From the IMG/VR virus record IMGVR_UViG_3300042565_001021, positions 91,046 to 155,045 of that record: a stretch of 64,000 bases of DNA; one strand, written 5' to 3'. The position numbers were made by a program, and so were the translations under genes. The notes beneath the pieces are model-generated. The model had not been told where the DNA came from. It did no database searches and saw nothing but the letters and a program-made list of their open reading frames with translations. Of this stretch, positions 1-64,000 are shown piece after piece (within the stretch, counting starts at the first letter, position 1; the number at the start of each line of letters is the position of its first letter). Origin of the DNA: a virus.

Positions 1-559
1 TCTTAAGCCATGTAAATCCTTCAGGAGTTAACCCTTCATTTTTTGAGATTTGTATTTTTACTACAGCTTTAAGACGATGTGTTACGCAGCCAATTAATGC
101 AGTAACATAACCGGGACCATTAACAAAGTTCCTAATTCCTTTTAACTCATTTCCTTTTAGTATTACTAGTGCATCAATACTGTCATCACCAATGAACGAG
201 TAGACATCTTGATCATTTATATTACAGTGATATACATCTTTACCATCTAAACTATTTACAATTTGAGATTTAGTAATTATTTGATTTTTCATATCTTGAG
301 TTATATCTAATGCAGAATGGGCGTAGTCAATTTCAGTTAACCCTTCTTCGTTTGTCATCAACTTTTTAACACGCGGCTTGAATAGCTGGACATCTCCCTT
401 ATCGGTCTTTAACACTGGCTGATTGTGCTTATCCTTCTTAAAGCCTTTGATCTCGGCAGGGCTGTTCTTAAATTTACCCTTCATTACAACATCCCCGGTT
501 TCCAATTCCGGAGGTTGGTAGGTTTCTGCACCTTCTACAATAAACTCGTTTGCTCTCAT
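1..559 (-). CDS. Leader-bearing protein, 3' end beyond window
   Basis: Reading from the ATG at 559 gives an open frame with no stop before the window edge (about 186 codons). It opens MRANEFIVEG, almost the same as the kinase-like protein at 28911 (MRANEFIIEG), and has an (I/L)-x-E site (IVE, then G) as in T4 capsid-targeting leaders. Residues 20-60 are rich in Lys. The start overlaps the stop of the upstream gene as ATGA. I do not recognise the body of the protein, and packaging in the head is inferred from the leader only. Confidence 0.75.
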   Translation of the reverse strand, partial: MRANEFIVEGAETYQPPELETGDVVMKGKFKNSPAEIKGFKKDKHNQPVLKTDKGDVQLFKPRVKKLMTNEEGLTEIDYAHSALDITQDMKNQIITKSQIVNSLDGKDVYHCNINDQDVYSFIGDDSIDALVILKGNELKGIRNFVNGPGYVTALIGCVTHRLKAVVKIQISKNEGLTPEGFTWLK

Positions 560-966
560 TCTTTGTTGCCACCTTTATATAGATCAGCAATACCTTTGCC
601 AAAGTCATTTCCGTTGTATATACGCATAGACGATGGGATAATATCGTTGCCTAACTCTTTAGCAAAGACATACATCTCTTTCGCAATACCTTGTCGGCGA
701 TACTCTGGCTTTACTTCGACGAATACTGCTTCTAAGTTGTTGTCTGTCACTTTGTATGTTACGTTGCCTACTTTGTTGCCTTTAGCAGTGAAGGCGTCAA
801 TGTGAAAGTTTTCGCTTGTATTAATCTTCTTAGTTGGCGAATACGGTAGCGGGCCGTGGTATGCTTTAAGCATATACTTGCCGCCGAGTATCTCTTTCGT
901 CTTTTCAAACCCGCGGCGGAATACTTGCGGGTTGATGCTGTCAGTTATGAACTCAGATGATTTCAT
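556..966 (-). CDS. Leader-bearing GNAT-like acetyltransferase
   Basis: The 136-residue protein opens MKSSEFITD and continues into a GNAT-like fold. Residues 82-100 form motif A, with R90-R91-Q92-G93-I94-A95 as the acetyl-CoA pyrophosphate loop after the beta4 strand VFVEV. GNAT enzymes move an acetyl group from acetyl-CoA to an amine; the target is unknown. Both ends overlap neighbouring genes by ATGA, so it is co-translated with the leader cassette. The cleavage site is ITD instead of ITE, so processing may be weaker or absent. Confidence 0.7.
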   Translation of the reverse strand: MKSSEFITDSINPQVFRRGFEKTKEILGGKYMLKAYHGPLPYSPTKKINTSENFHIDAFTAKGNKVGNVTYKVTDNNLEAVFVEVKPEYRRQGIAKEMYVFAKELGNDIIPSSMRIYNGNDFGKGIADLYKGGNKE

Positions 967-1403
967 TGCACTCCTTTAATTACTAATCGCCAATCACTAA
1001 ATTTTAATCGCAACACAGTTAAGAACTGATCTTTATCTGACTCAGTCTGAAATAGTAAAGTGTTACTAAGCTTATCCCCACTAACTCGCTCACCGTCCGG
1101 AAATCGATATATCTGTCCTAAGTATTCAAAATAAAACATGTCAGTTTGATGATCTTGTAATACTACTGGACCAGAAAAGTGTTTCACTGATAATAATTTA
1201 CCAAGAGGAATAACAAGAAAACTAACTGGAGAAACCTTTGCCCCGATCTGCGGTGTAACTTGTTGCTGTTGAGCCAAGAAACTTTGAAGAATCTTAAAAT
1301 CATCATTATCCTCAAATAACTCAGGACGATCTAATAGCATAATACGGACATCCTCGTATTGCTCATCTAACACATCAATATAAGAGAACTCAGAGGATTT
1401 CAT
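963..1403 (-). CDS. Unknown protein with partial MKSSEF leader
   Basis: This 146-residue protein keeps MKSSEF but then reads SYIDVL, so the ITE cleavage site is missing. The rest has a polar N-terminal half, a Q-rich stretch (QQQQ near 47-50) and a beta-rich C-terminal half. I recognise no family. It overlaps both neighbours by ATGA, which supports it as a real member of the cassette. It could be a leader protein that lost its processing site. Confidence 0.65.
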   Translation of the reverse strand: MKSSEFSYIDVLDEQYEDVRIMLLDRPELFEDNDDFKILQSFLAQQQQVTPQIGAKVSPVSFLVIPLGKLLSVKHFSGPVVLQDHQTDMFYFEYLGQIYRFPDGERVSGDKLSNTLLFQTESDKDQFLTVLRLKFSDWRLVIKGVQ

Positions 1404-1825
1404 ATTTGCTGTAACACCGGAATTGATGTTAACCCTAATTCAATAGCTCGTTGCACACGGTGATTTCCGTCTATTATAAAACCATCTTTAGCTAATACCG
1501 GTGGAGTTTGAGTTAAACTTTGATAAGTAACATTTCTGGCGCGAGCCTGGTCCATTTTAAATGGATCAGAGTTAATAATATCCGTCCCTGCTTCTTGATC
1601 GCTAAACGTTCTATATCGAGATGCTTCGTCAGAACTAATATTTGTTAATTTATATTTGTGCTTAGAGATATACGTCCTATCACCTGCACCCAAATACATG
1701 TGCTCATCTAAATAATCTGCTACTACACTTCCGCGCACTATGTCACCAGGTTTGCCCCAAGCAAAGCCAACAACTCGCTTAATAAAGTCGATCAACCCCT
1801 CAGTTATGAATTCTGTCGACTTCAT
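1400..1825 (-). CDS. Leader-bearing ParB/sulfiredoxin-like protein
   Basis: I chose the ATG at 1825 because it gives MKSTEFITEG, matching its neighbours, and overlaps the upstream stop as TAATG. The C-terminus holds the DGNHR motif (FIIDGNHRVQRAIELG), the signature of the ParB-N/Srx-like fold, which includes ParB CTPase domains, DNA nucleases and some kinases. The motif lies at the end of the protein, unlike in canonical ParB. The activity cannot be told from sequence. The ITE-G junction predicts cleavage after residue 9. Confidence 0.7.
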   Translation of the reverse strand: MKSTEFITEGLIDFIKRVVGFAWGKPGDIVRGSVVADYLDEHMYLGAGDRTYISKHKYKLTNISSDEASRYRTFSDQEAGTDIINSDPFKMDQARARNVTYQSLTQTPPVLAKDGFIIDGNHRVQRAIELGLTSIPVLQQI

Positions 1826-2235
1826 TATCTCTTCCGTGTGCAAGCAGGGTGTGAACCGTCACTCAATGATTTGCGGATTGCTTCGGAGTAGCGTGTCCAT
1901 TTCGTTAGCTCTGCGTCGCTCAGTTCCATAAAGCGATTGTCCATCTCTACCCAGGCTTTTTCAATATCCGTTAATGGTTTGTTATACTGGTATTCGTGCT
2001 CGCGGATCTTATCTTCAGCGTTGATTGCTGCTGCGCGATGCTGTACAATACACTTCTTCGCTGCTTCGCTTGCTGCACCAGAATCAAAACGGTTCTTACC
2101 TTCAAAGCGTCCAATCTCTTTGCCATCAGCAGTAGCTACGAAGGTGTTCGTTAAATCACCATCCTCGTCTTGGAGGCGGGTAATCTCATACTTTACCTTG
2201 CGAGCATCTTCTTTTAGGAATTCTTTGCTTAACAT
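1825..2235 (-). CDS. Leader-bearing unknown protein
   Basis: The 136-residue product opens MLSKEFLKED, a diverged leader with LKE before D as possible cleavage site. The body is mixed charge: a beta-rich part to about residue 50, then mainly helical with many Ala, Glu and Lys. No family recognised. Start and stop each share one base with a neighbour (TAATG), so translation is coupled along the cassette. Confidence 0.65.
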   Translation of the reverse strand: MLSKEFLKEDARKVKYEITRLQDEDGDLTNTFVATADGKEIGRFEGKNRFDSGAASEAAKKCIVQHRAAAINAEDKIREHEYQYNKPLTDIEKAWVEMDNRFMELSDAELTKWTRYSEAIRKSLSDGSHPACTRKR

Positions 2236-2927
2236 TAAACGGTTTCTCCCCAGGCAGTCATTAAGTTAACCACCATGCTGTCATTGTTTGGTCCATACAA
2301 AGGGAGTAAATAAAAAGACTCAGCGTGTAGCATAACTTCGTTTTTACTTCTGACTGCTTCTTTAACTGCGCCGACTTGATAGTCCCCGTCATCAAGCATC
2401 CATTTAATGGCCCCTATTAGGTTACGGTTGTTAGTATCTCCAACCCAATAACTCTTGCTAAATCCCGCTGCGGCAACTACCTCGCTAGGATAATGGTTAA
2501 ACAAGAACATGTCGAGATGCTCAGTAAGGTCAGATATCTCGGGCGACCAACAAGCAGTAAATTCTCCTCTTGGAATGACTAATAAAGGATTGCCGTAGTC
2601 TCTAGCCATACCTTGAGATCCGGTCGCAAACAAAGCATTACTTCTGAACTTTATGCCAGTCGTTTCCTCGAAATATGCGTCGGCAATCTGATGAATAGCA
2701 AGGGGAGTATCTTTTGGCTTTCTGTTGACCGGGCACATGAGCACAGTGACTTGGTCAACACCCCTTCTTCCGTGATATAAGTCGTGCCTGTATAAGTCAA
2801 AGTCGATGGACTTTAGGTAAGGTTGACACTCGCTTTTTAGTACCTCAGCAAAACGGCGGAATTCCGGGGAGATAACAATTTCTTTCCCGGCTACAGTTAC
2901 TTCAGTTATAAATTCAGAGCTTTTCAC
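2235..2927 (-). CDS. Leader-bearing ADP-ribosyltransferase-like protein
   Basis: The start is a GTG at 2927, giving MKSSEFITEV. Residues 69-107 (PVNRKPKDTP, FRSNALFATGS) and the later S-K-N-E-V-M match two paralogues at 46493 and 47205. The order R, F-x-T-G-S, then K-N-E-V-M is reminiscent of the R-S-E layout of ADP-ribosyltransferases such as T4 Alt, which is itself packed in the head. Here the first motif reads YHGRRG where a paralogue has YRG, so the key Arg is uncertain. A late promoter and hairpin precede it. The enzyme class is an inference. Confidence 0.65.
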   Translation of the reverse strand: MKSSEFITEVTVAGKEIVISPEFRRFAEVLKSECQPYLKSIDFDLYRHDLYHGRRGVDQVTVLMCPVNRKPKDTPLAIHQIADAYFEETTGIKFRSNALFATGSQGMARDYGNPLLVIPRGEFTACWSPEISDLTEHLDMFLFNHYPSEVVAAAGFSKSYWVGDTNNRNLIGAIKWMLDDGDYQVGAVKEAVRSKNEVMLHAESFYLLPLYGPNNDSMVVNLMTAWGETV

Positions 2928-2959
2928 TACTCGACATCCTTGGACATCGAGTATTTATC
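2928..2959 (-). promoter_or_regulatory. Late promoter inside an RBS-masking hairpin
   Basis: On the minus strand GATAAATA (2952-2959) is followed by an inverted repeat ACTCGA/TCGAGT (2929-2952) with the ribosome binding site AAGGA in its loop and the GTG start just after. Transcripts that start about six bases past the box would lose most of the first arm, so the hairpin would form only in read-through RNA. Confidence 0.6.
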
Positions 2960-2962
2960 TGT

Positions 2963-3550
2963 TTAGCGTCGAGTAATGATTTCGTCCACTAAGCCAAAGT
3001 CCAGGGCTTCTTGTGCGGACATGAAATTATCACGCTCCATGGCAGCAGCAAATTCGTCAAACGTCTTGCCTTTGCTATTGTGATCAACGTAGATCTGCGT
3101 AAGAACCTTCTTCATTTTGAGGATTTCTTCGACCTGAATAAGCATGTCCGTTGCTTGACCACGTGCACCACCGCTAGGTTGGTGAATCATGTGTCGTGCA
3201 TACGGGAGGATCATGCGCTTACCTTTCGCGCCTGCTTGAGCAAGCAACGAACCCATGCTACAGGCCTGACCCATTACGATAGTGCGAACGTCACACTTTA
3301 CGAATTGCATGGTATCGTAGATGGCCATACCTGCCGTTACGATGCCGCCCGGGGAGTTGATGTAAAAGATAATCTCTTTGTCTGCATCTTCTGCTTCAAG
3401 GAACAACATTTGCGCTACGACTACGCTAGACGACACCTCGTTTACGTCATCGTGAAGCATAACGATACGGTCTTTAAGCAAGCGACTGTAGATATCGTAG
3501 CTACGTTCGCCTTTAGCGGTTTGCTCGACTACCATTGGAATAAGGGACAC
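2963..3550 (-). CDS. clpP: ATP-dependent Clp protease proteolytic subunit
   Basis: The 195-residue protein matches ClpP along its length. The catalytic triad is visible: Ser98 in GQACSMGS, His123 in [10 protein letters not shown] and Asp174. The oxyanion strand SPGG (residues 66-69) is also present. ClpP forms a tetradecameric barrel fed by ClpA or ClpX. No Clp ATPase is seen in the window, so it would have to pair with host ATPases. The start is a GTG behind AAAGGT. It runs from a sigma70-type promoter at 3578. A ClpS homologue lies at 18363. Confidence 0.95.
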
Positions 3551-3577
3551 GGGTTACCTTTCAAATTGTTAAGTTAT

Positions 3578-3607
3578 ATACTAACATAACTGAATAGCAA
3601 AGGTCAA
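3578..3607 (-). promoter_or_regulatory. Early sigma70-type promoter for clpP
   Basis: Minus strand TTGACC (3602-3607), an 18-base spacer and TAGTAT (3578-3583). It shares the TTGACCTTT start with the other early promoters of this phage. Confidence 0.6.
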
Positions 3608-3616
3608 TCTGTTTGG

Positions 3617-3659
3617 CATAAATAAAAGTGCAGTTCGCGATGTTGAAGCATCCAACTGC
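3617..3659 (+). promoter_or_regulatory. Late promoter and structured leader RNA, copy 1
   Basis: CATAAATA (3617-3624) is followed by a two-helix element. The outer helix is GCAGTT (3630-3635) with AACTGC (3654-3659). An internal loop has CGC on one side and one C on the other. The inner helix is GATG (3639-3642) with CATC (3649-3652) over a six-base loop. It leads to the AGGAGG ribosome site of the endonuclease gene. Confidence 0.8.
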
Positions 3660-3681
3660 CCTAGACTAACCAGGAGGCTAT

Positions 3682-4230
3682 ATGTCCAGCAATAATACTT
3701 ATTACGTTTACGCATATCTGCGCAATAAAGACTCAAAAACTGCTAAAGCAGGAACACCTTATTATATTGGCAAAGGATCAGGACGACGCGCCTGGGTAAC
3801 CCATAAACATAAGACCCCGGTGCCGAAAGATAAAACGTTTATTGTTCTACTTGAACAGAATTTAACTGAAGTCGGAGCATTAGCCTTAGAGAGGAGAATG
3901 ATTGCTTGGCATGGAAGAAAAGATTTAGGAACAGGCATTCTATTAAATAGAACAGACGGAGGAGACGGTTGTAGCGGAGTTATTATGTCTGAATTAACTA
4001 AAGAAAAACGTAATGCTGCGCAAAGAGGAAAGAAGTTGTCAGAAGAACATAAGAGAAAAATATCTGTCGGTTCAAAATCAAGACCGCCTATATCCGAAGA
4101 AACGAGAGAAAAATTTAGGCTACGAAACAAAAACCGGGCGCCGATGACAGCTGAAGAGAGGGTAAAATTATCAATTGCAGTAACGCAGTCATGGGCAAGA
4201 AGAAAATTACTTAAATCTTCTGCCGCTTAA
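3682..4230 (+). CDS. GIY-YIG homing endonuclease
   Basis: The N-terminal 90 residues are a GIY-YIG nuclease domain: YYVYAYLR, then PYYIGKGSGRRAW with the conserved Arg, and ALERRMIAW supplying the catalytic Glu. The C-terminal half has NUMOD3-like DNA-binding repeats (SEEHKRKIS, SEETREKFR, TAEERVKLS). Free-standing enzymes of this type cut DNA near their own insertion site and spread by repair. It lies against the direction of its neighbours and its last 20 bases overlap the end of the SprT-like gene. AGGAGG lies seven bases before the ATG. Confidence 0.92.
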   Translation: MSSNNTYYVYAYLRNKDSKTAKAGTPYYIGKGSGRRAWVTHKHKTPVPKDKTFIVLLEQNLTEVGALALERRMIAWHGRKDLGTGILLNRTDGGDGCSGVIMSELTKEKRNAAQRGKKLSEEHKRKISVGSKSRPPISEETREKFRLRNKNRAPMTAEERVKLSIAVTQSWARRKLLKSSAA

Positions 4231-4645
4231 TCCATTTGATTTCATCATATGTTGTTTTCAACGGAATACCAAAGCTTGCTAATTTCTTTCGAAATATGAA
4301 AAACGAAGGACCATGACTTAAGAGCGGAGCCCTACCTGAAGTTATTCTATCGGCGCCAAGGACCGACCATTGGTATTGATGGCACATTTCATGCGCTAGG
4401 ATCATTATCATCCATTGAATACAGAAGAACCTGTAATTTAGCTTTATCTTCGTGTAATGCTTCGGCTCAGAAAAGCCTATACACATTCCCCACACGTTTA
4501 GGTTGCGTAGGTTGATGCTTGGGTGTTTTAACTTACCGTCGAATATATGGGTATTTAATAGATCGTATGCTTGGTGCACATCTTCTATTTTAGGCTGATA
4601 CTTCTTCTTCCGCTGATAACGCTTACTAGGCAACGGAATCTTCAT
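4211..4645 (-). CDS. SprT-like zinc metallopeptidase
   Basis: The core H-E-M-C-H in MILAHEMCHQYQW is the HExxH zinc site, followed by LLSHGPSFFIFRKK, the second His region of SprT-like proteins. SprT/Spartan proteases act on DNA-bound proteins. I chose the ATG at 4645 (MKIPLPSKRY); an in-frame GTG at 4675 would add ten residues. No clear ribosome site precedes either start. The gene sits below a long hairpin that holds a late promoter. Confidence 0.75.
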   Translation of the reverse strand: MKIPLPSKRYQRKKKYQPKIEDVHQAYDLLNTHIFDGKLKHPSINLRNLNVWGMCIGFSEPKHYTKIKLNYRFFCIQWMIMILAHEMCHQYQWSVLGADRITSGRAPLLSHGPSFFIFRKKLASFGIPLKTTYDEIKWIKRQKI

Positions 4646-4661
4646 TAGTTCGATAAGGGAA

Positions 4662-4700
4662 GTAGAAGGAAGCACATGTTATTTAGTGCTTCGCTTCTAC
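4662..4700 (-). promoter_or_regulatory. Late promoter in the loop of a long inverted repeat
   Basis: Arms GTAGAAGGAAGCAC (4662-4675) and GTGCTTCGCTTCTAC (4686-4700) pair over about 13-14 bp with one bulged base. The ten-base loop holds minus-strand TAAATAA; the box ACTAAATA is at 4680-4687. RNA read through from the upstream gene would form the full hairpin, while RNA begun at the loop promoter would have only one arm. Confidence 0.65.
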
Positions 4701-4713
4701 TATTTTGGAGTGG

Positions 4714-5166
4714 TTAATTCCAGATTTTTACTTGGTGCTTACACAGCAGACCGGTTGTGTCCGGAGTAACGTCAATCAATAACCCGGCCTCTTGGATTAC
4801 ATACGTTCCGTTGGACAGCTCAAGAAACTTGTACTTATCCAGCATATACCAGCCTGCGTCGTACCGCCCTTCGACAGGCGTATGCGCTGCAATATTGACG
4901 AAGTAGTTATTGGTCTTCTTGTCGTGGCAGGCGTCGGTAATTTCCCAGGTCCGAAGGAGAGCGTCGATGCATCGTCCGGTAACATCTTCGTAACTTGCGG
5001 CTGGTGCTGTGGCTACTTGTTCAACGGTTGCGACCTTTGGATCTTCTTTCTGAAGTTCAGACGCAAGCCAAAACCCTCCAGCAGTCACTGCGGCCGATAC
5101 TGCAAAGACCGCAACTATTGTCAGTCCAATTCGGATTTTTCGGAAGTGTTCAGGGGGTATCATCAT
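4714..5166 (-). CDS. Membrane-anchored unknown protein
   Basis: The 150-residue product has one N-terminal membrane segment at about residues 12-33 (IGLTIVAVFAVSAAVTAGGFW), preceded by basic residues. A soluble domain with four Cys follows (C67, C79 and two near the C-terminus), which suggests a periplasmic location with disulfides. No family recognised. It begins a run of small early genes that reaches 8.0 kb. Confidence 0.6.
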   Translation of the reverse strand: MMIPPEHFRKIRIGLTIVAVFAVSAAVTAGGFWLASELQKEDPKVATVEQVATAPAASYEDVTGRCIDALLRTWEITDACHDKKTNNYFVNIAAHTPVEGRYDAGWYMLDKYKFLELSNGTYVIQEAGLLIDVTPDTTGLLCKHQVKIWN

Positions 5167-5281
5167 TTGGTGGTTTCCTTTTGACAGCTTCTGCTACAAG
5201 AGAGACAACCGTCGGCGCCATAAGAAGCACACCGATCAGTATCCCGAGAAGCATAGCATTTTGTTCAGTGAGTTCACACAT
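5150..5281 (-). CDS. Small single-span membrane protein
   Basis: I take the ATG at 5281, giving a 43-residue protein: a short acidic N-terminus, a hydrophobic span LLGILIGVLLMAPTVVSLV and a basic tail. A longer in-frame start at 5407 would cover the neighbour's coding region and is less likely. It overlaps the genes on both sides by 8 and 17 bases. Function unknown. Confidence 0.55.
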   Translation of the reverse strand: MCELTEQNAMLLGILIGVLLMAPTVVSLVAEAVKRKPPNDDTP

Positions 5282-5492
5282 CGTCGTCACTTCTTTCCAC
5301 AATGAAGTTTGCGGTGGTTTGGACGATGTAATCAACTTCTTCGAACTCCACGTCTGGACGCTTGGAAAGCACGAATGCCTTCCTGGCATCACGAGTGGCG
5401 CGATCAAGGAAGACTTCGCACGGAGTGTAAAACACGCTCCAGCCCTCCCTGCTACCGTCGTCCTCGTCGTAATACAACAGGAAGACGTCCAT
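5274..5492 (-). CDS. Small acidic unknown protein
   Basis: A 72-residue acidic protein (MDVFLLYYDEDDGSREGW) ending in DDDV. Gene packing and overlap with the next gene support it. The opening resembles small phage proteins of unknown role. No motif is recognised. Confidence 0.55.
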   Translation of the reverse strand: MDVFLLYYDEDDGSREGWSVFYTPCEVFLDRATRDARKAFVLSKRPDVEFEEVDYIVQTTANFIVERSDDDV

Positions 5493-5495
5493 TGA

Positions 5496-5693
5496 TTACC
5501 CCTTTACCTTGTAAGGCACGGAGGTCTTCACGACCTGCTTGATGGCTTCAAGCGCCATCTCGTACGAGGCAGCGGGCACCTCGGCAATCACATACGACGC
5601 AGCTTTCTGCGTGTTGTATTGCAGTTCATAAACGGCCTTGGTAGCGGCCACCGTTACTGCTTCGTTCAAAACTACTGCTTGGGCTTTTGCCAT
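5496..5693 (-). CDS. Small Ala-rich unknown protein
   Basis: A 65-residue protein rich in Ala and Val (MAKAQAVVLNEAVTVAATKA). It starts behind AAGGAG and lies 3 bases from the next gene. Probably cytoplasmic; no membrane span and no family recognised. Confidence 0.55.
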   Translation of the reverse strand: MAKAQAVVLNEAVTVAATKAVYELQYNTQKAASYVIAEVPAASYEMALEAIKQVVKTSVPYKVKG

Positions 5694-5730
5694 TTTTACT
5701 ACTCCTTATTGTGCTACGGTTGAAAAACTT

Positions 5731-5991
5731 TTAGCCTTGATCCTTTTGTGCGTTAGGTTTAAGTTGCGGCTCCATTTTGATGTCGAGCTCGCGGATAGTT
5801 TCGCTTGGAAGCCAAATGCCACTCGGCACTTTTACCTGACACCCTTGCATCGGTCCCCAGCGCACAGGCAGTCCGCTGTCTTCCCACTTGCTTTGGCATT
5901 CCCACTTGGCCATTCCGTACACAAACAGGATCATAGCAGGCAGTAGAAGAATTAAAAGAATGAGCCACACGTCGCCTTTTTGCTTTTTCAT
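5731..5991 (-). CDS. Small membrane protein
   Basis: The 86-residue product starts MKKQKGD, then a hydrophobic span at about residues 8-26 (VWLILLILLLPAMILFVYG), then a polar domain with two Cys. It could be an inner membrane protein or an uncleaved signal anchor. The start overlaps the upstream stop by four bases (ATGA). Confidence 0.55.
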   Translation of the reverse strand: MKKQKGDVWLILLILLLPAMILFVYGMAKWECQSKWEDSGLPVRWGPMQGCQVKVPSGIWLPSETIRELDIKMEPQLKPNAQKDQG

Positions 5992-6308
5992 TTGTCCTCC
6001 ACTGTGGTTAAAACTGCTCTGTCGTCTTCGACAGTTATTTCGTAGGTGTAGTCACCTTCGTCGCTCGGATGGCACAGGTAAATGTCGCCAGCGCCTTCTT
6101 TGAAGTTAGCAATCACTTGCGCGGCCAAGCAGTCCAGACCGTTAGCAAACTCGCCATCGGGCATCGTCATAGGAATTCCTTGGCCGATTGTGAAATACTT
6201 GAGATAATTTTCTAGTGTTTCTTTGAAGTCGGCTCCGTCGCAATGCTTGTAGAAAGCATACAGCGGTTTTCCTGCTTCGACAAAGCGGACCACGCAGCAG
6301 GTGCTCAT
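5988..6308 (-). CDS. Unknown early protein
   Basis: I chose the ATG at 6308 (MSTCCVVRFVEAGKPLYAFYKHCDG) because GAGGG lies upstream; an in-frame start at 6359 has no such support. The 106-residue protein has a beta-rich N-terminal part with CC at residues 4-5 and an acidic end. A role is not evident. Confidence 0.55.
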   Translation of the reverse strand: MSTCCVVRFVEAGKPLYAFYKHCDGADFKETLENYLKYFTIGQGIPMTMPDGEFANGLDCLAAQVIANFKEGAGDIYLCHPSDEGDYTYEITVEDDRAVLTTVEDK

Positions 6309-6309
6309 G

Positions 6310-6438
6310 CTATTCGATCCCTCGTTGTGCGTTGTGCTTCTGACGTGCGCGAGTCGCAAACTTGCCGCGCTTGACTTTGTGCTGGCCAGCGCCGCAGGTC
6401 TTTGCGTTCTTTGCGACGAAATTGCGTTGCTTAATCAT
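6310..6438 (-). CDS. Small basic protein
   Basis: The ATG at 6438 gives 42 residues, very rich in Lys, Arg and Gln (MIKQRNFVAKNAKTCGAG, then KVKRGKFATRARQK). Small basic proteins of this kind often bind nucleic acid. The purine run GAAGAAGAC upstream is a weak ribosome site. A longer frame from 6618 is less likely because it overlaps the gene at 6494. Confidence 0.45.
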   Translation of the reverse strand: MIKQRNFVAKNAKTCGAGQHKVKRGKFATRARQKHNAQRGIE

Positions 6439-6493
6439 TTTTGTCTTCTTCACTTTAGTCTTTGTCGGGGACGGTTTCCGCCATAACTCTTGC

Positions 6494-6652
6494 CTACTGC
6501 CCAGGTGCGTATACTGTACGCTGAGGTCCTGCGTCGCTGTCGATCCCGTACAGGATGTTAAGAACCCCGTAATCAGTGTTGATGTCGTCAACGTTCTCAA
6601 TGACGTCGTAGCGAGCATCGTGCGGCTTTGAGATTCTAACTGTGGTCGCCAA
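6494..6652 (-). CDS. Small acidic protein with TTG start
   Basis: A 52-residue frame starts at TTG (6652), directly after the stop of the upstream gene (AAGTAATTG). It reads ATTVRISKPHDARYDVIE and ends YAPGQ. The composition is protein-like, with many Asp, Val and Tyr, and it fills an otherwise empty stretch. The TTG start is the weak point. Function unknown. Confidence 0.5.
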   Translation of the reverse strand: MATTVRISKPHDARYDVIENVDDINTDYGVLNILYGIDSDAGPQRTVYAPGQ

Positions 6653-6862
6653 TTACTTCACCTTTACCACGTAACCGTTTTCGATAGTGGCCTCGGCGTA
6701 CCAGCTGTGGGCCTGCGGATAGTGCGGCCCTTCCAGGCATACTGTGCCTTGCTTGGGTTCGTTGCCGCCGAATGGCCCTGGTTGATAGATGCGGACCTTC
6801 TCGCCTGCGGCAACAGCTTCCTTCAGCGCCTTCTTCGTTTTGAAATTCGTTGTCGTGTACAT
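6653..6862 (-). CDS. Unknown early protein
   Basis: I set the start at ATG 6862, behind GGAG, giving MYTTTNFKTKKALKEAVAAGEKV (69 residues). The N-terminal half is a helix of the kind seen in small phage proteins (TKKALKEAVAAG), followed by a Gly/Pro-rich beta part. The family is not certain. Confidence 0.55.
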   Translation of the reverse strand: MYTTTNFKTKKALKEAVAAGEKVRIYQPGPFGGNEPKQGTVCLEGPHYPQAHSWYAEATIENGYVVKVK

Positions 6863-6864
6863 AT

Positions 6865-7155
6865 TTACATGCTCCAGTAAAGGTTGGTCGAAGGATCGCA
6901 AGGACCGCCTTGATCAGACCTGCGGATGAGCACCGGCTTGCCGCTCATCATGTTTGTCACTGTGACCAGCGGATCGTGTTTCATCGAAAAGTCTTCGTAG
7001 GTCATCACAACCCACTGCGCGGTGTTGCCGTATTCCTTGTTCAAACGTGCCGCTACGCCTTTCGCGCCGCGTTCGGTGTCGTAGGAGGCCGAACCGTATT
7101 TGCCGGGCTTGCGGTAAAGTCGCTCAGTTCCGACATTCATTATCACGTAACTCAT
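6865..7155 (-). CDS. Unknown early protein
   Basis: The ATG at 7155 has GGAG at the right distance (ACGGAGCAACAA) and follows a very strong promoter, so I use it rather than the frame's first codon at 7215. The 96-residue product begins MSYVIMNVGTERLYRK and contains a mid-protein TAQWVVMTYEDF segment. It is the first gene of its transcript. Function unknown. Confidence 0.6.
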   Translation of the reverse strand: MSYVIMNVGTERLYRKPGKYGSASYDTERGAKGVAARLNKEYGNTAQWVVMTYEDFSMKHDPLVTVTNMMSGKPVLIRRSDQGGPCDPSTNLYWSM

Positions 7156-7186
7156 TTGTTGCTCCGTTTTGTTAGCGTATGAGCGT

Positions 7187-7215
7187 ATTATACAGCCATT
7201 TCGCTCAAAGGTCAA
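7187..7215 (-). promoter_or_regulatory. Early sigma70-type promoter
   Basis: Minus strand TTGACC (7210-7215), exactly 17 bases, TATAAT (7187-7192). The downstream segment ACGCTCATACGCTAAC and the GGAGCAACAA leader recur almost unchanged at 26045. Confidence 0.85.
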
Positions 7216-7218
7216 CCA

Positions 7219-7407
7219 TTATTTGCAAGTAGCAACCTTGCCGTCGGGCATGTATTTTACAGTGACACCAGACGTGAATTGGAGATACAGAACGCCATCC
7301 ACGCATGTCTGCGTTCCGCCGCCAGTTATAGCGGAGATATTGCGATCAACGACGCCGCAGGCAGACAGTGACAGGACAGCAGCAAGGATAAGGAGTGTGG
7401 TTTTCAT
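7219..7407 (-). CDS. Small lipoprotein
   Basis: Residues 1-17 are a lipoprotein signal peptide with the lipobox L-S-A-C (MKTTLLILAAVLSLSACG), so the mature protein would be lipid-anchored at Cys17. The remaining 45 residues are a small domain with two more Cys. Phage lipoproteins of this size include Rz1-like spanins and superinfection-exclusion factors; nothing in the sequence decides which. Confidence 0.65.
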   Translation of the reverse strand: MKTTLLILAAVLSLSACGVVDRNISAITGGGTQTCVDGVLYLQFTSGVTVKYMPDGKVATCK

Positions 7408-7419
7408 TTTGTTTCCTTT

Positions 7420-7797
7420 TTAGAGGTACATCATTTCTTCGGAGTTGCGCTTGGCAGTGGCCGCAGCGTCAAAGTCCCAGTTCCTCCAGCAAAACGCATT
7501 CAGGTCCAGCCTGTGCGTCCGTGCCATCCTGGAGCCCGGGTACGCAACAATGGTCACGCACTTCTCAGTGATTTTGGTGATCGTCCCGGTGTAGGACAAG
7601 TTGTAGGAATCGTATTCGGCTTCGTCGCCGACGCGCAGGGTGACGCCTTGCTTGATGCTGCCGTCTTTTTGCGCTTTGTGGATTGTGATGCTGTCGTAAC
7701 CGCCTTTGACGAACTTGCCAAAGTAAGCCTGGTATTCGGTGGGGGAAGCAGGATAAATCGTGCCGTGGAATTTGCGGGCTTTGGACATGACGATCAT
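7420..7797 (-). CDS. Unknown early protein
   Basis: A 125-residue protein. Its ATG at 7797 follows GGAG (CGGAGAAAAGCAA). It is basic at the N-terminus and beta-rich in the middle (GDEAEYDSYNLSYTGTITKI), which resembles a small SH3/KOW-like barrel. It is the first gene behind the promoter at 7831. No function assigned. Confidence 0.6.
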   Translation of the reverse strand: MIVMSKARKFHGTIYPASPTEYQAYFGKFVKGGYDSITIHKAQKDGSIKQGVTLRVGDEAEYDSYNLSYTGTITKITEKCVTIVAYPGSRMARTHRLDLNAFCWRNWDFDAAATAKRNSEEMMYL

Positions 7798-7830
7798 TTG
7801 CTTTTCTCCGTTACGTTATTCAATAAAGCT

Positions 7831-7858
7831 ATTATACGCTCTTTTTAGGAAAAGTCAA
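7831..7858 (-). promoter_or_regulatory. Early sigma70-type promoter
   Basis: Minus strand TTGACT (7853-7858), 16 bases, TATAAT (7831-7836), followed by AGCTTTATTGAATAACG, the same initial transcript as the plus-strand promoter at 26749. Confidence 0.85.
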
Positions 7859-7880
7859 CCGAAATCTTAGGCGTTGTAAG

Positions 7881-8027
7881 TCATTGATTACCTTCGGGTT
7901 TTATGTCTTTAAGATTGACCCATTTGTCACCTATTAGTATCTCAATGTCTCCGTTTTGGTACAAACGGAACACTCCGAGGTCAGTGACGCGCTCAGTATA
8001 TGGCGGCGGAGTAGTCTGGTCTGGCAT
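7881..8027 (-). CDS. Small unknown protein, possibly leaderless
   Basis: I set the start at ATG 8027 (MPDQTTPPPYTERVTDLG, 48 residues) because TAAATA lies five bases upstream on the minus strand. That would make the message leaderless. A longer frame to 8093 would run through the terminator at 8076. The C-terminus (FRLYQNGDIEILIGDKWVNL) looks like a beta-hairpin. Confidence 0.45.
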   Translation of the reverse strand: MPDQTTPPPYTERVTDLGVFRLYQNGDIEILIGDKWVNLKDIKPEGNQ

Positions 8028-8075
8028 TGAAATATTTACGCCAGATTGCTGTAGAAAAAAGCTGAGCGTTAACTC

Positions 8076-8102
8076 AAAAGAAAAGCCCGTCAACCGGGCT
8101 TT
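8076..8102 (-). terminator. Intrinsic terminator of the 8127 gene
   Basis: AAAGCCCG (8082-8089) and CGGGCTTT (8095-8102) form an 8-bp stem with loop TCAAC. On the minus strand it is followed by TCTTTTG. Confidence 0.8.
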
Positions 8103-8126
8103 CCTGTATTACTGCCTGTTAAAGCA

Positions 8127-8612
8127 TTAGGCTCCGCTGTAATCGATCGGAGGAGTAGCTGGTCCAGGAACCATAACAACAGTCTTAACGACCTTTGTTC
8201 CAGTTGAGTTAAACTTCTTGCCTGGTGGCACAAGAGCTTCGTCGAACGGGTAGAACGTCGAAGTTGCGTTATCTGTTGCTGCGCCTTCTTGTGTTCCGTT
8301 GTTGTAAGTCTTGCCGTCTTCCTTAAACATAACCTTTAGGTCATAAGCAGGATCGGTATTTGCGATGTCTCCGGTGTCGCCAACGCGGGACGGTGCTGCT
8401 GCCGCTGAGTCTAAAGCTACAACCTTAACGATTGTGGAATCGCCCAAATCTACAGTTGCACCTGCTGCAACAGTTACTTCGTCGAATGGGTAAAAAGTTG
8501 ATGTCGCGTTATCGACTGCTGTCCCTTCTTGAGTACCGTTGTTGTAGGTCTTGCCTTCGATCTTGAACATTACCTTTTCTGGTCCTGCGCTTCCATTTGT
8601 GTATGAGCTCAT
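8127..8612 (-). CDS. Virion-type protein with internal repeat
   Basis: The 161-residue protein contains the same unit twice: K-V-M-F-K-x-(E/D)-G-K-T-Y-N-N-G-T-Q-E-G near residues 14 and 94, each followed by DNATSTFYPFDE. Such duplicated beta domains are common in decoration or fibre proteins. A late promoter (ACTAAATA at 8652) and a terminator delimit a single-gene late transcript, which fits an abundant virion protein. The exact virion role is unknown. Confidence 0.65.
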   Translation of the reverse strand: MSSYTNGSAGPEKVMFKIEGKTYNNGTQEGTAVDNATSTFYPFDEVTVAAGATVDLGDSTIVKVVALDSAAAAPSRVGDTGDIANTDPAYDLKVMFKEDGKTYNNGTQEGAATDNATSTFYPFDEALVPPGKKFNSTGTKVVKTVVMVPGPATPPIDYSGA

Positions 8613-8659
8613 TTCTTAATTCTCCTATAGTTGTCTATTACGACATACAATTATTTAGT
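8613..8659 (-). promoter_or_regulatory. Late promoter and leader of the 8127 gene
   Basis: ACTAAATA on the minus strand (8652-8659), then TTGT/ACAA arms around a short GTC/GAC stem, then AGGAG before the ATG. Part of the first arm would be absent from RNA started at this promoter. Confidence 0.5.
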
Positions 8660-8721
8660 CTAAGTTAACAACAACTATTATTTTTCTACCTTTTTTGAGG
8701 AGAAATATGCGTATATTTTGA

Positions 8722-8916
8722 TTACAGCCATTTTAGCTTAAACATTAGGAATTCTGCTTCGGTTTTGAACGCAAAGTTTCGCATACCAACTCGCTTCCCA
8801 GATTGAGTAGCCGTACACCATTGTTCCATGTCATTCAATGTTGGCATTTGTGTATCGGAAGTGTCTATTTTAACCATGATGTAGTTTTCGGTGTATGCTA
8901 CTTCTTTAATTTTCAT
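8722..8916 (-). CDS. Tandem-array protein 1 (C-terminal F-x-L-x-W motif)
   Basis: The 64-residue protein ends FAFKTEAEFLMFKLKWL, the most diverged copy of the motif F-x-F-x-x-E-x-D-A-x-x-F-x-L-x-W found in its upstream neighbours. It also keeps the mid-protein W-C-T pattern (EQWCTA). It is the last gene of the array in the direction of transcription and its start overlaps the gene before it by 11 bases. Function unknown. Confidence 0.65.
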   Translation of the reverse strand: MKIKEVAYTENYIMVKIDTSDTQMPTLNDMEQWCTATQSGKRVGMRNFAFKTEAEFLMFKLKWL

Positions 8917-9292
8917 TTTTGCCCGACCAAATTAAAGCAAACCATACAGCATCTTTTTCTTGCGTGAAGCTAAACGTAACAGGTGCCCATCCTACAGCCT
9001 TCCATGAGCGTTTGCTTTTGATGTTATGATAACACCAGTCAACCCGTGGGTCCACATCAGTTACATACTTTACCATTTTTGGCACTGTAATATGGTACTT
9101 CATTTTCTGCTCGGCCCAGGTCAGAGCAAACAAAACCGCGTCTGCTTCTTTATAGAACCAGAATCGCACTGGTTGATAACACGAGTAATCCCACTCGGCA
9201 TAGTTCATTCGTTCAAGACACCAATGGATGCGCGGGTCCTGAGCTTCTAATCGAGTATCTGGCAAATCTATCATGTGGGAACACCTCTTCAT
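8906..9292 (-). CDS. Tandem-array protein 2, two motif copies
   Basis: With the ATG at 9292 (ATGA overlap), the 128-residue protein holds the array unit twice: HWCLERM followed by FWFYKEADAVLFALTWA, and DWCYHNI followed by FSFTQEKDAVWFALIWS. It looks like two neighbouring genes fused by loss of a stop and start. An alternative start at 9274 (MIDLPDTR) has a better ribosome site, AGAGG. Confidence 0.65.
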   Translation of the reverse strand: MKRCSHMIDLPDTRLEAQDPRIHWCLERMNYAEWDYSCYQPVRFWFYKEADAVLFALTWAEQKMKYHITVPKMVKYVTDVDPRVDWCYHNIKSKRSWKAVGWAPVTFSFTQEKDAVWFALIWSGKNEN

Positions 9293-9714
9293 GATCCACC
9301 CCACCGCAGCGCGAACCACATGAAATCTTTTTCGTCTTTGAACGCGAAGAACACGTAATCGAGGCCGCCGATATCGTTGAGGCAGTAACCGTTATATTCT
9401 GTTTTAATCACCCGGTGGACGTCATAGCGGTACTTGTGCTTTATATTTTCTTTACACCAGTTATCCATTTCATCTAATGCTTGTAACCAGTCGCCGTACT
9501 TTGTCCAAATGTCTCCGAGCGGATCTTCAAACGTGCGAACGTAAGGATACCCCTCATACCAATTTGTAATTTGGGTTGCTCGGTAAATGACATCGGGGTC
9601 AAACCTACGTGCGTATTCCTCTTCGGACTCGCACCCGTTCTTTTTTAGAAACCTTTTTCGTTTCTTCTCGTGATATTTTTTCGAGAGAGTTTCAAAGTAA
9701 CCTTTTAAGACCAT
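9289..9714 (-). CDS. Tandem-array protein 3
   Basis: The 141-residue product has the longest N-terminal part of the array, with a basic helix (KKYHEKKRKRFLKKNG). It ends VFFAFKDEKDFMWFALRWGGS. The WCKENI segment in the middle matches the W-C element of the others. The start codon lies inside the upstream gene's final Trp-Ser codons. Confidence 0.65.
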   Translation of the reverse strand: MVLKGYFETLSKKYHEKKRKRFLKKNGCESEEEYARRFDPDVIYRATQITNWYEGYPYVRTFEDPLGDIWTKYGDWLQALDEMDNWCKENIKHKYRYDVHRVIKTEYNGYCLNDIGGLDYVFFAFKDEKDFMWFALRWGGS

Positions 9715-9971
9715 TTTAGAGAAAACATGATTAGTTGCTGCTCGTCAACGAAACGAATCATAGCCTTTTTATTCAACTTAACGATTTCTGCTCCGCCGTA
9801 TTCTTCAAATAGCCAATCTCGAAAAGCTTTTCCTTCACCGTAATTAGAAGGAATATAGTACCTACCTATACCTAATCCGTGCGGCGGATCTATGTTGCGA
9901 CTCTCGTACCAATGGAGCAGCACCTTTGCGCCGATAGGGTTATACGGTATCATTGAATATTTTACGACCAT
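9705..9971 (-). CDS. Tandem-array protein 4
   Basis: An 88-residue protein with DWLFEEYGG and the C-terminal motif MIRFVDEQQLIMFSLKWS. Its ATG overlaps the upstream gene's CGA-TGG-TCG-TAA end, so the conserved Trp codon of one gene supplies the start of the next. Function unknown. Confidence 0.65.
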   Translation of the reverse strand: MVVKYSMIPYNPIGAKVLLHWYESRNIDPPHGLGIGRYYIPSNYGEGKAFRDWLFEEYGGAEIVKLNKKAMIRFVDEQQLIMFSLKWS

Positions 9972-10177
9972 CGCAGTAGAAACAGCATACGTTCTTTGTC
10001 ATCACGAAATCTAAATGCGTTAAACGAGAGTCTTACTCCGCAGTCGTTTTCTTTACACCAAATTTCAAGCTCGTCAAGCATAGTGCTCATTCGCACAGCT
10101 CTATCGCCTGCTACAGCAAACACAGAGATCTCAGAAACTCCGAGAGTGACAAACTCTAATTTTTTGCCGAACGACAT
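9962..10177 (-). CDS. Tandem-array protein 5
   Basis: A 71-residue protein with IWCKEND in the middle and FRFRDDKERMLFLLRWS at the end. The start lies one base after the stop of the zinc-ribbon gene (TAAAATG). It belongs to the same family as 9705 and 12207. Confidence 0.65.
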   Translation of the reverse strand: MSFGKKLEFVTLGVSEISVFAVAGDRAVRMSTMLDELEIWCKENDCGVRLSFNAFRFRDDKERMLFLLRWS

Positions 10178-10178
10178 T

Positions 10179-10466
10179 TTAGTGTAGCGTGTGAGTTTTA
10201 TACCCTTGAATCAGCACCTGGAGTCTCAGAAGCTCAGCTGTTACCTCGGGCGCAAGAGAAGCAATGGTTGCCTCGTGGATCCGAATCGCTTTCATGTTCT
10301 CGTCAAACTCGAGAAATGCCCCGCAGTAAAAGCACAGCGAAACATCGCCTGGTGCTGGGCCGCCCTGGCCTTCTTGCGAAGGAGAAGCAGCATCCAGCAT
10401 TGATTCACAGCAAGGGCAAGTGACCTCTGGCAATAATGTTACTTCTGGTTCAAAAGACGAAGTCAT
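10179..10466 (-). CDS. Zinc-ribbon protein
   Basis: Two Cys pairs, CPCC at residues 17-20 and CFYC at 45-48, are about 25 residues apart and form a zinc ribbon. The C-terminal helix is Leu-rich (ELLRLQVLIQG). Proteins like this often bind nucleic acid or a polymerase. The start overlaps the AAA+ gene by 17 bases, which suggests coupled expression. Confidence 0.6.
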   Translation of the reverse strand: MTSSFEPEVTLLPEVTCPCCESMLDAASPSQEGQGGPAPGDVSLCFYCGAFLEFDENMKAIRIHEATIASLAPEVTAELLRLQVLIQGYKTHTLH

Positions 10467-11571
10467 GGTATTTGCTCTTTTGCTTGGTAAAGGTAACAGT
10501 TGCGCCTTTGTCGTTGGAGTAAGTAAACGCTCCGGTTGCTGCGTCGATCTTCTTCAGATTCAGGTAAGTGAATTGGAAGTTTGCGCCTTCTGCGGGCAGC
10601 TTCGGATCTGTTGTAGATTTAGCAACAGCGGTGGCACCTTGAACCGATGGAGCATCTTCGTCGTCATCAGTACCGTAGTAGTTGATGTGGAAGCGATCCT
10701 TGGATAGCGGGTTGCTTTCCATAGTCTTCGGGTGGTAAATCCCTTCCGGTACATCGATACCGTTGATCTTCATTGTGATGTCGTAAACGCCGCCGTCGTC
10801 GGACTGTGGCTTTGCGTTCAGCATCTTCATTGCTTCTTGTGCTGTTTCACCGTAGCGGTTCATTTCTTCAACAAGCGACTTCAGCATGTCGAAGTTGAAT
10901 GCGCTGAACATAGAGCTAATGCGGCAGATGTTTTCGATCTGCTCTTTGTTCTTGAGGTTCTCTTCGCAGTATTCGGTAATGAATTCAGTTTCGAGTCCGT
11001 GGAAATCAAGCATGTAAAAGATTCGACCTGGACGGTTGCGCATGTGGGAATCAATGCGCCACTTGTCGTTACAGGTGAGCACGAACAGTTTTTTACTTGG
11101 GAATACGCCGTCGAGCAGTGTCAGGATAGCGGATTGTTCGTCGGCGTCGTAGACCTTTTCGAACTCGTCGAACAGGATCATACAAGGCTGTTGAATGCTT
11201 TGGATTAGTGTGTTGAACTTTTCGCCGTTCCATGCGGTGTTGATGATAATAGTTGGCATGTCTTGCGCAGCACAAGCGATAGAAAGAGACTTTGCGAGCA
11301 GCGTCTTGCCGGAACCTTTTTCGCCTGTTAGCAGAACACCGGTCGTCGCTGGCCGGTCGTTGAATGTGTTCATGATGCGTTCTGTGTGACGCAGGGTGTC
11401 GCCGTACACTTTGTGCTTCAGTTCGAAGTCGTCAATGGACTCGAAGTAGAAGTTTTCGTACTGGTCCATTTTAATTGTGTAGTTGCCGGGAGGCAGGGCC
11501 GGAGTTAGGTTTAGAACCTCGTCGTCATAAGGAACAAAAGTGTTTCCGGATTTCCTAAATTGGGTAGCCAT
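10450..11571 (-). CDS. AAA+ ATPase
   Basis: The 373-residue protein has Walker A GEKGSGKT at residues 83-90, Walker B MILFDEFE at 131-138, sensor 1 TCN at 166-168 and an Arg-rich RNRPGR at 178-183 as likely arginine finger. The C-terminal 120 residues form a separate domain that I do not recognise. The layout fits a single-ring remodelling ATPase such as the MoxR or BCS1 types. It is the first gene behind the promoter at 11598. Confidence 0.85.
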   Translation of the reverse strand: MATQFRKSGNTFVPYDDEVLNLTPALPPGNYTIKMDQYENFYFESIDDFELKHKVYGDTLRHTERIMNTFNDRPATTGVLLTGEKGSGKTLLAKSLSIACAAQDMPTIIINTAWNGEKFNTLIQSIQQPCMILFDEFEKVYDADEQSAILTLLDGVFPSKKLFVLTCNDKWRIDSHMRNRPGRIFYMLDFHGLETEFITEYCEENLKNKEQIENICRISSMFSAFNFDMLKSLVEEMNRYGETAQEAMKMLNAKPQSDDGGVYDITMKINGIDVPEGIYHPKTMESNPLSKDRFHINYYGTDDDEDAPSVQGATAVAKSTTDPKLPAEGANFQFTYLNLKKIDAATGAFTYSNDKGATVTFTKQKSKYHDFVF

Positions 11572-11597
11572 TTGTCGCTTTCTTTAAATGATAAAAC

Positions 11598-11626
11598 ATT
11601 ATATGCTACTTTGTGTTTTTGAGCAA
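11598..11626 (-). promoter_or_regulatory. Early sigma70-type promoter for AAA+ gene
   Basis: Minus strand TTGCTC (11621-11626), 17 bases, TATAAT (11598-11603), about 25 bases before the ATG. Confidence 0.7.
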
Positions 11627-11635
11627 GTATTTTGG

Positions 11636-11893
11636 TTATCGCGGTCCGGTGCTTCCCGTTCCTGTATCAAATGGCCATCTGGCTCGGGGAGCTTTATCTA
11701 ACAAGTGCCCAGCAAGTAACAGGAACCAAGCTAAATCTTTTTCATTCGCAAAATAAAACTCGTCGTTGTTTGTCCTTGACCAACGGACATATTCTAAGCC
11801 AAAATGATCCTGGCAGATTTTAGTCACTTCGAAAAAGTGCGCCCCGTAAGTGTTTGGCGCTTTGAACCAGTGTTCGAAAATTACTTCTTTCAT
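11636..11893 (-). CDS. Tandem-array protein 6
   Basis: The 85-residue protein has ICQDHFGLEYVRW and then FYFANEKDLAWFLLLAGHLLDKAP, so the terminal Trp of the family motif is replaced by Ala-Gly and the protein runs on for about 20 residues. It shares this variant with the next gene (WFALTGSHLSNT). Start overlaps the upstream stop by ATGA. Confidence 0.6.
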   Translation of the reverse strand: MKEVIFEHWFKAPNTYGAHFFEVTKICQDHFGLEYVRWSRTNNDEFYFANEKDLAWFLLLAGHLLDKAPRARWPFDTGTGSTGPR

Positions 11894-12207
11894 TTCTTTA
11901 GCGGAATGTAAGGAGCGTAGAATGCTGCTCCCTCATAACCAACCATTAAAGAAGACGTGTTGGACAGATGGCTACCTGTCAGGGCAAACCAGGTTATGTC
12001 CTTCTTGTAGCGAAACTGGAGAACACCACCAAATGTTAGCCTCCAGTTGCCGTGGTTGTCTCTTGTCTTTTTAGTAGCGTGGTTGTAGGATGTGCTGTGC
12101 TCTGGTCCAAAATGCTGAGTACATAACTGCCGTACTTCCTCACGCTTGTACGAGTACCTGCCTTCAGCTTCGTACCATGATACTTTAGTTTTAGTTTTCT
12201 TGCTCAT
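11890..12207 (-). CDS. Tandem-array protein 7
   Basis: I chose the ATG at 12207, which shares one base with the upstream stop (TAATG), giving 105 residues. It has LCTQHFGPEH and LQFRYKKDITWFALTGSHLSNT, the same C-terminal variant as the 11636 gene, so these two are sister copies. Basic N-terminus. Confidence 0.6.
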   Translation of the reverse strand: MSKKTKTKVSWYEAEGRYSYKREEVRQLCTQHFGPEHSTSYNHATKKTRDNHGNWRLTFGGVLQFRYKKDITWFALTGSHLSNTSSLMVGYEGAAFYAPYIPLKK

Positions 12208-12428
12208 TATGACCACCTCAGCAAAAACATTTCACGATCCTCGTCGCGCTCAAAGTATATCTGACCAAAAATGTTGTCAAAGAAATAACTTCCTATGCCT
12301 TCATATTCTTCTAACCAGTCCAACTGCCGCAAGACATTCTCGTCTTTTCTCGGATCCCATAATGCTGCCCCGCTGTTAATAACAGGTTGCCAGTCGGTGC
12401 CTATCATTCCGTTTAGTTCTCGTCTCAT
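12207..12428 (-). CDS. Tandem-array protein 8
   Basis: A close copy of the next gene: NGMIGTDWQPV, WLEEYEGIGSYFFD and IYFERDEDREMFLLRWS. The start is taken at ATG 12428 (ATGA overlap); ATG 12434 is also in frame. The pair looks like a recent duplication. Confidence 0.65.
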   Translation of the reverse strand: MRRELNGMIGTDWQPVINSGAALWDPRKDENVLRQLDWLEEYEGIGSYFFDNIFGQIYFERDEDREMFLLRWS

Positions 12429-12670
12429 GACCATTTCAGTAAAAACATTTCACGATCTTCGTCGCGTTCAAAGTAATACAGCTTGAAATGCGGATCGGAA
12501 TAGTATTTTCCTAACCCTTCATACTCAGCTAGCCATATTTCAATCTGAATACCTTCAAACGAAATTCCGCTAAGATAGTCAAAGTCAATTAGCTCTCTTT
12601 CGAGATTCACGCACTGCCACTCGGTGCCAATCATCCCGTTAGTTTCGCGTTCCACTGCTACTCCAACCAT
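12425..12670 (-). CDS. Tandem-array protein 9
   Basis: An 81-residue protein with NGMIGTEWQCV, WLAEYEGLGKYYSD and YYFERDEDREMFLLKWS. It differs from the 12207 copy mainly by an insert before the WLAEYEG segment. The start codon overlaps the upstream gene's TGG-TTG-GAG-TAG end. Confidence 0.65.
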   Translation of the reverse strand: MVGVAVERETNGMIGTEWQCVNLERELIDFDYLSGISFEGIQIEIWLAEYEGLGKYYSDPHFKLYYFERDEDREMFLLKWS

Positions 12671-12882
12671 AGTAATGAAAACATCATAGCATCCTTTTCG
12701 TCAGCAAAGTAATAAGTGGTTATCCAGTCCTCTTTGTTGCGTGACGCCGATTCATTGACGACAAACTTACCCCTGCCCACTACGTTACAAGCCCAGGCAT
12801 ATCTATCTTTAGGAGCACCTGGACCAGATCGTTTGCCAGAGTTCCCTTGAAGTTTTACCGGGTAAGGAAATTCAACTTTCAT
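12658..12882 (-). CDS. Tandem-array protein 10
   Basis: With the ATG at 12882 (ATGA overlap), a 74-residue protein starting MKVEFPYPVKL. It has WACNVVGRGKF in the middle and YYFADEKDAMMFSLLWLE at the end. The central Gly and the E-x-D-A core fit the family. Confidence 0.65.
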   Translation of the reverse strand: MKVEFPYPVKLQGNSGKRSGPGAPKDRYAWACNVVGRGKFVVNESASRNKEDWITTYYFADEKDAMMFSLLWLE

Positions 12883-13091
12883 GTATTTCCCCATTTAAGA
12901 GCAAACATAACAGCGTCTTTCTCTTGTTGGAACAAGTATTCGCTGCGACAAAACCCTCCGGAAACACAGTCCCACTCTACTTCTTTTTTACCTAAGTGTT
13001 TCCTAGCCCAGGCAATCCGCTCCGATCCAATCCGCCCGTTTTTAACTATAATAGAGAACGGATAATAAGTTTTTTGTTTAAGAGTTGTCAT
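12879..13091 (-). CDS. Tandem-array protein 11
   Basis: From ATG 13091 (shares a base with the upstream stop), 70 residues: MTTLKQKTYYPF, WARKHLGKKEVEWDC and YLFQQEKDAVMFALKWGNT. A clear family member with the full W-x(4)-G and E-x-D-A-x-x-F-A-L-x-W pattern. Confidence 0.65.
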   Translation of the reverse strand: MTTLKQKTYYPFSIIVKNGRIGSERIAWARKHLGKKEVEWDCVSGGFCRSEYLFQQEKDAVMFALKWGNT

Positions 13092-13282
13092 TATGCCCAC
13101 CTCAACGCAAACAGCACGGCATCTTGTTCGTTGTAGAATACAAATGTTTTGTTAGCATCAAAATACCACGTAGACGGCGACGGCCGTCCAAACTGATCAA
13201 ACGCCCAAGCCCAGCATTCTAAAATACCGTCTCTCTCGCGATACATGCGGCGTTTCTCATCGCTTATAGTAAATTTATTCAT
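13091..13282 (-). CDS. Tandem-array protein 12
   Basis: From ATG 13282 (ATGA overlap), 63 residues: MNKFTISDEKRRMY, WAFDQFGRPSPSTW and FVFYNEQDAVLFALRWA. Almost nothing but the family unit, so it shows the minimal domain. Confidence 0.65.
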   Translation of the reverse strand: MNKFTISDEKRRMYRERDGILECWAWAFDQFGRPSPSTWYFDANKTFVFYNEQDAVLFALRWA

Positions 13283-13488
13283 TTTACCCACCTTAACGCA
13301 AACAGCATGGCGTCTTTCTCATCTCTAAACGCATAAAGTCCAGAATAACAACACTTCCATCGTTCGGGCACGTCGCCGAACATTTCCATCGTCCACTTTA
13401 TTCTTTCTTGGTCTGGATTCGTATCGCAGTGAACAGCGTAAGGAAACTTAAAACTGTCTGGAAGAAGGTCGAGTTCGTCAGTTTTCAT
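13279..13488 (-). CDS. Tandem-array protein 13
   Basis: A 69-residue protein with KWTMEMFGDVPERWKCC and YAFRDEKDAMLFALRWVK. The start overlaps the upstream stop by ATGA. N-terminal 15 residues are acidic and unrelated to the other copies. Confidence 0.65.
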   Translation of the reverse strand: MKTDELDLLPDSFKFPYAVHCDTNPDQERIKWTMEMFGDVPERWKCCYSGLYAFRDEKDAMLFALRWVK

Positions 13489-13709
13489 TTAACCCACCTC
13501 AGAGCGAACAGAACAGCGTCTGATTCTTTTTCAAAGGAAAACGTAAGTGGCCCGTATCCTGTGTCTTCGTCTTCATGGGTGCTAGTCATTCGTCCGGTTA
13601 TGTTCTTTGCTACCCAGCAAGCAGACCCTTGCATAACGCATTCGGTCCAGTTGTCAACAATGACGTTATACGGATACGGTGCCCATGGCAATTTTCTGTT
13701 CACAGCCAT
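13485..13709 (-). CDS. Tandem-array protein 14
   Basis: A 74-residue protein with WVAKNITGRM and FSFEKESDAVLFALRWVK. It is the first array gene after the TOPRIM gene, whose last codons (AAA-TGG-CTG-TGA) contain its ATG. The TOPRIM protein itself ends LFAKWL, a possible remnant of the same motif. Confidence 0.65.
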   Translation of the reverse strand: MAVNRKLPWAPYPYNVIVDNWTECVMQGSACWVAKNITGRMTSTHEDEDTGYGPLTFSFEKESDAVLFALRWVK

Positions 13710-14236
13710 TTTGCGAACAGCTCCTTAAATTCTTCTTCGGTTAGGTCACCTACGTCCTTGCCTTCCGGCAGGAACACGCATTCAGCACCGTACTTAGCAA
13801 GCTTCTTACCTGCTGCGTCGCCCTGAACACAAGCTACCTTCCGCTGCGGCATCCCCATCAGCCAACCAGTTAGATGCTTTGGGTTGTTGCCCATTACAGC
13901 AACAGCAGGCAGACCGTGCCAGTGTAGCCGAGCAGCGTCAAACACGCCTTCGGTCAGGAACAGAAACTTGTCCGTCCAGCGTACAGTTTCGAGACCCCAC
14001 ACAGCCAGGTGAGCGTCTTTGCTTGCGCAAGGCTTGGTTACCCAGCTAAAGTATTTCTGTAGCTTTGGGTCGCCTACTTCCTTCTTAGGCTGTGACGGAG
14101 AATACGTCTGAAACCCAACTGCCTGCCCAGATAAATTCCATAACATCACAGTCATCATTTTATCTGTCACCGTAAGGCTACTATACCGCTGCGGGTCAAA
14201 ATAACGACTACGTAGATGAGTTAGCATTTTATCCAT
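13700..14236 (-). CDS. TOPRIM-domain protein
   Basis: The central FLFLTEGVFDAARLHWHGLPAV and the following VACVQGDAAGKK give the Glu and the Asp-containing strand of a TOPRIM fold, as in primases. The primase at 52216 has the related CEGVFDALSIDAVAV. Without a zinc ribbon this may be a primase fragment or an OLD-like nuclease domain. I use ATG 14236 (MDKMLTHLRS), which falls at the expected transcription start of the promoter at 14243, so the message would be leaderless. Confidence 0.75.
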   Translation of the reverse strand: MDKMLTHLRSRYFDPQRYSSLTVTDKMMTVMLWNLSGQAVGFQTYSPSQPKKEVGDPKLQKYFSWVTKPCASKDAHLAVWGLETVRWTDKFLFLTEGVFDAARLHWHGLPAVAVMGNNPKHLTGWLMGMPQRKVACVQGDAAGKKLAKYGAECVFLPEGKDVGDLTEEEFKELFAKWL

Positions 14237-14242
14237 GTTTGT

Positions 14243-14271
14243 ATTATACATGAAAATTTACTAAATGTCAA
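14243..14271 (-). promoter_or_regulatory. Early sigma70-type promoter, leaderless start
   Basis: Minus strand TTGACA (14266-14271), 17 bases, TATAAT (14243-14248): both boxes perfect. Only six bases separate the -10 box from ATG 14236. Confidence 0.85.
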
Positions 14272-14279
14272 CCAAAAAA

Positions 14280-14321
14280 GATAAATAAGTGTGGACCACG
14301 GAGTTCGCCGCTCCCGCCCAC
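14280..14321 (+). promoter_or_regulatory. Late promoter and structured leader RNA, copy 2
   Basis: GATAAATA (14280-14287), then outer helix GTGGAC (14291-14296) with GCCCAC (14316-14321), one A-C mismatch; internal loop CAC/C; inner helix GGAG (14300-14303) with CTCC (14311-14314) over a seven-base loop. Same architecture as copy 1 with different sequence. Confidence 0.7.
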
Positions 14322-14346
14322 TCTAACGCTATAAGGAGCAATCAGC

Positions 14347-14964
14347 ATGTATATTTATACTTCAGAACAAGTAAGACCATATGTTTATATGGGAATTCAT
14401 AAAGTAACCGGTGAGATTTACATAGGTTATCGTGAAGCAAACTCAACTCCGTCACACCTTGATATCTTCGAATATCGGACTTCGTCTAAGATAGTTAAAC
14501 CGAAGTTTGATGATTATACCTGGTATATAGTAGCAGAGTTCATAACAGGTGATGCGGCTTATGACTTTGAACAACAATTGATATTTGAAAATTGGGATAG
14601 TCCTCTTCTGTTAAACAGAAGCTGTCAATTTGGTCATCAGAAAAGATTTAAGTGTTCAAATAAAGGAAGAAAACAATCAGACAGTCATATCGCAAAGCTG
14701 ACTGAGATTCGTAAAAATAGGACACTTCCGGCTGATTTCGGCGCAAAGGTCTCGGCTGGTCTCAAAGGAAAACCGAAATCCGAAGAGCATAAGATAAAAA
14801 CAGGTAATGCCTTTCGAGGGATCCCTCGAACTGAAGAAACTAAGCAAAAAATTAAAGAGAAAAGAGCTCTTCAGGTAATAACACATGAATCAAGAATTAA
14901 AGCCGCAGCGACCCGAGCAAGAAACTTAGCATTGAAAAGTCAACCAAAAGAAATGGGCCCATAA
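14347..14964 (+). CDS. GIY-YIG homing endonuclease
   Basis: The GIY-YIG domain opens with PYVYMGIHKVTGEIYIGYREAN, followed by a region with E-F and the Glu of FEQQLIFENW. The C-terminal half is basic with NUMOD-like segments (SDSHIAKLTEIRK, SEEHKIKTGNAF, TEETKQKIKEK). AAGGAG lies ten bases before the ATG. It stands alone on the plus strand between two minus-strand genes, as expected for a mobile free-standing endonuclease. Confidence 0.9.
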   Translation: MYIYTSEQVRPYVYMGIHKVTGEIYIGYREANSTPSHLDIFEYRTSSKIVKPKFDDYTWYIVAEFITGDAAYDFEQQLIFENWDSPLLLNRSCQFGHQKRFKCSNKGRKQSDSHIAKLTEIRKNRTLPADFGAKVSAGLKGKPKSEEHKIKTGNAFRGIPRTEETKQKIKEKRALQVITHESRIKAAATRARNLALKSQPKEMGP

Positions 14965-14974
14965 AGAGCCCATT
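14952..14974 (-). terminator. Intrinsic terminator of the 14999 gene
   Basis: AATGGGC (14952-14958) and GCCCATT (14968-14974) form a 7-bp stem. On the minus strand it is followed by TCTTTTGG. It lies inside the last codons and stop region of the plus-strand endonuclease gene. Confidence 0.65.
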
Positions 14975-14998
14975 GCTTGGGAGGTGCGTTGTTGCTTA

Positions 14999-15217
14999 TT
15001 AGGCTGCGATTTTCCAGTTCTTCTGAACTTCGGCTGTGATCTTATCAAAGCCCGAAGCGTAAATGTCAGCTAGGTTACACTGAAGGTTGATTGCTTGCGC
15101 AAGTGCGTCCTTCACTTCAACGTTAGGAACATAGCTAAGGCCTAGCGTTGCGACACGGCGGGATTGCTCGATCATTTCTGCTGCGGTCATAGTTGCGATT
15201 TTTGTAATATCAAACAT
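14999..15217 (-). CDS. Small helical protein, phasin-like
   Basis: The 72-residue protein (MFDITKIATMTAAEMIEQ) is almost all amphipathic helix, with a short Pro-containing turn near residue 30, and resembles a short phasin-like segment. AAAGGAG lies upstream and a terminator follows. With the small gene before it, it forms a two-gene transcript below a large palindrome that contains a late promoter. Role unknown. Confidence 0.6.
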   Translation of the reverse strand: MFDITKIATMTAAEMIEQSRRVATLGLSYVPNVEVKDALAQAINLQCNLADIYASGFDKITAEVQKNWKIAA

Positions 15218-15235
15218 TTGTAAATCTCCTTTTAG

Positions 15236-15325
15236 TTAGATGTAGTAGCATTCTGCGAACCTACGGGTGGATCGACTATCAAACTTTGACAGCCAAACCA
15301 AAAGCTTCTCAATACGGTTATACAT
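15236..15325 (-). CDS. Very small protein, 29 residues
   Basis: ATG at 15325 has AGGAG at ideal distance (AGGAGTTACAAAATG). The product MYNRIEKLLVWLSKFDSRST is amphipathic and basic and ends ECYYI. Its position directly below the palindromic late promoter and above the 14999 gene suggests translation. It is below common length cut-offs, so it could also be a leader peptide. Confidence 0.5.
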   Translation of the reverse strand: MYNRIEKLLVWLSKFDSRSTRRFAECYYI

Positions 15326-15336
15326 TTTGTAACTCC

Positions 15337-15384
15337 TATGCTGTGGTGCACAATATTATTTAGCTTTTTGTGCACCACAGCATA
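15337..15384 (-). promoter_or_regulatory. 17-bp palindrome with late promoter in its loop
   Basis: Perfect arms at 15337-15353 and 15368-15384 (core GCTGTGGTGCAC / GTGCACCACAGC) enclose a 14-base loop. The loop carries GCTAAATA on the minus strand (15357-15364). No U-run follows, so it is not a standard terminator. The ribosome site AGGAG begins at the foot of the stem. Confidence 0.8.
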
Positions 15385-15413
15385 TTTTTGCTACCGTTTT
15401 TGAAGGATTTTGA

Positions 15414-16427
15414 TTAGCTAACCAGCGGGCCGTCGACCCACCTTGCCCCCCCGAGCGAAACCCAAAAGATCGGGTGCCCAATTTGCGGGTTGCTGTTGAA
15501 CAGGATTAGCCCAGGTTTTTCGTTATGTGTTGGGCGGGTTGCTGTGCTACCGATTTGAGTGTCCCCTACATTGAGGCGATCCACGGTTACTGAGCCATCT
15601 ATTTCTAAGGTCAAGTTTTCTTTGTTATTTGCGCTTAAAACTACTCGTTGCTCGCGTAAAGAGCCTACAACCGAGACGTCTTTTCGCAGTTTTCGCACCG
15701 TAACTTCACAGCCGTCGTCCCAGACTGATAGAGCACAAGACGGTTCTTCTGTGTTAATTCCAACTCGTCCATTCTGGACATAAAGAGAGTTATTTGCTAA
15801 AGACGTTGCTCCGCGCACAATTAATTCGCGTAGCTCTCCTAAACGTTGTAAGTTTGAATCGGTAATAGAACGGCCGATCCTGTTTCCAACTATAACTTCT
15901 TTACCGTTTAATGTAAGTTTAGAAGTGTCGATTCCTTCTTTTTGGACCTGATCAAATAACAGGTTAGCATACTGTAAGAAGAACTCTTTATCCATCGATA
16001 ACTTTAGCAAGCCCGCGGCGTGTTGGACTAGGTCTTTGTAAAACGGTGAGTCAGATGGGATTTCGCCAGTTAGGATTAAGTCTCCATCGACTGTTAGGTT
16101 GCCCTTAACTTCGACACTAGATACTACCAGGTTATTTTCTACTACTGTGTTATCGTCGAGAATAGTTATACGGCAGTCAGTGGCATCGTCTTGAATTCCT
16201 GTACTACCAAAGTTCTTAATAATCCCGCCAATGATACGATCGCCGGATAGCATCACTGAGTCTAGTTTAACGAGCCTTGAAACTTCTTTTACAACAGTTT
16301 CGTTCAGATCAATTTGACCAAGCTTACGCATCACGTCAGCTTGTACTTGTTTTGCTATTTGTTCTTGTAGCTTAGTTACAAACGATCCGGTTAGTTCGGC
16401 GGCGATTTCGTCTATTTTAGAACTCAC
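15414..16427 (-). CDS. Tail fibre or baseplate-associated structural protein
   Basis: The 337-residue protein has a helical N-terminus (about 1-55), a beta-rich repeat region (NTVVENNLVVSSVEVKGNLTVDGDLILTG near 95-125) and the fibre signature YVQNGRVGINTEEPSCALSV, seen in many trimeric fibre and chaperone-adjacent domains. The end SLGGARWVDGPLVS resembles fibre tips. The start overlaps the next gene by four bases. Confidence 0.75.
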   Translation of the reverse strand: MSSKIDEIAAELTGSFVTKLQEQIAKQVQADVMRKLGQIDLNETVVKEVSRLVKLDSVMLSGDRIIGGIIKNFGSTGIQDDATDCRITILDDNTVVENNLVVSSVEVKGNLTVDGDLILTGEIPSDSPFYKDLVQHAAGLLKLSMDKEFFLQYANLLFDQVQKEGIDTSKLTLNGKEVIVGNRIGRSITDSNLQRLGELRELIVRGATSLANNSLYVQNGRVGINTEEPSCALSVWDDGCEVTVRKLRKDVSVVGSLREQRVVLSANNKENLTLEIDGSVTVDRLNVGDTQIGSTATRPTHNEKPGLILFNSNPQIGHPIFWVSLGGARWVDGPLVS

Positions 16428-16741
16428 TGCGCTGTATCCTTGATTCTACTTTCTATAATTTCGTAAAAGGAATCTAGCTCGCCACCAAACTTTCCTTTAA
16501 GGTGCGCAATGCCTTCTGCGACAGTAACGTAATCTTGTCTATTCCAAGCGTCAACTAGTGCCTGATGAATGCGAGAATAACGCTCTATGTCAGGCATCTC
16601 TCCTAACGCAATAGCTTCTGCTGGTACTACGCAGAATGCTGTTACTGGATCTCTATCCTCGACTTGGAAGGTTTCAAGTTCTAAAACACTGTGTCGGTTT
16701 CTTAGCTCTTCAGCTACATCTCTACCAAATATAATATGCAT
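16424..16741 (-). CDS. Conserved small protein next to fibre gene
   Basis: A 105-residue protein (MHIIFGRDVAEELRNRHSVLELETF) of a type I associate with tail fibre genes in marine T4-like phages; no function known. AATAAATA lies five bases before the ATG, so late RNA would start at or near the start codon. It is followed by the fibre gene with an overlap. Confidence 0.6.
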   Translation of the reverse strand: MHIIFGRDVAEELRNRHSVLELETFQVEDRDPVTAFCVVPAEAIALGEMPDIERYSRIHQALVDAWNRQDYVTVAEGIAHLKGKFGGELDSFYEIIESRIKDTAQ

Positions 16742-16746
16742 ACAAC

Positions 16747-16754
16747 TATTTATT
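16747..16754 (-). promoter_or_regulatory. Late promoter, leaderless start
   Basis: Minus strand AATAAATA, five bases before ATG 16741, with no ribosome binding site. Confidence 0.6.
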
Positions 16755-17341
16755 CACTGTTTCAGCTGCTGAAATTTTTCCATAAACAGTTTGTAAGAGG
16801 TAAGGGAATCGAGCGGAGCATTAAAGCTCTGTAGTCGCTCTAAGGAAACTTCGGGCATGTCTGGCCAATGCTTGCCACGACTTGGCATGAACGCATGGGC
16901 TTCAATCTTTTGTGCTATCTTGTCGGCTTTCTTAATAAGAGCCTCTTCTTCGGGCGTTGGAGGTTCTAAGGTCATAGCCTTGTAAACGGCAGTCATCAGC
17001 CCGGCTTCAATCTGCTTAATAATAGGTCGAAGCTTAGGAATGCGTTTCACTGGGCTTGGCCAGTCCCCAGTGTAAATCTCTGCTGCGTCGTGTAACAATG
17101 CCAGCAATATAACTCGGGCTGAATCTTTAGTCAATCCGTAATACCGGTCATGCTCAAGTAACGCGGCAACCTCGTCGGCAACAAACATTGAGTGTTGGGC
17201 AACATTATACGCGACTACAGTGATTGTATGACCACAGAACCGAGGCATGCGCGATAGTCCCCAGGCGATATCCTCGATATTAATTGTGCTTGGGTCAGGG
17301 TTCTCTAAGTCGACGAGTTGCCCCGTTACTGTTTCAAGCAT
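16754..17341 (-). CDS. HD-domain phosphohydrolase (YfbR-like)
   Basis: The metal-binding signature is visible: His50 in AQHS, His84-Asp85 in LLHDAAE, and a later Asp in KKADKIAQKIEAHAF. The spacing matches YfbR-like 5'-deoxynucleotidases and related HD phosphohydrolases (195 residues, usual length about 190-200). It probably removes phosphate from deoxynucleoside monophosphates, which would fit the phage's own ribonucleotide reductase in nucleotide turnover. Confidence 0.85.
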   Translation of the reverse strand: MLETVTGQLVDLENPDPSTINIEDIAWGLSRMPRFCGHTITVVAYNVAQHSMFVADEVAALLEHDRYYGLTKDSARVILLALLHDAAEIYTGDWPSPVKRIPKLRPIIKQIEAGLMTAVYKAMTLEPPTPEEEALIKKADKIAQKIEAHAFMPSRGKHWPDMPEVSLERLQSFNAPLDSLTSYKLFMEKFQQLKQ

Positions 17342-17342
17342 A

Positions 17343-17831
17343 TCATCTAGCCAAGCCGCAAGATTTTATCATAGTGATTAGCTGATGTGTCGGAGTGTCT
17401 GCTCCATACGTAATAACTTCGTATTTGCCTTCTTCGTTATAGTAGAAGGCATCCTCAGGACTAAAGCCTGCCTCGGCTAAATCTGTTTTAACCGCAGTTT
17501 TGTAATCCATTGCTCCCCAAATGCGCTCCGGCAGGACGATCCCGCAACAAGTGACCAACCCATTTAACGAGTCGGCGTCTTCAGCAAACGACCCTGTTGG
17601 GAATTCTCTCTCGAGGGTTAGCCTGGCAAGTTTCTCTAGGATGTCTACGCTTGCGCCACCGTTTAAGATGATAAGTGTCTTGTCTTTAGTTGCCCATTCG
17701 TGTAACATAGTTTTCTGCGTATCAGTCTGCCAATTGTCAGTAAACATGTTAGCGACTAAGTGAGCAGTCTGTACGCCTTGTTGAATAGACGACAGGTAAA
17801 AGTTTACGAACGAGTATAGTCGGTAGTTCAT
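17343..17831 (-). CDS. Unknown protein, possibly PTH2-like
   Basis: ATG 17831 overlaps the exonuclease stop by ATGA. The 162-residue product has GVQTAHLVANMF and then LHEWATKDKTLIILNGGA, which recall the A-Q-x-A-H helix and following strand of peptidyl-tRNA hydrolase 2. The match is loose and the Cys-rich middle (TCCGIV) is not typical. I give the fold as a guess only. Confidence 0.55.
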   Translation of the reverse strand: MNYRLYSFVNFYLSSIQQGVQTAHLVANMFTDNWQTDTQKTMLHEWATKDKTLIILNGGASVDILEKLARLTLEREFPTGSFAEDADSLNGLVTCCGIVLPERIWGAMDYKTAVKTDLAEAGFSPEDAFYYNEEGKYEVITYGADTPTHQLITMIKSCGLAR

Positions 17832-18361
17832 TTCTTCTTTACCCCGCATTGTTTGTAGATTGCCTGAACGCCTTTTGCTTGCGAATAGGCATCAGCTAAC
17901 GCATTGTGCGCTTGAGAGTTGCTTGTCTTGAAGGAATAGTCGCCCATGTCGCCTACTGTGCGGCTGTCACGGATTCTCCAGTATTCCCACGGACACGGCT
18001 TGCCAAGCTGCTTATACATGTGCTGAAGAATAAGGATGTCGAACAAAGGTCCTTGTGCCCAAATCTTGTCAGCACCTACAATGTAGCGGCTAATCTGATT
18101 AGTGAACTCATCCATACTGATCCGGCCGTCCTCCCCCATGGCTTCATCTTGTGCGGCTTGTGGCTGTCGCATCCACCAGTCCATTGTGCTCGGATCAACG
18201 ACCCGGCCGCGTTCAGTTTGCTCTTCTACGTCGACGCGGATATATAACGGCATGTTCGGTTCCGCATCGCTGTACGGATCAAACTTTACCGCACCGAAGG
18301 TGAGAACTACTGCGTCCTCACCTGTTGCGCAGGTTTCAAGGTCTAACATGAGTTGAGCCAT
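17828..18361 (-). CDS. dexA: DnaQ-like 3'-5' exonuclease (DexA-like)
   Basis: The DEDDh motifs are clear: D7-x-E9 in MLDLETCATG, the second Asp in GPLFDILIL and A-H-N-A-L-x-D near the end. The segment PSTMDWWMRQ matches PSTIEWWKNQ-like sequence of T4 DexA. At 177 residues it is shorter than T4 DexA (227). Exonuclease A degrades single-stranded DNA. The same fold also occurs in small RNA exonucleases, so the substrate is uncertain. Confidence 0.85.
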   Translation of the reverse strand: MAQLMLDLETCATGEDAVVLTFGAVKFDPYSDAEPNMPLYIRVDVEEQTERGRVVDPSTMDWWMRQPQAAQDEAMGEDGRISMDEFTNQISRYIVGADKIWAQGPLFDILILQHMYKQLGKPCPWEYWRIRDSRTVGDMGDYSFKTSNSQAHNALADAYSQAKGVQAIYKQCGVKKK

Positions 18362-18362
18362 C

Positions 18363-18674
18363 TTAGATTACCGGCTCCAATCTCACCAAAAGTGGAAATC
18401 CATTGTTGCGAGCAAGCATCGTTACTTCAACGCCTTTTTGCTCTGCTAGCTCATACGGCAGAACAGCAACTACAGCAGATCCGTCAACGTGGATCTTTTC
18501 GCAAATATCAGCGGCTGACTCTGGAGAATGATCGAATACCTCGACCAGGCTCATAACTACGAATTCCATTGTCGTAGTTTCGTCGTTGATGTAGATGACG
18601 TTAAACAAGGGAGGCGGCTTTAAATCTAGCTTCGGCTTAATTTTTTCTTTAATTCCAATGTCGGCGTGTGCCAT
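18363..18674 (-). CDS. clpS: ClpS adaptor protein
   Basis: The 103-residue protein matches ClpS: PPLFNVIYINDETTTMEFVV, with N30-D31 that bind the alpha-amino group of N-degrons, then F47, H62 in KIHVDG, and the end PLLVRLEPVI. ClpS delivers proteins with destabilising N-terminal residues to ClpA-ClpP. Together with ClpP at 2963 it suggests phage control over the N-degron route of the host. Confidence 0.9.
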   Translation of the reverse strand: MAHADIGIKEKIKPKLDLKPPPLFNVIYINDETTTMEFVVMSLVEVFDHSPESAADICEKIHVDGSAVVAVLPYELAEQKGVEVTMLARNNGFPLLVRLEPVI

Positions 18675-18705
18675 TTTGTGTTACCTGTTTTGTGAGGTGA
18701 AGGTA

Positions 18706-18945
18706 TTACAGTATGCTACAGATAAGGCGTAAAGCTTTGACTGCGGTTTCAAGGAGCCGCTTCTGCGCGTCTGTCTCGGCTGCGTCTTGGAGCTTTTTTA
18801 AGTCTAGCAGTTGATCGCTTAGGTTCTTGAATTCTTCTTCGTTAATCTGATTAGAGTTCAGTAGCGTCTTGTATCTGCTAACTCGAGCAGCGAGCTCTGC
18901 CACTTGTCTGTCTTCGTGGTTTAGAAGTTCGTTAAGGTTCATCAT
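18706..18945 (-). CDS. Small helical protein
   Basis: ATG 18945 follows the upstream stop by one base, giving 79 residues (MMNLNELLNHEDRQVAELAA). Long helices rich in Leu, Glu and Lys suggest a coiled coil. It ends LRLICSIL. No family recognised. Confidence 0.55.
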   Translation of the reverse strand: MMNLNELLNHEDRQVAELAARVSRYKTLLNSNQINEEEFKNLSDQLLDLKKLQDAAETDAQKRLLETAVKALRLICSIL

Positions 18946-18946
18946 T

Positions 18947-19333
18947 TTAATTGTGACTCCTTGCTCCGAGAGCATATAGAATAGTGCTGGCTGCGGTTCT
19001 CATGTTCTCAGCTGACTCTTTACAATAAACTACGCTGCCGCCTACCTTAAATCGCAACACCAAGCCTGCCATAGTCGAAGCGAACTCTTTTGATACTTCG
19101 TCTGGACGATGACCTGCGTAGATAACCGCAGTGTTCGACAGTTGCCGCATTACTTCGTGCTCTGCTCGTTCCTTGTTAGTATCTCCGCAAGCACCGTTGA
19201 GCTTAACTGCGCGATCAGACATAGACACATAGGTCATGTATTCTTGGTTGTCGAACCTAGCAGTAAATGCTCCACACCCTGCCAGGGCAGTAACTACGGC
19301 CATAGCCGTAAGTAACTTGATATATGGTTTCAC
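18947..19333 (-). CDS. Lipoprotein
   Basis: Residues 1-20 form a signal with lipobox L-A-G-C (AVVTALAGCGAF), so the protein would be lipidated at Cys20. The mature 109 residues have two further Cys. It is the first gene behind the promoter at 19353. An early lipoprotein is often involved in superinfection exclusion; this is inference. Confidence 0.7.
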   Translation of the reverse strand: MKPYIKLLTAMAVVTALAGCGAFTARFDNQEYMTYVSMSDRAVKLNGACGDTNKERAEHEVMRQLSNTAVIYAGHRPDEVSKEFASTMAGLVLRFKVGGSVVYCKESAENMRTAASTILYALGARSHN

Positions 19334-19352
19334 CTAATTCTCCTTATATAAC

Positions 19353-19381
19353 ATACTACGGGATTTGCCGTAGTAAGTCAA
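19353..19381 (-). promoter_or_regulatory. Early promoter with palindromic spacer
   Basis: Minus strand TTGACT (19376-19381), 17 bases, TAGTAT (19353-19358). An 8-bp inverted repeat TACTACGG/CCGTAGTA (19354-19375) fills the spacer and overlaps the -10 box, so it may be an operator. Confidence 0.6.
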
Positions 19382-19408
19382 TCTTTTTGGTTAATATTTC
19401 TGTTTTGG

Positions 19409-19996
19409 TTATATCTCTTCAAACAAGGTCTCAGCATACCAAACCCACCCTTGGCCACGATTATTTACATCTTCTGAAAAGTAATTCTTACCTGGACCCA
19501 ACTTAGTTGATTCGAACATGTAACATAAGTCTGGATCATTGATCGGCTCTACTAGCTTGGTCTTTTCTCCAGTTATCTTATTCAATACAGACGGAGTAGC
19601 CATTCCATATTTTCCTAACGAATTGATTAACTCTTGCCCTCCGGCGAAAATAGCTCCATCTGCTATAACTGGATCCTTAGCAAATTCTTTAACTGCGTAG
19701 AGTAACCATTTAATCGCTGAAGTTTTTCTAAAGGTTGGAACTATGTAAATTAGATCAATATGAGAATAAATGTTGCCTAGTAGCCTGTCTCGACTAATCT
19801 TAACAAACCCTATTAACAATGCCTGATCTTTTTTAAGAATCAAGTATTTGTCTTTTTCCCAAAGCGATAATGTTTCTGAGACCTCAGTTATTTTTACAGC
19901 ATCGTCTATCTCGGCATTGATGAACTGATGATCTACTTTATCATCTGGAAATTCCCCGAACTGCGTTGCTTCGGGCGTAAACTCATTCGACTTCAT
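19409..19996 (-). CDS. Leader-bearing GNAT-like protein
   Basis: It opens MKSNEFTPEA, a variant of the leader. Residues 78-103 (SHIDLIYIVPTFRKTSAIKWLLYAV) resemble GNAT beta4-alpha3, but the usual Q/R-x-x-G-x-G/A loop is degenerate (FRKTSA). The last third has a Trp-rich tail (QGWVWYAETLFEEI). It lies next to the bS21 gene, with the start sharing one base with that gene's stop. Activity uncertain. Confidence 0.6.
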   Translation of the reverse strand: MKSNEFTPEATQFGEFPDDKVDHQFINAEIDDAVKITEVSETLSLWEKDKYLILKKDQALLIGFVKISRDRLLGNIYSHIDLIYIVPTFRKTSAIKWLLYAVKEFAKDPVIADGAIFAGGQELINSLGKYGMATPSVLNKITGEKTKLVEPINDPDLCYMFESTKLGPGKNYFSEDVNNRGQGWVWYAETLFEEI

Positions 19997-20241
19997 TAAT
20001 ATTTCTGTTTTGGTAAAGAATCGCCTGCCAACTTACGTTCCCAACGCTTCTTAGCTTGGCTAGCAGCCCGCTTTCTTTTGGTCGTCGGTTTTTCGTAAGA
20101 CTCGCGCTCGCGCAGTTCAATCATTAAACCGCTGTCTTGTATCTTGTTTCTAAACTTGCGCATTGCTGCTTCAAACTTGCCTTCAGCGACATACACCTTC
20201 GATCCTGGCGCCATCGGCGGCACATAGTTATTTTGAGACAT
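19996..20241 (-). CDS. rpsU: Ribosomal protein bS21 homologue
   Basis: The 81-residue protein matches bS21: SKVYVAEGKFEAAMRKFRNKI, GLMIELRERESYEKPTTKRKR and the basic tail AKKRWERKL. bS21 sits on the 30S platform near the anti-Shine-Dalgarno sequence. Phage copies are known in some large phages and are thought to replace the host protein and bias translation. It overlaps the upstream gene by 14 bases. Confidence 0.9.
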   Translation of the reverse strand: MSQNNYVPPMAPGSKVYVAEGKFEAAMRKFRNKIQDSGLMIELRERESYEKPTTKRKRAASQAKKRWERKLAGDSLPKQKY

Positions 20242-20611
20242 TCTTATCCTTTAAGGTAAATTGCGCGAAAAAATCTATCGGCTTTTCAATTTTGTTATTA
20301 TTCATTATAAACTTCTTTTGACCATAATAAAAGTTTTTTGGGTTAACTACTAGCCGGTCTTTTATCTCGCTGCAAACAGTATTTACGGTGTTCACTATAA
20401 CCGTGTTAGATTTCTCAACCACTTTGTTTAGCCATTCTTCGTCGTTCATCTCTGCCCGATAAAGATACACGTTGAACTGGCGTTCCGAATACTGTAAGAA
20501 AAGTGCTAAGTCGTCAACTTCTTCCAATGTAGGGTCGATGACGACTACACTATACGCTCGTCCTTTTACAACATCAGGTGGAGTAACTAATTTACTTAGG
20601 CGTTTGTTCAT
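20228..20611 (-). CDS. Unknown protein
   Basis: A 127-residue protein with a Rossmann-like opening (YSVVVIDPTLEEVDDLALFLQYSERQFNVYLYRAE) and a C-terminal NNNKIEKPIDFFAQF segment. It lies between the membrane protein and bS21 genes, overlapping both. I recognise no family. Confidence 0.6.
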   Translation of the reverse strand: MNKRLSKLVTPPDVVKGRAYSVVVIDPTLEEVDDLALFLQYSERQFNVYLYRAEMNDEEWLNKVVEKSNTVIVNTVNTVCSEIKDRLVVNPKNFYYGQKKFIMNNNKIEKPIDFFAQFTLKDKNVSK

Positions 20612-22241
20612 TTAAATACGCTGCGATCTGATCTTGTTCAGTTTGACTAAGATCGTCAATGTCGTACTCTCCGCTTTCGACTTTAGAAAGCAAAAGCTTG
20701 ATATACTCTTTATCGTAAGCATAAGTGTCAGTAACGTTTTTATCAACCTGGAACCAGTTTTCACCGCTCCATTTAAATAATGTGCTAGGAACCATATCAA
20801 CACGCAAGAACAAGTCTCCGGCCTCAGGATCTTTCGGGAATGTTACTCCAAAGTGGGCATTACCTCCCTTAGGGAAATTTTCAGGTAATCCTTCTAACGG
20901 TGGAAGAACTATTTTATGCTTTGCTGGAAACTGCGGCAGTGGCTGAGGATCCGCACTTACAGTAAGGCTGGTCACCTCGGGCGTTTGTTCGTCTGTCGGG
21001 AGCGTTTCCAGCAAATTCGCTGCGTTGTTTTGAATAATAGCCGAAATCTCTTTACTTTCTCCAGGTTGTTCAAGGATAAGCTCTACTGCTTTTTCTAAAT
21101 CTCCGTTAAGACGCGCAATTTCTGCGTCACGAGCTGCTATTGCTTCCTCGGCCTTTTGCTGCTCTACTGCCTGTTCAGCAGCAATCTGAATAATCTCTGC
21201 TTGCCGGGCCTGCTCTGCCTCTGCGGCACACTCGGCTCGGGTTGCTGCGATTGCTTCTTCAACAAGCTTTAGCATCTCATCTTCGGATGGGGAAGGAATA
21301 GGTTCCGGTGGTAGCATGAGAGCAACAGGAACAGAATCCGCCTGAGCCTGTAATGCTGCTAGCTCTGCTGCCTCTTTTGTTTCTTCGATCTGCTCAATTA
21401 TTTCGTCGTGCTTCTTTTTACGCCTATCAAGCTTAGACCAGTCAATAGACGAGGTTGCTGCTAGGATTAGAACAATGGCAAGTGGATCAAACACAAACAC
21501 AATGATTATGATTACCCACCGAACGGCCGATTCTAATAGATTATGATCAGGGTTGTCGCCGTAAATTAGCGCAGCCACGTACCTAATAGGCCCGACCTCC
21601 GCTTCTACTTTACGGAACTGACTTGCGACTGGCGCTCGTTCTTCTTGTAGTTTCGTGATTGTCTTTTGCGCGGCATCAATGTCTTTCTGTAATGCTGCGC
21701 GTTCTTTAGCTTGCGACCTGCGCAAGTTAGCTGACCTAGTAGCACCGGTGTCATCGGTCGTTCTGGCCATTGTTTGATCAACTGCGCTGTCAAGCTGAAC
21801 TAGTGCCTTACGCGCCGAGGCGATGTTGTCTTTTTGTGTTAGTATCTTCTCATCGTATAACGCAACTTGGGCCTGTATGTCACCAGACGGCACAGCTTGT
21901 TCTAAGTGGGCTTTTGAAAGGAATCCGAAGATACCCATTGAGGTAATGAACATCAACACGCCAACAGCAACCGTTAGATAGGATTTGATTTTCCAATCGG
22001 CACGTGACCAGTTGTAGTGTAACCAAACTGTAGAAACAACTTTGCCGAGTTCTAATGCTATTCCCATAACGATAATAGGAATAACAGCCGCGGCAAAGAT
22101 TGCTGTGAGACCGACTACTGAATACCAAGCGGCAATGAAAGATATCGAAAGAGCCGTTAAAAGAGTTATAAGACCTAGAATCAAAAGTAATGCTCCAAAA
22201 AAGATAAATAATAGTGCAGTTCGCGATACGCAAATATCCAA
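20592..22241 (-). CDS. Multi-span membrane protein with coiled coil
   Basis: Of 549 residues, the N-terminal 115 hold three or four membrane spans. Coiled coil follows at about 125-215, one more span near 238-258 (VRWVIIIIVFVFDPLAIVLILA), then a long Ala/Glu-rich coiled coil and a Pro-rich, negatively charged tail. This plan is conserved in large T4-like phages, role unknown. The annotated start (TTG 22241) lies inside the leader and promoter of the neighbouring endonuclease, so the true N-terminus may have been altered by that insertion. Confidence 0.75.
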   Translation of the reverse strand: MDICVSRTALLFIFFGALLLILGLITLLTALSISFIAAWYSVVGLTAIFAAAVIPIIVMGIALELGKVVSTVWLHYNWSRADWKIKSYLTVAVGVLMFITSMGIFGFLSKAHLEQAVPSGDIQAQVALYDEKILTQKDNIASARKALVQLDSAVDQTMARTTDDTGATRSANLRRSQAKERAALQKDIDAAQKTITKLQEERAPVASQFRKVEAEVGPIRYVAALIYGDNPDHNLLESAVRWVIIIIVFVFDPLAIVLILAATSSIDWSKLDRRKKKHDEIIEQIEETKEAAELAALQAQADSVPVALMLPPEPIPSPSEDEMLKLVEEAIAATRAECAAEAEQARQAEIIQIAAEQAVEQQKAEEAIAARDAEIARLNGDLEKAVELILEQPGESKEISAIIQNNAANLLETLPTDEQTPEVTSLTVSADPQPLPQFPAKHKIVLPPLEGLPENFPKGGNAHFGVTFPKDPEAGDLFLRVDMVPSTLFKWSGENWFQVDKNVTDTYAYDKEYIKLLLSKVESGEYDIDDLSQTEQDQIAAYLNEQTPK

Positions 22242-22245
22242 CTGC
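22203..22245 (+). promoter_or_regulatory. Late promoter and structured leader RNA, copy 3
   Basis: GATAAATA (22203-22210); outer helix GCAGTT (22216-22221) with AACTGC (22240-22245); internal loop CGC/C; inner helix GATA (22225-22228) with TATC (22235-22238), six-base loop. On the other strand it also encodes the first residues of the membrane protein. Confidence 0.8.
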
Positions 22246-22268
22246 CTTAGTCATCCTTGGGAGGATAT

Positions 22269-22835
22269 ATGACCAACACTACTATTTATGATAACACTAC
22301 TGCCACAAAAACACAAGAGTTTAAGCCAACTTACCTATACATAAAACAGCATAATGTTACCGGATTGAAGTATTTCGGTAAAACCATTAGTAGCGATCCT
22401 GTTAAATATAAAGGTTCTGGGTTAATGTGGAAAAGACACCTTAAGAAACACGGAAATAACGTTACAACTACTTGGTTGAGGTTGTTTACTGATCAAAAAG
22501 AGTTAACTGAATTTGCTCTCGACTTTTCAAAAGAAAATAACATTATCGAATCCAAGGAATGGGCAAACTTATTATTTGAAGATGGAGTTGCCGGCGGGTT
22601 TGGTGGTCATACTATTAAAGGTAGAAAGTTAGGTCCTATGTCTGAAGAACATAAAAGAGCACTATCTATTGCTAATCGTGGAAAAGGTCGCCCACCTATT
22701 TCAGAAGAAACCAGAGTTAAAATGTCAGCAGCAAGAAAAGGGAAGCCGGCTGCAAATGCCGGAAAGAAGCACTCCGAAGAAGCCAGGCGCAAAATATCTG
22801 AGGCCAGAAAAAGATACCTTAGTAAGGTCTTATAA
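22269..22835 (+). CDS. GIY-YIG homing endonuclease
   Basis: ATG 22269 follows GGGAGG. The domain reads TYLYIKQHNVTGLKYFGKT with later KYKGSG and the Glu in EFALDFSKENNI, a SegE-like variant of GIY-YIG that has K-Y-F-G in place of Y-I-G. NUMOD3-like repeats follow (SEEHKRALSIANRG, SEETRVKMSAARKG, SEEARRKISEARK). It is related to the minus-strand endonuclease at 44624, which shares YLFIKQHTITGKLYFGKT. Confidence 0.9.
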   Translation: MTNTTIYDNTTATKTQEFKPTYLYIKQHNVTGLKYFGKTISSDPVKYKGSGLMWKRHLKKHGNNVTTTWLRLFTDQKELTEFALDFSKENNIIESKEWANLLFEDGVAGGFGGHTIKGRKLGPMSEEHKRALSIANRGKGRPPISEETRVKMSAARKGKPAANAGKKHSEEARRKISEARKRYLSKVL

Positions 22836-22871
22836 TTTCCGGGGGCGACCGTAACTCAAATATTACGGCGA

Positions 22872-23225
22872 TTATACCTGCCAAGGTCTACCAAGAGTAG
22901 GAGCAACCAAACCGGTGTTTAGCACGTTGAGTGGGCGGTGGTCGTAGTTGGTTGGCCAAACTGGTTCGGCCGCAGCAGTTGTTCCGGCGACCGTGCACTT
23001 GTAGTAATGACCGTTTGATGGTACTCGGACATACTCGTTTAACAGGTATGCTGTAGAGACTTTCCAATCTCTAAAAGTAGTAGGGACGAATACTTGAAAC
23101 TGCCAGGTTGTGCCTCCGCTAACTACCATAGGTAGGGCTGCTGATCGTGCGGCATCAGCCAAAGCCAACTTAGCTGTCCTGCGGTCTGCTTTGTCGACGA
23201 GATGAGAAATTCCGTTGCTTGACAT
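22872..23225 (-). CDS. Virion protein with carbohydrate-binding-like motif
   Basis: The 117-residue protein contains DWKVSTAYLLNEYVRVPSNG and YYKCTVAGTTAAAEPVWPT, which match the pattern of small chitin-binding-type modules found in phage fibres and tail proteins (W, Y, Y-x-C, E-P-x-W-P). It is late-transcribed as a single gene. Probably an adhesin or fibre part; the sugar target is unknown. Confidence 0.7.
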   Translation of the reverse strand: MSSNGISHLVDKADRRTAKLALADAARSAALPMVVSGGTTWQFQVFVPTTFRDWKVSTAYLLNEYVRVPSNGHYYKCTVAGTTAAAEPVWPTNYDHRPLNVLNTGLVAPTLGRPWQV

Positions 23226-23252
23226 ACTGTAAGTCTCCTTACAGTATTTATC
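23226..23252 (-). promoter_or_regulatory. Late promoter overlapping an RBS-masking hairpin
   Basis: ACTGTAAG/CTTACAGT (23226-23245) is a perfect 8-bp stem with loop GAGA; the ribosome site AAGGAG sits in the stem top and loop and ATG follows at once. GATAAATA (23245-23252) abuts it, so RNA started here would lose the first arm. Confidence 0.75.
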
Positions 23253-23271
23253 CTGACGGAAGAGTTACTGC

Positions 23272-23448
23272 TTAGTTCGCGCGGAGTTGTTCGATTTCGA
23301 CATAGGCGCACTTGCGCACGTTAACCGCTTCGATTACAGCGTCGTCGAACGGATTGTCGTATATGGAGATCAAGTCCTGATACAGTTCCATGATCTCAGC
23401 CTCATCAACGTTGGCGTCAGTGATCTGGTGTATGAGTTTGTGTGCCAT
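23272..23448 (-). CDS. Small unknown early protein
   Basis: A 58-residue frame from ATG 23448, with GGAG eight bases before it and a strong promoter above (23483). The product MAHKLIHQITDANVDEAEIM continues with NPFDDAVIEAVNVRKCAYVEIE. Acidic, likely helical. No family known to me. Confidence 0.6.
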   Translation of the reverse strand: MAHKLIHQITDANVDEAEIMELYQDLISIYDNPFDDAVIEAVNVRKCAYVEIEQLRAN

Positions 23449-23482
23449 TTTGGATCTCCGGTTGTTTTCTTACTATGAATAC

Positions 23483-23511
23483 ATTATACTACCATTTGCC
23501 AAAAAGGTCAA
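23483..23511 (-). promoter_or_regulatory. Early sigma70-type promoter
   Basis: Minus strand TTGACC (23506-23511), 17 bases, TATAAT (23483-23488). Confidence 0.85.
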
Positions 23512-23547
23512 CTGGTATTTTACGCTAGTATTTAGCTGAAAATCCCT

Positions 23548-23853
23548 TTATTTGCGCTGAGTTAGCACGATCATCATCTGTAACTTGCTGGCTTTATCGA
23601 GCATTCCATTAATGTAGTCGCCCCATTCTCTTTCTAGGCGCTTACGCTTTTCCTTTACAGCAGGAGGTCCAGGACGATGTAACATGTTACAATACCTTGT
23701 CCAATGATGTAGGTGCTCGACGTCAATGCGAAACAGAATGGCTTGAACCTTTCTGTAATCTTCGTATGCGTCTTGATCGTAAATTGGACCAGCAAGTGAG
23801 AACATTGTTTTCACGTGCGGCCATTCTCGAGGATGATTGATGTAACGTTCCAC
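23548..23853 (-). CDS. Unknown early protein
   Basis: A 101-residue protein (MERYINHPREWPHVKTMFSL) with HLHHWTRYCNMLHRPGPP in the middle, many His and Arg, and a helical C-terminus. It follows the WGR-like gene by two bases. Function unknown. Confidence 0.55.
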   Translation of the reverse strand: MERYINHPREWPHVKTMFSLAGPIYDQDAYEDYRKVQAILFRIDVEHLHHWTRYCNMLHRPGPPAVKEKRKRLEREWGDYINGMLDKASKLQMMIVLTQRK

Positions 23854-23855
23854 GT

Positions 23856-24182
23856 TTACTTGATCTTGTTAGCCAGGATACCGAACGTCAAGTACTTCTC
23901 AACGTCATCTTTGAAATACGGAAATATCGAGAACAGCTGGAATGCGTCGACCTCGGTATACTTGCCACGATTCGCAGCATCCTTCGACCGCATTACCTTG
24001 TCTTGCTCGTTTTGTCCGGCCCACCCTTTGCCGTACCGCTTGAACTGGAGCGTCTTACCGCGAGCACCCCAACCTGCGTAATAAACGCCGTCGACCTCGA
24101 ACGCAGTCCACACCTTGTCGTGCTTGCTGCCGTCGCGATCAGTCTTGTTACACCAGCCAATGAATCGATAGTTGATTTCCAT
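23856..24182 (-). CDS. WGR-like domain protein
   Basis: The stretch KVWTAFEVDGVYYAGWGARG followed by KTLQFKRYG matches the W-G-R pattern that names this domain, which in PARPs contacts DNA and in bacteria occurs in small stand-alone proteins. The 108-residue length fits one domain plus a short helical tail. The role in the phage is not known. Confidence 0.6.
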   Translation of the reverse strand: MEINYRFIGWCNKTDRDGSKHDKVWTAFEVDGVYYAGWGARGKTLQFKRYGKGWAGQNEQDKVMRSKDAANRGKYTEVDAFQLFSIFPYFKDDVEKYLTFGILANKIK

Positions 24183-24193
24183 GTTACTTTCTT

Positions 24194-24373
24194 TTAAAAG
24201 TTATTGTTGACGAGGTCCTGGATATTCCGCAATGCTAGCGAAGCGTCGCTGCTGTTGCGTGACATCCTGCCCCATTCGCACCAAGCGTTAATTCGAACGT
24301 TGATGTTCTCTTCGGTGTCCTCGGCTATTTCACGCAGCCCAAGGAAAATCGCTTTTTGTTCGGTCATTCCCAT
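24194..24373 (-). CDS. Small unknown protein
   Basis: A 59-residue frame from ATG 24373 (MGMTEQKAIFLGLREIAEDT) with a protein-like codon pattern and tight spacing to both neighbours (11 bases each). Contains NAWCEWGRMSRNSSDASLALR. Function unknown. Confidence 0.55.
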   Translation of the reverse strand: MGMTEQKAIFLGLREIAEDTEENINVRINAWCEWGRMSRNSSDASLALRNIQDLVNNNF

Positions 24374-24385
24374 GTTAGTTCATCC

Positions 24386-24598
24386 TCACTTCGGGGCCTT
24401 ATACGGAGTAAAGTCCCCGAATTCTTTATCGAGCGCACCATTAACGTAGCCGCGCAGTCCGTAGGTCATGTTAAGTGACTTGTACCACTTCTCCTCTTTA
24501 CACCGAGCCGCCCACCACTTGTCATAGGCTGCTTGACTGTCGTAGAGCTTGTGTTTGCTCTTTGAGCCGTAAAAGTAAATTTCGATCTTGTAGCTCAT
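24386..24598 (-). CDS. Small unknown protein
   Basis: ATG 24598 overlaps the upstream stop (ATGA), giving 70 residues, MSYKIEIYFYGSKSKHKLYD. Aromatic and Lys rich with a WWAARC motif. No known family. Confidence 0.55.
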   Translation of the reverse strand: MSYKIEIYFYGSKSKHKLYDSQAAYDKWWAARCKEEKWYKSLNMTYGLRGYVNGALDKEFGDFTPYKAPK

Positions 24599-24756
24599 TC
24601 TGGGACGCACCTAGCAGTAGGAACAGCAAGGAGGCGTTTTGCTTCTTCACACGCTGCCGGCGAGCTAAACTCTCCAACGTTTACCCATCCTGTGTGAACA
24701 GAATACCGCTCAGCAGCAAGAACCTGCCAAATAAACAGAATCGTAATCGTTGTCAT
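24595..24756 (-). CDS. Small exported or membrane protein
   Basis: A 53-residue frame from ATG 24756 overlaps both neighbours by four bases. It begins with a hydrophobic stretch (MTTITILFIWQVLAAERYS), like a short signal peptide cut after LAA, and has two Cys in the mature part. Confidence 0.5.
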   Translation of the reverse strand: MTTITILFIWQVLAAERYSVHTGWVNVGEFSSPAACEEAKRLLAVPTARCVPE

Positions 24757-25088
24757 AGTTTCACTCCGAGTGCCTTGATTTCATCCGGGTCAAGCTTGGA
24801 AAGTGCCCGCGCCTTTAATTCTTCCTTGCGACGTTTGGCTTCTTCTCGTTGTGCGTGTCGTTCTGCGCGGGCTTGGGCCTCGGCCGCAGCTTTCGCATCG
24901 GCTTCTTTATGCTTCTTCCACCAGTTGCGCACTTCCTCGTCGCCGAGCAGAATAAAGTCTTCAACTCCTTGGCGTTCGAGCTCTTGCATTGCTTTACAGG
25001 CAATACGAGCAAGGCGATCGATTTGTTCTTGGTCAGCAGCCGATCGTTGGCTACTAGGAAAGTCATCTTCGTAACTTCTGCAAGGCAT
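24753..25088 (-). CDS. Conserved small phage protein
   Basis: The 111-residue product starts MPCRSYEDDF and has IDRLARIACKAMQELERQG, a pattern common in small proteins of many tailed phages, then a long charged helix (KAAAEAQARAERHAQREEAKR). It is the first gene behind the promoter at 25125. Function unknown. Confidence 0.6.
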   Translation of the reverse strand: MPCRSYEDDFPSSQRSAADQEQIDRLARIACKAMQELERQGVEDFILLGDEEVRNWWKKHKEADAKAAAEAQARAERHAQREEAKRRKEELKARALSKLDPDEIKALGVKL

Positions 25089-25124
25089 GATGTTTTTCGA
25101 TTCTGTTTTGTTAGCGTGTTTTAC

Positions 25125-25153
25125 ATTATACGCTGAAGTTGGTTAAAGGTCAA
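25125..25153 (-). promoter_or_regulatory. Early sigma70-type promoter
   Basis: Minus strand TTGACC (25148-25153), 17 bases, TATAAT (25125-25130). Confidence 0.85.
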
Positions 25154-25159
25154 CCAAAT

Positions 25160-25336
25160 TCATTTCATCAACCCACACGGGTCAGAAATCTTTGCGTTGG
25201 AAGCCGCAGTCTTCGCCCAGTTCTGCACAAACGCCTGGGCGTCGGCGAGCTCTTTGGTTTCTTGCGCAGTAAGCTTCCAGACTTTCTTGCGTTCGGTAAG
25301 CTTCAGGCAGGTTGCAGCAGCGGTCATAATGTCCAT
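25160..25336 (-). CDS. Small unknown protein
   Basis: A 58-residue frame from ATG 25336, sharing its boundary with the upstream stop. MDIMTAAATCLKLTERKKVW leads into a helix with QAFVQNWAKTAASNAK. Its stop lies just above the promoter at 25125. Confidence 0.55.
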   Translation of the reverse strand: MDIMTAAATCLKLTERKKVWKLTAQETKELADAQAFVQNWAKTAASNAKISDPCGLMK

Positions 25337-25534
25337 TTAATGGCCTTTCCTTTCGGCTAGCACTTTCTTGAATGCCTTATTCGTCAGGTTAAACACTTTC
25401 TGGGAATCTGTTTCGTAAATGAACGCAACTAGGTCAAAGTCCATCCCGTAGAACGGGCTATTCATCGAACCGGACATGTGGTTATGGTAGGCGTCTTCCG
25501 CCATCCGTTCAATTACGTGGCTTATGAGTTTCAT
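25337..25534 (-). CDS. Small unknown protein
   Basis: 65 residues (MKLISHVIERMAEDAYHNHM) with a His- and Met-rich first half and a basic end. No membrane span. Tight spacing to the neighbours supports it as a real gene. Confidence 0.55.
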   Translation of the reverse strand: MKLISHVIERMAEDAYHNHMSGSMNSPFYGMDFDLVAFIYETDSQKVFNLTNKAFKKVLAERKGH

Positions 25535-25535
25535 T

Positions 25536-26045
25536 TTATCCCTCGTTCTGCATTGCGTTGATCATGTGCTGACGCGCAGGATTCTCCATCGCGCAGCGGG
25601 CCACGAACTTGTTCAGCTCGTCGGTGCGCGTCTGTTCGGCGTCGCCCTCGGCTTCCATGCGCTGCATTTCGCGCTCCGCGTTCATCGCCTCCGCGGCGTT
25701 GCCGACATCAACCGCAGGAGCAGCGACCGGAGCAGCCTTAGCTTTCGCTTCAGCAGCCAGGGCCAGTTGCTTCCAGTACACGCCGATGCGCATGTTACCG
25801 CACTTCATCGGCTTGCGCCAGTAAGCGATCTGCTTGGCAGTCAAGTAGCCTTTGCGCAGGTAGAACTGCGCCATCGAAGTGCCCATCCGCGCATGGCACG
25901 GGCGGAAACCTTCGCCGTTCAAGTATTTGGTGTTTTCTTGCGCCTGCTCGTCACGCGTCTGATGCTCGTTCAGGACGACCAGCGCCCTTGCTACGGCCTT
26001 GTCGTTCTCGCGCAGTAGCTTGCACAAGGTGTCTTTGTTAAGCAT
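25536..26045 (-). CDS. Unknown early protein
   Basis: The 169-residue protein has a globular N-terminal part (LLRENDKAVARALVVLNEHQ, YLRKGYLTAKQIAYWRKP), typical of small phage proteins that lie near DNA-binding modules, followed by an Ala-rich linker and a helical tail. The coding sequence is visibly richer in G and C than the late genes. First gene behind the promoter at 26078. Confidence 0.6.
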   Translation of the reverse strand: MLNKDTLCKLLRENDKAVARALVVLNEHQTRDEQAQENTKYLNGEGFRPCHARMGTSMAQFYLRKGYLTAKQIAYWRKPMKCGNMRIGVYWKQLALAAEAKAKAAPVAAPAVDVGNAAEAMNAEREMQRMEAEGDAEQTRTDELNKFVARCAMENPARQHMINAMQNEG

Positions 26046-26077
26046 TTTGTTGCTCCGTATCGTTAGCGTATGAGCGT

Positions 26078-26106
26078 ATTATACAGCCATTTTGCCAAAA
26101 GGTCAA
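26078..26106 (-). promoter_or_regulatory. Early sigma70-type promoter
   Basis: Minus strand TTGACC (26101-26106), 17 bases, TATAAT (26078-26083). Its downstream bases repeat those of the promoter at 7187. Confidence 0.85.
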
Positions 26107-26357
26107 CCTTTTTCTTCCTCGAACATTTCGACTGGAAACAGGTATCCGTGCACCGGTACATGGCGGACACGCTTGGCGCTAAAGTAGCAAACCTCCGGGA
26201 AGTACGAGCGAAAGACGGACTGCATGATGTAGGTCGCTTCGACGCCGTAGCGCCGCAGAATCTCGGCGCGTTTGAAATATTCTTTGTCCCACCATGCGCC
26301 CGTGCGTGGCACTTGCATGTCACGCAGGATTTGCGGCTTCGGAGTGTACTTGAACAT
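26103..26357 (-). CDS. Unknown early protein
   Basis: ATG 26357 lies two bases after the stop of the gene before it, giving 84 residues, MFKYTPKPQILRDMQVPRTG. Basic and aromatic; its last codons overlap the promoter at 26078. No family recognised. Confidence 0.5.
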   Translation of the reverse strand: MFKYTPKPQILRDMQVPRTGAWWDKEYFKRAEILRRYGVEATYIMQSVFRSYFPEVCYFSAKRVRHVPVHGYLFPVEMFEEEKG

Positions 26358-26359
26358 TC

Positions 26360-26515
26360 TTAGCAGCGGGCAGTGAGTTGCTTGGGCGCTGCGAAAGTGG
26401 TGTTGCAAACGGTAACCTTCACGCCTTCAGCGTTGAAGTAGGAAGTGTATTTCGGGGCCTTTGCGGCTTTGGTAGCGCCCGGCTTTGTTAACTTCACTTC
26501 GCGCATCTTGGGCAT
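26360..26515 (-). CDS. Small basic protein
   Basis: A 51-residue frame from ATG 26515, which follows GGAG and the promoter at 26548. The product MPKMREVKLTKPGATKAAKA is strongly basic at the N-terminus, then beta-like (YTSYFNAEGVKVTVC). It may bind nucleic acid. Confidence 0.55.
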   Translation of the reverse strand: MPKMREVKLTKPGATKAAKAPKYTSYFNAEGVKVTVCNTTFAAPKQLTARC

Positions 26516-26547
26516 TTTGTTGCTCCGTTGTGTTATTCAATAAAGCT

Positions 26548-26575
26548 ATTATACAGCCTTTTACCAAAAAGTCAA
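26548..26575 (-). promoter_or_regulatory. Early sigma70-type promoter (leftward)
   Basis: Minus strand TTGACT (26570-26575), 16 bases, TATAAT (26548-26553), then AGCTTTATTGAATAACA as at 7831 and 26771. Confidence 0.85.
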
Positions 26576-26623
26576 CCAAAACTTGCGCAGTGTCAGAAGT
26601 GAATTCTCTTTAAAATCAACAAC

Positions 26624-26723
26624 TTGTAAGTCATTGATTCTACACAGGGTAGCGAGTGCGGCGGAATAGGCGACGTAAGTCATTGATTTATATAGGCCAG
26701 ATTTTTGTAAGTCATTGATTTAT
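26624..26723. repeat. Three direct repeats GTAAGTCATTGATT
   Basis: Copies at 26624-26639, 26675-26690 and 26705-26723; the last two extend to TTTATATAGGCC and TTTATAAAGGCC. A fourth copy lies at 7874-7890. They sit between two early promoters that point away from each other. They could be operators or part of an origin. Confidence 0.7.
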
Positions 26724-26748
26724 AAAGGCCATTTATCTCACGTTTTGG

Positions 26749-26776
26749 TTGACTTTTTGGCAAAAGAGCGTATAAT
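26749..26776 (+). promoter_or_regulatory. Early sigma70-type promoter (rightward)
   Basis: TTGACT (26749-26754), 16 bases, TATAAT (26771-26776), followed by AGCTTTATTGAATAACGC and a GGAG ribosome site. Confidence 0.88.
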
Positions 26777-26810
26777 AGCTTTATTGAATAACGCAACGGA
26801 GTAAAAGCAA

Positions 26811-27125
26811 ATGGCAAGAGCACGTAAAGCCCGCAGCGACAGAAACCACATGCTGTATGTCTTGACTAACGTGGTTACTGGCGAGCAGTATGTGGGCCTC
26901 ACAGTAGGCGACACGCAAAAGGCGCTTAAGGTTCGCGTTCAAAAACACATCCGCCGCGCACTGACAGAAGGCCGTAACTGGACACTGTGCAAAGCGATCC
27001 GCGAACACGGTGCTAAAAACTTTGAAATGGGCATCCTGCAAGTCGTGCGTGGTAAATTACTAGCGCATCGTACAGAGCTCGAGATGATCCGCGTTAACAA
27101 CCCTGCGCTGAACACCGCCAAGTAA
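26811..27125 (+). CDS. Small GIY-YIG nuclease
   Basis: A 104-residue GIY-YIG domain: MLYVLTNVVTGEQYVGLTVG, then the Arg of VRVQKHIRRA and the Glu of HRTELEMIRVNN. It has no NUMOD-type DNA-binding tail and no late leader. It is the first gene of an early rightward operon, so it may be a domesticated nuclease, for example one acting on host DNA, and not a homing enzyme. Confidence 0.85.
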   Translation: MARARKARSDRNHMLYVLTNVVTGEQYVGLTVGDTQKALKVRVQKHIRRALTEGRNWTLCKAIREHGAKNFEMGILQVVRGKLLAHRTELEMIRVNNPALNTAK

Positions 27126-27136
27126 GGAGCAGCAAA

Positions 27137-27331
27137 ATGACAGACGTTACCAAAATCGACTACCGCAGCTTGAGAATGCTGGGTACGGCACACCTGCGCA
27201 GCAACCTCGAAAACCTCGAAGCTGTGCTGGCCGAGGGCGAAAAGGTTGACATGCAACTGGTACGCGAAACGCGCCTCGAGCTGCAACGGCGCAGAGACTA
27301 CCCGCAGTTCAGAGCCCCGACACGTTTTTAA
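27137..27331 (+). CDS. Small unknown protein
   Basis: 64 residues (MTDVTKIDYRSLRMLGTAHL), charged and helical, ending in a basic tail RRRDYPQFRAPTRF. AAGGAG lies upstream. Belongs to the early rightward operon. Confidence 0.6.
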   Translation: MTDVTKIDYRSLRMLGTAHLRSNLENLEAVLAEGEKVDMQLVRETRLELQRRRDYPQFRAPTRF

Positions 27332-27341
27332 GGAGTTATCA

Positions 27342-27605
27342 ATGAATACTGCTATACGAGAGCTGGTTGTCAAGGCATTGCAAGAAGTTCCGTACGAAAA
27401 AATTCAACCGCCGCTTTCATCCTCGGTTGAATACGACGAAATTTACATACCGCTCGTATTCGCAGAAAAGTTCGCTGAGCTTATTGCCAGAGAATGTTTA
27501 GCTGTATGCGACAGCGTTGAAGCTGACGAAGAACTGCCCGGGTTGGGCAACGGTGCATTAGTTTGTGGCATCGAAATTCGAGCAAAGTTTGGGATTAAAG
27601 AATGA
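27342..27605 (+). CDS. Conserved small phage protein
   Basis: ATG 27342 follows AAGGAG. The 87-residue product MNTAIRELVVKALQEVPYEK contains FAEKFAELIARECLAVCD, a motif found in many small phage proteins of unknown role, often next to DUF-type accessory genes. The frame could extend upstream but would then overlap the 27137 gene. Confidence 0.65.
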   Translation: MNTAIRELVVKALQEVPYEKIQPPLSSSVEYDEIYIPLVFAEKFAELIARECLAVCDSVEADEELPGLGNGALVCGIEIRAKFGIKE

Positions 27606-27781
27606 ACGACACCAACAAGCCTCAAAAGGCAGAGAACGGCAAAAAGGTCGCAGTCCAAAAGTATGCGACTGATACCTGTAACCATTCGTTCAAGCTTGTT
27701 TATACAGCTCCGCACGGACGCTGGTCCGCTTACAAGTGCGAAGTGTGCGGTTTGCAAAAAATATTCGATACAGTGAGTTAA
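27602..27781 (+). CDS. Small zinc-binding-like protein
   Basis: A 59-residue frame starting at ATG 27602, overlapping the previous stop by four bases. It has C-N-H near residue 27 and C-E-V-C near 48, a likely zinc site. MNDTNKPQKAENGKKVAVQK is the opening. Confidence 0.55.
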   Translation: MNDTNKPQKAENGKKVAVQKYATDTCNHSFKLVYTAPHGRWSAYKCEVCGLQKIFDTVS

Positions 27782-27786
27782 GAAAA

Positions 27787-27954
27787 ATGACCACGTTGCG
27801 TGAAATCATCGAAGGGTTTGAATACGACTTGTCGGAATATGAAAGCCCGGGTGGTTACCAGGACGCGGAATACTATGTGCGTTGCCGGGCAAAGGCAGAC
27901 CTGCTCGAAGACGTTATCCGCACGTTGAAGGATTTCGAAAAGGAACAGAAATGA
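27787..27954 (+). CDS. Small acidic protein
   Basis: A 55-residue frame from ATG 27787 (MTTLREIIEGFEYDLSEYES) in the early operon, acidic and helical with a mid-region YYVRCRAKADLLEDVIR. Function unknown. Confidence 0.55.
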   Translation: MTTLREIIEGFEYDLSEYESPGGYQDAEYYVRCRAKADLLEDVIRTLKDFEKEQK

Positions 27955-28310
27955 CAGTTCAAGACACAACCAGCCCGGCATATATGTATGCTCGGCGCAA
28001 AGAAAAGGAAGCAAAAATGACAACCAAGAGATACACAAACGACGCAAGCCACAGCCGGTTCTACGTGTTTCGGCACAAGACGGTCGACGGGGTGCAAACG
28101 ATGGAACACGCTCACAACGACGGCGATCCCGAACATGACTTTGTTTGGAAGAACGGCTTCTTCACCGCAGAATTGTTTGACGAAGTTACTGCTGATCAAG
28201 TTGCTTTCAATGCTGCCCGCGTTGGCCGGGAATTGAAGGACGGCTTCACTTACTGTATAGGTAAGGTGTTCGTTGAAGTAGACGGGCATTTCCAGATCCA
28301 GGTGTTCTAA
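27951..28310 (+). CDS. Unknown early protein
   Basis: ATG 27951 overlaps the previous stop by ATGA. The 119-residue product has a polar N-terminus (MTVQDTTSPAYMYARRKEKE), then a His-rich stretch (HAHNDGDPEHDFVWKNGFF) and a beta-rich end. An internal start at 28017 (MTTKRYTND) has GGAAG upstream and is possible. Confidence 0.6.
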   Translation: MTVQDTTSPAYMYARRKEKEAKMTTKRYTNDASHSRFYVFRHKTVDGVQTMEHAHNDGDPEHDFVWKNGFFTAELFDEVTADQVAFNAARVGRELKDGFTYCIGKVFVEVDGHFQIQVF

Positions 28311-28311
28311 C

Positions 28312-28476
28312 ATGAATATCTGGATCGTAGTAGCCGGCGTATGCATATTTATCATCTCTGTCTTTATCTTTGGCTTCATTGTTGGGCGCGAGTACGAAAA
28401 AGATAAGCAGCCACCAGTAGCAAGCAAAAACGACAGAGATGACTTTAGTCAGTTTCCACCGAGGAGAAACCATTGA
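28312..28476 (+). CDS. Small single-span membrane protein
   Basis: A 54-residue frame: MNIWIVVAGVCIFIISVFIF and so on to residue 24 is one membrane span, followed by a charged cytoplasmic tail (REYEKDKQPP). The stop overlaps the next TTG start. Confidence 0.6.
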   Translation: MNIWIVVAGVCIFIISVFIFGFIVGREYEKDKQPPVASKNDRDDFSQFPPRRNH

Positions 28477-28889
28477 AAAAGCCAATCGGCGGATGCCGTA
28501 CTGATGGACACAGCGGCTTGTGGTCAAACGTGGCTGCTAACGTAACTATTACACGACTCGAAATACCGTACCTAGACGGAGAGTCGCTGTTAGATTCCCG
28601 TTTTGGCGAGCTGCGGGTGTATTTTGACGAGTCCTGGGATACGCACAACGACGGCCTGATCTACACTGACAAAACCTGGATAGCTGACTTCCGTGCTCTG
28701 CTCGTTAAGAAAGGCTTCTCAGCACGGGCCGCAGAGGCAATCGAATACAGCGAAGCAGGAATGCAAGGAGACGAATACGTTAGCTTAGACATTGGTGATC
28801 CGTTCATTATCGAATGCGATACATTTATCAACTTTACTAACGGCAACAAACCCAAAGGTGTTACTGTTGAGGTAACGGCGTTCGACTAA
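28473..28889 (+). CDS. Unknown protein
   Basis: A 138-residue protein starting at TTG 28473 behind GAGGAG. It is acidic, with WSNVAANVTITRLEIPYLDG at the start and GDPFIIECDTFINFTNGNKP near the end. No family recognised. It is the last gene of the early rightward operon before the late-type kinase gene. Confidence 0.6.
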   Translation: MKKPIGGCRTDGHSGLWSNVAANVTITRLEIPYLDGESLLDSRFGELRVYFDESWDTHNDGLIYTDKTWIADFRALLVKKGFSARAAEAIEYSEAGMQGDEYVSLDIGDPFIIECDTFINFTNGNKPKGVTVEVTAFD

Positions 28890-28898
28890 GCATCCAGA

Positions 28899-28906
28899 GA
28901 TAAATA
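28899..28906 (+). promoter_or_regulatory. Late promoter, leaderless start
   Basis: GATAAATA, four bases before ATG 28911, with no ribosome site between. Confidence 0.6.
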
Positions 28907-28910
28907 ATGA

Positions 28911-29684
28911 ATGCGAGCAAACGAATTCATCATTGAAGGTCCTGTAGCACCAGTTTCCCAGGACAAAGAACAAATATTTAAACAGGTCTGGAATCACGAA
29001 TTTGAAGAGCCAGGCAACCTGTGGGACGATCACGGCTACGATCGCCCTGAGGATATAGAAAACCCATTTACGATAGACAATAAGCTTAGGCACGTCGGTA
29101 CTGGTGCCGAAGCGGCAGTAGTTCGCTACGACGACGCAAACTCAGTATTTAAAATCATTGGTACTTATCAACAGCTTGGGCAAAATGCTCATCTCCAGTA
29201 CCTGTTAGCAACTAAAAAGTATGCTGGGTCAAATCCTTACCTCCCAAGAATCCTAAGCTTTAACGAAGTCCCGCAGATTTCAGGTAAGAACAAAAGCGTA
29301 AAAGGGTATGCTGTCAGGATGGAACGTTTATTTCCTTTTGACACCTCTTACAAAGGTGCGGCTACTCCAGAAATGGAGATTATGCTACAGAAAATATTCG
29401 GACCCGACTTTGTATCATACATGGAAAACACTAACCATTTTACCCGATACATCAAATACGCCATTAACGGAAAATTAGCTTACTTAGTAATTGATCCGCA
29501 GTTCAAACAAGCAGCAGAACTTATTATCGCAGTAGCAAAGCAGATGGATTCGCAATACGATGTTGATACTCTAATAGACTTACACATCGGAAACATAATG
29601 ATTCGCCCGACTAAGTTTGGACCACAGCTTGTATTGTCTGATCCGTTATATAACGGCGGCGAACACCTAAGAACATCATCATGA
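28911..29684 (+). CDS. Leader-bearing protein-kinase-like protein
   Basis: After the leader MRANEFIIEG, a kinase-like fold is visible: Gly-rich loop GTGAEAAVV (63-71), Lys81 in VFKIIG, a hinge at RMERLF, catalytic loop D223-L-H-I-G-N228, and metal site S243-D244-P. The D-L-H-x-x-N form is that of aminoglycoside and APH/ABC1-type kinases. The 257 residues are near one kinase domain. The leader predicts packing in the head and delivery with the DNA. The substrate is unknown. Confidence 0.75.
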   Translation: MRANEFIIEGPVAPVSQDKEQIFKQVWNHEFEEPGNLWDDHGYDRPEDIENPFTIDNKLRHVGTGAEAAVVRYDDANSVFKIIGTYQQLGQNAHLQYLLATKKYAGSNPYLPRILSFNEVPQISGKNKSVKGYAVRMERLFPFDTSYKGAATPEMEIMLQKIFGPDFVSYMENTNHFTRYIKYAINGKLAYLVIDPQFKQAAELIIAVAKQMDSQYDVDTLIDLHIGNIMIRPTKFGPQLVLSDPLYNGGEHLRTSS

Positions 29685-30862
29685 ATCTAAATCAAATCAG
29701 ACCACAATTTGTTATCGTGATAGGAGGCGCGGGATCAGGCAAAAATTACTTTATTTCAAATGATCCTACCTACTCAAAGTTTTTACTCGTTGATGTAGAT
29801 GCTATAAAAGGCGAGCTCGGTGTTGGCCCAGCTATTTCCGCAATTAAGCCAATGCTCGAAAAAGCCTTTGCCGAAAAGAAGAACGTAGCTCACCCAACAA
29901 CTGGCACGAACCTAAAGGCACAGCAGAACAAGTTAGCTCTCGCACAAAGGAACGGATACTCAACGACCATAGTATTAGTTGATACTCCAATTGACCAAGC
30001 AATAGCGCAAGTGCGGAAACGCTACAGAGAAGGCGGACACGACGTCGCGCTTGACAAGATTGTTAGTTCAAACAAGTTAGCCCGAGAGAACTTCGAAGCT
30101 CTTAAAGGGTTAGCTGATAACGCAATTGTAACAGGTAACGAGACTAACGAAGCTGCTCTTCCGTATGCTGACCCGGCAGAGCAGGCCAAATACCAACGGG
30201 TGTGGCATGCCGACCGAATTTCGGACCCAGCTGATTTTTCATCCTCTTACTACAATAAATCTAATCCGTTTCTGACTCCGGCGCACAGAAAGATTCACGA
30301 CGACGGATACGAGCTACTAGGGTCGGGGGTAGAAGCAGTAGTTGTTCGCAAACCAGGTGACAACTCGGTTGTTAAGATATTCGGAACGGAGAAAGCAATT
30401 AGAGACTGCGCAGCTATGCAATACCTTTTACTGAGCCGAAAATACTCTAACGTTAATCCTTACTTCCCTAAGATAACTTCAGTTCAACAAGTCAAAGCAC
30501 CTGCAGCAGGTAACATAATGTTCGCTATTCATATGGAACATCTGACAGAGTCAATGAGTGCAAACGGGTTTGATATAGAGGTAATTTTTAAAACAATCTT
30601 TACAGACCAATACTTAGAGCGATTTACAGGCGTTGCTTCTAAGGGTATCGCAACTCAATTAGCGTATGCTGTTAGTTCAGCTGTAGACGGGACCATACAT
30701 CCTACTAAAATAAAAGACCGGAATTTCCTTAATGCTGCTGCGCTAATCAACAAAGTTTATAGAAAGAGTGACGCCGGAATCGACTTACACAGTGGTAACA
30801 TTATGATTCGTTACTCTGACGTTGGTCCGCAGTTGGTAATTACCGATCCAGTAATTGATTAG
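29681..30862 (+). CDS. P-loop kinase fused to kinase-like domain
   Basis: Residues 1-165 form a P-loop domain with G15-G-A-G-S-G-K21 and a later VLVDTPIDQAIAQVRKRYREGG lid-like segment, similar to zeta-toxin or polynucleotide-kinase types. Residues 200-393 repeat the kinase-like fold of the preceding gene: GSGVEAVVVRKP, VVKIFG, D368-L-H-S-G-N373 and D389-P. It has no head leader. The overlap (ATGA) implies joint expression with the 28911 gene, so the two may act on the same target. Confidence 0.75.
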   Translation: MNLNQIRPQFVIVIGGAGSGKNYFISNDPTYSKFLLVDVDAIKGELGVGPAISAIKPMLEKAFAEKKNVAHPTTGTNLKAQQNKLALAQRNGYSTTIVLVDTPIDQAIAQVRKRYREGGHDVALDKIVSSNKLARENFEALKGLADNAIVTGNETNEAALPYADPAEQAKYQRVWHADRISDPADFSSSYYNKSNPFLTPAHRKIHDDGYELLGSGVEAVVVRKPGDNSVVKIFGTEKAIRDCAAMQYLLLSRKYSNVNPYFPKITSVQQVKAPAAGNIMFAIHMEHLTESMSANGFDIEVIFKTIFTDQYLERFTGVASKGIATQLAYAVSSAVDGTIHPTKIKDRNFLNAAALINKVYRKSDAGIDLHSGNIMIRYSDVGPQLVITDPVID

Positions 30863-31086
30863 TGAATGGTGTGTTCGTAGATTTGGTTTGGGTGTTCGAT
30901 ACCAAACACCTTACAAATCTCTTTTACGGATTCCGGAAGTTCCATACAATGTTCAGGCATAAAGACGGACTTTAAGTTTCCGTCTGCGTCAAGAATGAAC
31001 CCGTAGTCCTCAGAAGTAATCTCATCATCGTCTATTAGGTCTGCGTCGACTTCTTCAAACTCTACTGTTGCTGATTTGTTGGACAT
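30859..31086 (-). CDS. Conserved acidic T4-like protein
   Basis: The 75-residue acidic protein (ATVEFEEVDADLIDDDEITS, then EDYGFILDADGNLKSVFMPE) is of a type I know from marine T4-like phages, without a function. Its end overlaps the convergent kinase gene by four bases. Confidence 0.65.
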   Translation of the reverse strand: MSNKSATVEFEEVDADLIDDDEITSEDYGFILDADGNLKSVFMPEHCMELPESVKEICKVFGIEHPNQIYEHTIH

Positions 31087-31729
31087 TGACTACTCCTTCG
31101 ATAGTGATGAACCGCTTATAGTACTTTAGGACGTTCTCAAGAAGGTGCCTAACTACTATGTGATTTGCTCCGAACGCTTCTACGTAAGACTTGTATAAAG
31201 CGGTCTTTACTACATTCTTTCCGGATATCTTCTCCGGACATTCCTTTAAGAAAATCTCTGCTGCGATGCTGTATCCGTATGCTTCTATTTCGTCTGTGCT
31301 ACCTAAATACTCTTGATTCTCGCGCAAGGCTTTGTCTTCTTTAGCACTAACAAAAAAGGTAGGTCCAAGATCAAAGTCTCTTGCCCTGTACTGCTCTTGG
31401 TGTACTAGTTCGTGTCCGATACATTCAACTACGCAAAGAGAAATAGACGGCCAGTCAATATCTTGGAATCGAATAGTTTTTTGTTTAGGTGAATATGTTA
31501 CATAGATGCTAACTGATGGCAAACCTGCTTGATCCTCAAACGGATCATACAATCCGCCTATTACAATATCGTTCTTATCTACTTTGCTATCTCGTTTAGT
31601 AAACAAACGAATCTCGTCGGTGCCTACTACTTTGCGCATCTTTTTTGTTAACTCAGTGACAGCCATCCTGCTCGTCGTTAACGAACCTAATTCCAACATC
31701 TTAGCGTAGCTGTCACGAATTGGTATCAC
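31055..31729 (-). CDS. Zinc metalloprotease-like protein
   Basis: The zinc motif H106-E-L-V-H110 lies in CIGHELVHQEQYRARD, with a downstream E (STDEIEAYGYSIAAE) placed as third ligand. It is 224 residues long. The family is not clear; it differs from the SprT-like gene at 4211. The start is a GTG at 31729. The gene overlaps the 30859 gene by 32 bases. Confidence 0.65.
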   Translation of the reverse strand: MIPIRDSYAKMLELGSLTTSRMAVTELTKKMRKVVGTDEIRLFTKRDSKVDKNDIVIGGLYDPFEDQAGLPSVSIYVTYSPKQKTIRFQDIDWPSISLCVVECIGHELVHQEQYRARDFDLGPTFFVSAKEDKALRENQEYLGSTDEIEAYGYSIAAEIFLKECPEKISGKNVVKTALYKSYVEAFGANHIVVRHLLENVLKYYKRFITIEGVVNVQQISNSRV

Positions 31730-31737
31730 ATAATTAC

Positions 31738-32373
31738 TTATCTCTTTCTGTAAAAGATGTGGTCGTCAATTTGCGTAACGAAATGAAGTTGCTTACCCCA
31801 GGACGGAGAGACGTACGATGCGTGATAATTAGTAGCACCTTCAGTGATATCTACTATCATTTCTTTCTTAGAAAGAAGTTCGGTTGCTGCTTTCACGCTT
31901 TGCGTCCAGGTAACGCTGTTCTTGTCAATACCTTTTCTGTTATCTTCGCAGAGCCACGAGAACTGGCACACAGTCGTCTTCAGACTGTTTACCCCTTCAT
32001 AAATAACACCACAGACGGTATTTGGGTAACCAGGTGCTTTCGCCCGGTTTAAGACTACTTGGCCTACTGCCAGTTTCCCGACATAGCTTTGATTACCTGC
32101 CTCGTAGTAAATGTTCTCAGACATACACTTCAAGTCATCTTTCGGAACTTCGATTACTTTCGGCTTGTTATCTGAAAACTGCTTTGTTACTGAGTCAATT
32201 TTGCTCTGTAACGATACTGATTCTAATAGTCGATTAAACGAGTAGCTAGTGCTTTGCGTAGTAGTCTCGATATAAGTTTTAATAGTGGCCTGCTTAGCCG
32301 ACATCGAGAAAAATACAACTAACCAAACGAGTATTGCAAACGACAACTTTCCTTGGAATATACTTCGTTCCAT
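31738..32373 (-). CDS. SleB-like cell wall hydrolase (endolysin)
   Basis: The C-terminal 130 residues match the SleB/CwlJ hydrolase family: MSENIYYEAGNQSYVGKLAVG, then QVVLNRAKAPGYPNTVCGVI, CQFSW, and YHASYVSPSWGKQ with IDDHIFYR at the end; the catalytic Glu is in ENIYYEA. An N-terminal hydrophobic segment (about residues 10-27) would anchor or export it like a SAR endolysin. It probably cleaves peptidoglycan at lysis. Confidence 0.85.
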   Translation of the reverse strand: MERSIFQGKLSFAILVWLVVFFSMSAKQATIKTYIETTTQSTSYSFNRLLESVSLQSKIDSVTKQFSDNKPKVIEVPKDDLKCMSENIYYEAGNQSYVGKLAVGQVVLNRAKAPGYPNTVCGVIYEGVNSLKTTVCQFSWLCEDNRKGIDKNSVTWTQSVKAATELLSKKEMIVDITEGATNYHASYVSPSWGKQLHFVTQIDDHIFYRKR

Positions 32374-32468
32374 GTTGGGTCTCCTTTTTGCGCTTCGTTT
32401 CAGGTATTTTAACCTGTTTGTTATTTACTTCATACAATCATATATTATAGTAGCACATAACTACTAAA

Positions 32469-32492
32469 TTACCTAGTATTTTGGCTAGGTAA
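32469..32492 (-). terminator. Terminator-like hairpin after the PAAR gene
   Basis: TTACCTAG (32469-32476) and CTAGGTAA (32485-32492) form a perfect 8-bp stem with an eight-base loop. The following minus-strand bases TTTAG give only a short U-run. Confidence 0.5.
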
Positions 32493-33440
32493 CTACGACA
32501 ACAACGGTGGTAAATTCTCTCCGTTTGCACCTCCGTGGCTATAAGGCGGGCCACCTGTGTAGGTCCACATTGTTTTCGCCCCACCTCTTGGCGCAGTTTT
32601 GTAAGATACGTGTACCCAGCCTACTCCGGATGATCCTGACCGTTCGTAAATTACTTGCGTAAATGGCAATCCGGAATCTACTATCCATTTGAACATTTCG
32701 ATTGTTCCGTTTACGCTTCCTGCTACTTGTATATCGGCAGCAAGCCCAAGTCCGTGGTCGGTATTGCCTTTTCCTCCAGACACTGGTCGCCAGCCACTTG
32801 TGATCGAAAACTTATGTGCGGTGTATATCGGGTCTAATATCGCTGTGCACAACGATGCCCAATTACAACAAATCTGCTTGGCTGTTAAACCGCGTTGAGC
32901 TACTGGAATACCTTTACAGTCAGCTAGTTTAAAATACTTACTAACCGGTATCCTTGTTTCCTGAGCAGTAATAACATCTGGAAACTGTTCGCACCCTACA
33001 GGGTCAGGAACAGGAGCAACTGGTGCGCCTGCTTGCGGTTCGGTACTCATCGCCGGTGATGCTACTTCTTCAGCGGCCGAAGCTTTAACTTGCGCTTCTG
33101 GCGTGTTATCGTACACGGTGGCCCCTCCTACTAGGTAAACTCCTGGTTCTACTACTGCGAATACTGGAAATGGACTGTCTCCAACAAACACATTAGGTGA
33201 ACCAGTAGTTGGGTGACCACAAGTTGCTACGTCACCCAATCGACTAGTTGGAATGCCATTTGTTATGACCACCGGAGATCCAGTAGCCATAACTGGAGAT
33301 TGATGTTTTCCTTTTCCGTGCGGAGCAACTGGGTCTCCGATGCGAGCCTGCTGGGCTCCATTAGTGGTAACGTTCGACGATCCAACTAGGATTACACCAC
33401 CAGCAACATCTATTCCTCTACGCGCAGCTCCTCTTGACAT
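32493..33440 (-). CDS. PAAR spike protein fused to M15-type peptidase
   Basis: Residues 1-100 are a PAAR-repeat domain (GSSNVTTNGAQQARIGDP, GHPTTGSPNVFVGD) that sharpens tail-spike tips. A Pro/Ala linker follows. The C-terminal part, SITSGWRPVSGG, TDHGLGLAADIQV and GWVHVSY, is a D-Ala-D-Ala carboxypeptidase-like M15 domain with H-x(6)-D and a late H as zinc ligands. It would puncture the outer membrane and open peptidoglycan during infection. ATG 33440 chosen; TTG 33446 also possible. Confidence 0.85.
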   Translation of the reverse strand: MSRGAARRGIDVAGGVILVGSSNVTTNGAQQARIGDPVAPHGKGKHQSPVMATGSPVVITNGIPTSRLGDVATCGHPTTGSPNVFVGDSPFPVFAVVEPGVYLVGGATVYDNTPEAQVKASAAEEVASPAMSTEPQAGAPVAPVPDPVGCEQFPDVITAQETRIPVSKYFKLADCKGIPVAQRGLTAKQICCNWASLCTAILDPIYTAHKFSITSGWRPVSGGKGNTDHGLGLAADIQVAGSVNGTIEMFKWIVDSGLPFTQVIYERSGSSGVGWVHVSYKTAPRGGAKTMWTYTGGPPYSHGGANGENLPPLLS

Positions 33441-33442
33441 GA

Positions 33443-34066
33443 TCAAGAGTAATCGTCGTAACTACTAACAGTCCCGCCGCTACTTACAATGTTTCCAATG
33501 TTACTATAATGTGAAGAGTCATATGGGAGAGGAGTAGGATCTGTCATTTCTGCCTCTACATCTGCTAGCTCTCCGGACTTTCGTAGTGCGTTTATCGTAG
33601 CAGCACGATCAAGAGCATAGATGTCACTGTTACTGCTTACTGTAACAATTCCATAATCTTCGTTTGACGCTCTGTCTCGTATATCTTGTATATCTTTGCT
33701 TATCACTATTTGAGTACCGTGGATCAATGCTACGTTACTATTAAGCGACACAAAATCACTGTGGATCAATGCTACGTTACTATTGAGTTGGGCGTCGGAT
33801 AGTTCTTTAATTTTAGCAGACACTGACGCCGCAGCATTTTGATACGAAATAGCATATTCAAACTCACTACTAATAGAAGAACTAACTTCGCCAACATTGC
33901 CAATGTTAGCAAGGTTCCCTGTTACGTTAGCTAAAAACTGAAATTCGGATGAAAACGTGTCCGGACCTATAACTGAGAAGGACGACGGGTTTCTGGCTAT
34001 AGTGAATGTGCCAAACTCTGAAGTTATCGTTGCTATGTTTCCAAACTCGATATTTACTAACGGCAT
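33443..34066 (-). CDS. Virion structural protein
   Basis: A 207-residue Ser/Asn-rich protein (PLVNIEFGNIATITSEFG) with a short repeat LNSNVALIH twice, encoded by a matching DNA repeat near 33720-33790. It overlaps the PAAR gene by four bases or less and is late-transcribed. Composition fits a baseplate or tail-associated protein; the exact part is unknown. Confidence 0.65.
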   Translation of the reverse strand: MPLVNIEFGNIATITSEFGTFTIARNPSSFSVIGPDTFSSEFQFLANVTGNLANIGNVGEVSSSISSEFEYAISYQNAAASVSAKIKELSDAQLNSNVALIHSDFVSLNSNVALIHGTQIVISKDIQDIRDRASNEDYGIVTVSSNSDIYALDRAATINALRKSGELADVEAEMTDPTPLPYDSSHYSNIGNIVSSGGTVSSYDDYS

Positions 34067-34069
34067 TAA

Positions 34070-34096
34070 TAGATTCCTCTAGACACTATATTTATA
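34070..34096 (-). promoter_or_regulatory. Late promoter with short RBS hairpin
   Basis: TATAAATA (34089-34096), the perfect T4-type box on the minus strand, then ATAG...CTAT flanking the AGAGGA ribosome site. Confidence 0.7.
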
Positions 34097-34406
34097 CGAT
34101 AATGCCTGGCTTACGAACCGTTTGAATACCAGTTGTCTTCTCACGGTAATGGTCAGCTAACTGATCAACTGTTTCGCCGTGGAGCATAACATGCTTCTTG
34201 TCAAGACGAATGTTTTTTCCTGCCTCAACTGAGAACAAGGCCGGCATTAAAACTATTCCGTTCTGTGACGGAACAATAGCTAACGGTGTAGTGATGGTAA
34301 AGCTATCCTCGTCGTCGCTAACCACCCTGGCTACAATCTCGTCTCCGTTTAAAATTTTAAATGAGACTATCTTCTCTGCTTCATACTTTTGTTTTTCTAC
34401 TAACAT
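34092..34406 (-). CDS. LSm/Hfq-like conserved protein
   Basis: The 104-residue protein has the beta-rich pattern KIVSFKILNGDEIVARVVS, ITTPLAIVPSQNGIVLMP and a helix-rich end with TTGIQTV. I know this small Sm-like barrel protein from T4-like cyanophages; function not established. It overlaps the next gene by a few bases, and the late promoter of the gene below lies in its stop region. Confidence 0.65.
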   Translation of the reverse strand: MLVEKQKYEAEKIVSFKILNGDEIVARVVSDDEDSFTITTPLAIVPSQNGIVLMPALFSVEAGKNIRLDKKHVMLHGETVDQLADHYREKTTGIQTVRKPGIIV

Positions 34407-35002
34407 GGTTTTCCTTTATTTGGGTTATACCATAAGCCGGTATATGGCATTAAAAGTGAATCTTCATTCATTAAGTTCTGCGACGGATAATGATCATGTC
34501 TTTCTAGTATCCACATATATCTGTACAAGCTCGGGTCAGATTCATCTTCAGGGTACATATCGACCCGAGTGACTGCTGGGTCAATGATACGTTCTGTCTT
34601 AGTATCAAACACCATTGGTTTCATGCCTAAGGCGGGCAACGTCTTAGTCCATAATACTCGACCTGCCCAAGATTGTTCGTTGTCACTTTGAATTGATTTA
34701 ACGAATTTTTCCTTTACGTGCTTGTACAATTTTCCTGCCAGTTGCAATCCTTTATACGGGGAATAAGAAGCTACGTTCTTTGCCTGCCATACTTTACCGT
34801 TAATATGGGTAACAAAGGTCGCAATCGCAGCAATCTTCTTTTCGTCGTCAACTAAGATCAACGTTCTAACATTACCTTGTTCAGCATAGTACAAGATAAA
34901 CTGTTCAAAGGATCCACGAGGAGAAGAGACAGCAAGACGCTTTTCAGCTTCGCTGTACGGAAATTCTAGATCTCCTACCATCTCTATCTCGTCGATCTTC
35001 AT
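34400..35002 (-). CDS. GNAT-like acetyltransferase, leader-like start
   Basis: ATG 35002 gives MKIDEIEMVGDLEFPYSEAE, close to the leader type but without a clear (I/L)-x-E in the first ten residues (DLE at 11-13). Residues 46-95 resemble GNAT beta strands and the loop SYSPYKGLQLAGKLY, where G-x-Q/L-A-G takes the place of the usual CoA loop. This protein type occurs in T4-like phages without known function. Confidence 0.6.
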   Translation of the reverse strand: MKIDEIEMVGDLEFPYSEAEKRLAVSSPRGSFEQFILYYAEQGNVRTLILVDDEKKIAAIATFVTHINGKVWQAKNVASYSPYKGLQLAGKLYKHVKEKFVKSIQSDNEQSWAGRVLWTKTLPALGMKPMVFDTKTERIIDPAVTRVDMYPEDESDPSLYRYMWILERHDHYPSQNLMNEDSLLMPYTGLWYNPNKGKPC

Positions 35003-35004
35003 TG

Positions 35005-36888
35005 TTAACCTATCTCGCAGATCCCAGACGTACATGCGAGCATCTGAGCACCTTCGACGTTATCTGTTGCTTCGAGAAATGCGTCCCAAACAATGTTTGG
35101 CATCTTAGCAGCCATTTCGTTGTATTGTTCTTCGTTGATCTCTTGGTACGGTGCTTGACGGTAGCTGTGATCAGAATGTGGTAGGAAGCTAACTCCGCCG
35201 ATATCGTTAAAATTCTCGTAAACCCAGCTACCAACTTCTAACCATTCTGTTTCACGCACATATACAGTGATAGACGGGTTATGCTCGCACCAGTGTTTCT
35301 TGAAGACCAAATAGTGCTCTAACTGCTCGATTGCGGTCATATCATTGCGGAAAACGGCGTGATCTGGAGCCTTTTGTGGGAAAGAAAAGACCCAAGTAGA
35401 ATCTGGCTTGGTCACATCATCTTCACACGGAACACCTGCGTCTTTTAGAAATTGTCCAAGCGGATCCTTCTTGTCTTGACGAACTGTGCGAACATAGTAT
35501 TGTGAATAGCGGGTGTGGATTCCTGACGACGAATCAACTAATTGCGAGACTGTGCCGCTTGGTTTGATAGTTGTGATTGCTGCTGATTGATTAATGCTTA
35601 GCTTTTCTGCCCATTCTTTATTTGTGTCGATTGCTGTTTGACGTAAAATATCACACCATTCAGCTAATAGCTCAGAACCTTTGCGCCCAGACATAATCTG
35701 GTGATCCATAATACCAGTAAGCGACACGCCCAACAATCTTTCTTCTTCGCAATTTTTTTTCCAGATGTTGCGTATATATTTGAAATCTACTAGAGTAGCT
35801 TGGAATGTGCCAAGGATTGTAGCATAGCGGACTTTGTCAATTAGACGCTCTAATGTATCGCCGTCGCGAATGATAACTTCGCTTAGATTACAGAACTCGT
35901 TTGGCCGAAGTAAGATCTCACCACAAGGATTAGTACCAAACTCAATGCCGTCTGTTTCGCGCCGGCCTGTTGCTTTTGCTTGCTTGTTAGCAGACACACG
36001 ATTAAAGATACCGCGTTCGCCGGACTTGCTGTCGTAAAGTGACAGCCATTCCTTCATAAACACGCCGATCTCTGGTTTCTCTGTATAGGCTACGCTGTTG
36101 TTCGCAAGAGCGCGGTGTTGGTAATCAACCCACCACTGTCCGTTCTTAGCGTTCTGCATACGTGTGTCGGAGAGATTTGAGAGGGAGATGAGAGCAGAAC
36201 GACGGACGCCGCCTACGACAACTATCTCTCCGACTTTACACATTAGGTCGTGACACTCTAACGAGTTTAGCTTACGACCTGCTGCATTCTTAAATGTTGC
36301 TACTGTAAATTCTAATAGCTCGTTAAGCGGTGCTGGGCCTGAACTACGACCACCAAATGTCTTCAAACGTGCGCCAGCTGGACGAAGCTTAGTAAGATCC
36401 CACTTAGGAACCTTGCCTTGATACAGCAAAGTAATCAGTTCGTGTAAGCACGTTGCCCAACCGAGCTTGCTGTCTTTGACGAAGATTGTTGTGTCTGTGT
36501 CGTAGAACTCGTCACTAATAACAGGTAGCTGATTAACATACTGTCGCTCAACGCTGAACCCCAACCCTGTGCCGTTCATGAGAATGTATAGTGCTTCACT
36601 GAACGACTTGATGTTATCTACTGCGATGTATGAGCAGTTATATCCTGAGATGTTATCGCGCTCTAACGCTGGACCTGCTGTCATCAATGATCGCATTGAT
36701 GGCATTACTTCCATGTCTAAAATGTGTGATCTAATTCCGTTGTTTAAAACTGCTGCGTATTCTGGAAACTTGCCTGTGTAAAAATCTATTAACCTCTGTA
36801 CTGTTTCGTCCCAATTTTCTCTGCGACTCTTGTCATCTATAAATCGTGCGTACCTACTCTTGTGAATGTAAAGCCGATAGTTATCCAT
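35005..36888 (-). CDS. nrdJ: Class II (B12-dependent) ribonucleotide reductase
   Basis: The 627-residue protein matches adenosylcobalamin-dependent ribonucleoside-triphosphate reductase: YIHKSRYARFIDDKSRRENWDETV at the start, GTGLGFSVE, FGTNPCGEILLRP with the active Cys and Glu, and KPSGTVSQLVDSSSGIH. The C-terminal C-T-S-G-I-C-E pair would re-reduce the site. It is shorter than the Lactobacillus enzyme (739) but close to phage and cyanobacterial forms. It makes deoxynucleotides without oxygen and needs host cobalamin. Confidence 0.93.
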   Translation of the reverse strand: MDNYRLYIHKSRYARFIDDKSRRENWDETVQRLIDFYTGKFPEYAAVLNNGIRSHILDMEVMPSMRSLMTAGPALERDNISGYNCSYIAVDNIKSFSEALYILMNGTGLGFSVERQYVNQLPVISDEFYDTDTTIFVKDSKLGWATCLHELITLLYQGKVPKWDLTKLRPAGARLKTFGGRSSGPAPLNELLEFTVATFKNAAGRKLNSLECHDLMCKVGEIVVVGGVRRSALISLSNLSDTRMQNAKNGQWWVDYQHRALANNSVAYTEKPEIGVFMKEWLSLYDSKSGERGIFNRVSANKQAKATGRRETDGIEFGTNPCGEILLRPNEFCNLSEVIIRDGDTLERLIDKVRYATILGTFQATLVDFKYIRNIWKKNCEEERLLGVSLTGIMDHQIMSGRKGSELLAEWCDILRQTAIDTNKEWAEKLSINQSAAITTIKPSGTVSQLVDSSSGIHTRYSQYYVRTVRQDKKDPLGQFLKDAGVPCEDDVTKPDSTWVFSFPQKAPDHAVFRNDMTAIEQLEHYLVFKKHWCEHNPSITVYVRETEWLEVGSWVYENFNDIGGVSFLPHSDHSYRQAPYQEINEEQYNEMAAKMPNIVWDAFLEATDNVEGAQMLACTSGICEIG

Positions 36889-37044
36889 TTTTCTCTCTTA
36901 TAAAAACGTTGTTTAGTATTTACTGCTGGTACGGATCCGACAACGAATTCTCCGCCCATTACTGCCTCTCTTTTTGTGTTTGCTTCTTACTTATGACTTA
37001 GCGATGAAGGTAATACTGAATATATAATACCCCGATGAAATGGA

Positions 37045-38694
37045 CTAAATTAGTGTCCGCGTTGTGACTTTAAACGTTGCTGAGTTGCCGCCTAAAGTTG
37101 ATGCGTTAGTATCGTAAGTGAGGATAACGTTGGCTCCTGACACTGACGGAACCATGCTAATACCAAAGTCAGTGGTTTCAACGTACTCATCTTCGTATGT
37201 TACATCAACACCATCTGTGGTTATCTTCATTATTCCGGTTCTCTTATCATTGACGGACGCAATTGCGTAATCAAGGATAATAGGCGCATATCCAACACCG
37301 ATAACTACTGTGTCGGTCTGATTGTCCAACAATGAAACAAAATCTAAATTGCTAGTTATCTGCCCACCAAGCTGTAGGCCACCGTTACTTAATGTCGCAA
37401 AGCCCAAGTTGTTATTAAAGTTAATAAGAATTGCATCGGTTAGTAATCTTTCTTCAAATGTGTCTCCGATACTATAGCTATTTTTACCATTGTAGTCAAT
37501 GACTGAATAGACTGCCGACCCAGGAGCAGGGCTTCCCTGACGGCCAACGTTTATGTAGCTATTGAATGCGCTAACAATGTTGACCGCGCCAGCGGTAATA
37601 GTATCTAGTTGTGTACCTGAACTAGTTGATCTGATACCTTGTCTAAACACTTCGTTGAATGTCGAATGCGTGATTCTAACTCCCGACGGCGGAACTGTGC
37701 CGCCTACGTCATTGTCTCCTACTTCGGCGCCTTGATACAACTTATGGAAGTAGCTATTAGTTATGCTTACATCTCGTACTCCATTTATACTGTTTGTAAT
37801 GTACAGACCGTACGTCGTAGCGACGAAGTCACATTGGTTAAACACTAATCTATTAGATTGCTGGGCGCCACTAACTGACGCATCTAACCTAACTCCGGCA
37901 GTACCAGACCCTACTACAACCGGCATTGTTGACCAGTCTGTAGTGAAGTGCGAATTCTGCAGAGTCCAAGTCGTATACTGAAAGCGGACTCTCGAAAAAT
38001 AACCATCTTGCACGCCGTCAAACTTAACGATATCTCTAGTATTAGAAGTATGCGCGATAGTTAAATCTTCAATTTCTATATTGCCTCGCGTAATACCTGG
38101 GACCTCAACTGCTACTAATGCGCTTGTTTCGGCAGCATCGGTTTGAATAATAAACGTAGAATTTTTTCCGTCACCTTTTAACTTTACGTAAGGTAGCATT
38201 CTGATTACATCACCAGTTAAAACGTATGTACCTGCTGGAATATGTAACGTGCGACGAAGTCTTGGATTTGCTACTAAACTATTTGATAATCCAGCTTCCA
38301 TATGAAGCTCAGTTATTGCGCGATTAAACGCATCTACATCGTTTGTATCCCCATCTCCCACTCCGCCAAAATCTCTAAAATTAACTATGTCATCGAATTT
38401 GTTTTGCATCGAGCGCTCTGCCGGAGCAAGAGCACTGGGACCAGTCTGTACTGCATACCCGCCAGCTTCCTCACCGCGAAATGTGTACCCGCTTTCGAAG
38501 TCTAGGATATTGCTTTCAGTGGTTAAAATTTCAGTATTGCCGATTTGTGGAGCACCTTCTGTCGTGTCACCGTTGCCAATGAAAAGCTGACGCGTATCTA
38601 AGCACCAGCCAAGTTCTGCGCTTGCTAGTGGTCGTGGAAGGTCGTTGTAAAGTCCTCTACGGGACTGAATACGGGAGATTTGAAGAATAGCCAA
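37045..38694 (-). CDS. Beta-helix tail spike or fibre protein
   Basis: The N-terminal 50 residues (ISRIQSRRGLYNDLPRPLAS, then AELGWCLDTRQLFIGNG) match the trimeric attachment domain found in phage hyaluronate-lyase-like tail proteins. Residues 105-420 read as a pectate-lyase-like right-handed beta helix (NFRDFGGVGDGDTNDVDAFN). The start is a TTG at 38694. Probably a receptor-binding or polysaccharide-degrading spike. Confidence 0.85.
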   Translation of the reverse strand: MAILQISRIQSRRGLYNDLPRPLASAELGWCLDTRQLFIGNGDTTEGAPQIGNTEILTTESNILDFESGYTFRGEEAGGYAVQTGPSALAPAERSMQNKFDDIVNFRDFGGVGDGDTNDVDAFNRAITELHMEAGLSNSLVANPRLRRTLHIPAGTYVLTGDVIRMLPYVKLKGDGKNSTFIIQTDAAETSALVAVEVPGITRGNIEIEDLTIAHTSNTRDIVKFDGVQDGYFSRVRFQYTTWTLQNSHFTTDWSTMPVVVGSGTAGVRLDASVSGAQQSNRLVFNQCDFVATTYGLYITNSINGVRDVSITNSYFHKLYQGAEVGDNDVGGTVPPSGVRITHSTFNEVFRQGIRSTSSGTQLDTITAGAVNIVSAFNSYINVGRQGSPAPGSAVYSVIDYNGKNSYSIGDTFEERLLTDAILINFNNNLGFATLSNGGLQLGGQITSNLDFVSLLDNQTDTVVIGVGYAPIILDYAIASVNDKRTGIMKITTDGVDVTYEDEYVETTDFGISMVPSVSGANVILTYDTNASTLGGNSATFKVTTRTLI

Positions 38695-38697
38695 TTT

Positions 38698-38728
38698 AGT
38701 TAATCCTTAGTTCTATTAACTATTTATG
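38698..38728 (-). promoter_or_regulatory. Late promoter with RBS-masking hairpin
   Basis: AGTTAAT/ATTAACT (38698-38721) is a 7-bp stem with the AAGGA ribosome site in its loop; CATAAATA is at 38721-38728. RNA begun here would lose the first arm. Confidence 0.7.
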
Positions 38729-39410
38729 CTTGCGTAAAGTATTTTTCTAAACGGTCCCACCATATAGTCTCGTATTTGTCCCACTCTGCACCTTCAAGTA
38801 CGAATTCTTGGTACTCGCAGGCTCTACTGCACATTAGAACCACGCCCTGGCGAATGTTAGTGCCAAACATGTGGTTGTGCGCTAATCCGTAAGCCACTAA
38901 TTGTGCAAAATAGTCGTCAATCCACTCTCGTTTCTTGGGCTTATTTGTTTGTTTAAAATCGATAATCGACTCTTGCTGCTTCCACACACCAGCTAAGTCT
39001 GTAGATCCAGCATACAGTCCAGAGTAGAAGAGAGAAAGCTCATTACCCCAACATTCATCTAAATGGACTAGCCCTTTCTGAATGATCTCTTGTGCCATTG
39101 GGTGCGCAATCTGTTGCACTTTGTTTGTACCGGGCAACTTCGGAGTACCGCGACAATAATTTTCTAACATAGAATGCATGACAGTTCCGGTACCGGCGGC
39201 CTCAGTAGTGATGGTTTGAGCTTGTTGGTGGCCTACTCGTTTTCGCCAATTTTGTAATGCGGCCTTAGATTCTTCAGACTTGGTTTTATCGAGCACCGTT
39301 GTAACCGAGGGGACTTTATTTCCGTCTGGTAAGCAATAGTGACGCTTGCCGTCAACTGTTTCTCTTTTTAGTGGTTGGTAGTTAAATTTGGGTGTTTGTT
39401 GTGTAATCAT
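38724..39410 (-). CDS. PD-(D/E)XK exonuclease
   Basis: The nuclease core is visible: G-T-V-M-H for the first acidic or His position, GSTDLAG with the catalytic Asp, IDFKQTNKPKK with D-x-K, and YFAQLVAYGLAHN with the Gln. This layout matches the Cas4/RecB-type exonucleases of T4-like cyanophages (about 229 residues). It probably processes DNA ends during recombination. ATG 39410 lies seven bases below TATAAT, so the message would be leaderless. Confidence 0.85.
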   Translation of the reverse strand: MITQQTPKFNYQPLKRETVDGKRHYCLPDGNKVPSVTTVLDKTKSEESKAALQNWRKRVGHQQAQTITTEAAGTGTVMHSMLENYCRGTPKLPGTNKVQQIAHPMAQEIIQKGLVHLDECWGNELSLFYSGLYAGSTDLAGVWKQQESIIDFKQTNKPKKREWIDDYFAQLVAYGLAHNHMFGTNIRQGVVLMCSRACEYQEFVLEGAEWDKYETIWWDRLEKYFTQA

Positions 39411-39417
39411 ATAGATC

Positions 39418-39447
39418 ATTATACATAATCTATTATGCAAAGAGCAA
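39418..39447 (-). promoter_or_regulatory. Sigma70-type promoter, leaderless start
   Basis: Minus strand TTGCTC (39442-39447), 18 bases, TATAAT (39418-39423). Confidence 0.7.
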
Positions 39448-39452
39448 TACTT

Positions 39453-39857
39453 TTATGCTCGATTATCAGACGCAGAATGTGCCATAGATTTAACGACTTC
39501 GGTTGGGTCTTGCTCGTGTCCGCCGGTTTCTTCTTCGTCGTCTCCAAATTCTTCGTCGTCGAGTTCAGATTCGGACTTAAATTCTACTGTATCGCGGTTA
39601 AAGTTCTTGATCAAAGCTTTTACTGCTTCGTCGTTTTCGTATGCGTCAACTAGCGTTTCGTAAGTGAAGGTATTGTCACCGGCATTTTGAACAAGCTGGA
39701 TTAAGCTGTTAGTGCGCAACTTAGTTGGGACTTCTTTATCGTCACCGCGCTTCTTCAGGTACATTAGCACAGGAAGAAGGTTTGTTGAAAGAGATCCTTC
39801 TCCGGCTAGTTGTTCTTCTGGGCTTACGTCTTCTCGGATGATTTCGTTGATTTTCAA
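39453..39857 (-). CDS. Leader-bearing unknown protein
   Basis: The TTG at 39857, one base after the upstream stop, gives MKINEIIRED, a leader with IRE before D. The remaining 125 residues have an ordered core (NLLPVLMYLKKRGDDKEVPT, TYETLVDAYENDEAVKALIK) and a very acidic tail. The type occurs in T4-like marine phages; function unknown. Confidence 0.65.
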   Translation of the reverse strand: MKINEIIREDVSPEEQLAGEGSLSTNLLPVLMYLKKRGDDKEVPTKLRTNSLIQLVQNAGDNTFTYETLVDAYENDEAVKALIKNFNRDTVEFKSESELDDEEFGDDEEETGGHEQDPTEVVKSMAHSASDNRA

Positions 39858-39858
39858 T

Positions 39859-40317
39859 TTATATCCCGCGATCGCGGCTGGCAGCACGACCAGCCATGCC
39901 ACCTACAGTAGCATCCTTCTCTTTAGCTTGCTTGTTTGGATCTTCATTCTTGACTGACATGTTCTTAAACTTGATTTTCTTGTCGTCAATGCTGTCGATC
40001 ATGCTGCGGATTTCCGGTGACTTCTTGTTGATAGCGATTAGATCAGCTAGATTAACTGGCTTCTTAGCAAGCTCAATTACTTTAGATATAAAAGGTAGGA
40101 TTTCAACTTGTGCGTGGCCTTGACCTTTGTATTCGTCACATACCCGCTTAACAGCATTGATCATCTTCGTGTCAGCGTTAGACGAAAGTTCCATTTCTGG
40201 CTCATTGAAATTGTCTAGACCAGGATCTTCTAAATCTACAGACGGTTCCGGAAAATCGTCATCTGCCCAGTTAATGTCGGCATCTAAACCTTCGACAATA
40301 ATTTCGTTAATCTTCAT
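39859..40317 (-). CDS. Leader-bearing unknown protein
   Basis: It opens MKINEIIVEGLDADINWADD, with IVE before G as predicted cleavage site. The first 45 mature residues are acidic, followed by a helical domain (INAVKRVCDEYKGQGHAQVE). It lies between two head-associated genes. Probably a head-core or internal protein. Confidence 0.65.
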   Translation of the reverse strand: MKINEIIVEGLDADINWADDDFPEPSVDLEDPGLDNFNEPEMELSSNADTKMINAVKRVCDEYKGQGHAQVEILPFISKVIELAKKPVNLADLIAINKKSPEIRSMIDSIDDKKIKFKNMSVKNEDPNKQAKEKDATVGGMAGRAASRDRGI

Positions 40318-40319
40318 GC

Positions 40320-41048
40320 TTAACGTCTTTCTCGCCCTAATTCTTCTGGGCCGCCTGCTGCTGCATCCATTGCATCAAACCCGTCGCCTTCTGCCGGTGG
40401 CTCTTCCATGCCCATATCGTCGCCTGCCATTGGGTCTGCCCCCATCGTCGGGTCTGCTCCCATGCCGCCTGCCATTGGATCAGCTGGCATACCCATTGGA
40501 GCTGCTGCGCCTTCGCCTGTTAGTGCACGAGCTGCGCCATCTAGCTGCTCGCGTGTTTGTCCTAGTGTGCCAGACAACGTTGTTAGGACCTGCCCGACTG
40601 ATGCCTTAAACGCTTCTGCTTGCTCCATACCAATTTGATCACGGATGGAATCGATTAGTGCCGGTAGCTGCTCGTTCTGCATCTTACCAACTTTCTCGAT
40701 CATGTCTTGTGCTGTGTCGACCATGTCTTTAGCAGCAAGAATGGCTTCTGCTTGACCGAGCTCACCTTCTTTAAGCTTACGGCGTTGCTGCTGGCCTTTA
40801 TACGCATCGATCCAGCGTGATAGCCCTTCGTAAACGATAAGCATCTCTAGGTACTGCGGATTCTTCTCGGCAGTATGGATAGCACTTGATTTGCGAATAG
40901 AGTTTACTGTCTCCATAATCTTATTGCGCATAGCTTGTGCTTTTGGCAATGTGATGGAGTCATAATCTAGCTTAAACCCGAATCTCGACTCGGTAACTTT
41001 GTTTAATTTCTTCATCGAAGGCTTGTTTGTCATGTCAGTTAGTTTCAT
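40320..41048 (-). CDS. Prohead core/scaffold-like virion protein
   Basis: The 242-residue protein is helical with MRNKIMETVNSIRKSS, an AKDMVDTAQDMIEKVGKMQNEQLPAL coil and a Gly/Met/Pro/Asp-rich tail (MGADPTMGADPMAGDDMG). I know the VDxxQxMIEKVxxMxNExLPAL pattern from T4-like cyanophages, where it is annotated as a virion or prohead protein. Placement among leader proteins fits a core role. It is acidic overall, like scaffolds. Confidence 0.6.
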   Translation of the reverse strand: MKLTDMTNKPSMKKLNKVTESRFGFKLDYDSITLPKAQAMRNKIMETVNSIRKSSAIHTAEKNPQYLEMLIVYEGLSRWIDAYKGQQQRRKLKEGELGQAEAILAAKDMVDTAQDMIEKVGKMQNEQLPALIDSIRDQIGMEQAEAFKASVGQVLTTLSGTLGQTREQLDGAARALTGEGAAAPMGMPADPMAGGMGADPTMGADPMAGDDMGMEEPPAEGDGFDAMDAAAGGPEELGRERR

Positions 41049-41065
41049 TTTAGAATTCCTAAGTC

Positions 41066-41563
41066 CTATATTATGTATTTAGCCTTAACAAGAATTTTTT
41101 CTAATTCTTGTTTGGCCTTCGTTAACCTATCCTTTGCGTCTGCGTATCTACTACTAAACAAATCGATCTTAAAGCTGTCGTGGCAAAAGTGAGCATTGTC
41201 TAGCTTTACTCTAAATGTTGCTTTTTCTACATCTAACTTCCCTACAAAGCTGTCTAACTCATGTAGCTCTTTTGCTTCGGAGATCCTTAATACATGAACT
41301 AACGCACAATAAACAATGGCACTTCTTTTATCTACAAACTCCAAGTCTCCAACCTTCCAACATACTTGCGAGACTTTTGTTACCTTCTTTGTTCCTACCG
41401 TGTAGTCTCCGTTTGCTAGTTCTACTGCTACTGGGTACCTACTTGTTTGCTGTAATTCAGCTAAAGCTTTTGCTGTCCAGCTTGCTACCCGCTGATAGCC
41501 ATAATCTACTATCGGCGTCGTGTTATCTAATTTTTTTGGAGTATGTGATTTTGCCTTCAACAT
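41066..41563 (-). CDS. Conserved T4-like protein
   Basis: A 165-residue protein with SFVGKLDVEKATFRVKLD and a pattern of FVDKRSAIVYCALVHVLR that I associate with a conserved family next to head genes in marine T4-like phages. The C-terminus is a basic coil (RLTKAKQELEKILVK). Function unknown. It overlaps the upstream gene by 41 bases. Confidence 0.6.
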   Translation of the reverse strand: MLKAKSHTPKKLDNTTPIVDYGYQRVASWTAKALAELQQTSRYPVAVELANGDYTVGTKKVTKVSQVCWKVGDLEFVDKRSAIVYCALVHVLRISEAKELHELDSFVGKLDVEKATFRVKLDNAHFCHDSFKIDLFSSRYADAKDRLTKAKQELEKILVKAKYII

Positions 41564-41735
41564 TCTTTTTCCTGGTTAGTACCTCTTTGGATACAAGTTG
41601 GTTTGCTAAGAGCTGTTCTCTTGGTTCTAGGTCTGACTTTAGTATAGTAGCATCTTCGTTAAACTTACTCAATACTTCGGCTTCCTCGTTGTTTAAGGGC
41701 AAATTCAATCCGGTTAAAAGTTCGACTATTTTCAT
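41523..41735 (-). CDS. Small conserved T4-like protein
   Basis: The 70-residue product MKIVELLTGLNLPLNNEEAE resembles the leader in its first seven residues but lacks the cleavage Glu. The rest (LEPREQLLANQLVSKEVLTR) belongs to a small conserved phage family. The late box lies four bases before the ATG. Confidence 0.6.
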   Translation of the reverse strand: MKIVELLTGLNLPLNNEEAEVLSKFNEDATILKSDLEPREQLLANQLVSKEVLTRKKNVEGKITYSKKIR

Positions 41736-41739
41736 TCAG

Positions 41740-41747
41740 TATTTATG
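41740..41747 (-). promoter_or_regulatory. Late promoter, leaderless start
   Basis: Minus strand CATAAATA, four bases before ATG 41735. Confidence 0.6.
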
Positions 41748-41750
41748 CTG

Positions 41751-42185
41751 CTAGATTGAAAACGGTTCAAAGTATATATTGGTATTTGGACCAGATACTA
41801 TAAAGGTCGGCACCGGTATTGCTACCGTTTCGTCTAGCCCTGTAATAACTGGAACATTAACAAAGTCTGCTTCTAGTGTTCCATATGGTCTGGATGACCC
41901 CTTAAACACATCTTCCTGCTCTGTGCTAAACTTAAATGTCCAAACGCTCTGAACTCCTGCGTAGTTACTTCCGAAACTAGACCCTGTTACATCTAAGCTA
42001 ACAATTTGTGGATCACTAAGCGTTAATAGTTGCGTTCTTAAGGAGAGAACTTGAACTAAGGTCTCAAAATTTCTTTGCTGATTTCTTTCTTTTGTCTGGA
42101 CCGAGGCGACTATGTTTGTTTGGGTAATATCAACTAACGAGTAGCCGATGTTCATTCTTAAAAGTATTGCGTCGGAACTTAACAT
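41751..42185 (-). CDS. Virion-type late protein
   Basis: The 144-residue product (MLSSDAILLRMNIGYSLVDI) has a helical start and a beta-rich end with a Pro-rich stretch (ETVAIPVPTFIVSGPNTN). Late promoter CATAAATA at 42193, seven bases before the ATG. Probably a tail or baseplate component; no closer match. Confidence 0.55.
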   Translation of the reverse strand: MLSSDAILLRMNIGYSLVDITQTNIVASVQTKERNQQRNFETLVQVLSLRTQLLTLSDPQIVSLDVTGSSFGSNYAGVQSVWTFKFSTEQEDVFKGSSRPYGTLEADFVNVPVITGLDETVAIPVPTFIVSGPNTNIYFEPFSI

Positions 42186-42192
42186 TGTGTAC

Positions 42193-42200
42193 TATTTATG
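42193..42200 (-). promoter_or_regulatory. Late promoter
   Basis: Minus strand CATAAATA, seven bases before ATG 42185. Confidence 0.6.
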
Positions 42201-42205
42201 GGCCG

Positions 42206-42234
42206 TAAAAATAGGGACTTAGAAAAGTCCCTAT
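42206..42234 (-). terminator. Intrinsic terminator of the 42254 gene
   Basis: ATAGGGACTT (42211-42220) and AAGTCCCTAT (42225-42234) form a 10-bp stem with a four-base loop; the minus strand continues TTTTTAC. Confidence 0.9.
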
Positions 42235-42253
42235 CTTTAGTTTGTTACTTGGA

Positions 42254-42634
42254 TTAAGCTAGTTTGAATGCTGCTGTAGCTGCTGTAGTAGCGCCTAAGA
42301 CAACACCATTAACAGTTCCAAGACCTTGGATTGCTGTTTGTAGGTCACCGTCTGTCCAACCAGTTGCGTCAACTGCTACGCTTAGAATCAAACCACCTGT
42401 TGCTAAACAATATGCAACTGTAGATGCCTTAACTTGGATTGTACGTAGAATTGCTTCGATTGTTCCACCTGTTCCAAACTGTGCTGTGTTGTCTGCTGCA
42501 AGTGTAACCTTGTAGAATGTTAGACCACGACCGACTACTGAGATTGTTTGATTAATGGAAGCTGCGCCTGTTTCAGCGATATCAACGTTTGATACACCAG
42601 CTGCGGTTCCATGTACACGAGTAACTTCTGCCAT
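42254..42634 (-). CDS. Virion protein, single-gene late transcript
   Basis: A 126-residue Ala/Thr/Gly-rich protein (MAEVTRVHGTAAGVSNVDIA) with beta-rich sequence and an own promoter and terminator, as seen for abundant decoration or coat-associated proteins. It resembles small capsid decoration proteins by composition only. Confidence 0.6.
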   Translation of the reverse strand: MAEVTRVHGTAAGVSNVDIAETGAASINQTISVVGRGLTFYKVTLAADNTAQFGTGGTIEAILRTIQVKASTVAYCLATGGLILSVAVDATGWTDGDLQTAIQGLGTVNGVVLGATTAATAAFKLA

Positions 42635-42651
42635 TTTATTTCTCCTAATTT

Positions 42652-42687
42652 AAAGTACAGCTCAAATGCTGCATACTTTTATTTAGT
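42652..42687 (-). promoter_or_regulatory. Late promoter and hairpin leader
   Basis: Minus strand ACTAAATA (42680-42687). The inverted repeat AAAGTA/TACTTT (42652-42679) contains an inner CAGC/GCTG stem. The outer arm lies between box and start point. Confidence 0.65.
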
Positions 42688-42716
42688 CCAGATTACGAAA
42701 ATCACCGTTTTCGTGG

Positions 42717-44624
42717 TTAGAATTCGTCGGATCCTAACACGGCCGGCCCATACCATTCTGTTACCCTGTGTTTATTCTGTCTGTTAATACGTGTTATCAT
42801 TTCGTTTATTGATTCTTTAACGGCTTTTGGCGTAGCTAAACACACTAAGTCGTCGTGTTGATTAAACACCTCCGATGGTGTTATATTAGGTAATACTTCG
42901 TTACTAATTAGATTATATCCACATACTGTGTATCGACCATGCCTGTATAGTTTTTCCCAAAGCCCTTTACTACCGCCTAGACCACCCTCAGTTAAATTTG
43001 TGTCTGACAAAACTGATAATCCGTCATTCATTATAGCATAGTCATACAAGTAAGTTCCGAATCCTTGCGACTTATACTTTTCTTCAATTTGTACTAATCT
43101 AACCTGCCACAAAGAACTATTATATTTTTCTAATTGTAAAAGACCAACTAACGTATTACGTATCGGAGATTGAGGATCAAATAACCCGTAGTATAGCTCG
43201 TCCCCTTTTGTAATCTTTTTTAACTCTAATCCGTGAACTTCGTGAATAACAGGTGTACCTAGTGGAAAATATGTAGATTTGTATGAGATATCGTTGTCCC
43301 TAATAGGGCTCGTAATTGCTTCCAATGTTAGGTCTTCGTCTTCCTTGTTTCTTTCATAGTCACGAAGCTTATCGAAGTATCCGTTGTTCCTTATTGTCTT
43401 AAAGGCCAGGTTCTCAACGCTAAACTCGCCTTCGCGCTCTAGTCCCGCCCTACGCATTCTGCGGATGTGTTCCCACAGGTCGTCAATTTCTTGTTGGTCA
43501 GTCTCAGAGGCATCACTGATAAGCAAGTCTATCTGCTGCATAATGCCTTCTGCTTTAGCTTGGACGTTGCTGTCGTCATACGTCGGTTTCTCGTATGTTG
43601 GTTTCTTAATCCATTCGTCGTGATACAACGAGTAGATACCGTTTGCTACGAGTTGATTTTCTTTCGCATTGACGTCTTCCGCATAGAGCTCAACGTTGAA
43701 CCCTTTAACTGTGATTTCGTGTCCGGAGTTCCAGAGGGACTTTTTAGCCCGTAGGAAGGGTTCGGTGAGAGGGTTTTCTTCTCCCAGCTTTCGCGCATCA
43801 ACCAATACGTGTAAATCCAGATCGGACTGGCTAGTGTAATTGTATCCGCAATTGCTTCCCGTAATAATGTAATCGACGATTCTGATTTGTTCGACATCAA
43901 TGAACTCCGAAAACTTGTTTGCTATTTTAGCTAGTGCGTCTTTAACGTCTGACTTTAGTTCTTCACCATCCCATAGTGCTGGGTTAAGGGTATCGCTGTA
44001 TGCTAGTTTAGTATCAACAAACTCGCGTATTGGTTGTCGTGTAGGTTCAACGCTCTCTACCTTGTAGGATTGTTTGAACCACAAGTAAATATCAACGTTG
44101 CCTGCTCGCTTATCAAATTCGCGACGTAAGATCTGAGTAAGTTGTACTTTGTTAGAATAAGTAAGATTATCCCAGTTACCGACGTCGCGGCGCAGTTGCC
44201 TAAACAGGGCATTGCTTTGTATGCGCAAGTATTCCTCAAGCTTCCAAAAGAACGTTGCGTCGTCGCTGTTGCTTTTCTGCCTTGACCTAATGTTTTGTAG
44301 ATAGCGATTGATCTGGAACAACGGAATAGACACCCTGTCGTTTACTTTGATATAGTGCTTGAACGTGTCCTGGTTGTTCAGAATTGCTAATAGGTTACCT
44401 AAGTCGGTTCCGGCGTAGTGTGTGTTGTCGTATGTGTTATAGACTAGCGTTTGATCAGCGTACCTAGACATAAGGTCTCTGTCAGATATACGATACACTT
44501 CGATCATCATAAAAATCAGGTAAATGATGCCTGCGATTTCCTCAGCAGACTTACCTTTAACGTTATCCGGGCCAAAGAACATGCGTGCTTCATATAAATA
44601 TTCAATAAAAGGAAGTTTTAACAT
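42717..44624 (-). CDS. Leader-bearing nucleotidyltransferase-GNAT protein
   Basis: The 635-residue protein starts MLKLPFIEYLYEARMFFG, with LYE before A as a cleavage site. Residues 253-277 (YIITGSNCGYNYTSQSDLDL) form the G-S and D-x-D motifs of a pol-beta-type nucleotidyltransferase. Residues 505-560 (RLVQIEEKYKSQGFGTYLYD) form a GNAT domain with Q-G-F-G. The first 220 residues are helical and unassigned. Targets unknown; the leader suggests injection. Confidence 0.7.
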   Translation of the reverse strand: MLKLPFIEYLYEARMFFGPDNVKGKSAEEIAGIIYLIFMMIEVYRISDRDLMSRYADQTLVYNTYDNTHYAGTDLGNLLAILNNQDTFKHYIKVNDRVSIPLFQINRYLQNIRSRQKSNSDDATFFWKLEEYLRIQSNALFRQLRRDVGNWDNLTYSNKVQLTQILRREFDKRAGNVDIYLWFKQSYKVESVEPTRQPIREFVDTKLAYSDTLNPALWDGEELKSDVKDALAKIANKFSEFIDVEQIRIVDYIITGSNCGYNYTSQSDLDLHVLVDARKLGEENPLTEPFLRAKKSLWNSGHEITVKGFNVELYAEDVNAKENQLVANGIYSLYHDEWIKKPTYEKPTYDDSNVQAKAEGIMQQIDLLISDASETDQQEIDDLWEHIRRMRRAGLEREGEFSVENLAFKTIRNNGYFDKLRDYERNKEDEDLTLEAITSPIRDNDISYKSTYFPLGTPVIHEVHGLELKKITKGDELYYGLFDPQSPIRNTLVGLLQLEKYNSSLWQVRLVQIEEKYKSQGFGTYLYDYAIMNDGLSVLSDTNLTEGGLGGSKGLWEKLYRHGRYTVCGYNLISNEVLPNITPSEVFNQHDDLVCLATPKAVKESINEMITRINRQNKHRVTEWYGPAVLGSDEF

Positions 44625-45232
44625 TAGATACCTTTATGCATTGCGATAACATGCTTATTTAATTGTGGCCAGGAAAATTCTTTCCTACAATATAAACAAC
44701 TGCATTTTTCAAATCTACGACCAATATTCGGGTCAACGTATCCTTCTTGTGCGTTTCTTATCTTAATAGTTGCTTTTCGGCGAGCAATGACTTCCTCAGA
44801 TAACGGTTGTCCTTTATTGATTGGTGCTCTGCCAGTTTTAATTCCTTTTCGTCCACTTGGTTTACCCCTAATAGGTGATATCCTTCCTTTTAAGCTGCCG
44901 CCACCTAATCCGTTTTCAACTACTATATTAGCCCAAATCGGGGAGTCAACAATATTTTCTCGAATTGAAAAACTAACTGCAAATTCTTTTAAATCCACCT
45001 TATCATAGAATAAGCAATACCAGAGGGTAATCACATGCTCTGCTCCAAATTCGTTAAGGTGCTTGAGCCATTCGGTGCCCGACCCTAAATATTTTTCAAC
45101 ATTAGTATCGGTCCTATAGGTTTTGCCGAAATATAACTTACCAGTTATTGTATGCTGCTTTATAAATAGATAGGTTGGTCTCAAAGTTTGTTGTTGGCGA
45201 AGCGGGCTCGAATAAATACCTTTGCTGGACAT
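44624..45232 (-). CDS. GIY-YIG homing endonuclease inserted in leader gene
   Basis: ATG 45232 (MSSKGIYSSPLRQQQ) follows GGGAG and a late promoter with the shared leader. The GIY-YIG domain reads YLFIKQHTITGKLYFGKT, like the 22269 enzyme, then NUMOD3-type repeats and a C-terminal zinc finger (CSCLYCRKEF...HVIAMH). The stop overlaps the ATG of the next gene (TAATG). It is the only homing gene on the same strand as its neighbours. Confidence 0.9.
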   Translation of the reverse strand: MSSKGIYSSPLRQQQTLRPTYLFIKQHTITGKLYFGKTYRTDTNVEKYLGSGTEWLKHLNEFGAEHVITLWYCLFYDKVDLKEFAVSFSIRENIVDSPIWANIVVENGLGGGSLKGRISPIRGKPSGRKGIKTGRAPINKGQPLSEEVIARRKATIKIRNAQEGYVDPNIGRRFEKCSCLYCRKEFSWPQLNKHVIAMHKGI

Positions 45233-45370
45233 ACTAATCTCCCTGATTAAATAATTATGTCTAGAGCAAGCAGATGTTGATGCATCGTGGCTTGCACTAA
45301 TCGTATTTATCCAAGGTAGTATCCGTGCCTCTGTTAACTCTTCTTTAATGAACGGTAGCAGAGACATCAA
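45233..45370 (-). pseudogene. N-terminal fragment of a leader gene
   Basis: Upstream of the endonuclease start the frame reads MMSLLPFIKEELTEARILPW, with LTE before A. It resembles the start of the 42717 protein (LKLPFIEYLYEARMFF). After about 28 residues the sequence turns into the endonuclease promoter and leader. I read it as the 5' end of a leader gene cut off by the insertion. Confidence 0.5.
45266..45311 (-). promoter_or_regulatory. Late promoter and structured leader RNA, copy 4
   Basis: Minus strand GATAAATA (45304-45311); outer helix GCAAGC (45290-45295) with GCTTGC (45266-45271); internal loop CAC/T; inner helix GATG (45283-45286) with CATC (45273-45276), six-base loop. The outer helix sequence is unlike all other copies yet fully paired. 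Confidence 0.8.
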
Positions 45371-46506
45371 TGATTTCCGAAGTTAGCTGCGCTAAAGTGT
45401 AAGCGATTGACGAGCTTGATGTAACCGCCTTCATCGAACAATACATATCCCTCGCCTCCACGCTCGCCATTGATATGAGCATAGACGCCGTTGTTGTTAT
45501 TGTCGAGCTGGCCAATGATATCGTGTTTTAAGCTAGTAACTGCGTCAAATACGTTAAAGATAGCCTTCAGTCCTGCTGGGTTTGCTTTAATGTACTCTTG
45601 AACCTTGGCAACCATTGGTTTAGACAGCTTAGGATTTTGTTGGACCCAGGTTCCAAACTTTGATGCCAGGTTATCCAGGTCGCGGATCTTAGTTTGCTGG
45701 TTAACAAATGTATAAAGCATATCAGGTAACCCAGACATCTTGTTAGCTTGAAGCGTTTCTGTGTTTAAGAACCCGTCAATTGCCTTGGCGTTCTTCCTGA
45801 CATAATCAGTTGTCTCTTTAAACTTACGCTTGTCCATCTGTACATCGCCTTGTACCTTAATCTCCGGGCCTAATACGCAGAGCTGGCTGTTAATGTTAAG
45901 TCCTGCTGTTGTTTTTAGCGGCTCAGGCACCTTATCTTCTGTTGTTTTACAGTAGCCGTGCACTGCGAAGCCAGCTTGCCCTTGTCCAACACGATGACCA
46001 AGCTCTGTTGTCTTATCGATCTCGTATTTTGTAGTACCTTCGCCAAACACAAACGACTTACCGTTGTCCTGTAAGTTACCAGGCCACCACATTACGTCGC
46101 CTTTGACAAATCCTTTGTAACCCGGCGGAAACGCTGATTCCATAATTGGCCACAATGCTGCTATCTTGCTTAGGAATTCTTCGTTTCCGCCCTTGCTGCG
46201 CTTCTGGGCCAAGAAGTCTTTCACAGAAGTGTACAGCCCGTTGTATCCTTTAGCTGTCCATCCTGCCATATCTGTCATAATAAACGTACCACTAACGTCG
46301 CGGCCTGCGAACAAAGCAACTTGTCCATCCCACTTAATAGTAAGGGCAGTATCTCTTGTTTTAGGCAGATGCTTGAAGCTGTTAATCACACGTAATGCTC
46401 CAGCACTACCTTCGTAGAAGATGATGTCTTCAGCGTGGGCCATTCCTACTTCGTTTAGTTTGAAGGTAGGCTTCCTGTTTTCTACAATAATTTCACTTAT
46501 TTTCAT
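45367..46506 (-). CDS. Leader-bearing RNA/DNA ligase-like protein
   Basis: It opens MKISEIIVENRKP (IVE before N). K58 in TIKWDGQVALFAGRD fits motif I (K-x-D-G) of covalent nucleotidyltransferases; EGYVLFDEGGYIKLVNR near the C-terminus fits motifs IV and V. Between them are GYKGFVKGDVMWWPG and a helical insert. At 379 residues it is the size of small ligases. It may seal nicks or modify RNA in the infected cell; the substrate is not evident. Confidence 0.65.
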   Translation of the reverse strand: MKISEIIVENRKPTFKLNEVGMAHAEDIIFYEGSAGALRVINSFKHLPKTRDTALTIKWDGQVALFAGRDVSGTFIMTDMAGWTAKGYNGLYTSVKDFLAQKRSKGGNEEFLSKIAALWPIMESAFPPGYKGFVKGDVMWWPGNLQDNGKSFVFGEGTTKYEIDKTTELGHRVGQGQAGFAVHGYCKTTEDKVPEPLKTTAGLNINSQLCVLGPEIKVQGDVQMDKRKFKETTDYVRKNAKAIDGFLNTETLQANKMSGLPDMLYTFVNQQTKIRDLDNLASKFGTWVQQNPKLSKPMVAKVQEYIKANPAGLKAIFNVFDAVTSLKHDIIGQLDNNNNGVYAHINGERGGEGYVLFDEGGYIKLVNRLHFSAANFGNH

Positions 46507-47188
46507 TATAAGAAATTTCCGTCATGTAAGCACTAACATCATCGTAATACCCAGGCCTGTCGTCGTCATCGTCTACGTTAGACTTAACTAAGTAGTATCC
46601 GTCGGGCGCATGTATCATTACTTCGTTCTTGCTTTTAATTGCTTCTTGTAACCCATCAGTTCTGTATCCGCTATCTTCAAGAACAGCTATTACGTCTTCA
46701 GCATAGGCTTCTTTGTTAAATTCCTGAGTAGGAAAACTGTTGGGGTATAGAGGATCGGCAACTGTCATATAATAGTAGGACATCTCAAGATGTCCTACTT
46801 TGCTATATGTTAAATCAGATACGTCTGGTGACCAGCATATCGTAAATTCTCCGATCGGAAACAATATGTGGGCAGCACCGTACTCTGTAGATTGAATCGC
46901 ATCGTTGCAAGCAAATGTAGCATTTGACCTAAATCGGATTCCAAACTTCTTTAAGAAATAGTCGTCGCATATCTGATGTAACTCAAGAGGAGTATCTAAC
47001 GGCGTACGGTTAACTGGCAACGGTTGAAACGAAAAATTCGGTAGTCTTTTACGAACTCCGCGATATAACTTATTATAGGAAGGATCCCCAAGCTGAGACA
47101 GATACGGATTACAATCGGTTAAGATTTTAATCGCAGCATCTTTAGCTTTTACTCCAACTGCTTCGAGGATAATTTCGGCTACTTTCAT
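46493..47188 (-). CDS. Leader-bearing ADP-ribosyltransferase-like paralogue
   Basis: ATG 47188 gives MKVAEIILEAVGVKAKDAAI (ILE before A). It shares with 2235 and 47205: LYRGVRKR (41-48), VNRTPLDTPLELHQ (59-72), GIRFRSNATFAC (83-94), then FPIGEFTICWSPDVSDLT and S-K-N-E-V-M-I-H. Arg43 of YRG and the late Glu fit the R-S-E layout. GATAAATA lies seven bases before the ATG. Confidence 0.65.
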   Translation of the reverse strand: MKVAEIILEAVGVKAKDAAIKILTDCNPYLSQLGDPSYNKLYRGVRKRLPNFSFQPLPVNRTPLDTPLELHQICDDYFLKKFGIRFRSNATFACNDAIQSTEYGAAHILFPIGEFTICWSPDVSDLTYSKVGHLEMSYYYMTVADPLYPNSFPTQEFNKEAYAEDVIAVLEDSGYRTDGLQEAIKSKNEVMIHAPDGYYLVKSNVDDDDDRPGYYDDVSAYMTEISYNENK

Positions 47189-47195
47189 GGTATCG

Positions 47196-47203
47196 TATTT
47201 ATC
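47196..47203 (-). promoter_or_regulatory. Late promoter
   Basis: Minus strand GATAAATA, seven bases before ATG 47188, with no ribosome binding site. Confidence 0.6.
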
Positions 47204-47204
47204 C

Positions 47205-47849
47205 TTACTGGACTGGCCAAGGTCCGCCAAGAAACAGGGCCTTGTACATCTTTCTTCCATCAGCGTACCATCCTTGGTCGCGCATTAGCGCATACATGTC
47301 GAGTATGTAATACGACTTACAGTAGATCATAATCTCTTTGTATGAAAACACCGCAGTAGTTAAGTCTTCGTTAAGCTTGTATTCAGCACGGTCCATTGAA
47401 TCATACACCTCTTCAGCAATCTCTCTTGCTGAGAGCTTTTGCCCGGTTAGATGATGAAATTGATCGGTCAAATCACGAACTTTGTGCGACCAGCAGTAAT
47501 CGAATTGTCCTATCGGAAACACCATAAAAGGCGTACCAAACGACGAAGCCGATCCTTCCGACCCTGTTGTGAATATAGTATGCTGCTGTCTGAACGGGAT
47601 CTTAAACTTCTTATTCAAGTAAGACATCATGTATGTGTTAATGATAGCCGGAGTATCGCGAGGACTACGAAATTGTTCAGTCGCCACTGTGGAAAAGATA
47701 GTACCTGCGTTTCGAGCATGAGATAATCCACGCCACATTGGTTCTTCACATTGTGATAAGAAAGGTTGGCAGCTTCGTTTAATTTGCGAAACTACTCCAT
47801 CTGCATCAACGCTTCCTAATGCTTCTGTTAATACCTCACAGACTTTCAT
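47205..47849 (-). CDS. Leader-bearing ADP-ribosyltransferase-like paralogue
   Basis: ATG 47849 overlaps the upstream stop (ATGA) and gives MKVCEVLTEALGSVDADGVV (LTE before A). Arg40 in PMWRGLSHAR, then RSPRDTPAIINTY, FTTGSEGSASSFGTP and FPIGQFDYCWSHKVRDLT match the two paralogues. The late K-E-I-M-I replaces N-E-V-M-I. Of the three it has the clearest W-R-G and T-G-S motifs. Confidence 0.65.
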   Translation of the reverse strand: MKVCEVLTEALGSVDADGVVSQIKRSCQPFLSQCEEPMWRGLSHARNAGTIFSTVATEQFRSPRDTPAIINTYMMSYLNKKFKIPFRQQHTIFTTGSEGSASSFGTPFMVFPIGQFDYCWSHKVRDLTDQFHHLTGQKLSAREIAEEVYDSMDRAEYKLNEDLTTAVFSYKEIMIYCKSYYILDMYALMRDQGWYADGRKMYKALFLGGPWPVQ

Positions 47850-48601
47850 CTGACTAAAATGTTCTGTATCTGCCTGAACCAACTCGGCGACCCTGCCGGA
47901 GCAGACTCAGGTAAGCGGAGTAGGTTCTTTTTAGCAGCTTCTCTTGCTTGTGCTAGCTTCTCTTCTTTTCGTGGATCGTTTGCTAATGCTTTCAGTATCG
48001 TCTTCACTGACGCAAGGTCAGCTCCAGTAGCATTAGGGTTTAACAAGATCTTCGCTACTGCGTCCTTGTCATTGGCAACTACTTCATTCGTCGTACGATC
48101 TACTAACTTTCCTTCAAACGGACTAAACTTTAGGCCTAAAGCTTTTGCTATAGATGAATACAGAATAAACAGCTCTCCACCCTTAAACTCTGGGTCGTTG
48201 TATTGTCCTGATAGTCCGTGCTGGTGAAACGGTGCTACTCGGCTTGCGTCTGGAATGACCATTACATCAACTTGAACAAAGGATCCATCAGGGACTGGCA
48301 TACGAACGTGAACGTTGCGACCAGAAAGCGCACATTGAAACCCTTTAGCTTCGATAAACTTACGCAATGCTACCTTAGCTTGCTTTTCGTCTTTAGCGTT
48401 AAAGAACTGCTGTATTTCAGCAGCATCTACGAACACATCCATGTCACCAGATTCTACCTTATAGCCGGCTGAGCCAATGTGAGGTATGATCTTAATACCG
48501 TCCGGCATCAGACCTTGTATGTCATTGATGATCTTTGGAACGTATTCCTTCTTAATCGCAGTTACATCATCAAATACGTTACCACCTTCTGTTAAAATCA
48601 T
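47846..48601 (-). CDS. Leader-bearing nucleotidyltransferase
   Basis: It starts MILTEGGNVF, a very short leader with LTE before G. The sequence HIGSAGYKVESGDMDVFVDA (42-61) gives the G-S and D-x-D metal motifs of a pol-beta-type nucleotidyltransferase; VQVDVMVIPD adds the third Asp. The C-terminal third is helical with KKNLLRLPES. Toxin-like and RNA-modifying enzymes share this fold; its target is unknown. Confidence 0.7.
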   Translation of the reverse strand: MILTEGGNVFDDVTAIKKEYVPKIINDIQGLMPDGIKIIPHIGSAGYKVESGDMDVFVDAAEIQQFFNAKDEKQAKVALRKFIEAKGFQCALSGRNVHVRMPVPDGSFVQVDVMVIPDASRVAPFHQHGLSGQYNDPEFKGGELFILYSSIAKALGLKFSPFEGKLVDRTTNEVVANDKDAVAKILLNPNATGADLASVKTILKALANDPRKEEKLAQAREAAKKNLLRLPESAPAGSPSWFRQIQNILVR

Positions 48602-49623
48602 TTCTTAGGCTTCCTTACACTCCACGGCACTCCACCGGCCGATTCGGCAGTAGCGGGTTCTCTAGTTTTCTGTCTAGCAGGATTATAAGCCGACGGTGCA
48701 GGAGCTGGCGCAAAAGTAGGCATAGGGGCAGGATTGCGTGTGTTTGTTTTTACTGTTGGCGCATTAGCTTTCCATCCAGTATTATAGCTCGGAGCAGGTG
48801 CAGCAGCAGGCACAGGCGGAGGAACTGAAGCGGCAGGAGCAGCAACTACTTCGGGCTCAGCGTAATCAGGATTGTTGTACTTGTTCCATGTGTTTAACTG
48901 TTGCTGGTATCTCTTCTTGTATTCTTTTACTTCGCGTGGATTTGCTCCGGCCGGGATTTCTAGCTTAGGCTTTGTTGATGTGGATGCAGTATTTTGAGCC
49001 AACATCTGATTAGCTATTGTTTCATAGGACGGATCCCCCGGTTTTAACGGTTTCTGCCCTTTTCCTACTACAATCGGGTCACCGTGCTTAAATGTAGCAG
49101 GAATCGCAGCAGGAATCGCAGCAGGAGTCGCAGGTGTGTATTCGATGTCTGGCAACTCTCTTTTTCCAGTGGTTGCCGCTGGTTCAGCTGCAGGAGCAGG
49201 AGCAGGTTCAGCTGCAGGAGCAACAGGTTCAGCTGCAGGAGCAGTGGCCTTTTTAGCTCTTGCTTGTACCGGAGTGCCTAATCGCTCTAAGTTTGCTGCA
49301 TTGAGAATATACTGAAGAACATTATTTGGATCGTTTGCTCCAACTAACTTACCTTTTGTGTATTTGCCACCCAGGTACTTCTCTAGGTACCTGTCCAGGT
49401 GACCTTTAATTTGATTATCCGTAGAGTTAGCTGGAATAGAAGGAGCAATTTCAGTTTGCCACCTTTTTAGAATATCGTTTGCCCAGTCATTAATGTTTCC
49501 TTTTGCCATACCAGTCCTAAAGTTGGCTGCTCCTTTACCGGACGGCATACCTGCAATGCCGGCGCCAACTGCTTTTACAGTATCCCAGAATCCCTCGTTT
49601 ATCACTATCTCGTTAACCTTCAT
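48598..49623 (-). CDS. Leader-bearing Ala/Pro-rich protein
   Basis: It begins MKVNEIVINEGFWDTVKAVG (INE before G), followed by a helical domain to about residue 125 (WANDILKRWQTEIAP). The rest is low-complexity Ala/Pro with short repeats (PAAEPAPAPAAEP, PAAIPAAIPA) and a basic tail. The DNA near 49090-49250 shows matching GCAGGAGC-type repeats. It may be a flexible internal head protein. Confidence 0.6.
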   Translation of the reverse strand: MKVNEIVINEGFWDTVKAVGAGIAGMPSGKGAANFRTGMAKGNINDWANDILKRWQTEIAPSIPANSTDNQIKGHLDRYLEKYLGGKYTKGKLVGANDPNNVLQYILNAANLERLGTPVQARAKKATAPAAEPVAPAAEPAPAPAAEPAATTGKRELPDIEYTPATPAAIPAAIPATFKHGDPIVVGKGQKPLKPGDPSYETIANQMLAQNTASTSTKPKLEIPAGANPREVKEYKKRYQQQLNTWNKYNNPDYAEPEVVAAPAASVPPPVPAAAPAPSYNTGWKANAPTVKTNTRNPAPMPTFAPAPAPSAYNPARQKTREPATAESAGGVPWSVRKPKK

Positions 49624-49862
49624 TCTTTAAGTCTCCTAACCCCACGGGAGAACTTTGCAGAGTCTTGTCCTTTAATGCTGTTGATTAGCCTGCGCTCAAG
49701 ATCCGCAGCAACATCCTCGGGATAAGACTCGCGAATCAAGTTTATCAGATTAATAGCACCTTGGATAATGTTGTTCGCTCTACTTTCGATGAGATTTTCC
49801 TTGTCGCGTAGATTTACTAAGTTATCTAACTCTTCGAGGATTGATCTCGTTCTCTTTTGCAA
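49620..49862 (-). CDS. Small helical protein at head of leader operon
   Basis: A TTG at 49862 starts 80 residues (MQKRTRSILEELDNLVNLRD), all helical and charged. A possible LE/E cut site (ILE before E) exists but the usual leader is missing. It lies first behind the late promoter at 49882 and is coupled to the next gene by ATGA. Confidence 0.55.
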   Translation of the reverse strand: MQKRTRSILEELDNLVNLRDKENLIESRANNIIQGAINLINLIRESYPEDVAADLERRLINSIKGQDSAKFSRGVRRLKE

Positions 49863-49867
49863 AATTT

Positions 49868-49889
49868 AGCTCCTTATGAACTATTTATC
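49868..49889 (-). promoter_or_regulatory. Late promoter with small RBS hairpin
   Basis: GATAAATA (49882-49889); AGTTC/GAGCT arms (49868-49882) enclose the AAGGAG ribosome site. Drives the leader-gene operon down to about 42.7 kb. Confidence 0.6.
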
Positions 49890-49897
49890 TGATTCAG

Positions 49898-51334
49898 TTA
49901 ATTGTTCTGTCGGAGATTAGCTAACATGCTCTTCAGTTTAGTAGCCTGAACTTCTGCCACCGGAGACTTAGTTATTTCACCTGTTTCGGGATCTATTGTC
50001 TCTTTAACGGCAGCATTTGTAACTGACTTACCTTTAATCTTACCTAATATGTTGCTTGCTGCGTTAGGGTTCGGTGCAGAGCTCTCTTCGCCCGCATCTA
50101 CAATGCGCAACGACTCTACGTTAAAGTCAAGATCGACCTTCATGCCAACACCGCTTGAGCTACGTGTTTTAAGTAGCTGTAACTGATACTTGCCGCGCTC
50201 ACGCATTGCCCTACTTGTAAAAATACCAAACACGTTGTCTGCTGTGTTGATCTTACTGATACCACCGCTAATGTGGCTGTGGTCAAACTCTACTTCATCA
50301 ACTGCGGATCTGTTTAGCTGCGATGCTGTAATAAACAGAACATTTAATTCCTTAGCTAGGTTGCGCAACTCTTCAGACACATACTTGTCCTTAACGAACA
50401 GGTCATTTGGGCTTACCTTAGCAGTTACTGGCATAAGCAAGTCTAAGTAGTCTACCATTAGGAAATCTACCTTCGTACCAGTTTGAACTTGGAATTCCTT
50501 AATGTAGCTGCGAATGTCGTTAACTGTGCTCTGTGCCGGCATATACTTGACTTGGAACGCGCCAGACTTCTTACCTGCCATCGCTACCTTCAGCTCTACA
50601 TCATCTAAGTTCTTGAAAATCTCTTTAGTGCTTACGTTTGCTACCATGCTGTCGATACGCATAGAGCATAAGCCCTCGCTTAGTTCTAGTGTTAGGTAAA
50701 TACCGTTCAGTCCTGCCGTAAACCAGTTTACGCTAATGTTCTGCATGAACAACGATTTTCCACTACCAGAGCCGCCCGCGAAGATGTTTAGCTCGCCCCT
50801 GTTCATACCACCAAACAATGCCCTGTCGAGTGCCGGCCATCCTGTGCTAACTTGTCCATTACCTGCTTTGATTGCCATCAGTCTTTCGCGCGGATTTTTA
50901 AAGTAATCTGTGCCGATGTCTTTAACAAGTCCGATCTGCACCGCATCCTTGATAAGCTTCTCAACGGGAGAAAACTCTCCCTTCTCAATCAAATCTGCCG
51001 ACTTTAGAATTGCCCGTTCAAGTTCTTTCCTGCGGCTAAAATTCTCAAACTCTTCTAAGAACCATCCCTGATGCTCATCACCTAATCCAGTAGTTGCTTT
51101 AAGCTCGATTCCTGTAACAGCATTTACCTGGGCAACTGTTGGCATTGCCTTGTGCTTATCTACATGCTCTTTTAGAAACCGTGCAGTATCTTTAAGGGAT
51201 CTATCAAAGTTATCTGCGTTGTAGATATTCTGAACCCGGACGTAAGACTCTGGATTGTCGATCATCATCTCTAAGAACAACTTCTGCAAATCAGCAGAAT
51301 AGTTTTTTACATTTGTTGGTTGTTTTTCGTTCAT
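49898..51334 (-). CDS. Replicative DNA helicase (gp41/DnaB-like)
   Basis: The 478-residue protein has Walker A GGSGSGKS at 187-194, a Walker B strand FLMVDYLDLL, a Q-loop region TASQLNRS and an arginine-finger-like RSSSGVGMKVDL, all as in DnaB and T4 gp41. The N-terminal 130 residues bind primase in such helicases. It unwinds the replication fork on the lagging strand. The primase lies two genes upstream. Confidence 0.92.
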   Translation of the reverse strand: MNEKQPTNVKNYSADLQKLFLEMMIDNPESYVRVQNIYNADNFDRSLKDTARFLKEHVDKHKAMPTVAQVNAVTGIELKATTGLGDEHQGWFLEEFENFSRRKELERAILKSADLIEKGEFSPVEKLIKDAVQIGLVKDIGTDYFKNPRERLMAIKAGNGQVSTGWPALDRALFGGMNRGELNIFAGGSGSGKSLFMQNISVNWFTAGLNGIYLTLELSEGLCSMRIDSMVANVSTKEIFKNLDDVELKVAMAGKKSGAFQVKYMPAQSTVNDIRSYIKEFQVQTGTKVDFLMVDYLDLLMPVTAKVSPNDLFVKDKYVSEELRNLAKELNVLFITASQLNRSAVDEVEFDHSHISGGISKINTADNVFGIFTSRAMRERGKYQLQLLKTRSSSGVGMKVDLDFNVESLRIVDAGEESSAPNPNAASNILGKIKGKSVTNAAVKETIDPETGEITKSPVAEVQATKLKSMLANLRQNN

Positions 51335-51343
51335 ATTTTTCCT

Positions 51344-52219
51344 TTACTTAGTGCAGCAAAACTTACATGCTGGCAATTTTTGTTCTTCTAACTTATCTAA
51401 AAATGTTCGGTACTTGGATCCGTCAGCTAAGTGGTAAGAGAGGGGCGAATTCCTTATGTGAAACTCTGGATTGAGTTCAAACTGTGTTCCTCTAACCAGT
51501 CTGTAATCTGCTGCATAACAACAAGGATAAAAATATCCAGCAGCTGATACGAAATGAGCATTAAGAGTCTGTTTGCACTCTGGAGCAAATATTTGTGTAG
51601 TTCCCGGTCTTGGTCTCGACCAACCTACACTCGGTTTTAAGTAATCGTTTTCTATCCATCTACCAGACGTAACAATACGAAACTCGTCTACTCCCAAGGT
51701 CAGTGCGTCTGCTCGAGCATCGTGAATTGTATCTTCGTTAAAGCTAAACGGAATGTACTTCCACATAACCTTAGCAGGAGAATTGACCATTGCTCGTATT
51801 CCTATTTCAATGGTCTTCCAGTCTGCATTTATTCTGTACTTCGTAAAATTATATGGAGTACCGTCGATCGAAAAAATAATCGTATCCTCTGGTCGCACTA
51901 TCTGAGCAAATTTGCTCCACCATTCAGAAGACTTATAACTGCCGTTAGTCATAACTTCAATTCGGGCTGCGCCTCGATCCGTAAAGCCTTTGTATATTTC
52001 CAAAAACTCACTGTGGTAAATAGGATCACCTAAGTTACCGCTCAGTAACACTAAACAGCTCGATAAATCTACATCAAGGAACTTAAACAAGTCGGTTGGG
52101 TTTATGTCCTCTTTCTTAATCGTCCCGTACTCATTGATTACGTCGGTCCGAGCACATCGAGGACACTTAAGGGGACATCGGGTAGTTATTTCTAAGTGAA
52201 GACTTGTTAGTAGAGTCAT
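51344..52219 (-). CDS. Radical SAM protein with C-terminal Cys cluster
   Basis: The radical SAM motif C15-x3-C19-x2-C22 lies in TTRCPLKCPRCARTD. Further elements are LLSGNLGDP (the GxGDP-like turn), VMTNGS and IIFSIDG. A second Cys set (CKQTLN, GYFYPCCYAADYR, LPACKFCCTK) resembles a SPASM-type auxiliary cluster domain. It would use S-adenosylmethionine to modify a peptide or small molecule. Its place between helicase and primase genes is unexpected; the substrate is unknown. Confidence 0.85.
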   Translation of the reverse strand: MTLLTSLHLEITTRCPLKCPRCARTDVINEYGTIKKEDINPTDLFKFLDVDLSSCLVLLSGNLGDPIYHSEFLEIYKGFTDRGAARIEVMTNGSYKSSEWWSKFAQIVRPEDTIIFSIDGTPYNFTKYRINADWKTIEIGIRAMVNSPAKVMWKYIPFSFNEDTIHDARADALTLGVDEFRIVTSGRWIENDYLKPSVGWSRPRPGTTQIFAPECKQTLNAHFVSAAGYFYPCCYAADYRLVRGTQFELNPEFHIRNSPLSYHLADGSKYRTFLDKLEEQKLPACKFCCTK

Positions 52220-53256
52220 GCAAATTTCCTTCTCATCAACTTAATCTTTAGCTCGCTTGTTTCAACAGAATCGACGATGGTTTTTAACACGAACAATTTT
52301 CCGTATTTTATAACAGCATCGTTTATATCGCTACACGTTTCTGACCACACAGGAAACGATACCGACCATCCATGTGCTAACGCTATATCGACTAAGTTCT
52401 GTCCGGTCTTGTTCCAATCCGGTACTACTATAATTTCTCTGTCTAAGTTCTCAATGATATCTACTTGTTGCTTCGTTACTTCGGCCTTCATTACTGCCAC
52501 TGCATCAATACTTAGCGCATCAAACACACCTTCACAAACAATCACAAACTTCTGATTCTTTAACTGCTTATCTACGTTAAACACGTATCCAGAGTCAAAC
52601 TGGTTGTAGTATTTTGGTGTTATTCCATCGATTGTTGCGCGAGCAGTATAACCTATTATCTCGTTGTTCCAAGTGAAAGGAACGATGACTCGTTTGTTTA
52701 GTTTGTGCTCTGTTATGTCAGTTACGTAAAAGTCGTATTTCTGCATGTTGATGCTTCGGCAATTTACGTAAGTAATAGCTCTTGTAAAGTCTGCCGGCCA
52801 TATATGGCTGTTATCTTTAAGCTCGTAAAATTCTACCATCCCTAAGAAGCTGACAGATTCTTCTGGCAAAGGAACCTTCTTAAATTCGACCTTTAGGTCT
52901 TCTTTTTTTTCGACAGGTTTAACTAAGCCTAATGCTTCTTGTCGTTGCGCTTCGCGCAATGCTTCGAGCTTTAACCTGTAAATCTCAAGGTCATCAACTC
53001 CTAACCATTTAAGTAACTTCTGAAACTTAAACGGTAGAGCATAGCCTGGAACGTAAGATGCCTTAAACTGACAGTTGAAGCAATGAAAGCTGACCGTCCC
53101 GTCGCCGTTTATGATCAGGCCGCCGCGACCTCTTGTGTCCTGGGATTCACCGTTATGAGGACAGCAAACAGCATTGCCTGTTATCCACCCCTTAGAGGCG
53201 GTGCGTGTTTTTCGCCCAGTCTTCCAAGCGGCAAGAACTGTATCTTGAATAATCAT
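52216..53256 (-). CDS. DNA primase (gp61-like)
   Basis: The 346-residue protein has an N-terminal zinc ribbon (AVCCPHNGE ... FHCFNCQF) and a TOPRIM domain with FVIVCEGVFDALSID and IIVVPDWNKTG, the order seen in T4 gp61. It makes RNA primers for the helicase at 49898. ATG 53256 lies six bases below the TATAAT at 53263, so its RNA would be leaderless. Confidence 0.88.
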   Translation of the reverse strand: MIIQDTVLAAWKTGRKTRTASKGWITGNAVCCPHNGESQDTRGRGGLIINGDGTVSFHCFNCQFKASYVPGYALPFKFQKLLKWLGVDDLEIYRLKLEALREAQRQEALGLVKPVEKKEDLKVEFKKVPLPEESVSFLGMVEFYELKDNSHIWPADFTRAITYVNCRSINMQKYDFYVTDITEHKLNKRVIVPFTWNNEIIGYTARATIDGITPKYYNQFDSGYVFNVDKQLKNQKFVIVCEGVFDALSIDAVAVMKAEVTKQQVDIIENLDREIIVVPDWNKTGQNLVDIALAHGWSVSFPVWSETCSDINDAVIKYGKLFVLKTIVDSVETSELKIKLMRRKFA

Positions 53257-53262
53257 ACAATA

Positions 53263-53292
53263 ATTATACGCAACTGGAGGTCAGGATGTCAA
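53263..53292 (-). promoter_or_regulatory. Sigma70-type promoter, leaderless start
   Basis: Minus strand TTGACA (53287-53292), 18 bases, TATAAT (53263-53268). Confidence 0.75.
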
Positions 53293-53294
53293 AT

Positions 53295-54077
53295 TTATGC
53301 GCGGTATAATATCTTCGAAACTTCGCCCGAATCGGCTGTTATTTCGAATCTAACAGCAGTATAAACTCCGTTAAAATTGTAGAAGGTTGGAACCACTTGA
53401 TCTACAAACGGTAAGGTAGAAACCGTTGCCCAATTTAGCGTAACGTTACCAATGTTGCCAACTGTAGGCAGCGTGTCTAACGTGCTTTGGACAGCCACGT
53501 TTCCAGTAAAGTTCTCAAAGTAGAACTGTGCTGTGTGGTGTGCTGATTGCTGCCTAGACGGTGTGTCACTTGTAATGGCCGACGTGAATACGTTGGTGTT
53601 GCTGGTCGTTGGTATCTGCACGTTGATGCTTGGGTTAAACTTTGGATAGTGTCCGTCACGTAGCTCAATTTCCCCGCGCACACCGTAGTTATCGTCTGCG
53701 TAAAGAACTTGCTCTGAACCGTATGGATCGGTTATGCTCAGGCTATACTTGTAGCGTGGGTTAGATAGGTCGATCAAATCAAAGTCAGATAACGTAGCAG
53801 TAATCACGCCAACGTTAGCGTCGACTGCCGTCATTGCTTTGCTCACTACAACCGAGCTCTCATCGTCGGATAGCATATTAAAGGTTAGGTCCCAGTCAGT
53901 GACGTTAACTGGTTTCTGGTCGCTGTTTTTAACGGTAAAACGAATAACGTTATCAACCCCTTTGTAAAGTTTAACAGTTCTCGTGTACAAGATTCGGTTC
54001 CTTAAGGTTAGTGTTGGGTCGATGTTAAATTGAACCTCGACTTCATTTGGATAATAGTAGGCATTAACGGTTTGCAT
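53295..54077 (-). CDS. Virion structural protein (baseplate/tail type)
   Basis: From ATG 54077, 260 residues: MQTVNAYYYPNEVEVQFNID. The first half (NRILYTRTVKLYKGVDNVIR, NSDQKPVNVTDWDLTF) resembles BppU-like domains in baseplate proteins and is common in T4-like marine phages. Beta-rich throughout. GATAAATA lies five bases before the ATG, suggesting a leaderless late message. Confidence 0.7.
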   Translation of the reverse strand: MQTVNAYYYPNEVEVQFNIDPTLTLRNRILYTRTVKLYKGVDNVIRFTVKNSDQKPVNVTDWDLTFNMLSDDESSVVVSKAMTAVDANVGVITATLSDFDLIDLSNPRYKYSLSITDPYGSEQVLYADDNYGVRGEIELRDGHYPKFNPSINVQIPTTSNTNVFTSAITSDTPSRQQSAHHTAQFYFENFTGNVAVQSTLDTLPTVGNIGNVTLNWATVSTLPFVDQVVPTFYNFNGVYTAVRFEITADSGEVSKILYRA

Positions 54078-54082
54078 TGTAA

Positions 54083-54090
54083 TATTTATC
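54083..54090 (-). promoter_or_regulatory. Late promoter, leaderless start
   Basis: Minus strand GATAAATA, five bases before ATG 54077. Confidence 0.6.
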
Positions 54091-54117
54091 CAGAATAATA
54101 CAAACGGAAAATCAAAA

Positions 54118-54125
54118 CATAAATA
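54118..54125 (+). promoter_or_regulatory. Late promoter, leaderless start (plus strand)
   Basis: CATAAATA, five bases before the GTG at 54131; divergent from the late box at 54083. Confidence 0.6.
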
Positions 54126-54130
54126 ATGCT

Positions 54131-54505
54131 GTGACCAGTGCTTACTTACCTCTAATAGAAAAACATCCTTTTTTAACATACCTCGTTCATAGCGGCAATG
54201 ACTACGTAGGCGTAATTCAGAACGTCGATGATACGATTACAACTATCTATGACTTTAGTGTCCTCAAATCAACAGACGAGAAGAAGATATTCTTAGAACT
54301 GGCTGAATCTTGGTGGTGGGAAAGCAACAGGATCATACCTATCAACGTGTTCCTAAAACAAGAATGGGTTATGTTCAGACCAACGCTTAAAACGTTTAAC
54401 TCAAAAGACGTTGAGATTAAGTGCGGACCTTGCGTTAGCTTAAAAGAGATGGCACTCAGTAGATCTAAGCGCAGATCGATTACGTTAGTTCGCAGGATAC
54501 TTTAA
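54131..54505 (+). CDS. Conserved T4-like protein
   Basis: A 124-residue protein beginning at GTG 54131 (MTSAYLPLIEKHPFLTYLVH). The pattern ELAESWWWESNRIIPINVFL and the end RSKRRSITLVRRIL are those of a small family I know from T4-like phages; no function known. It is one of the few non-homing plus-strand genes, with its own late promoter. Confidence 0.7.
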   Translation: MTSAYLPLIEKHPFLTYLVHSGNDYVGVIQNVDDTITTIYDFSVLKSTDEKKIFLELAESWWWESNRIIPINVFLKQEWVMFRPTLKTFNSKDVEIKCGPCVSLKEMALSRSKRRSITLVRRIL

Positions 54506-54733
54506 CAGCAGCATAGTAAGAGTCTGGTCGTCGCATTCTACGTATTCAATAACGTTAGTAGGCCCGGTTGAAACTACGTCTATGCTCCATTCGTCACGCA
54601 GCCATTGGTAAAACTTGTCGTCATACAAATACATGCCCGCCTCTTTCTTTAATTCTCGCAGAATGTGCGACCAAGAGACAGGGACATACCAGCCGCGCGC
54701 ACCGGGTATCGGGTTAGTCAGGTAGTGTCTCAT
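54485..54733 (-). CDS. Unknown small protein
   Basis: 82 residues (MRHYLTNPIPGARGWYVPVS) with a helical middle and acidic end. It overlaps the convergent plus-strand gene by 21 bases and the next minus-strand gene by 20. No family recognised. Confidence 0.55.
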   Translation of the reverse strand: MRHYLTNPIPGARGWYVPVSWSHILRELKKEAGMYLYDDKFYQWLRDEWSIDVVSTGPTNVIEYVECDDQTLTMLLLKYPAN

Positions 54734-55301
54734 TGAGAAGATTCATGTTTACTACAACTAAGTGTGAATAGGCACAGGCGTGCGCTTGTTTAAATGCGTA
54801 ACTTCCATCAGTTGGTTTCTCCCAAATCGTCTTAGCTACCTCTGACCAAGATTTTCCTATTAGGTGCTTCTTGCTGGGACGAATCATCGCAATGAACATC
54901 ATTAAGCGAGGAATGCTATCAATGACATCAGGTAAGCTAGAAATAACATCGAAGTAATTACCGATGTGTATTAACTTCTCGCAGAACTCTTGCTCGTATA
55001 ACTTCTCCCACGGCGGTTCAGTTGTCATTAAATGAACGAGATGCTCTTCCGACTTTACTTGCTCATATACAGATACGTTGAGCACATCGACTTTAAAGTA
55101 TCCGCGTTCTTCAGCTTCCTTATAGTCCAAGGTTGATCGCAGATTATGATCGTGCGGGATTTCTGTAAAGTACACGCCAGATGCGTGATTAGTTAGCTTT
55201 CCATCGTTTCGCAGTATGCTTGCGGAATAGTGTTTGAAAGGTGCTAACGCTATCTCGCGAGATGCTACGTCAATGTCGATGTCACTGTTAAACTTTGTCA
55301 T
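54714..55301 (-). CDS. DnaE-like mini polymerase core protein
   Basis: The 195-residue protein resembles a condensed C-family polymerase: FNSDIDIDVASRE matches the P-D-x-D-x-D catalytic segment of DnaE (D7, D9, D11), ASGVYF fits the H-x-x-G-V motif, GYFKVDVLN (D72) fits K-x-D-x-L, and YAFKQAHACAYSHLVVVN fits F-N-K-S-H-S-x-A-Y. It is far smaller than DnaE (about 1150). It may be a regulator or remnant. Late box directly before the ATG. Confidence 0.6.
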   Translation of the reverse strand: MTKFNSDIDIDVASREIALAPFKHYSASILRNDGKLTNHASGVYFTEIPHDHNLRSTLDYKEAEERGYFKVDVLNVSVYEQVKSEEHLVHLMTTEPPWEKLYEQEFCEKLIHIGNYFDVISSLPDVIDSIPRLMMFIAMIRPSKKHLIGKSWSEVAKTIWEKPTDGSYAFKQAHACAYSHLVVVNMNLLNETLPD

Positions 55302-55351
55302 TATTTATGATAACATAGCTGATGAAGAATATCAAAATTTCTGGCAGAATA

Positions 55352-55393
55352 GATAAATAGTAGTGCGGGTCGCGATACTGATAATATCCACCC
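55352..55393 (+). promoter_or_regulatory. Late promoter and structured leader RNA, copy 5
   Basis: GATAAATA (55352-55359); outer helix GGGT (55367-55370) with ACCC (55390-55393), extended past one C-A mismatch; internal loop CGC/C; inner helix GATA (55374-55377) with TATC (55385-55388), seven-base loop. Confidence 0.78.
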
Positions 55394-55421
55394 ACTCTAA
55401 TCGCTTATAGGAGCAACCAGC

Positions 55422-56123
55422 ATGTCTATTTATAGTATCTACAGAATAACTAATCTTTTAACGAATAAAGTATATATCGGGTTTACTTCCGATCCAGAGC
55501 AACGATGGGCAAAACATTGTTCGTGCAGTAAAAGGAAATCTTCTAAACTATTATACAACTCTATTCGCAAACACGGATTAGAAAATTTTACATTTGACAT
55601 TATATACCAGTCTCGAGATTTAACGCATACTAAAAATATTATGGAGAATTATTTTATCAACGAATATAATTCTTATGTTGGACATAAAAATTCCAATGGT
55701 TATAATATGACCTTAGGCGGAGACGGAGGAGACACCTCGTCTAGCCCAAAATATAAATCAGGAATAATAAGAAGAGGCAATAGTGACTGGAGGTTAAAGT
55801 GTAGCATAAGTAAGCTCGGTAGAAATTTAAGGCCACAAACAAAAGAACATATACAAAACCGAGTTCTTTCTCGGTCCGGAAAACCTAACATAAAAAGACT
55901 AACTAAAGAGCAATGCGTAAACATGGCGCGGGATGGAGACACAAATGGACATGCTAAACAATGGTGCTTTATGTCTCCATTTAATGAGAAATTTATCATC
56001 CAAGGACAATTTCAGCAATTCTGTAAAGAGCACGACTTAGAATATTCCGGAATGAAGAAAATAGCAAAAGGCGGCCAAGCTAAGAAAGGCAAAAACTTAG
56101 GATGGTCTGTATTTGAATTATAA
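55422..56123 (+). CDS. GIY-YIG homing endonuclease
   Basis: The GIY-YIG motif is classic: SIYSIYRITNLLTNKVYIGFT, with R28 and H-x-S and the Glu of MENYFINEYNSY. The central LGGDGGDTSSS and later basic segments are DNA-binding parts; the last 60 residues (NEKFIIQGQFQQFCKEHD) resemble a helix-turn-helix. AGGAG lies ten bases before the ATG. Its end overlaps the convergent zinc-finger gene by six bases. Confidence 0.92.
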   Translation: MSIYSIYRITNLLTNKVYIGFTSDPEQRWAKHCSCSKRKSSKLLYNSIRKHGLENFTFDIIYQSRDLTHTKNIMENYFINEYNSYVGHKNSNGYNMTLGGDGGDTSSSPKYKSGIIRRGNSDWRLKCSISKLGRNLRPQTKEHIQNRVLSRSGKPNIKRLTKEQCVNMARDGDTNGHAKQWCFMSPFNEKFIIQGQFQQFCKEHDLEYSGMKKIAKGGQAKKGKNLGWSVFEL

Positions 56124-56789
56124 ATTTGCCTCTAAACACACCTCCTTTATATACTCGGCGTCTGCTACATAATCAGTAAATTTCTTCCCCCAGTAAACAG
56201 GATCTATAAAACGATAGGTTAAACTTACTTGTTCTTCATTTAACGCTTCAATAAAAGCCACGCCCGAAGAACTAAGGTAGATGATCCAAGGGCTAATGCG
56301 ACCATTTACTACCATGTTACACACTTTGTTTGCTGCGCCTTCGCGGAAGATGTTGTTAAAGCTCTTACCGTTCTCATCTGCCCAGCGTTGCATTTCCATA
56401 AACGATCGCTCTAACGCAACCGTAGGATGCTCTTTCCGTAGCTGTTCATAAAGGTACTCGTCGTAGAAAGCCTCTTTTGTCCATTGGTCGAGCTTCTTGT
56501 TGTTCTTTAGCAAAGAGTTCGTAAAGCCAACTGGATCAATTGCTCGTATCTGAACAAGGTATTGCCCATACTTTACAAACGCTGAATAATACGGCGATTC
56601 AACAAAATCACCATACGTCTTTGTCTTGCTGCTACCTTGTGTCATTGTGTAGAATTGTAGGTACGAGTTAAAGCCGAGTCGAACACCGGCTTCGTTCTCT
56701 TGCTGCCAGCGGCGACGAGGTTCACAGAGGTGGGCAGAAAGTGTACTTTCTTTTCGGAACTCTTTCTGACAATATTTACAGGTTGCCAC
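56118..56789 (-). CDS. C2H2-like zinc-finger protein
   Basis: The N-terminus (MATCKYCQKEFRKESTLSAH, then LC) forms a C2H2-type finger. The rest, 190 residues, is helical with FNSYLQFYTMTQGSSK and SPWIIYLSSSGVAFIEALNE. A protein of this plan is conserved in T4-like phages near replication genes. Function unknown. Confidence 0.65.
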   Translation of the reverse strand: MATCKYCQKEFRKESTLSAHLCEPRRRWQQENEAGVRLGFNSYLQFYTMTQGSSKTKTYGDFVESPYYSAFVKYGQYLVQIRAIDPVGFTNSLLKNNKKLDQWTKEAFYDEYLYEQLRKEHPTVALERSFMEMQRWADENGKSFNNIFREGAANKVCNMVVNGRISPWIIYLSSSGVAFIEALNEEQVSLTYRFIDPVYWGKKFTDYVADAEYIKEVCLEANL

Positions 56790-56796
56790 TTAGTTT

Positions 56797-57270
56797 TTAA
56801 CCCAACTCTTTTTTAATCTGTTCCTTCGTCCATCCAAGTTCTTCAGCTAACTTCTTTACATCTTTTGCGTCGTTTAACGAAGCCAACAGGTCTACATCGC
56901 TTTCCTTCATGTCAGGATATAAGGTAGCTAAAAATTTTTCAACTTTGGCTGTTGTTCCGCCTTCTTTCTTCTTCATACCAAGCCACGGATGATACTGCTT
57001 ACCCATCCCCGGTGATATCGTAGTTGCTGCTAACCAGTTCAGTTTGTCGTGCTTAGTTTTATTGATGTCAAAGTAGTGTTTGTTTAGCCGCAAGTTAGTA
57101 GACTGTAGGTAATACTCTTGTAAGTCTGCGGAGCCTTGAACCGATGCTCCCCAGCGTATCATCAAGTATGAACTAAACTTTTTCTTTTCTTCGTCAGACA
57201 GATTATCGTAGAACTCACGATCCTTTCTGTCCAAAGCTAACATTTCATTGGCGATATCAAGCTTACTCAT
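56797..57270 (-). CDS. Conserved T4-like protein near replication genes
   Basis: ATG 57270 has AAGGA six bases before it and gives MSKLDIANEMLALDRKDREF (157 residues). The layout (FSSYLMIRWGASV, then YYLQSTNLRLNKHYFDINKT) resembles the small clamp-loader subunit gp62 only loosely. An in-frame GTG at 57318 would add MYFLPFLEADGNEGRV, but that start has no ribosome site. Confidence 0.6.
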   Translation of the reverse strand: MSKLDIANEMLALDRKDREFYDNLSDEEKKKFSSYLMIRWGASVQGSADLQEYYLQSTNLRLNKHYFDINKTKHDKLNWLAATTISPGMGKQYHPWLGMKKKEGGTTAKVEKFLATLYPDMKESDVDLLASLNDAKDVKKLAEELGWTKEQIKKELG

Positions 57271-57357
57271 CACTCGTCCTTCATTACCGTCGGCTTCTAA
57301 GAAAGGTAAAAAATACACATAGATCCAGTAACTGGTCGTCGTTATATGGCATAATGT

Positions 57358-57861
57358 CTACCAGCACTTCCCGTAATCTACAATCTCACTTTGTCGGCTA
57401 ATGTCTTTAACAAAGTACGCACAAAGAGGTTTACTCCCATGTTCAGTTAACGGTACTGCTAACATTTGTCCTGGCTTCAGCTTTGGGAAATACCATTTAA
57501 CATCTTGGTAGATGTCGATTACTTCAACTGGATAAAACACAGGGCTAAATCCTGTAAGTGGATTAAAACAAAACACCTTAAATCCCCTGTCATTCACACT
57601 CGTCAGCGGCACAACCTCAAGGTCACCTAAGTCCGGCTCTCCGATTAGAATCTGCCAGTCAATAGGCATGCGGATTACTTCGTCGCCTATACGCAATACA
57701 AGAGCAGGACTGTTAAAGCTCTCAAGGAAAATAAGCGGAATGTAAAAGTAGTCTGGCTCTTTCGGATTGCTGTTGTCAAGTACGCAGAAGCGTAAGTCAT
57801 CTACCTCATCTGGTATCTCGTTCATTTCGTGCGCTTTGTTGTCAAGCGTAAGTATTCTCAT
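57358..57861 (-). CDS. Conserved T4-like protein
   Basis: A 167-residue beta-rich protein with FYIPLIFLESFNSPALVLRI, MPIDWQILIGEPDLGDLEVV and LTSVNDRGFKVFCFNPLTGF. I know this conserved protein from T4-like marine phages, where it is of unknown function. It overlaps uvsW by four bases, so it may act with it. Confidence 0.65.
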   Translation of the reverse strand: MRILTLDNKAHEMNEIPDEVDDLRFCVLDNSNPKEPDYFYIPLIFLESFNSPALVLRIGDEVIRMPIDWQILIGEPDLGDLEVVPLTSVNDRGFKVFCFNPLTGFSPVFYPVEVIDIYQDVKWYFPKLKPGQMLAVPLTEHGSKPLCAYFVKDISRQSEIVDYGKCW

Positions 57862-59336
57862 TTGGTTCCTTTAGTGACTGGTTCCCATTCTACCTTTTCG
57901 ATTGTGTAAGGATAGTTGGCTTCTGTATAAAACTGTTTGCGTTTTGTTAAATGTCTCTTGGCAAATTTACAAGTCGAAGTGACGTCGTATATATCAACGA
58001 AGTCTTTGTCTTCTGCTTTACGAATACCCCGACCAATGCTTTGGATAACCCGTACGAAAGACTTACCAGGCTCAATAAGCACAAGGTTAAAAATGCGAGG
58101 CACGTTGATGCCAACAGCAGCGATACCATACGTACATACAGTGACGCCGTTGTCATTAGTTGCGATACTGTCATACTGGTCCTTTCGTTTATCTGACTTA
58201 GTTGCCCCACTTAGGAAGACCGCTCCAGGAATACAGTTGACCAAGGCTTTACCTGGATCAACTCGGTCAATGAGGACTAAGGTGTTTCCTGTTGTGCTAA
58301 TTTGCTGAATCAGCTTTGCCATGTAATAAAGGCGACCTTCTGTTTCCAACAGATACTTTAGCTCGTCCGGATACTTCTTAAACTCTGCGTAATCGATCAT
58401 CTGTACAATATTGACATGACAGTTCGACAAGATACCTTTGTCCTGTAGCTCGCTTGCTCTAACTGTTCCTACTACTTCACCCACTGATACTCTCAGCGAA
58501 TACTTCTCAAAGTCTTCTTTCGGGATAGTTCCAGTAATACCTAAACGAATAGGAATGCGAGACATAGGACCTGTCATCATACCGAGCAAAGCATCAGCTT
58601 TAAGCCCGTGGCACTCGTCAATCATTACGCATACAACACCGTCAATGAATTCGCTGAATGGTACCTGTGCTTCTCCTGATTTAGTTTTCTTAAACATAGA
58701 GTTCAAGCTTTGCCAAGTACAAATAGTGTGCGTCTTATCGTATTCTTTTCGTGTGCCAAAGAATACACCAACATCTAACCCCATGTTTATGTAATCGGCT
58801 TCGGTCTGAAGAACTAAGTCTTTACTCGGAACGACTACAACTGTGCGACCATAAGGCTCGAACTTGTGGCTAAGAACTGCTGTTAGGATCGTTTTACCGA
58901 AGCCAGTTGCCAGGCACTGAATGCTTTGCGTATTGTTTAGGAAGATGTTTATTGCTTCGACTTGGTCGTCGCGCAGCTCAATTGGTTGTCCGGCGAACCG
59001 GTGTCCTTCTGGCCATTTAATATGCGAGTAACTATCTTCTGCTACTTCGACGAACTCAAACTGTGAACCGTAATCTCGCAAATCCTCAAGTTCGATGTTG
59101 TAACCTTCGCTATCAAGGATCGGCAAGATTTCCGGCAAGAGATTGATGTAGGTTTGCAGTGAAAGAGAACAAAAAGATTTTTTCCCGTCCCAGCGGCCCA
59201 ATTTTACAGCTGGCGTATATCTAGCTCCGGGTATCTCAAACTTAAACTTGTTAGATAACTTTTTTCTAACAGCAAGGTCTACCCCTGTGATCTGACAATT
59301 TGTCTCTGACTCAATGATAATCTTACACGTTGCCAT
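57858..59336 (-). CDS. uvsW: UvsW-like SF2 helicase
   Basis: The 492-residue protein has Walker A CLATGFGKT (141-149), the DECH box in CVMIDECHGLKAD, GITGTIP for motif III, and QSIGRGIRKAEDK for motif VI. The N-terminal domain (YTPAVKLGRWDGKKSFCSLS) matches the UvsW N-terminal DNA-binding fold. UvsW drives branch migration and R-loop removal in late T4 replication. Confidence 0.93.
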   Translation of the reverse strand: MATCKIIIESETNCQITGVDLAVRKKLSNKFKFEIPGARYTPAVKLGRWDGKKSFCSLSLQTYINLLPEILPILDSEGYNIELEDLRDYGSQFEFVEVAEDSYSHIKWPEGHRFAGQPIELRDDQVEAINIFLNNTQSIQCLATGFGKTILTAVLSHKFEPYGRTVVVVPSKDLVLQTEADYINMGLDVGVFFGTRKEYDKTHTICTWQSLNSMFKKTKSGEAQVPFSEFIDGVVCVMIDECHGLKADALLGMMTGPMSRIPIRLGITGTIPKEDFEKYSLRVSVGEVVGTVRASELQDKGILSNCHVNIVQMIDYAEFKKYPDELKYLLETEGRLYYMAKLIQQISTTGNTLVLIDRVDPGKALVNCIPGAVFLSGATKSDKRKDQYDSIATNDNGVTVCTYGIAAVGINVPRIFNLVLIEPGKSFVRVIQSIGRGIRKAEDKDFVDIYDVTSTCKFAKRHLTKRKQFYTEANYPYTIEKVEWEPVTKGTK

Positions 59337-59361
59337 AATATCCTAAAAGTAAATGAAACGA

Positions 59362-59405
59362 GATAAATAATAGTGTCGATCGCGATACTGGACATATCCA
59401 CCGAC
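59362..59405 (+). promoter_or_regulatory. Late promoter and structured leader RNA, copy 6
   Basis: GATAAATA (59362-59369); outer helix GTCGAT (59375-59380) with ACCGAC (59400-59405), one A-C mismatch; internal loop CGC/C; inner helix GATA (59384-59387) with TATC (59395-59398), seven-base loop. Confidence 0.78.
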
Positions 59406-59431
59406 TCTAACGCTTTCAAGGAGCAATCAGC

Positions 59432-60130
59432 ATGATATTTATCACTAACAAATACACTATATGGTATAATAGCATCATAGCCAATGCTAAAGCAAGAACT
59501 TTGGTAGATGAATATACCGAACGACATCATATTATTCCTAAATCTTTAGGTGGCGATAATTCAAAAGAGAACTTGGTCAAACTTACTGCTCGTGAACACT
59601 TTATTTGCCATTGGCTACTTATTAAAATGATTTCAAATAAGGTCTTACTACATAAAATGCAGTTTGCGTTAAATTCGTTTAGACGAACAAGTAAAAATCA
59701 ACACCGACATATTCTTTCTTCAAGACAATATGAAACAGTTCGGAAACAAGTCTCGATCGCTCGCAGTCAATCTCAATTAGGAAACACGTTTGCATTAGGA
59801 TTTAAGCAGTCACCGGAAACTATAGCTAAACGTGTTGCTAAGGTCACCGGAATGAAAAAGAAGAAGTGGAGTGCCGGACAGTGTAAACGTCTAAGTGACG
59901 CCACTAAAGGAAAGCCAAAACCTCTGGGGTTTGCTGAGCAAGTATCTGCTCGACGCAAAGGAATGCCAAGTCCGTTAAAAGGAAGAAAAGTGGGCCCGTA
60001 CCCAGAAGAACGAAAACAAAAATTACGCATTCCTAAAAAGAAACTAACATGTCCGCATTGTAATAAAGAAGGCGGGTCCAGTAATATGAAAAGATATCAC
60101 TTTAACAACTGTAAATCACTCATCGTCTAG
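59432..60130 (+). CDS. HNH homing endonuclease
   Basis: The HNH site is ERHHIIPKSLGGDNSKENLV with the flanking KLTAREHFICHWLL. Residues 120-200 are basic with NUMOD-like repeats (SPETIAKRVAK, SAGQCKRLSDATKG). The C-terminal CPHCNKEGGSSNMKRYHFNNC is a zinc finger. Although it is an HNH enzyme, it carries the same leader RNA as the GIY-YIG genes. Confidence 0.9.
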   Translation: MIFITNKYTIWYNSIIANAKARTLVDEYTERHHIIPKSLGGDNSKENLVKLTAREHFICHWLLIKMISNKVLLHKMQFALNSFRRTSKNQHRHILSSRQYETVRKQVSIARSQSQLGNTFALGFKQSPETIAKRVAKVTGMKKKKWSAGQCKRLSDATKGKPKPLGFAEQVSARRKGMPSPLKGRKVGPYPEERKQKLRIPKKKLTCPHCNKEGGSSNMKRYHFNNCKSLIV

Positions 60131-61247
60131 GAAGTGGAGCACATAGATACACTATCTTCTCCGCCTTATTCATAAAGTCCTTCTTTCCTACAGAGTGCAT
60201 CAAATTCGCATAGCTAACCAGAAGCGGTAATCTACCTTCCCAGTCGGTTAGCACTTTATTAGTGTATATGACTTTAGCTGAATAGTCAATGGCTGATTCA
60301 GGTGTTTTGAGGTTTATGAGGCTAATCTCTGACGGATCAAAAAACTGCTCGTATAGAGTAGTATCTGGGGTCAGGAAATTCGGATTATAAACTACAATTG
60401 GCAACCTGTTCACCGCAATCGCCCATTCAACTACTTTGCCTACTGTGTATTTATTCGCATCATTGGCGAAGTCGATTACTTTACCTTGACACAGCTTCAA
60501 AAATTCTGGACTCTCGTTTGCTTTGACAATTTCCGAGATCTCGTCACTTATCGTGTATCCAAGCGGGCCAGCAGAGTCGATAAGAGCCATTGCGTTATCG
60601 AATCCGATGTTGGCCTCAATGTACTCTCGCATTGAGTCTGGTGCGTTTTCAATATACAGCTTTTTGTCGGCGCTGAATTTTAGCTGTATAGCAAACGGTG
60701 TCTTCTCGACTTCGAGAATTGCGTCAAACAACACCTGAACGTCTGGACTAACAAAAATGCGATTAGCATTAGAGTATCCTACTAACCAGCTAACGTTAAA
60801 TTCTGTAATGGCAGAACACCAGGCCCGTTCATCTTGAGACCACTGGATACTGCCTTGTGCTTCTTGAACAAAGGTCTTTACATCGTTGATCATCTTCTCG
60901 TTGAATGGGAATCGAAGCATAAGCTTGTCGTCTTTTCGCGTGAGGCTTGAGGAACGATCGACTACACGCTGACCAAGCTTATACAGCTTTTGGTCTGGTT
61001 GGTCGATGCCTTGCTTCGTTAACTGTCGGGCATAAGTGGCAATGATCTTTTCTGCCAGCGTCGCCTGTCTGTCAGTAAGACCTTTGCCTTGCTGTATTTG
61101 CTCGCTTACACTTGTTAGGAACCCAACGTCGTAGTTAGCGAGAGAAAGGGGAGACTTCGGCATAAAAGTCCAAGACTTTTTTCCGGCCTTGTCCATGTAT
61201 CCGGACATGTATTCGAGGTACTCCTCGATGTATTGGAACTTAATCAT
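60120..61247 (-). CDS. Conserved protein next to UvsW
   Basis: A 375-residue protein (MIKFQYIEEYLEYMSGYMDK) with LTDRQATLAEKIIATYARQL near residue 60, a DNA-polymerase-like or helicase-associated helix, and a beta-rich centre. It resembles a large conserved protein found beside uvsW in T4-like phages. Enzymatic motifs are not clear. It overlaps the HNH gene by 11 bases at its 3' end. Confidence 0.6.
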   Translation of the reverse strand: MIKFQYIEEYLEYMSGYMDKAGKKSWTFMPKSPLSLANYDVGFLTSVSEQIQQGKGLTDRQATLAEKIIATYARQLTKQGIDQPDQKLYKLGQRVVDRSSSLTRKDDKLMLRFPFNEKMINDVKTFVQEAQGSIQWSQDERAWCSAITEFNVSWLVGYSNANRIFVSPDVQVLFDAILEVEKTPFAIQLKFSADKKLYIENAPDSMREYIEANIGFDNAMALIDSAGPLGYTISDEISEIVKANESPEFLKLCQGKVIDFANDANKYTVGKVVEWAIAVNRLPIVVYNPNFLTPDTTLYEQFFDPSEISLINLKTPESAIDYSAKVIYTNKVLTDWEGRLPLLVSYANLMHSVGKKDFMNKAEKIVYLCAPLPRR

Positions 61248-61524
61248 TTTTGTGTCCGTATTTGAGTAGGTACATGGTTAGGTTAGGACCATCAAGCAGA
61301 ACTGATTCGCCGGGATAACGAAGCTTTCCTTGATTTTTAACTTCGTTACCTTTCCAGTCAGTCACCCAGGCTGCTTCTTTCAGGTCAACTACTCGTATCT
61401 GTTTTTCACCCATGCCCGTAATTCGTCCAATCATGAGGGAGGTTATTCCTTTTGGTATTGCAACAGGATCTCCAATTTTAAGCGACCTGCCAATTGCGTC
61501 TACATGTTCGTATTCTTTAGCCAT
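61240..61524 (-). CDS. KOW/SH3-like conserved protein
   Basis: A 94-residue beta-barrel-like protein (GRSLKIGDPVAIPKGITSLM, IGRITGMGEKQIRVVDL). This fold is common in small phage proteins that bind nucleic acid. It overlaps the neighbouring gene by eight bases. Function unknown. Confidence 0.6.
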   Translation of the reverse strand: MAKEYEHVDAIGRSLKIGDPVAIPKGITSLMIGRITGMGEKQIRVVDLKEAAWVTDWKGNEVKNQGKLRYPGESVLLDGPNLTMYLLKYGHKND

Positions 61525-61751
61525 TATAGTAAGTCCGCCGGGTCGCCCGGTTCAGGTTCCATGTATCCAGAAGTTATTTCGCCACCAGCTAAGCCACCAA
61601 ACCCTTCGACCTCGACGGACCCTTTAACTAGACCAAGCGGTTTTAGCGCCTTCTCTAGCGCAGCAATAAATTCCTTTTCGCTTATAGGTCGGGTAGCAGT
61701 AAAGAGAACCGCACCGTCACAGCGGTGATAGAACGGTTGTTTATTTGTCAT
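61524..61751 (-). CDS. Small unknown protein
   Basis: 75 residues (MTNKQPFYHRCDGAVLFTAT) with a Gly-rich C-terminus VEGFGGLAGGEITSGYM. Its stop shares a base with the KOW-like gene's ATG. No family recognised. Confidence 0.55.
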   Translation of the reverse strand: MTNKQPFYHRCDGAVLFTATRPISEKEFIAALEKALKPLGLVKGSVEVEGFGGLAGGEITSGYMEPEPGDPADLL

Positions 61752-61938
61752 TTTTATTTTCTTTCTTCTTGTTAGGCGCTTCTTCGCATTTTGCGTATCC
61801 GTCTTTAATTCTTGCGTTGACTTTCTTCTCGTCTACCTGACAAGCCGCCATGGTTTGGTATTCAAATTTTCGCACAACCTCACAATCGCCTCCCCAGAGG
61901 ATTCCGACACAAACTACTAGAATGTAAGTTGCGTTCAT
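61741..61938 (-). CDS. Small exported protein
   Basis: A 65-residue product with a signal-like start (MNATYILVVCVGILWGGDCE) and a soluble part rich in Lys, Glu and Cys. The last 15 residues are strongly charged (NKKKENKNDK). Location in the periplasm is likely. Confidence 0.5.
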   Translation of the reverse strand: MNATYILVVCVGILWGGDCEVVRKFEYQTMAACQVDEKKVNARIKDGYAKCEEAPNKKKENKNDK

Positions 61939-61942
61939 TACC

Positions 61943-62143
61943 TTACCACGGGTCCTTTCCTCGTTCTGCCGTTAGCCAACCGAGCTCCCACTGATACTTG
62001 CGACTGTAGTCTTTTAGCTCGTGGTCTGGCTCTGGGTTGTCTGCTAACGGTACGCCTGCTTTGAATGCTTCATACCCCTTGAGCCGACACGCCTTGTCGG
62101 AGGCCCGTAGGTAAGCTGCCTCTCCTTCATATGCTTGGCACAT
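61943..62143 (-). CDS. Small RMF-like protein
   Basis: ATG 62143 overlaps the upstream stop (TGATG), giving 66 residues. The pattern MCQAYEGEAAYLRASDKACR followed by N-P and W-E-L-G-W is like ribosome modulation factor-type small proteins. The match is by eye and weak. Confidence 0.5.
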   Translation of the reverse strand: MCQAYEGEAAYLRASDKACRLKGYEAFKAGVPLADNPEPDHELKDYSRKYQWELGWLTAERGKDPW

Positions 62144-62361
62144 CACTTATCCTCCGATAGTTTGTAGAGTGGTGTGCAAAGATGGTGGGGAGAAGTACCA
62201 CAGTCACCATCAGGGTGTTGGTATGCAGAAGGCCCACCATCTTTGATATGCTCCAGACAGGCTTGCCATCCATCAAAGGCGCATTGCTTGGCACCCTCCG
62301 AAGAAATGACCACTTGCATATACTTGCTGGCATTCCACCACCTCTCAAACGCTTCACGCAT
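62143..62361 (-). CDS. Small phage protein
   Basis: A 72-residue product from ATG 62361 (MREAFERWWNASKYMQVVIS) with FDGWQACLEHIKDG. The A-F-E-x-W start is widespread in small phage proteins. Function unknown. Confidence 0.55.
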   Translation of the reverse strand: MREAFERWWNASKYMQVVISSEGAKQCAFDGWQACLEHIKDGGPSAYQHPDGDCGTSPHHLCTPLYKLSEDK

Positions 62362-62366
62362 CGCGC

Positions 62367-62858
62367 TCACTTCAACTCCTCTGGTATCTCAACCTCGTCG
62401 CCCAGCTTAGATGACACGTAGCAGCGCATGGCGGCGATGAGTGGGGTGGGGCCGTTGCCTGACACTCCATCAGGAGTTGATGCTCTCCACAAAGGTGAGC
62501 CATCCTTTGCACGATACTGGATACCTTCGGAAGAAGGTGCGCGAAGCGTAATCCCCTCCCGCTCAATGATCGGGCCTCCTTGCGCCCAGTCGGTTGAATA
62601 AGGTTCAGGGGCGAGTTCAGTAATGGGGCATTGCTCATGTGTTTCGTAGTCTGATGCCCATGTGCGAAGTGCGCCGCTTCCGTCTTCAAAATTCATCTTT
62701 GGATGATGGCAATACTGGATAGCATCATCCCTACCTTGACGCTCCTCGTAATACTTGCAGTCGAAACACCGCGACGGTTTTTGTCCGAGAGTGTTCATGC
62801 ACTTCGCCACCAGATAGTCGATCATGAGCGGTGTTGCTTCACTGCTTTTGGTTTTCAT
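62367..62858 (-). CDS. ninX: NinX-like (DUF2591) protein
   Basis: ATG 62858 follows GGGG and gives 163 residues. WAQGGPIIEREGI and GNGPTPLIAAMRCYVSSKLG with the end DEVEIPEELK match the DUF2591/NinX family of lambdoid and related phages. A Cys-rich insert (RCFDCKYYEER) sits near residue 33. Function in those phages is not settled. Confidence 0.75.
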   Translation of the reverse strand: MKTKSSEATPLMIDYLVAKCMNTLGQKPSRCFDCKYYEERQGRDDAIQYCHHPKMNFEDGSGALRTWASDYETHEQCPITELAPEPYSTDWAQGGPIIEREGITLRAPSSEGIQYRAKDGSPLWRASTPDGVSGNGPTPLIAAMRCYVSSKLGDEVEIPEELK

Positions 62859-63129
62859 TTTCAATACCCCTCACGTATTCGTTAAGTTGTTCTTGAAGGT
62901 TAGCTATGTCGTGACAGGCGGTATCCCAACTGGCTTTTGCTGTCCTCGCATCCTCTTCCCATCGTGTCCGCTCCGCTGTCATGGCGGCGAGTTCAAGAAA
63001 TAATTCCTGATTCTTACCACCAAGAGCGTGTCCAGTAGCTATATGAGCATCCTTTTCCGTCATAAGCTCACGGCGCAAGGCTTCGATCTGTGCTTCTTGT
63101 CGCAACACAACTTCTTCAGGACTTGGCAT
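62839..63129 (-). CDS. Coiled-coil protein
   Basis: The 96 residues are one long helix with heptad spacing (VVLRQEAQIEALRRELMTEK, then NLQEQLNEYVRG). Overlaps both neighbours. No known partner. Confidence 0.55.
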   Translation of the reverse strand: MPSPEEVVLRQEAQIEALRRELMTEKDAHIATGHALGGKNQELFLELAAMTAERTRWEEDARTAKASWDTACHDIANLQEQLNEYVRGIENENQKQ

Positions 63130-63631
63130 CGCTTTGCTCCTTCTCGTAGGCTGCGATCATAGCTTTATATACAAGCCCAATGTCTAGTGACGTGCCGCAA
63201 TCAATCATTGCTTGAAGCATAATTTTTCCTTCCTCCCATTGCCTTTCAGTCGGCTCTCTCGGCACCATCACCATGTCAGCAGGGATAGGAGCGGGGTGGA
63301 GGTAGAGTTGAGCACCAAGTACCAGCCCATTCTCTCCTAGCGGTTCGTAATTGCTAAGATACAAGTCGTCGGTTTGAAGTGTTGTGTAGTCTGATTGCTC
63401 CGTCCTTGTATCAACACAAGCCACCGGCTCCTGTTCCTTGCACAGTTCGTCACGGATGCGGGTGGCGAAGTCGGTTACAGCTACGACCTCATCCATGAAG
63501 GTTTCGATCTTTTCATCCAACCACATTATTTCGTTTAGCTTGGACTGCTTCGCCACTCTCAGCGCCATTGCTTCAAAGGTTTCCTTCTCGTTCAGGTCGT
63601 ACTGGGTTTGTCCGTGCGGTAGGTCTTTCAT
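63116..63631 (-). CDS. Phage protein with EPVA-type core
   Basis: ATG 63631 follows AAGGAG and gives 171 residues. The parts EQEPVACVDTRTEQSD, QLYLHPAPIPADMVMVPREP and PTERQWEEGKIMLQA belong to a protein type seen in many small-phage accessory clusters, of unknown role. C-terminal helix with YKAMIAAYEKEQ. Confidence 0.6.
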   Translation of the reverse strand: MKDLPHGQTQYDLNEKETFEAMALRVAKQSKLNEIMWLDEKIETFMDEVVAVTDFATRIRDELCKEQEPVACVDTRTEQSDYTTLQTDDLYLSNYEPLGENGLVLGAQLYLHPAPIPADMVMVPREPTERQWEEGKIMLQAMIDCGTSLDIGLVYKAMIAAYEKEQSDAKS

Positions 63632-63633
63632 TG

Positions 63634-64000
63634 TCAAAACTCCTTGTATGGGTTACCGACGTTGATAACCTTCATTCCCAGTTCCATCCAGCGGCGACAC
63701 ATAACAGGGCGGTCATCAACAACTGCGACCACGTTGTACTTGTGAGCAACATGAGCCCAGAACAGTTCTTCCTTGATCTCGGCGTCCTTGCGCATATCAC
63801 CTGCGGCGCGCATAAACAGCTCGTCGTAGAGGATGTTGAACTTCTTCTCCAGCCAATGTGCTGTATCGTTGCAGCACACCCCGTCGCGTCCAGACATCAC
63901 GATCATCTTGTACCCTGCTCGCTTAAATCCGTTGAACATTTCTGCCACAACAGGATCGAGATCGTCAAGGATAACCTTATCCCATTCGAACGGGCCGCGC
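63634..64000 (-). CDS. PseT-like polynucleotide 3'-phosphatase, 5' end bey. window
   Basis: The frame stays open to the right edge (WDKVILDDLDPVVAEMFNGF before the first Met). KMIVMSGRDGVCCNDTAHWL, LFMRAAGDMRKDAEIKEELF and VVAVVDDRPVMCRRW match the HAD-type phosphatase domain of T4 PseT, which removes 3' phosphates for tRNA repair. The catalytic D-x-D and any kinase domain lie outside the window. Confidence 0.8.
   Translation of the reverse strand, partial: RGPFEWDKVILDDLDPVVAEMFNGFKRAGYKMIVMSGRDGVCCNDTAHWLEKKFNILYDELFMRAAGDMRKDAEIKEELFWAHVAHKYNVVAVVDDRPVMCRRWMELGMKVINVGNPYKEF

Follow-up and report, generated by a model that had tools for sequence, protein, structure and literature searches.

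What use has a phage for a run of small genes that look like variants of one another? The question is raised by the window, by which we mean the whole 64-kb stretch of DNA analyzed here, taken from a 155-kb phage record. An earlier note on its sequence had described 14 small genes ending in variants of an F-x-L-x-W motif, one of them with two units, and named an AAA+ gene and a zinc-ribbon gene as the sole interruptions. We recover this arrangement: 14 overlapping genes with 15 units lie between positions 8722 and 13709 on the minus strand (Table 1), the two neighbors alone break the series, and a six-frame regular-expression scan of the entire window finds the motif on the minus strand alone, at exactly these 15 places. 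The units of the array are also recovered by a profile made from them, with zero matches in reversed ORFs at E 0.01. Most of the genes end as described, the exceptions being unit genes 8 and 9, whose ends are degenerate and lack the final W. Several mechanically called starts fall within the last codons of the preceding gene, and the likely ATG then lies 3-9 codons downstream. At least five more units are encoded in the same record beyond the 15 of the window.

Table 1. Genes of the array, its two neighbors and a second array of the same genome (window coordinates unless another record is named)
Feature	Position	Strand	Particulars
Unit gene 1	13485..13709	-	74 aa, ...FSFEKESDAVLFALRWVK; unit HMM E 2.5e-19; 4-nt overlap with gene 2
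Unit gene 2	13279..13488	-	69 aa, ...YAFRDEKDAMLFALRWVK; predicted beta-alpha-beta-beta-alpha; AlphaFold2 pLDDT 84.6, pTM 0.70
Unit gene 3	13091..13291	-	motif and unit HMM; likely start ATG 13282
Unit gene 4	12879..13100	-	motif and unit HMM; likely start ATG 13091
Unit gene 5	12658..12894	-	motif and unit HMM
Unit gene 6	12425..12670	-	recent duplicate of gene 7, 69% over 36 aa
Unit gene 7	12207..12434	-	motif and unit HMM; recent duplicate of gene 6
Unit gene 8	11890..12216	-	degenerate end FALTGSHL, no terminal W; unit HMM E 7.8e-13
Unit gene 9	11636..11893	-	degenerate end FLLLAGHL, no terminal W; unit HMM E 2.8e-14
AAA+ ATPase	10450..11571	-	neighbor within array; phrog_2376 E 8e-94, Pfam AAA
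Zinc-ribbon-like small protein	10179..10466	-	neighbor within array; two CxxC pairs; no Pfam family
Unit gene 10	9962..10177	-	motif and unit HMM
Unit gene 11	9705..9971	-	motif and unit HMM
Unit gene 12	9289..9714	-	141 aa; 80-aa N-terminal head
Unit gene 13	8906..9319	-	two units; likely start ATG 9292
Unit gene 14	8722..8916	-	motif and unit HMM
Second array, same genome	G000:68467-70163, locus L012		precedes the window by about 21-23 kb; units: five confident, a further two or three divergent

The proteins share a simple architecture: a variable N-terminal part (the head) is followed by a constant C-terminal domain that closes the protein. This domain, the unit, spans about 45 residues, ends in F-x-L-[RK]-W-x and adopts a beta-alpha-beta-beta-alpha fold in structure models, including that of the second unit of gene 13, where pLDDT is mostly above 90. 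Searches with the unit against Pfam, PHROGs, NCBIfam and PADLOC profiles gave no credible match, and the defence and anti-defence families in these collections were likewise not matched; sequence searches of the PDB gave a best E of 0.05, which is not credible, and Foldseek searches of the PDB a best E of 0.55 for a single unit and 0.14 for a two-unit model. No account of the family turned up in searches of the literature. The array is a single paralogous family rather than a known domain, and one that is previously undescribed and unnamed, consisting of small modular proteins of large T4-type phages. Since the conserved positions are mainly hydrophobic positions of the fold, with no conserved polar set resembling an active site, the unit is predicted to be a non-enzymatic binding scaffold. 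A charge signature was sought and not found, the pI values being widely spread (median 5.2-5.7).

The earlier note would have been refuted by a well-known single-copy domain without arrays elsewhere. This does not apply, as profile searches detected 374 units at 121 loci and none in reversed ORFs, with arrays recurring in other phages. The family is widespread in large T4-type phages, cultured ones included: Sinorhizobium phage Phosso has 34 copies, Agrobacterium phage Atu_ph07 five, and the Pseudomonas phages PA5oct and Paride three each. All four were reached by profile searches only, single-sequence tblastn against cultured phages having found no units. A 561-kb phage encodes at least 162 units at E 1e-3, a profile of its own raising the number to 212 (zero in the reversed set), and its largest cluster packs 76 copies into 28.5 kb. 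Copy number is accordingly very uneven, related phages having as few as 3 units or more than 160, and the hosts of the family tested that had a match to the major capsid protein (MCP) are all gp23-type phages. A strict DNA pattern for the gene junctions retrieved 21 stretches from IMG/VR, of which one, in a genome already known to bear an array, is credible; the other 20 hold no units and were rejected as chance matches. In bacterial genomes, a single and insensitive pattern scan confirmed no units.

The array had also been proposed to be diversifying fast, which the window does not bear out. Among the 20 units of its phage, 16 are closest to units of other phages and only four to their own paralogs, with a single recent duplication (12425/12207). 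The unit region of gene 12 is 56% identical over 59 aa to that of L119:7405-7902, and heads similar to that of gene 12 occur in units of other phages (loci L102 and L063). The 561-kb phage presents a contrast, as 31 of its 33 sampled units are closest to their own paralogs.

The genes of the array lie head to tail with overlapping start codons, forming cassette-like junctions. Where an ATG closely follows the codon for the terminal W, the R preceding it is encoded by AGG in 90 of 117 genes (77%), against a background of 82 of 1076 (8%) for R elsewhere in the same ORFs (Fisher p ~5e-62); where no ATG follows, AGG is used in one of only seven R-W cases. In the window, for instance, the AGGTGG of unit gene 2 lies directly upstream of the likely ATG of unit gene 3 (13282). 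The terminal Arg-Trp codons AGGTGG hence appear to double as the Shine-Dalgarno sequence of the next overlapping gene, an arrangement by which the genes would chain like cassettes. We considered whether the conserved W ending is a mere by-product of this ribosome-binding site and rejected the idea because the W-x ending persists in 20 of 24 cases with no following start codon, whereas the AGG bias, on the seven R-W cases available, does not. A protein motif and a ribosome-binding site would thereby be locked into the same codons, making the genes stackable.

A possible clue to what the proteins do comes from heads found in other members. We made an unbiased scan of the 145 units with the longest N-termini against all PHROGs and all of Pfam at E 1e-3, and the sole family matched was the major capsid protein gp23, in 11 of the 145. 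Such carriers are a minority, with none among the units of the window, and their capsid origin surfaced with profiles only. Heads at three loci (L124, L102 and L012, the last being the second array of the window's own phage) score above the curated cut-off of Pfam Gp23 (PF07068), an N-arm profile trained on MCPs only matched 19 ORFs and no reversed ones, and other MCP segments are present in heads of a further genome (G036) and of the cultured phage Phosso, whose head-bearing proteins include XYS97328.1. At least three gp23 segments are used, namely the N-terminal arm, an internal segment and a C-terminal segment, the matches being confined to positions 2-62, 129-190 or 305-354 of the 376 of PF07068. 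The N-arm heads map to T4 gp23 residues ~90-127, a region that probably contains the T4 Gol peptide.

These heads are not full HK97-type capsid proteins of ~400 residues; the intact MCP is a separate gene, present elsewhere in five head-bearing genomes. Their identity to jumbo-phage MCPs is 32-67%, the MCP of the same phage not being favored, while the MCPs in the same comparison are 84-100% identical to one another. Both head and unit are under purifying selection in the subfamily tested, with a pN/pS of 0.29 for the heads. A capsid gene split by an intron or insertion was rejected as their source, given the intact MCP genes elsewhere and the divergence and purifying selection of the heads. 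BLAST comparisons within the 561-kb phage and the window's phage revealed no general pattern of same-genome origin for heads at large. On these profile matches, some members of the family carry diverged N-terminal imitations of gp23 segments.

Capsid protein is a known trigger of bacterial immunity: Gol, a 29-residue stretch in the first quarter of gp23, binds EF-Tu and triggers Lit (PMC3014915), and CapRel is triggered directly by a capsid protein (PMC9712102). We tentatively propose, as a possibility that falls short of being probable, that the family uses a general-purpose binding scaffold to present mimics or decoys of the capsid protein, for use in conflict. The model or partner of each protein would be set by its N-terminal part. 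Members with capsid-like heads would be decoys for factors of the host or of a rival phage that recognize capsid protein, or would compete for them, with EF-Tu/Lit or CapRel-type sensors as candidates, and the remainder of the array would present other specificities on the same scaffold. The whole might then be an accessory arsenal for conflict, its genes translated in a coupled manner from a single operon. Against this, the Gol peptide activates Lit, and a mimic that copies it closely could be detrimental to the phage itself unless activation was lost. The earlier suggestion of inhibitors of host defences is plausible and gains indirect support from the imitations in other members. In its most complete form the proposal is the more doubtful: a modular system of up to hundreds of stackable one-scaffold genes, some imitating different capsid segments, which would blunt bacterial or rival-phage factors recognizing the capsid, with each conserved end encoding the next ribosome-binding site.

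The same heads could instead act on the phage's own capsid, docking in the gp23 lattice or binding nascent gp23 as assembly cofactors, internal head proteins or EF-Tu-dependent folding aids, with other units serving other virion or assembly partners. That heads derive from the capsid protein alone and keep the strongly conserved N-arm pattern would fit this, as would the restriction of the tested, MCP-matched hosts to gp23-type phages and the reported suggestion that contacts between Gol and EF-Tu are there for the translation or folding of gp23 (PMC3014915). However, such uneven copy number is unlike that of an assembly component, the heads are down to about half identity whereas MCPs are nearly invariant, and in PA5oct no ESI-MS/MS note accompanies the three unit genes, in contrast to detected neighbors, albeit small proteins are easily missed; we regard this explanation as somewhat unlikely. 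Less probable again is their use as weapons against co-infecting T4-like phages, whereby fragments of the capsid protein, and possibly of the terminase, would poison head assembly or packaging in a rival in a dominant-negative manner. Pieces from the best conserved part of the MCP would indeed hit many relatives, and the heads specially resemble no MCP, their own included, but the phage's own capsid would also be threatened unless divergence protects it. P-loop heads with GRQ-x-GKS do resemble the terminase Walker A region, though weakly (hhalign probability 49%).

The junctions and the very uneven copy number also invite a reading as largely selfish or neutral cassettes without common function, in which a self-contained 3' end (coding motif, ribosome-binding site and overlapping start) eases insertion and retention. 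This is at odds with a fold that is strongly conserved even where sequences diverge, with the purifying selection noted above and with heads recruited specifically and exclusively from capsid fragments, and we judge it improbable. Even more remote is the earlier idea that the units are adaptors or ligands of the AAA+ ATPase, which co-occurrence and linkage do not uphold: the AAA+ gene sits inside the window's array, and in two relatives (L014 and L015) arrays lie ~2 kb away from it, but neither G003 (at least 126 units) nor G010 (33), the records richest in units among those examined for phrog_2376, has a match to it. In Atu_ph07 and two further genomes (G008 and G009) it is distant from or unlinked to the units, and most of its homologous loci that we retrieved lack a unit in the vicinity. 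Genomes with many units and no such ATPase already go most of the way to refuting the idea.

Should the family prove to be what it looks like, a single unnamed domain would account for several percent of certain giant-phage genomes, and with it for a sizeable share of the genes now listed there as 'hypothetical'. It would also be a natural collection of capsid-protein mimics, from which one could read the parts of the capsid protein that are sensed by bacteria and the responses of phages. The cultured members in Phosso, Atu_ph07, PA5oct and Paride make the family testable now.

Three known systems offer parallels. With the Gol-Lit-EF-Tu exclusion of T4 the family shares the gp23 N-arm (T4 residues ~90-127) reproduced by its heads, but these comprise only ~25-60 gp23 residues fused to an unrelated C-terminal unit, whereas Gol is an activator within the capsid protein rather than a small gene of its own. 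Phage anti-defence islands and small host-takeover proteins likewise form operons of small, divergent, accessory genes; however, known islands mix unrelated proteins, while the unit array has one fold throughout and no known inhibitor is recognized in it. A further analogy is Bacillus phage G, a jumbo phage with a lineage-specific expansion of a zinc ribbon to ~35 copies (PMC7824862): there too one small domain is massively expanded, but the unit has another fold without a metal site, reaches more copies, is present in many phages, and combines capsid-fragment heads with ribosome-binding sites embedded in its coding sequence.

The array comprises 15 copies of the motif in 14 minus-strand genes, bearing out the earlier note, and a six-frame scan of the whole 64 kb found no copy outside these genes. 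A profile of the unit, the small C-terminal domain ending in F-x-L-[RK]-W-x, recovers every array unit and has no matches at E 0.01 among reversed ORFs; the terminal W is lost in two array genes (11890, 11636). The unit has a consensus of ~45 residues, DEIEEWCEENFGGGPYTFRWKIDNGGVTFYFKDEKDATLFLLRWS, and is predicted by AlphaFold2 in gene 2 (counting from 13709 downwards) to adopt a beta-alpha-beta-beta-alpha arrangement (pLDDT 84.6, pTM 0.70), with the same predicted order in the second unit of the two-unit gene 13 (pLDDT mostly >90). Conservation peaks at W (96%), F (88%), F (96%), L (89%) and W (100%), well-conserved polar positions being limited to D (70%), E (50-60%) and [RK] (93%), and the spacing fits a hydrophobic core with helix capping better than an active site. 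The profile search for the unit that the earlier note proposed gave no credible match in Pfam, PHROGs, NCBIfam or PADLOC; sequence and fold searches of the PDB found no relative, and the BFVD structures most like it belong to uncharacterised proteins from uncultured phages. The array is flanked downstream by a protein with two near-identical halves and upstream by Toprim-like and GIY-YIG-like ORFs, the last a possible homing endonuclease with a weak NUMOD3 match.

Neighbouring unit genes overlap by a few bases each, the commonest position of the next ATG being 5 bases past the first base of the last W codon, e.g. AGGTGGnnATGA. Where an ATG lies close behind, the R codon before this W is AGG in 90 of 117 genes, whereas AGG accounts for 82 of the 1076 R codons in the rest of these ORFs (p about 5e-62); with no ATG behind, it is AGG in just 1 of 7. 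This bias points to RNA-level selection for the Shine-Dalgarno site of the next gene. The W-x ending is nevertheless kept in 20 of the 24 unit genes that lack a following ATG, which argues that the C-terminal W is retained for the protein's sake.

The proposal that the units are ligands of the AAA+ ATPase is not supported by comparison across phages. The AAA+ gene in the array belongs to phrog_2376, a family common in phages, which has no match in G003 (a 561-kb phage) and G010, and lies distant from units in G008, G009 and Atu_ph07; besides the window, the close relatives L014 and L015 have it near units. The units are not tied to it. The nearest cultured homologue (50% identity), in Microbacterium phage Pumpernickel (L094), sits inside a large tRNA cluster with no unit nearby.

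When this phage was searched with a profile of gp23, the T4-type major capsid protein (cut-off 24.4 bits), the match lay in the second unit array: instead of a capsid gene it was an ORF of 104 aa, which starts with the motif of the gp23 N-terminal arm and has a unit-like end (...LLKLKWA). Such N-arm heads recur in L124 (47 bits), L102 (26 bits) and many more loci, and align to T4 gp23 residues about 90-127. A profile trained solely on genuine capsid proteins matched 19 short ORFs (reversed, 0), nearly all terminating in the unit tail. An unbiased scan against all PHROGs and all Pfam (E 1e-3), covering the 145 non-redundant units whose N-termini are longest, matched a single family, the major capsid protein, in 11 units; most units, including every one in the window, have no recognisable capsid head. 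Other heads use other segments of gp23. In G036 the segment is 129-190 (own profile E 1.1e-8; hhalign P 5.8e-6, terminase control negative), and that profile also ties the frequent 'LAxEIxxEIDxEI' heads to gp23; Phosso protein XYS97328.1 uses 305-354. An intact capsid gene was located elsewhere in five head-bearing genomes. The heads share 32-67% core identity with jumbo-phage capsid proteins, their own phage's being no closer, while these proteins are 84-100% identical among themselves over the same core. In the measurable subfamily both parts are under purifying selection (pN/pS 0.29 for heads, 0.22 for the unit). Another head class carries a P-loop (GRQTGKS and variants), with weak resemblance to terminase. 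Since the tail FSRAxWY...FGPHPxxPDAWSRW... is common to capsid-head and P-loop-head units, the heads are exchangeable. Apart from the units, G010 encodes a gp23 N-arm fragment within a small protein that lacks a unit end, another kind of capsid-fragment gene, and a further ORF of this phage weakly matches an internal gp23 segment.

Coordinates of the arrays, P-loop-head units and other ORFs
Feature	Location	Strand	Remarks
Window	bases 91046-155045		of 155-kb IMG/VR virus record
Unit array	window 13709 to 8722	-	
Second array, this phage	L012:8467-10163 (record 68467-70163)		five confident units, two or three more divergent
P-loop-head units	L124:5106-5576; L117:9112-9516; L049:9816-10211; L229; L234; L237; L256; L257		same tail as capsid-head units
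Two-halves protein	window 8127-8612	-	161 aa; VMFKxxGKTYNNGTQEGxAxDNATSTFYPFDE repeated; no Pfam family; just downstream of array
Toprim-like protein	window 13700-14251	-	small; weak Pfam Toprim matches; overlaps array from directly upstream
GIY-YIG-like ORF	window 14347-14964	+	NUMOD3 E 0.059; just upstream of array
N-arm fragment ORF	L208 (G010:276000-282000)		201 aa; 51 bits
Internal gp23 match	L011:10664-11002	-	113 aa; gp23 162-216, E 0.007; no unit

Beyond the unit family, its junctions and its capsid heads, which are established by computation, we tentatively infer a role in conflict: in the likeliest reading, the unit would be a general-purpose scaffold for binding, with the choice of partner set by the variable N-terminal part, and the capsid-like members would act as decoys or competitors where recognition of the capsid is contested. 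The N-arm heads may take in the region of Gol, the gp23 peptide sensed by Lit. Gol, described as the most conserved region of gp23, is 29 residues long and falls within the protein's first quarter; it binds EF-Tu and triggers the suicide protease Lit (PMC3014915); CapRel is triggered directly by capsid protein (PMC9712102). The main rival to a decoy role is that the proteins act in the phage's own capsid assembly, against which the three unit genes of PA5oct, which carry no ESI-MS/MS notes, offer a weak counterargument.

Profile searches found units in most of the large T4-type phage records tested, many of the records searched being fragments, with 21 matches in this record, 26 in G001, 19 in G002, 33 in G010 and at least 126 in G003. 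Read piecewise, G003 has 162 units at E 1e-3 and 212 with its own profile (reversed ORFs, 0); they lie in 36 places, and the biggest cluster packs 76 copies into 28.5 kb. The G003 capsid protein shares 84% identity with that of the cultured Sinorhizobium phage Phosso, in which there are 34 units. Three units each occur in Pseudomonas phage Paride and PA5oct and five in Atu_ph07, and none were found by profile search in T4, P-SSM2, HTVC008M, phage G, CcrColossus, 121Q, OC, Tunturi_3 and Pumpernickel. Where annotation was seen, unit genes are labelled 'hypothetical protein'. The fast diversification suggested by the earlier note is not supported for the window phage: 16 of its 20 units are closest to a unit of another phage, genes 6 and 7 alone are clearly a recent duplicate pair, with 69% over 36 aa, and its units do not appear to be a recent local expansion. 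The 561-kb phage was sampled at 33 units, and for 31 of them the closest unit is a paralogue in the same genome. The nearest comparison to the unit expansion that we found in the open-access literature is that of the zinc ribbon in phage G, present in about 35 copies (PMC7824862).
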